Assembly (NCBI GenBank): GCA_035288405.1 | Contig: DATEAK010000203.1 | Location: 1 to 5,881 of the forward strand | Direction of reading: 5' to 3' | DNA length: 5,881 nt | Origin: JACPSX01 sp035288405 [NCBI: bacterium] | GTDB taxonomy: Bacteria > JACPSX01 | In this document: positions 1 to 5,881 of the stretch, one piece after another | How positions within the stretch are numbered: the first letter of the stretch is position 1 | Layout: the number at the start of each line of letters is the position of its first letter | Made by a program: the position numbers and the translations under genes | Notes under the pieces: model-generated | What the model was told of the DNA's origin: nothing | The model's database searches: none | The model's input: the letters and a program-made list of their open reading frames with translations, nothing else

Positions 1-10
1 GGGGTAGATT

Positions 11-610
11 ATGCGTTGGGGAATGGCCATTGATCTGAAGAGCTGTGTGGGGTGTAACAGTTGCACGCTGGCCTGCAAAGTGGAGAACGCAACTCCTCCG
101 GAAATCCAATGGATCCGGGTCATGGAAAAGGAAGAGGGGAATTACCCCACGGCGAAGCGCTCCTTTTTTCCCCTGCGCTGCAACCACTGCGCCGATCCGC
201 CCTGTCTGACGATCTGCCCCACCGGGGCCACCTACCAGCGGGACGACGGCATCGTGCTCGTTGACTATAAGAAGTGCATCGGCTGCGGAGCGTGCATGAT
301 CGGCTGCCCGTATCAGGTGCGGTTCAAGTGGGAAAACGGCCGGGGGTACTACAGCACCGGCTACACGCCGTTTGAAGAAGAAGGGTATGCGCGCTACGAG
401 GAAGGCACCTACCAGAAGTGCACCTTCTGCAGTCACCGTCTGGACCAGGGGCTTCCTCCGGCCTGCGTGCAAACCTGCCCCACCCGGGCTCTGACGTTCG
501 GAGATCTGGACGACCCCGACAGCGAAATCAATCAGCTCTTGCGGGCCCGCCACTATACCCGGCCGCGGGAAGAACTGGGGACCCAACCCTCTACGTTCTA
601 TCTCTCGTAG
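11..610 (+). CDS. 4Fe-4S ferredoxin-type electron-transfer subunit (B subunit of an NrfD-linked molybdoenzyme)
   Basis: This is the electron-relay subunit of a complex iron-sulfur molybdoenzyme (DmsB/PsrB/TtrB/PhsB family). It should carry electrons between the catalytic subunit and the membrane anchor encoded downstream. Sixteen cysteines form four cluster motifs: C12-x2-C15-x2-C18-x3-C22; C57-x2-C60-x4-C65-x3-C69; C89-x2-C92-x2-C95-x3-C99; and C137-x2-C140-x11-C152-x3-C156. This is the family's four [4Fe-4S] pattern, and no ligand is missing. The 199-residue length is normal for the family, and the C-terminal LGTQPSTFYL is a typical PsrB-like ending. The start is the ATG at 11, with GGGG at 1-4 as a possible ribosome site. 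The protein begins directly with MRWGMAIDLKSCVGC, so it has no Tat or Sec signal and should stay on the cytoplasmic side. A TAG at 5-7 might end an upstream gene, but this cannot be checked here. The 17-base gap to the next gene implies co-transcription. The family is near certain; the enzyme's substrate is unknown. Confidence 0.95.
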   Translation: MRWGMAIDLKSCVGCNSCTLACKVENATPPEIQWIRVMEKEEGNYPTAKRSFFPLRCNHCADPPCLTICPTGATYQRDDGIVLVDYKKCIGCGACMIGCPYQVRFKWENGRGYYSTGYTPFEEEGYARYEEGTYQKCTFCSHRLDQGLPPACVQTCPTRALTFGDLDDPDSEINQLLRARHYTRPREELGTQPSTFYLS

Positions 611-622
611 AGGGGGAGGAGG
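611..622 (+). promoter_or_regulatory. Strong Shine-Dalgarno site for the NrfD-like gene
   Basis: The purine run AGGGGGAGGAGG follows directly on the stop codon of the preceding gene and ends five bases before the ATG at 628. It decides the start of the membrane-subunit gene, although the same frame stays open upstream to 418 inside the preceding gene. The tight stop-SD-start arrangement suggests translational coupling of the B and C subunits. Confidence 0.85.
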
Positions 623-627
623 AAGCC

Positions 628-1509
628 ATGAGTTATACGGACAACGTGATTCTGGACTACAAGCCGCAACGGGTGTGGACGAGCCCCGTGGACCTCAATC
701 TCTTTTTAGCGGGCACCGGAGCGGCGACCTATTTTTGGGGAGTTCTGTGGGGATCTTGGATCGGCGAGGGAATCGGCGTTCTGGCGGTGGCCTTGGGAGG
801 TCTGGTCACCCAGCTGGAGCTGGGACGGCCCTCGCGAGCGTGGCGGGCGCTCACGCGCCTGGGGGGCAGTTGGATGAGCCGGGGCGTTCTGTTTCTCTCC
901 TTCTTTGTTGTGCTCGGGGCCCTCTCCGTGCTCCCCTCCCTCCCGGGACTGGCCGGACTTCCCTGGGGCCCCTCAACGACCACGGGTATCGTGATCAGCA
1001 CTCTGGCACAGATTCTCGCATTGGGGGTGACGTTCTATAGCGGCATGCTGCTGAGCTCCTGGCCCTCCATCCCCTTCTGGAACACCCCGTTGTTCCCGTT
1101 GATGATGATGGCGTTTTCGTTTGCCGGAGGCAGTGCCGTGATTCTGACTGTCCTGTCCCTGCAAGCCGCCCCGGTTTCCCTCACTCAGGTGGAACTGGAT
1201 ACGCTGTATCTGGCGGGATTATGCGCCGTCATGGCCCTGCTTTACCTGGCCACCATGGCCCCTTCCACTCTGGCCAGCCGAGCCTCGGTGCGCATCATCC
1301 TCTGGGGGAAACACAGCCTGGACTTCTACCTGGGGCTGGCGGCCATCGGCCTTTTACTTCCCCTGATTTTACTTTTCCTCGACTACCGCTCCGGCTCTTC
1401 TCCGGCGGAGAGCCCATTGCGCATCGTGGCGACGGCGGCTCTCCTGGTGGGAGGGTTCATGGTGCGGCGCATCTGGCTTCGTGCCGGTGTGTACGGTCTG
1501 CCGGTTTAG
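628..1509 (+). CDS. NrfD/PsrC-like polytopic membrane subunit (C subunit)
   Basis: This is the membrane anchor of the complex, which in this family exchanges electrons with the quinone pool. From the ATG at 628 the protein has 293 residues. About eight hydrophobic helices can be read, near residues 22-42, 46-63, 86-103, 120-142, 152-178, 190-210, 231-251 and 264-282, matching the eight-helix PsrC-type fold. Family hallmarks are LELGRPSRAWRAL after helix 2, SWMSRG before helix 3, and YSGMLLSSWPSIPFWNTPLFPL leading into helix 5. The C-terminus RRIWLRAGVYGLPV is also typical of NrfD proteins. There are no haem-ligand or iron-sulfur motifs, so quinone is the likely partner, with electrons arriving through the B subunit. 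The frame is open from 418, but the extra 70 residues overlap the preceding gene and have no membrane character. The SD at 611-622 supports the start at 628. Whether the complex reduces or oxidises quinone cannot be told from sequence. Confidence 0.93.
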   Translation: MSYTDNVILDYKPQRVWTSPVDLNLFLAGTGAATYFWGVLWGSWIGEGIGVLAVALGGLVTQLELGRPSRAWRALTRLGGSWMSRGVLFLSFFVVLGALSVLPSLPGLAGLPWGPSTTTGIVISTLAQILALGVTFYSGMLLSSWPSIPFWNTPLFPLMMMAFSFAGGSAVILTVLSLQAAPVSLTQVELDTLYLAGLCAVMALLYLATMAPSTLASRASVRIILWGKHSLDFYLGLAAIGLLLPLILLFLDYRSGSSPAESPLRIVATAALLVGGFMVRRIWLRAGVYGLPV

Positions 1510-1596
1510 GAATCCATCCATGCCGAAGGTTCCCGAAGTGACGGACCAGCAGGCGCCGACCTTCGAAAGGAAGTGAATACGAGAGAGGAGAACATC
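1510..1596 (+). other. Short intergenic spacer with a possible 18-codon reading frame
   Basis: These 87 bases separate the C- and A-subunit genes and hold no known element. An ATG at 1520, eight bases after AGGA (1508-1511), opens an 18-codon frame ending in TGA at 1574-1576 (peptide MPKVPEVTDQQAPTFERK). A weak 7-base inverted repeat, CGAAGGT (1524-1530) and ACCTTCG (1559-1565), brackets 28 bases. No T-run follows, so it is not an intrinsic terminator and transcription should continue into the A-subunit gene. Confidence 0.5.
1581..1588 (+). promoter_or_regulatory. Shine-Dalgarno site that fixes the A-subunit start
   Basis: GAGAGGAG ends eight bases before the ATG at 1597, which is good spacing. 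A GTG at 1573, in the same frame, would add eight residues, but it abuts its only purine run (AAAGGAA, 1566-1572) with almost no spacer. The ATG at 1597 is therefore preferred. Confidence 0.75.
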
Positions 1597-4179
1597 ATGG
1601 CTGTGGCAAAAGTCATGTCAACAGGAACCGCGGTAGGTTCCGATAAGAAGGATGTTTGGATCCCGACGGCCTGCGGCATGTGCTACATGAGCTGTGGAAT
1701 CCGCGTGCATGTGGTCGATGGCAAAGTCGTTGGCTTGGAAGGGGAACCGAATAACCCGCAGAACCGGGGGATCATGTGTGCTAAGGGCAAAGCGGGAATC
1801 ATGAACCTCTATAACCCGAACCGTGTCCGCACGCCCTTGAAGCGCACAAATCCGCAAAAAGGGATCGGAGTGGATCCCGGGTGGGTGGAAATTTCCTGGG
1901 AAGAGGCGCTGGATACCATCACCAGCAAGTTGTCTGCCTTGAAGGACGACCCTCGACAGCTTTTCGTGCAGACCTGGGAAGTGATCGGGGATAACTATTA
2001 CTGGCTTGCCGCGCTGGCGGCTGCCTTTGGCACACCGAACGTGATGCCCGCCTCTTCGGCTTCTTGCGGCAAGGTCATTCACCCCATGGAATTTCTCTCC
2101 GGCGGCGGCTTCCACCAGCAGCCCGATCTGCACTACTGCAACTATGCGCTTCTGGTGGGGACCCAAATCGGCACTGCGGCCCGCGGGTGCTTCAACCATA
2201 TGGCCACGGATTACGCCGAGGCGCGCAAGCGCGGCATGAAAGTGGTGGTGGTGGACCCCATCTCCAGCTACGCCGGCGCTAAGGCGGACGAGTGGATTCC
2301 CATCCGTCCGGGCACGGATTCCGCGTTTGCGTTGGGGCTCATGAATGTCTTGGTGAACGAATTGGGGATCTACGATGCTCCCTTCCTCCAGAAGCAAACC
2401 AATGCGGCCTATCTTGTGGGTCCGGAGGGCACCTATGTCCGCGACCCGATTTCCGGAAAGCCTCTCGTCTTTGACGCTGCTTTCGAGAAAGCGGTCTCTT
2501 ACGATGCTTCTTCTCCCGAAGTCTCCCTGGAGGGGAGTTATGAAGTCGCGGGCGTGAAATGCGCCCCCGCGTTCCAGGTGCTCAAAGATCACCTGCGGAG
2601 CTTCACTCCCGAGAAAATGTCGGAGATTACGACGGTTCCGGCGGCCACGATCCGCCGCGTGGCGCGCGAGTTCGGAGCCGCCGCGCAAGTTGGAGCCACG
2701 ACCATCCTGAAGGGACAAGAGCTGCCGTTGCGCCCCGCCTGTGTGGACTGGGCCCGCGGGCCCCAGGGGCACAAACACGGATTTCACAATTGCTGGGCGC
2801 TCAAACTCGTCAACATTCTCGTCGGCAACGTCAACATGCCCGGAGGGATTCAGAGCACCGGGGCGGCGGGCAATACTCCACACCGCTGGAGGCCGGAGGC
2901 AGGCCAGGATGGAATGATGGAGCACGGAGGATCGTTTTTGCCTGTGCCCCACCCCACGGCCTTTCCCGGCCGGGACCCATCGGAGCCGATTCGCCAGGAC
3001 GCGTTTGAATTATTCCCGGTGGCCGGGCACGCCACCACGATGTTCCCCCTGGTGGCGACCGAGCCCGAAAAGTGGGGACTCGACTATCATTTGGGTGCCG
3101 TTATCCACACCCCGGGCAATTTCCTCCTCGGTTCGTTTGGGGATTTTGCCGTCGTGGAACGATTTTACCAGTCCGTCCCCTTTGCCTTGGGCTTTGCCAT
3201 CGAAATCAATGAGACCAACGAGTTCGATGACATTATCCTGCCTTTCCCCTCCTACCTGGAAAGGGACGACTTTGTTCTGCCGCTCCAATTCATGATCCCG
3301 ATTTGTGGAGATGATCAATGGTACTGGCAAATTCGCCAGCAAGTCGTCCCTCCGCCGGCCGGGATACGAGCTCCCCAGGAAGTGCTTATGGAGATCGGCC
3401 GCCGGCTCGGGATTTTGGACGACATGCACAGAATTCTGAATCAAATTATGATGCTCAAGGACCCTCACCGCCTGGAGGCGCATCAGAGTTATCCGATCAA
3501 AGAGATTCACGACCGCATGGCCCGCTCGTGGTTTGGGGACGAAAAGGCTCTCGACTGGTTTGAGAAAAACGGAGTCCTGCCCATCCCTCGTGAGGTGGAG
3601 GAGCGCTACCCGGGTCCATTTATCGAGGCTCGAATCCCTATTTACCTGGAGCACTACATCAACCGCGGCAAGCAATTGGAAGCGGTCGCAAAGAAGATGG
3701 GCCGTAGCTGGGATTTCTCTGACTATCAGGCGCTGCCGACCTGGATGCCCTGCGAATCGTTCCATACCGTCGGCCGGGACGAGTACGACCTGATTGCCGT
3801 ACACTACAAGTTAGCCTTCGTCTATGGTCACTACGGGAACGAGAACCCCTGGATCGACGAGATCTGCGAACAAAACCCCTACACCTATTCCGTTTTGATG
3901 AACACCGAGACGGGCAAGAAGAAGGGACTTCGCGATGGGGACCCGGTGTGGCTCGAATCCCGCGTCGCTCGAACAAAAGCGCGGGTCAAGCTTACCGAGT
4001 GCATCCATCCCGAGGTCGTGGGGATCGCGGGTCACTTCGGCCACTGGTCAAAAGGGATGCCTCAGTCTCGCGGCAAGGGAGTCGCATTCAACTCCTTGAT
4101 GCCCTATGATCTGGATCACATGGACATGATTTCGACCGCTCTTGACCACTGCGTCGCAGTCAAGGTGAGCCGGGCATAG
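1597..4179 (+). CDS. Molybdopterin-dependent oxidoreductase, catalytic A subunit (DMSO reductase superfamily, no Tat signal)
   Basis: This 860-residue catalytic subunit should bind a Mo- or W-bis-pterin guanine dinucleotide and one [4Fe-4S] cluster. The N-terminal cluster motif is C26-x2-C29-x3-C33-x27-C61, followed by the lysine (Lys63) usual in enzymes that pass electrons from cluster to pterin. Cys157, in SSASCGKVIHP, lies where family members have their protein ligand to the metal, suggesting cysteine ligation as in PsrA, NapA and acetylene hydratase. Pterin-domain motifs include VVVVDPISS with the following WIPIRPGTDSAFALG, then GHKHGFHN (391-398) and GNVNMPGG (410-417). Residues about 268-345 form an insertion containing RDPISGKPLVFD, a segment I associate with poorly characterised anaerobic dehydrogenases. 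The C-terminal pterin-binding barrel starts near 730 and includes GHFGHWSKG (812-820). The N-terminus has no twin-arginine or hydrophobic segment, so a cytoplasmic location is inferred. With the B and C genes upstream it forms a quinone-linked complex. Candidates are PadB-like (phenylacetyl-CoA), SoeA-like (sulfite), a thiosulfate/polysulfide-type enzyme, or something undescribed. The superfamily is certain, the substrate unknown. Confidence 0.95.
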   Translation: MAVAKVMSTGTAVGSDKKDVWIPTACGMCYMSCGIRVHVVDGKVVGLEGEPNNPQNRGIMCAKGKAGIMNLYNPNRVRTPLKRTNPQKGIGVDPGWVEISWEEALDTITSKLSALKDDPRQLFVQTWEVIGDNYYWLAALAAAFGTPNVMPASSASCGKVIHPMEFLSGGGFHQQPDLHYCNYALLVGTQIGTAARGCFNHMATDYAEARKRGMKVVVVDPISSYAGAKADEWIPIRPGTDSAFALGLMNVLVNELGIYDAPFLQKQTNAAYLVGPEGTYVRDPISGKPLVFDAAFEKAVSYDASSPEVSLEGSYEVAGVKCAPAFQVLKDHLRSFTPEKMSEITTVPAATIRRVAREFGAAAQVGATTILKGQELPLRPACVDWARGPQGHKHGFHNCWALKLVNILVGNVNMPGGIQSTGAAGNTPHRWRPEAGQDGMMEHGGSFLPVPHPTAFPGRDPSEPIRQDAFELFPVAGHATTMFPLVATEPEKWGLDYHLGAVIHTPGNFLLGSFGDFAVVERFYQSVPFALGFAIEINETNEFDDIILPFPSYLERDDFVLPLQFMIPICGDDQWYWQIRQQVVPPPAGIRAPQEVLMEIGRRLGILDDMHRILNQIMMLKDPHRLEAHQSYPIKEIHDRMARSWFGDEKALDWFEKNGVLPIPREVEERYPGPFIEARIPIYLEHYINRGKQLEAVAKKMGRSWDFSDYQALPTWMPCESFHTVGRDEYDLIAVHYKLAFVYGHYGNENPWIDEICEQNPYTYSVLMNTETGKKKGLRDGDPVWLESRVARTKARVKLTECIHPEVVGIAGHFGHWSKGMPQSRGKGVAFNSLMPYDLDHMDMISTALDHCVAVKVSRA

Positions 4180-4238
4180 AAAGAACTCTTTCAAAAGTCT
4201 CAGCCATGGCGCTCTTTAGCGAATAAGAAAAAGATTCA
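4180..4238. other. Short convergent intergenic gap without a clear terminator
   Basis: Two operons meet tail to tail across 59 bases. GAAAGA (4179-4184) and TCTTTC (4187-4192) form an A/T-rich inverted repeat overlapping the A-subunit stop codon. CGCT (4210-4213), CTTT and AGCG (4218-4221) form a 4-base-pair hairpin. Neither is followed by a proper T-run on either strand, so I do not call a terminator. Transcripts may overlap or end by another mechanism. Confidence 0.45.
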
Positions 4239-5093
4239 TTAGAGCTTGATGAGAGAACCGGGGTCTTTGGGGGTGGCCTTTTCTCCCGAGCCCATCTCGT
4301 AGCGCAGCGCTTTGAGCGACTCCTCTCTGAGCTCCGCCCAAATCTCTCCCACCAGAGTCGCGAACTTCTGGCTCGAGACGAGGGCAGGATCCCGCGGGCG
4401 GGCAAGGTCTATGAGGACCTCTTTCTTAAGCAGTCCGGGGCGTGCACTCATGATGATCACACGATCGGCAAGCTGCACGGATTCGTTGATATTGTGAGTG
4501 ATGAAAACGATCGTCTGGCCCAGTTCCCCCCAGATGCGCAGTAATTCTTCTCCCAGGATAAGCCGGGTTTGCTCGTCCAGGGCGCCAAAGGGCTCGTCCA
4601 TAAGGAGGATGTCGGGATCGAGGGCAAGGGCACGAGCGATAGCGACTCTCTGGTTCATCCCTCCCGAGAGTTCCTGAGGATATCGCTCCTCGAACCCTCG
4701 CAGCCCGACCAGATCGATGATTCCCTGGCATTTCCTCCGCCTGGATTGCCTGTCCAAGCCCCGGACCTCCAGACCAAATTCCACGTTTTCCATCACGCTG
4801 CGCCAGGGAAAGACGGACACATCTTGAAAGACCATGGTGATCTTGGGGTGGGGGCCGGAGATGAGTTCCCCCTCCACGTAAATCTCGCCGTGGGAAGGTT
4901 CCACCAGGCCTCCGATCATGTTGAGAAGAGTCGATTTTCCGCAGCCGCTGGGTCCGATGATCGCGACGAACTCCCCCTTCTGAATCCTCAAGTTGACCTT
5001 TTCCACTGCGGCCAGCACTTCCTTGCCGTTGACGGAGAAAGCCAGTGAGTAGTCCTTGGTCACATCCTTCAGTTCAATAATCGGATTTCCCAT
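4239..5093 (-). CDS. ABC transporter ATP-binding protein, nitrate/taurine/sulfonate (NitT/TauT) type
   Basis: This 284-residue nucleotide-binding subunit of an ABC importer should power uptake by a partner permease at the inner face of the membrane. All motifs are present: Walker A GPSGCGKST (47-55), Q-loop Gln90 in VFQD, signature LSGGMNQR (142-149), Walker B ILLMDEP (162-168) with catalytic Glu167, D-loop ALDE (171-174) and switch His200. The signature has Met where Gln is commonest, a variation frequent in this subfamily. FPWRSVMENVEFGLEVRG after the Q-loop, and THNINESVQLADRV with SARPG after the switch, are typical of SsuB/TauB/NrtD/ThiZ-type proteins. The start is the ATG at 5093 (minus); GGGGGA about ten bases upstream is a modest ribosome site. 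No permease or binding-protein gene adjoins it in the window. The gene downstream is convergent and the gene upstream is an M24 protein, so the substrate cannot be assigned. Family members import sulfonates, taurine, nitrate, bicarbonate, pyrimidine precursors or aromatic acids. Confidence 0.94.
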   Translation of the reverse strand: MGNPIIELKDVTKDYSLAFSVNGKEVLAAVEKVNLRIQKGEFVAIIGPSGCGKSTLLNMIGGLVEPSHGEIYVEGELISGPHPKITMVFQDVSVFPWRSVMENVEFGLEVRGLDRQSRRRKCQGIIDLVGLRGFEERYPQELSGGMNQRVAIARALALDPDILLMDEPFGALDEQTRLILGEELLRIWGELGQTIVFITHNINESVQLADRVIIMSARPGLLKKEVLIDLARPRDPALVSSQKFATLVGEIWAELREESLKALRYEMGSGEKATPKDPGSLIKL

Positions 5094-5173
5094 CGCTGGA
5101 GATTCCCCCGGTTCCTGGACCGCAGTTCTACGCGCGCACGTTGATGTTGACGTAGCCTGCTCTCGATTTTCAC

Positions 5174-5234
5174 CCGTGGATCTGAAAGGGAGAGGACTCC
5201 GGAAAACCGGTAAGAAGATCCCTTTCGTCCACGG
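5174..5234 (-). repeat. Long imperfect stem-loop upstream of the ABC gene
   Basis: On the plus strand, CCGTGGA (5174-5180) pairs with TCCACGG (5228-5234). After a 3:1 internal loop, GAAAGGGA (5184-5191) pairs with TCCCTTTC (5219-5226), giving 15 base pairs. The 27-base loop contains its own small hairpin, CCGG-AAAA-CCGG (5199-5210). An alternative helix, GGATCT (5178-5183) with AGATCC (5216-5221), uses overlapping bases and is mutually exclusive with the main stem. No T-run follows on either strand, so it is not an intrinsic terminator. It could be an mRNA leader structure, a protein-binding inverted repeat or a remnant of a small mobile repeat. Confidence 0.7.
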
Positions 5235-5239
5235 TCCCG

Positions 5240-5264
5240 CGTGAGAAAGAAACGAAAGCTCACG
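5240..5264 (-). repeat. Second stem-loop adjoining the long hairpin
   Basis: CGTGAG (5240-5245) and CTCACG (5259-5264) form a perfect 6-base-pair stem around 13 bases, extended by a possible G-T pair. It lies only five bases from the long stem-loop. On the plus strand a T-rich stretch follows (about 5268-5287), giving a terminator-like look, but no plus-strand gene reads into it. On the minus strand it would precede the long hairpin in a transcript from the M24 side. Confidence 0.45.
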
Positions 5265-5411
5265 TGCCTTTAGTTTTGCTTTAATTTGAAGGTGCTTGCC
5301 CCTTTGAAAGCGGCACAGCGGATTATTCCCACCCTACAAGAACCCAGGGGAAAAATCAAGCGCTTACGGATCACTGCCTACCCCAAGTTTTCTGAGCGTT
5401 GTACAGAAATG

Positions 5412-5421
5412 GAAACGTTTC
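5412..5421. promoter_or_regulatory. Palindrome GAAACGTTTC, possible regulator site
   Basis: This is a perfect 10-base palindrome with a central CG, the general form of LacI-family operators and similar to the core of CcpA cre sites, though the flanks do not fit the full cre consensus. It is about 320 bases upstream of the ABC start and 20 bases past the M24 stop. Palindromes of this size occur by chance, so this is only a candidate. Confidence 0.25.
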
Positions 5422-5426
5422 GCCCC

Positions 5427-5440
5427 ACTGATGAATCAGT
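5427..5440. repeat. Inverted repeat directly after the M24 stop codon
   Basis: ACTGAT and ATCAGT are separated by GA and directly abut the TGA of the M24 gene (5443-5441 on the minus strand). A hairpin here would be short, with no U-run after it on the minus strand, so a terminator role is weak. It may instead be a protein-binding dyad. Its position right at the gene end is the main reason to list it. Confidence 0.35.
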
Positions 5441-5881
5441 TCACACGATGAACCATTCCAGCGGGAGCTTACTCATCCGTTCCGCACCTTTCTCCCTCAC
5501 CACAAGGGTATCTCCCACATGCACGCCCTGTTTCTGGTCGGGGGTAACCGCATTGGGTTCGAAAGTGATGGTCATCCCGGGCTGCACCGCTAACTGTTCC
5601 ATATCGTTCTGGAATTGGTGCCACCTGGCGGTATCCAGGTCCTGGTATAGGCTGCGGCGCTTTTGCGAAAAGGCAATGGGACGCTCCAGAGACAGGCCCA
5701 TTCCATGGAAATGTGGAGTGACCGTTATGAAACCGGCAGCCAGAACAGGCTCCGCCATGGCTTGGACCACATTCCCGAATGTATTTCCGGGTTTCAGGGT
5801 CTCGAATCCTCTTTCGTATGAAGCTCGGGCTGCGTCAAACAAGCGCTTGTAGGTATCCGGAACGAAGCCCACCGCCATGGG
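5441..5881 (-). CDS. M24-family (Xaa-Pro peptidase/creatinase-like) protein, C-terminal part, runs off the window edge
   Basis: Only the last 146 residues are present. The frame stays open to the window edge, and an ATG at 5878 is probably internal because family members are usually 350-420 residues. The fold (pita-bread; aminopeptidase P, prolidase, creatinase) is indicated by ETLKPGNTF, the HFHGMGLSLERP segment (window-partial residues 57-68, where the family has its metal-binding HGxG histidine), and MTITFEPN with Glu108 as the fourth metal ligand. The fifth ligand, a Glu in the usual G-[VF]-R-[IV]-E-D motif, appears as Gly123 in GVHVGDTLVV. The two upstream metal-binding aspartates would lie outside the window. 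The protein is probably cytoplasmic and would hydrolyse an X-Pro or other C-N bond if active; the altered site makes a non-peptidase or degenerate-metal role possible. It is encoded on the same strand as the ABC ATPase but separated by 347 bases, so co-transcription is uncertain. Confidence 0.85.
   Translation of the reverse strand, partial: PMAVGFVPDTYKRLFDAARASYERGFETLKPGNTFGNVVQAMAEPVLAAGFITVTPHFHGMGLSLERPIAFSQKRRSLYQDLDTARWHQFQNDMEQLAVQPGMTITFEPNAVTPDQKQGVHVGDTLVVREKGAERMSKLPLEWFIV

Follow-up and report, generated by a model that had tools for sequence, protein, structure and literature searches.

NrfD-linked molybdoenzymes that face the cytoplasm are already known, namely SoeABC and PadBCD. 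PadBCD, reportedly described by Rhee and Fuchs in 1999, is said to be a phenylacetyl-CoA:acceptor oxidoreductase; it faces inward and draws the oxygen of its product from water. In SoeABC, an inverted NrfD-type anchor is thought, according to PMC8076601, to hold the A and B subunits on the inner side, and SoeC is for that reason expected to be inverted. TtrABC, PsrABC, and PhsABC share the architecture of A, B, and an anchor (an NrfD protein in Ttr and Psr); their A subunit carries a Tat signal (as does TtrB in L098) and their C faces outward, and section 6 of the same paper assigns the termini of PsrC and the N-terminus of TtrC to the P-side. Automatic annotation could name genes of this kind sulfur-respiration genes and so give a false picture of how groundwater bacteria cycle sulfur and carbon. 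Here we describe such a locus in a 5,881-nt stretch of DNA (the window), for which we favor, on balance, the reading that it encodes an inward-facing molybdoenzyme on an inverted NrfD anchor, with A oxidizing an intracellular organic acid or thioester and the electrons passing to quinone.

Three adjacent genes on the plus strand (window positions 11-4179) encode, in the order B-C-A, an Fe-S protein, an NrfD anchor, and a molybdopterin enzyme; the Pfam matches and coordinates thus confirm the arrangement reported in the first-pass annotation. B (11..610, 199 amino acids, no signal) is a multi-cluster 4Fe-4S electron-transfer protein (Pfam Fer4_11, Fer4_7, and others) that shares 54.5 to 59% identity with the B subunits of five B-C-A loci. 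It is followed after 17 nt by C (628..1509, 293 amino acids), an NrfD/PsrC-type quinone-binding anchor with eight transmembrane helices (PF03916, E 5.8e-15), and, after a further 63 to 87 nt, by A (1597..4179, 860 amino acids), a Mo/W-bisPGD catalytic subunit without a Tat leader, as assigned from Pfam, NCBIfam, the tree, and the leader check. A starts at ATG 1597 or, alternatively, at GTG 1573, which adds eight residues. It contains the Pfam domains Molybdopterin (PF00384), Fe4S4, and Molydop_binding, a CxxCxxxC...C motif for its proximal 4Fe-4S cluster (C26, C29, C33, and C61; 1672..1779) in invariant columns of the A alignment, and C157-x4-H162 (2065..2082), which the family alignment points to as presumptive Mo ligand and signature histidine; its only match in PHROGs was DmsA-like. 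The 5.9 kb window also contains an ABC ATPase gene and a piece of an M24 peptidase gene, both on the opposite strand, and neither catabolic neighbors of the kind found beside relatives nor pad genes (padEFGHI / padJ) were found in it. While the B-C-A order that had been likened to ttrBCA stands as an order, it says little about function, because A-B-C, B-C-A, and C-B-A all occur among relatives without a Tat leader; B-C-A is also found beside an exported A (L093).

Thiosulfate reductase, tetrathionate reductase, and DsrO names would mislead, since A scores far below the relevant cut-offs and B only scrapes over that of DsrO. The best NCBIfam score of A was with PhsA (231 bits against a cut-off of 694), with ArrA at 145 against 1600 and TtrA at 84 against 1750; the sub-cut-off PhsA and TtrA scores agree with the earlier suspicion that a thiosulfate/tetrathionate-type reductase label was probably wrong. 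For B, the best score was with DsrO (200.8 bits against 200), with ArrB at 191 against 450 and TtrB at 164 against 416. An identity as DsrMKJOP is contradicted by this marginal DsrO match, by the score of C with DsrP (23.5 against 350), and by the lack of any further Dsr gene in the window.

No Tat signal was found on A or B from any start, in line with the lack of such a signal claimed in the first-pass annotation. The start of B at ATG 11 cannot be extended because an in-frame TAG, read from the sequence, precedes it (5..7, plus strand); residue 12 is the first of its Fe-S cysteines. The open frame of A reaches upstream only as far as the stop codon of C (1507-1509), so that no more than 54 residues can lie ahead of the first Fe-S cysteine of A; this maximal leader was searched for the Tat motif that had been named beforehand as contrary evidence, and it contains no RR and one RK. 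Its most hydrophobic 15 residues have a mean Kyte-Doolittle value of 1.29, with a lysine inside, so that of the earlier description of the A N-terminus the absence of twin arginines holds and the absence of a hydrophobic stretch is nearly, not strictly, right. Tat leaders were detected by motif scans, of which we relied on a motif-only scan (RR-x-hydrophobic) of 73 of the 82 A rows. All 13 exported rows, including L067 and L093, showed the motif followed by a signal-like stretch. Among the 60 other rows, 17 also have the motif; by our reading, it lies in each of these either in an arginine-rich frame upstream of the probable start or within 16 to 28 residues of the first Fe-S cysteine, and no signal-like stretch goes with it. 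Several genuine Tat leaders escaped a first scan that applied a hydropathy cut-off, and a stricter scan, also of 73 of the 82 rows, caught L067 and all 11 of the rows that counted as controls at that stage and missed the genuine leader of L093; the L001 match of the stricter scan is spurious and lies in frame across a MoaD-like gene.

The main tree of A comprised 37 rows picked to span the groups among the 72 rows of a larger quick tree, for which 10 of the 82 A rows (duplicates, fragments, and distant rows) were dropped. The sampling covers candidate PadB, SoeA-type, TtrA-like, and ArrA-like rows and leaves out PsrA, acetylene hydratase, and proven PadB; the TtrA and ArrA rows are termed "-like" because they score below the curated cut-offs, which no TtrA and no ArrA exceeded in any of the 250 genomes. 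The window A fell inside a set of 25 rows (99/98), none with a Tat leader, to which the candidate PadB (L061) also belongs, in agreement with the larger tree, and the exported rows formed a separate group (99/98); placement inside an exported reductase clade had also been named beforehand as contrary evidence, and A lies outside it. With no Tat signal on A, a separate clade, and scores far below the cut-offs, an identity as exported TtrABC, PsrABC, or PhsABC is not supported. Within the no-Tat set, the window has its own clade (100/100), and five Pad rows form another (100/100). Three SoeA-type rows, one of them beside xsc, form a 100/100 clade that excludes the window A; the xsc-adjacent row is 29% identical to A, and the SoeA type lacks the histidine (CSVNMA). 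A thus appears closer to a putative aromatic-acid enzyme, the candidate PadB, than to sulfur-respiration enzymes. All 56 clade rows have a cysteine in the ligand column and a histidine after it, a histidine that none of 15 outgroup rows has; the exact Cys-x4-His spacing is found in 55 of the 56. By this family alignment, Cys157 would be the Mo ligand, and since the ligand of RhL/PgtL (resorcinol hydroxylase, transhydroxylase) is serine in the table of PMC10100899, that identity was rejected. The predicted model of A is poor (pLDDT 54.8), was read, Foldseek list included, as a MopB fold only, and carries no active-site argument. The family of A is little described and has multiplied in some uncultured bacteria; a 2023 survey of MopB enzymes includes SoeA, AH, RhL/PgtL, and others, and the clade appears to be nameless there, as "phenylacet" is absent from its main text (PMC10100899).

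A second line of evidence, independent of the tree of A, comes from the charges of C and likewise supports an inward face. The AlphaFold2 model of C (pLDDT 71) has eight long helices and matched ActC (8k9e_C, TMq 0.72) and PsrC (2vpw_C) in Foldseek. In an aligned count, C has 10 positive charges on the N-terminal side against 1 on the other (9 against 0-2 with model helices), and all 14 clade C subunits show 10-16 against 0-4; in seven exported-type anchors, the values were 2-7 on the N-terminal side against 6-9, i.e., balanced or reversed, which is consistent with the published placement of the PsrC and TtrC termini. The two groups differ by a Mann-Whitney test (p 2.7e-4, with rows that are not independent), although in six of the seven exported-type anchors the sides differ by only 1-2 charges in the aligned count, and the contrast is clearer unaligned. 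Two further anchors, L102 (7 against 15) and L103 (7 against 18), were counted unaligned only and point in the same direction as the TtrC set; no C was obtained from L098 and L067, and SoeC is not among the anchors counted. The unaligned count did not return the inward pattern for the window (4 against 9), L051 (4 against 13), L052 (9 against 10), L061 (11 against 10), or the Sporomusa plasmid locus L090 (8 against 9), with 6-7 helices called instead of eight in all of these except L090, which has eight; the charge result therefore depends on helix placement, since the aligned count and, for the window, the model helices do return it. Positive-inside counts predict rather than measure topology, and it is on these charges and the missing signals that the inward topology of the complex is predicted. 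The cytoplasm-facing reading of the first-pass annotation is thus supported, as a predicted topology, by the absent Tat signal, the no-Tat clade of A, and the charges of C; the inverted NrfD/DmsC-type anchor that these charges predict is a trait shared with SoeABC and not exclusive to it. The count may serve as a simple sequence-only hint that separates inward- from outward-facing NrfD complexes.

Under the reading that we favor, A and B would sit on the cytoplasmic side of the inverted anchor C, and A would oxidize an organic acid or thioester at a Mo-bisPGD that Cys157 ligates, taking the oxygen from water as PadBCD does. Electrons would run from the 4Fe-4S cluster of A through the clusters of B and reach a quinone that C binds close to the cytoplasmic side; both this direction and the reduction of quinone are what we infer. 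Because A is predicted to lie inward, its substrate would be intracellular, and it is probably an aromatic or related organic acid or thioester.

The same parts could run in reverse, as NrfD complexes work in either direction: in an inward-facing reductase, quinol would feed C, B, and A for the reduction of an oxidized compound inside the cell, be it a sulfur compound, an N- or S-oxide, or a phenol that is dehydroxylated. The nearest solved structures of A by phmmer are indeed polysulfide reductase (PsrA, 158 bits) and ArrA (144 bits), and its best NCBIfam score is with PhsA; since that score is far below the cut-off, A lies outside the PhsA/TtrA/ArrA-like rows in the tree, and several relatives adjoin catabolic genes, we hold a reductase to be unlikely. 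Still less probable is a true PadBCD of divergent sequence. The candidate PadB of L061 shares a contig, in genome G141, with a PadI whose score exceeds the cut-off (832 bits against 700). L061 resembles the window in its catalytic, Fe-S, and NrfD-type subunits, no Tat signal, the common 99/98 set, Cys-x4-His, and the charge pattern of C, and the B that adjoins it, together with a C, is 51% identical to the window B. By contrast, the A subunits are 37.5% identical and belong to separate 100/100 clades, the order is A-B-C in L061, and the window holds no pad genes. The PadB naming itself rests on one locus (L061), as in G092, the other genome whose PadI exceeds the cut-off, no relative of A turned up within the approximately 33 kb searched around PadI (L022, L062). 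A plasmid search with the candidate PadB returned, at an E limit of 1e-60, only a Sporomusa termitida plasmid (L090), which resembles the window in lacking Tat signals on A and B, in its clade, in 30% full-length identity, and in charge side by the aligned count; it differs in its long branch, phylum, TorD chaperone, C-B-A-TorD order, and Cys-x2-His spacing.

Cytoplasmic, Cys-ligated MopB enzymes that hydrate do exist, e.g., AH in the table of PMC10100899, and A might in principle be a Mo/W lyase or hydratase with no net redox change; a multi-cluster B of its own and an NrfD anchor are understandable, however, only if electrons are passed to quinone or taken from it, and A scores 77.5 bits with acetylene hydratase against 158 with PsrA, which makes this very improbable. 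We give just as little credence to an exported complex whose signal was missed through a wrong start or through export with a hitherto unrecognized partner, even though Tat partners can carry the signal of another subunit and Tat was assessed by motif scans, as A and B cannot be extended to a Tat signal, the charges of C place its N-terminal side inside, and the clade A subunits are without Tat leaders.

Gene neighborhoods of relatives, mapped with 13 loci left out (reference loci, duplicates, and L024), show an organic-acid context that speaks for the inward oxidation that we favor. L008 and L004 read B-C-MoaD-A-TctC, followed by a TPP enzyme, an aldehyde dehydrogenase, and a ring-hydroxylating dioxygenase; L006 has AOR and a CoA ligase, and L012 has UbiD. 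By a hand count of the matches listed, UbiD lies within 6 kb of 11 of 50 A places against approximately 5 expected, about twice the genome background. As four relatives' genomes hold 22-60 UbiD genes each among the matches listed and the enrichment is only about twofold, UbiD neighbors were rejected as strong evidence of aromatic substrates, and so were TctC neighbors. We tentatively propose that the window is an outlier of an unrecognized MopB family (Cys-x4-His, inverted NrfD) that oxidizes or hydroxylates aromatic acids or thioesters inside the cell, independently of oxygen and with electrons going to quinone, and that in some uncultured betaproteobacteria may form a cassette system of diverging one-substrate A subunits and a homogenized, near-identical B(C) module, alongside dozens of UbiD decarboxylases. 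If so, one genome would be able to use a wide range of aromatic substrates with no need of oxygenases. Assemblies with 11-15 A places and 22-60 UbiD genes (among the matches listed) allow a test of whether substrates have diversified around an electron module held in common.

Unexpectedly, a single assembly of uncultured betaproteobacteria can hold as many as 15 places for A. The notion that the lone A genes of genome G002 are all partnerless was rejected, as several of their contigs end within B directly after A and these genes are thus products of broken contigs; the contigs of L003, L009, L011, and L026 begin shortly before A. L005, L007, L030, L036, L043, and L047, among others, showed no B match despite at least 2.6 kb on either side of A, and such lone-A loci are candidates for sharing partners. 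An unexpected side observation in assemblies of uncultured betaproteobacteria was that nearly identical B starts stand behind diverged A genes.

The window opens with three forward-strand genes, identified by Pfam as a multi-cluster 4Fe-4S protein (B, 11-610), an NrfD anchor (C, 628-1509) and a molybdopterin oxidoreductase (A, 1597-4179, with an alternative GTG start at 1573), and their spacing is tight enough that they could form a single operon. As the first-pass annotation had stated, neither A nor B carries a Tat signal. Because the A frame opens directly after the C stop, the leader of A comprises at most 54 residues before the first Fe-S cysteine; these residues contain no RR, and a search for a longer A start with a Tat motif found none within this leader. 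B is closed by an in-frame TAG (5-7) ahead of its start and reaches its first cluster cysteine at residue 12. In the same motif scan, RR-x-hydrophobic plus a signal-like stretch was present in all 13 A sequences taken as exported controls, including those of loci L067 and L093. B scores above the NCBIfam cut-off for DsrO (200.8 versus 200 bits), and automatic annotation could thus give it a sulfate-reduction name, which its neighbours contradict.

The orientation of the anchor was assessed from the distribution of Lys and Arg residues between the N-terminal side and the other side of the membrane. On aligned helices, the ratio was 10:1 for the window C and 12-16:0-4 for 13 other C proteins of its clade, versus 2-7:6-9 for seven exported-type anchors, six of which were near balance; a Tat leader was present in the neighbouring A at each of the six scanned for one (the seventh anchor being that of L101). 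A structural model of the window C, with eight long helices (pLDDT 71) and matches to ActC (TM 0.72) and PsrC, gave 9:0 to 9:2. In an unaligned count, six TtrC-type anchors (4-7:12-16) and the L093 anchor (2:10) were clearly reversed, and five clade members, including the window, did not show the pattern, four of them owing to uncalled helices. Passages of a review of the NrfD family (PMC8076601) place both termini of PsrC and the N-terminus of TtrC on the P-side, in agreement with the charge counts of the exported-type controls, and expect SoeC, the anchor of sulfite:quinone oxidoreductase, to be inverted because SoeAB is thought to face inward. For the window C, the same inversion is predicted by charges under the positive-inside rule. 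Since the peripheral Fe-S subunit adjoins the first helix bundle's quinone site, according to the same passages (PMC8076601), an inverted C should place B and A inside. This charge-based prediction does not depend on the lack of a signal peptide, and the complex very probably faces inward; the earlier proposal of a cytoplasm-facing enzyme is thus borne out, as far as sequence tells, by the lack of a Tat signal, by tree placement and by the charge pattern of C.

With regard to tree placement, A does not fall within the exported rows in either of two trees. In a careful tree of 37 A sequences, the window belongs to a clade of eight (100/100) within a set of 14 (96/95), itself within a set of 25 (99/98) in which no member has a Tat leader, while seven exported sequences, including Tat-bearing L093, form one group (99/98) and three SoeA-type sequences form a separate group (100/100). 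In a quick tree of 72 sequences, the window sits in a 16-member clade (100) inside a 56-member no-Tat set (97), apart from TtrA, ArrA-like, PhsA and SoeA sequences. Identity to the window A is 29.0% for the SoeA of L091, which adjoins a sulfoacetaldehyde gene, 25.7% for the PhsA of L092, and 24.4 and 26.3% for two TtrA-like sequences. The closer value of 37.5% was found for L061, where an 867-aa A relative, B (51% identical to the window B) and C, in the order A-B-C, adjoin PadI (phenylglyoxylate dehydrogenase), making L061, by genomic context, a candidate for phenylacetyl-CoA:acceptor oxidoreductase (PadBCD); the candidate PadB clade (five sequences, 100/100) lies inside the no-Tat set of 25. 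PadI was over cut-off in two of 300 genomes of the order searched, G141, which holds L061, and G092, for which no A relative was present in L022 and L062 (~33 kb).

All 56 sequences of the no-Tat clade have a His five columns past the presumptive Mo-ligand Cys, with exact Cys-x4-His spacing in 55 (CGKVIH in the window; Cys-x2-His in L090, from a Sporomusa termitida plasmid cluster), and this His is absent at that column in all 15 outgroup sequences (SoeA, TtrA, ArrA-like, PhsA and others). L067 (3304-5955), in which a Tat-bearing A is followed by B, has the motif as well (CEAARH) and falls just outside the set of 25 (90/89), on a long branch; it is possibly an exported sister. It is thus the family plus L067 that the motif marks, and not cytoplasmic location as such, because SoeA-type sequences without Tat also lack it. 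In a sister clade (L054-L059, L068-L071), A is ~910-930 aa and the N-terminal cluster motif reads C-x2-C-...-G-P-D...C, lacking the third cysteine; several of these A genes have FlK-type thioesterases and CoA ligases as neighbours.

Functional context within the window itself is poor. Beyond A, the reverse strand carries a convergent ATPase gene (4239-5093; nitrate/taurine-type ABC transporter) and then an M24 peptidase fragment (5441-5881); the ATPase is 52% identical to that in the B-C-A locus L010, and L007 also has an M24 gene (12340-13542). In L004 and L008, both from the clade of the window, the genes 3' of A encode a TctC receptor, a TPP enzyme (above the NF006203 cut-off in both, with benzoylformate decarboxylase among lower matches), an aldehyde dehydrogenase and a ring-hydroxylating dioxygenase of the benzoate type, the last two identified by profile in L008 and by clustering in L004; the L008 dioxygenase scores 379 bits as BenA-like and 113 as BenB-like, below cut-off. 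Elsewhere, an FMN alpha-hydroxyacid dehydrogenase and an ABC transporter lie upstream of B-C-MoaD-A (L010), AOR and a CoA ligase precede A (L006), and UbiD is present (L012). These neighbours can be read coherently as serving a PadBCD-like step, in which A would convert an aryl acetate or its thioester to a 2-oxo acid for onward conversion to an aryl carboxylate by the TPP enzyme and aldehyde dehydrogenase; that the complex oxidises an organic acid or thioester has a slightly better than even chance. UbiD genes (E <= 1e-20) number 60 in G002, 33 in G003, 41 in G005 and 22 in G009, which is extraordinary for assemblies of 3.5-5.2 Mb (the genomes of L002, L003, L005 and L012). By hand count, 11 of 50 A places lie within 6 kb of a UbiD gene among the UbiD matches listed, versus ~5 expected from a density that ignores contig ends; with UbiD so abundant that nearness is only ~2x expected, the aromatic context should not be over-read.

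Twelve loci at 55-60% identity, all from beta-/gammaproteobacterial MAGs, were identified by a pattern scan that took one genome per species and catches close relatives only. B and C precede A in five (L001, L004, L008, L010 and L012), always as B-C-(MoaD-like protein)-A; in L003, L009 and L011 the contig begins too near A to show them. The small MoaD/ThiS-like gene lies directly 5' of A at L001:7642-7959, L004:2576-2914, L008:7687-7974, L010:6969-7286, L012:7645-7962 and others, and is absent from the window. Its product belongs to the ThiS family in L001 and has no Pfam match in L008 and L032; like molybdopterin sulfur carriers, it terminates in GG in all 13 copies. Leaving out one stray distant sequence, it was found in 7 of 13 window-clade sequences with enough flank versus 6 of 21 of the next clade.

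Inward-facing NrfD-linked molybdoenzymes are already known, and the expansion of the family is the more novel part. We found no described family of such enzymes among the matches listed in open-licence literature; a survey of the MopB superfamily (PMC10100899) lists SoeA, AH, RhL/PgtL, PsrA/PhsA and others, and term searches of main text found no "phenylacet" there and no word beginning "phenyl" in the NrfD review (PMC8076601). Among nine of the genomes behind the 12 loci, A places (E <= 1e-40) number 15 in G002, 12 in G003, 12 in G005, 11 in G009 and 1-7 in the other five, counts that take in contig-end fragments, come from MAG assemblies in which mixed strains are possible, and for G009 include SoeA-type L074 and Tat-bearing L067. 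At E <= 1e-90, among the matches listed (up to two candidates in each genome being scored), one of 398 Pseudomonadota genomes was positive, namely the search centre itself, as were 13 of 80 in the taxonomic family of G002 (at most 11 scored); judged by these searches, the A family looks rare outside these genomes. Four A paralogs of G002 (L028, L032, L042 and L045; 73-79% protein identity) run straight into B genes whose first 75-91 bases, up to the contig end, are 99-100% identical in DNA, and behind two of G003 (L031 and L039; 75.5%) the B sequences match at 84 of 84 bases; the 3' end of A is also nearly identical between paralogs (~40 bases compared for G002). Near-exact repetition of the B(C) module seems to be what breaks the contigs at B, and this partly explains why B copies are fewer than A places (3 versus 15 in G002, 6 versus 12 in G003, 2 versus 12 in G005, 4 versus 11 in G009). 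This cassette pattern is seen in short contig-end stretches only, where assembly error or mixed strains are possible; if true, it would be a notable case of catalytic subunits diverging while the electron module they rest on is homogenised.
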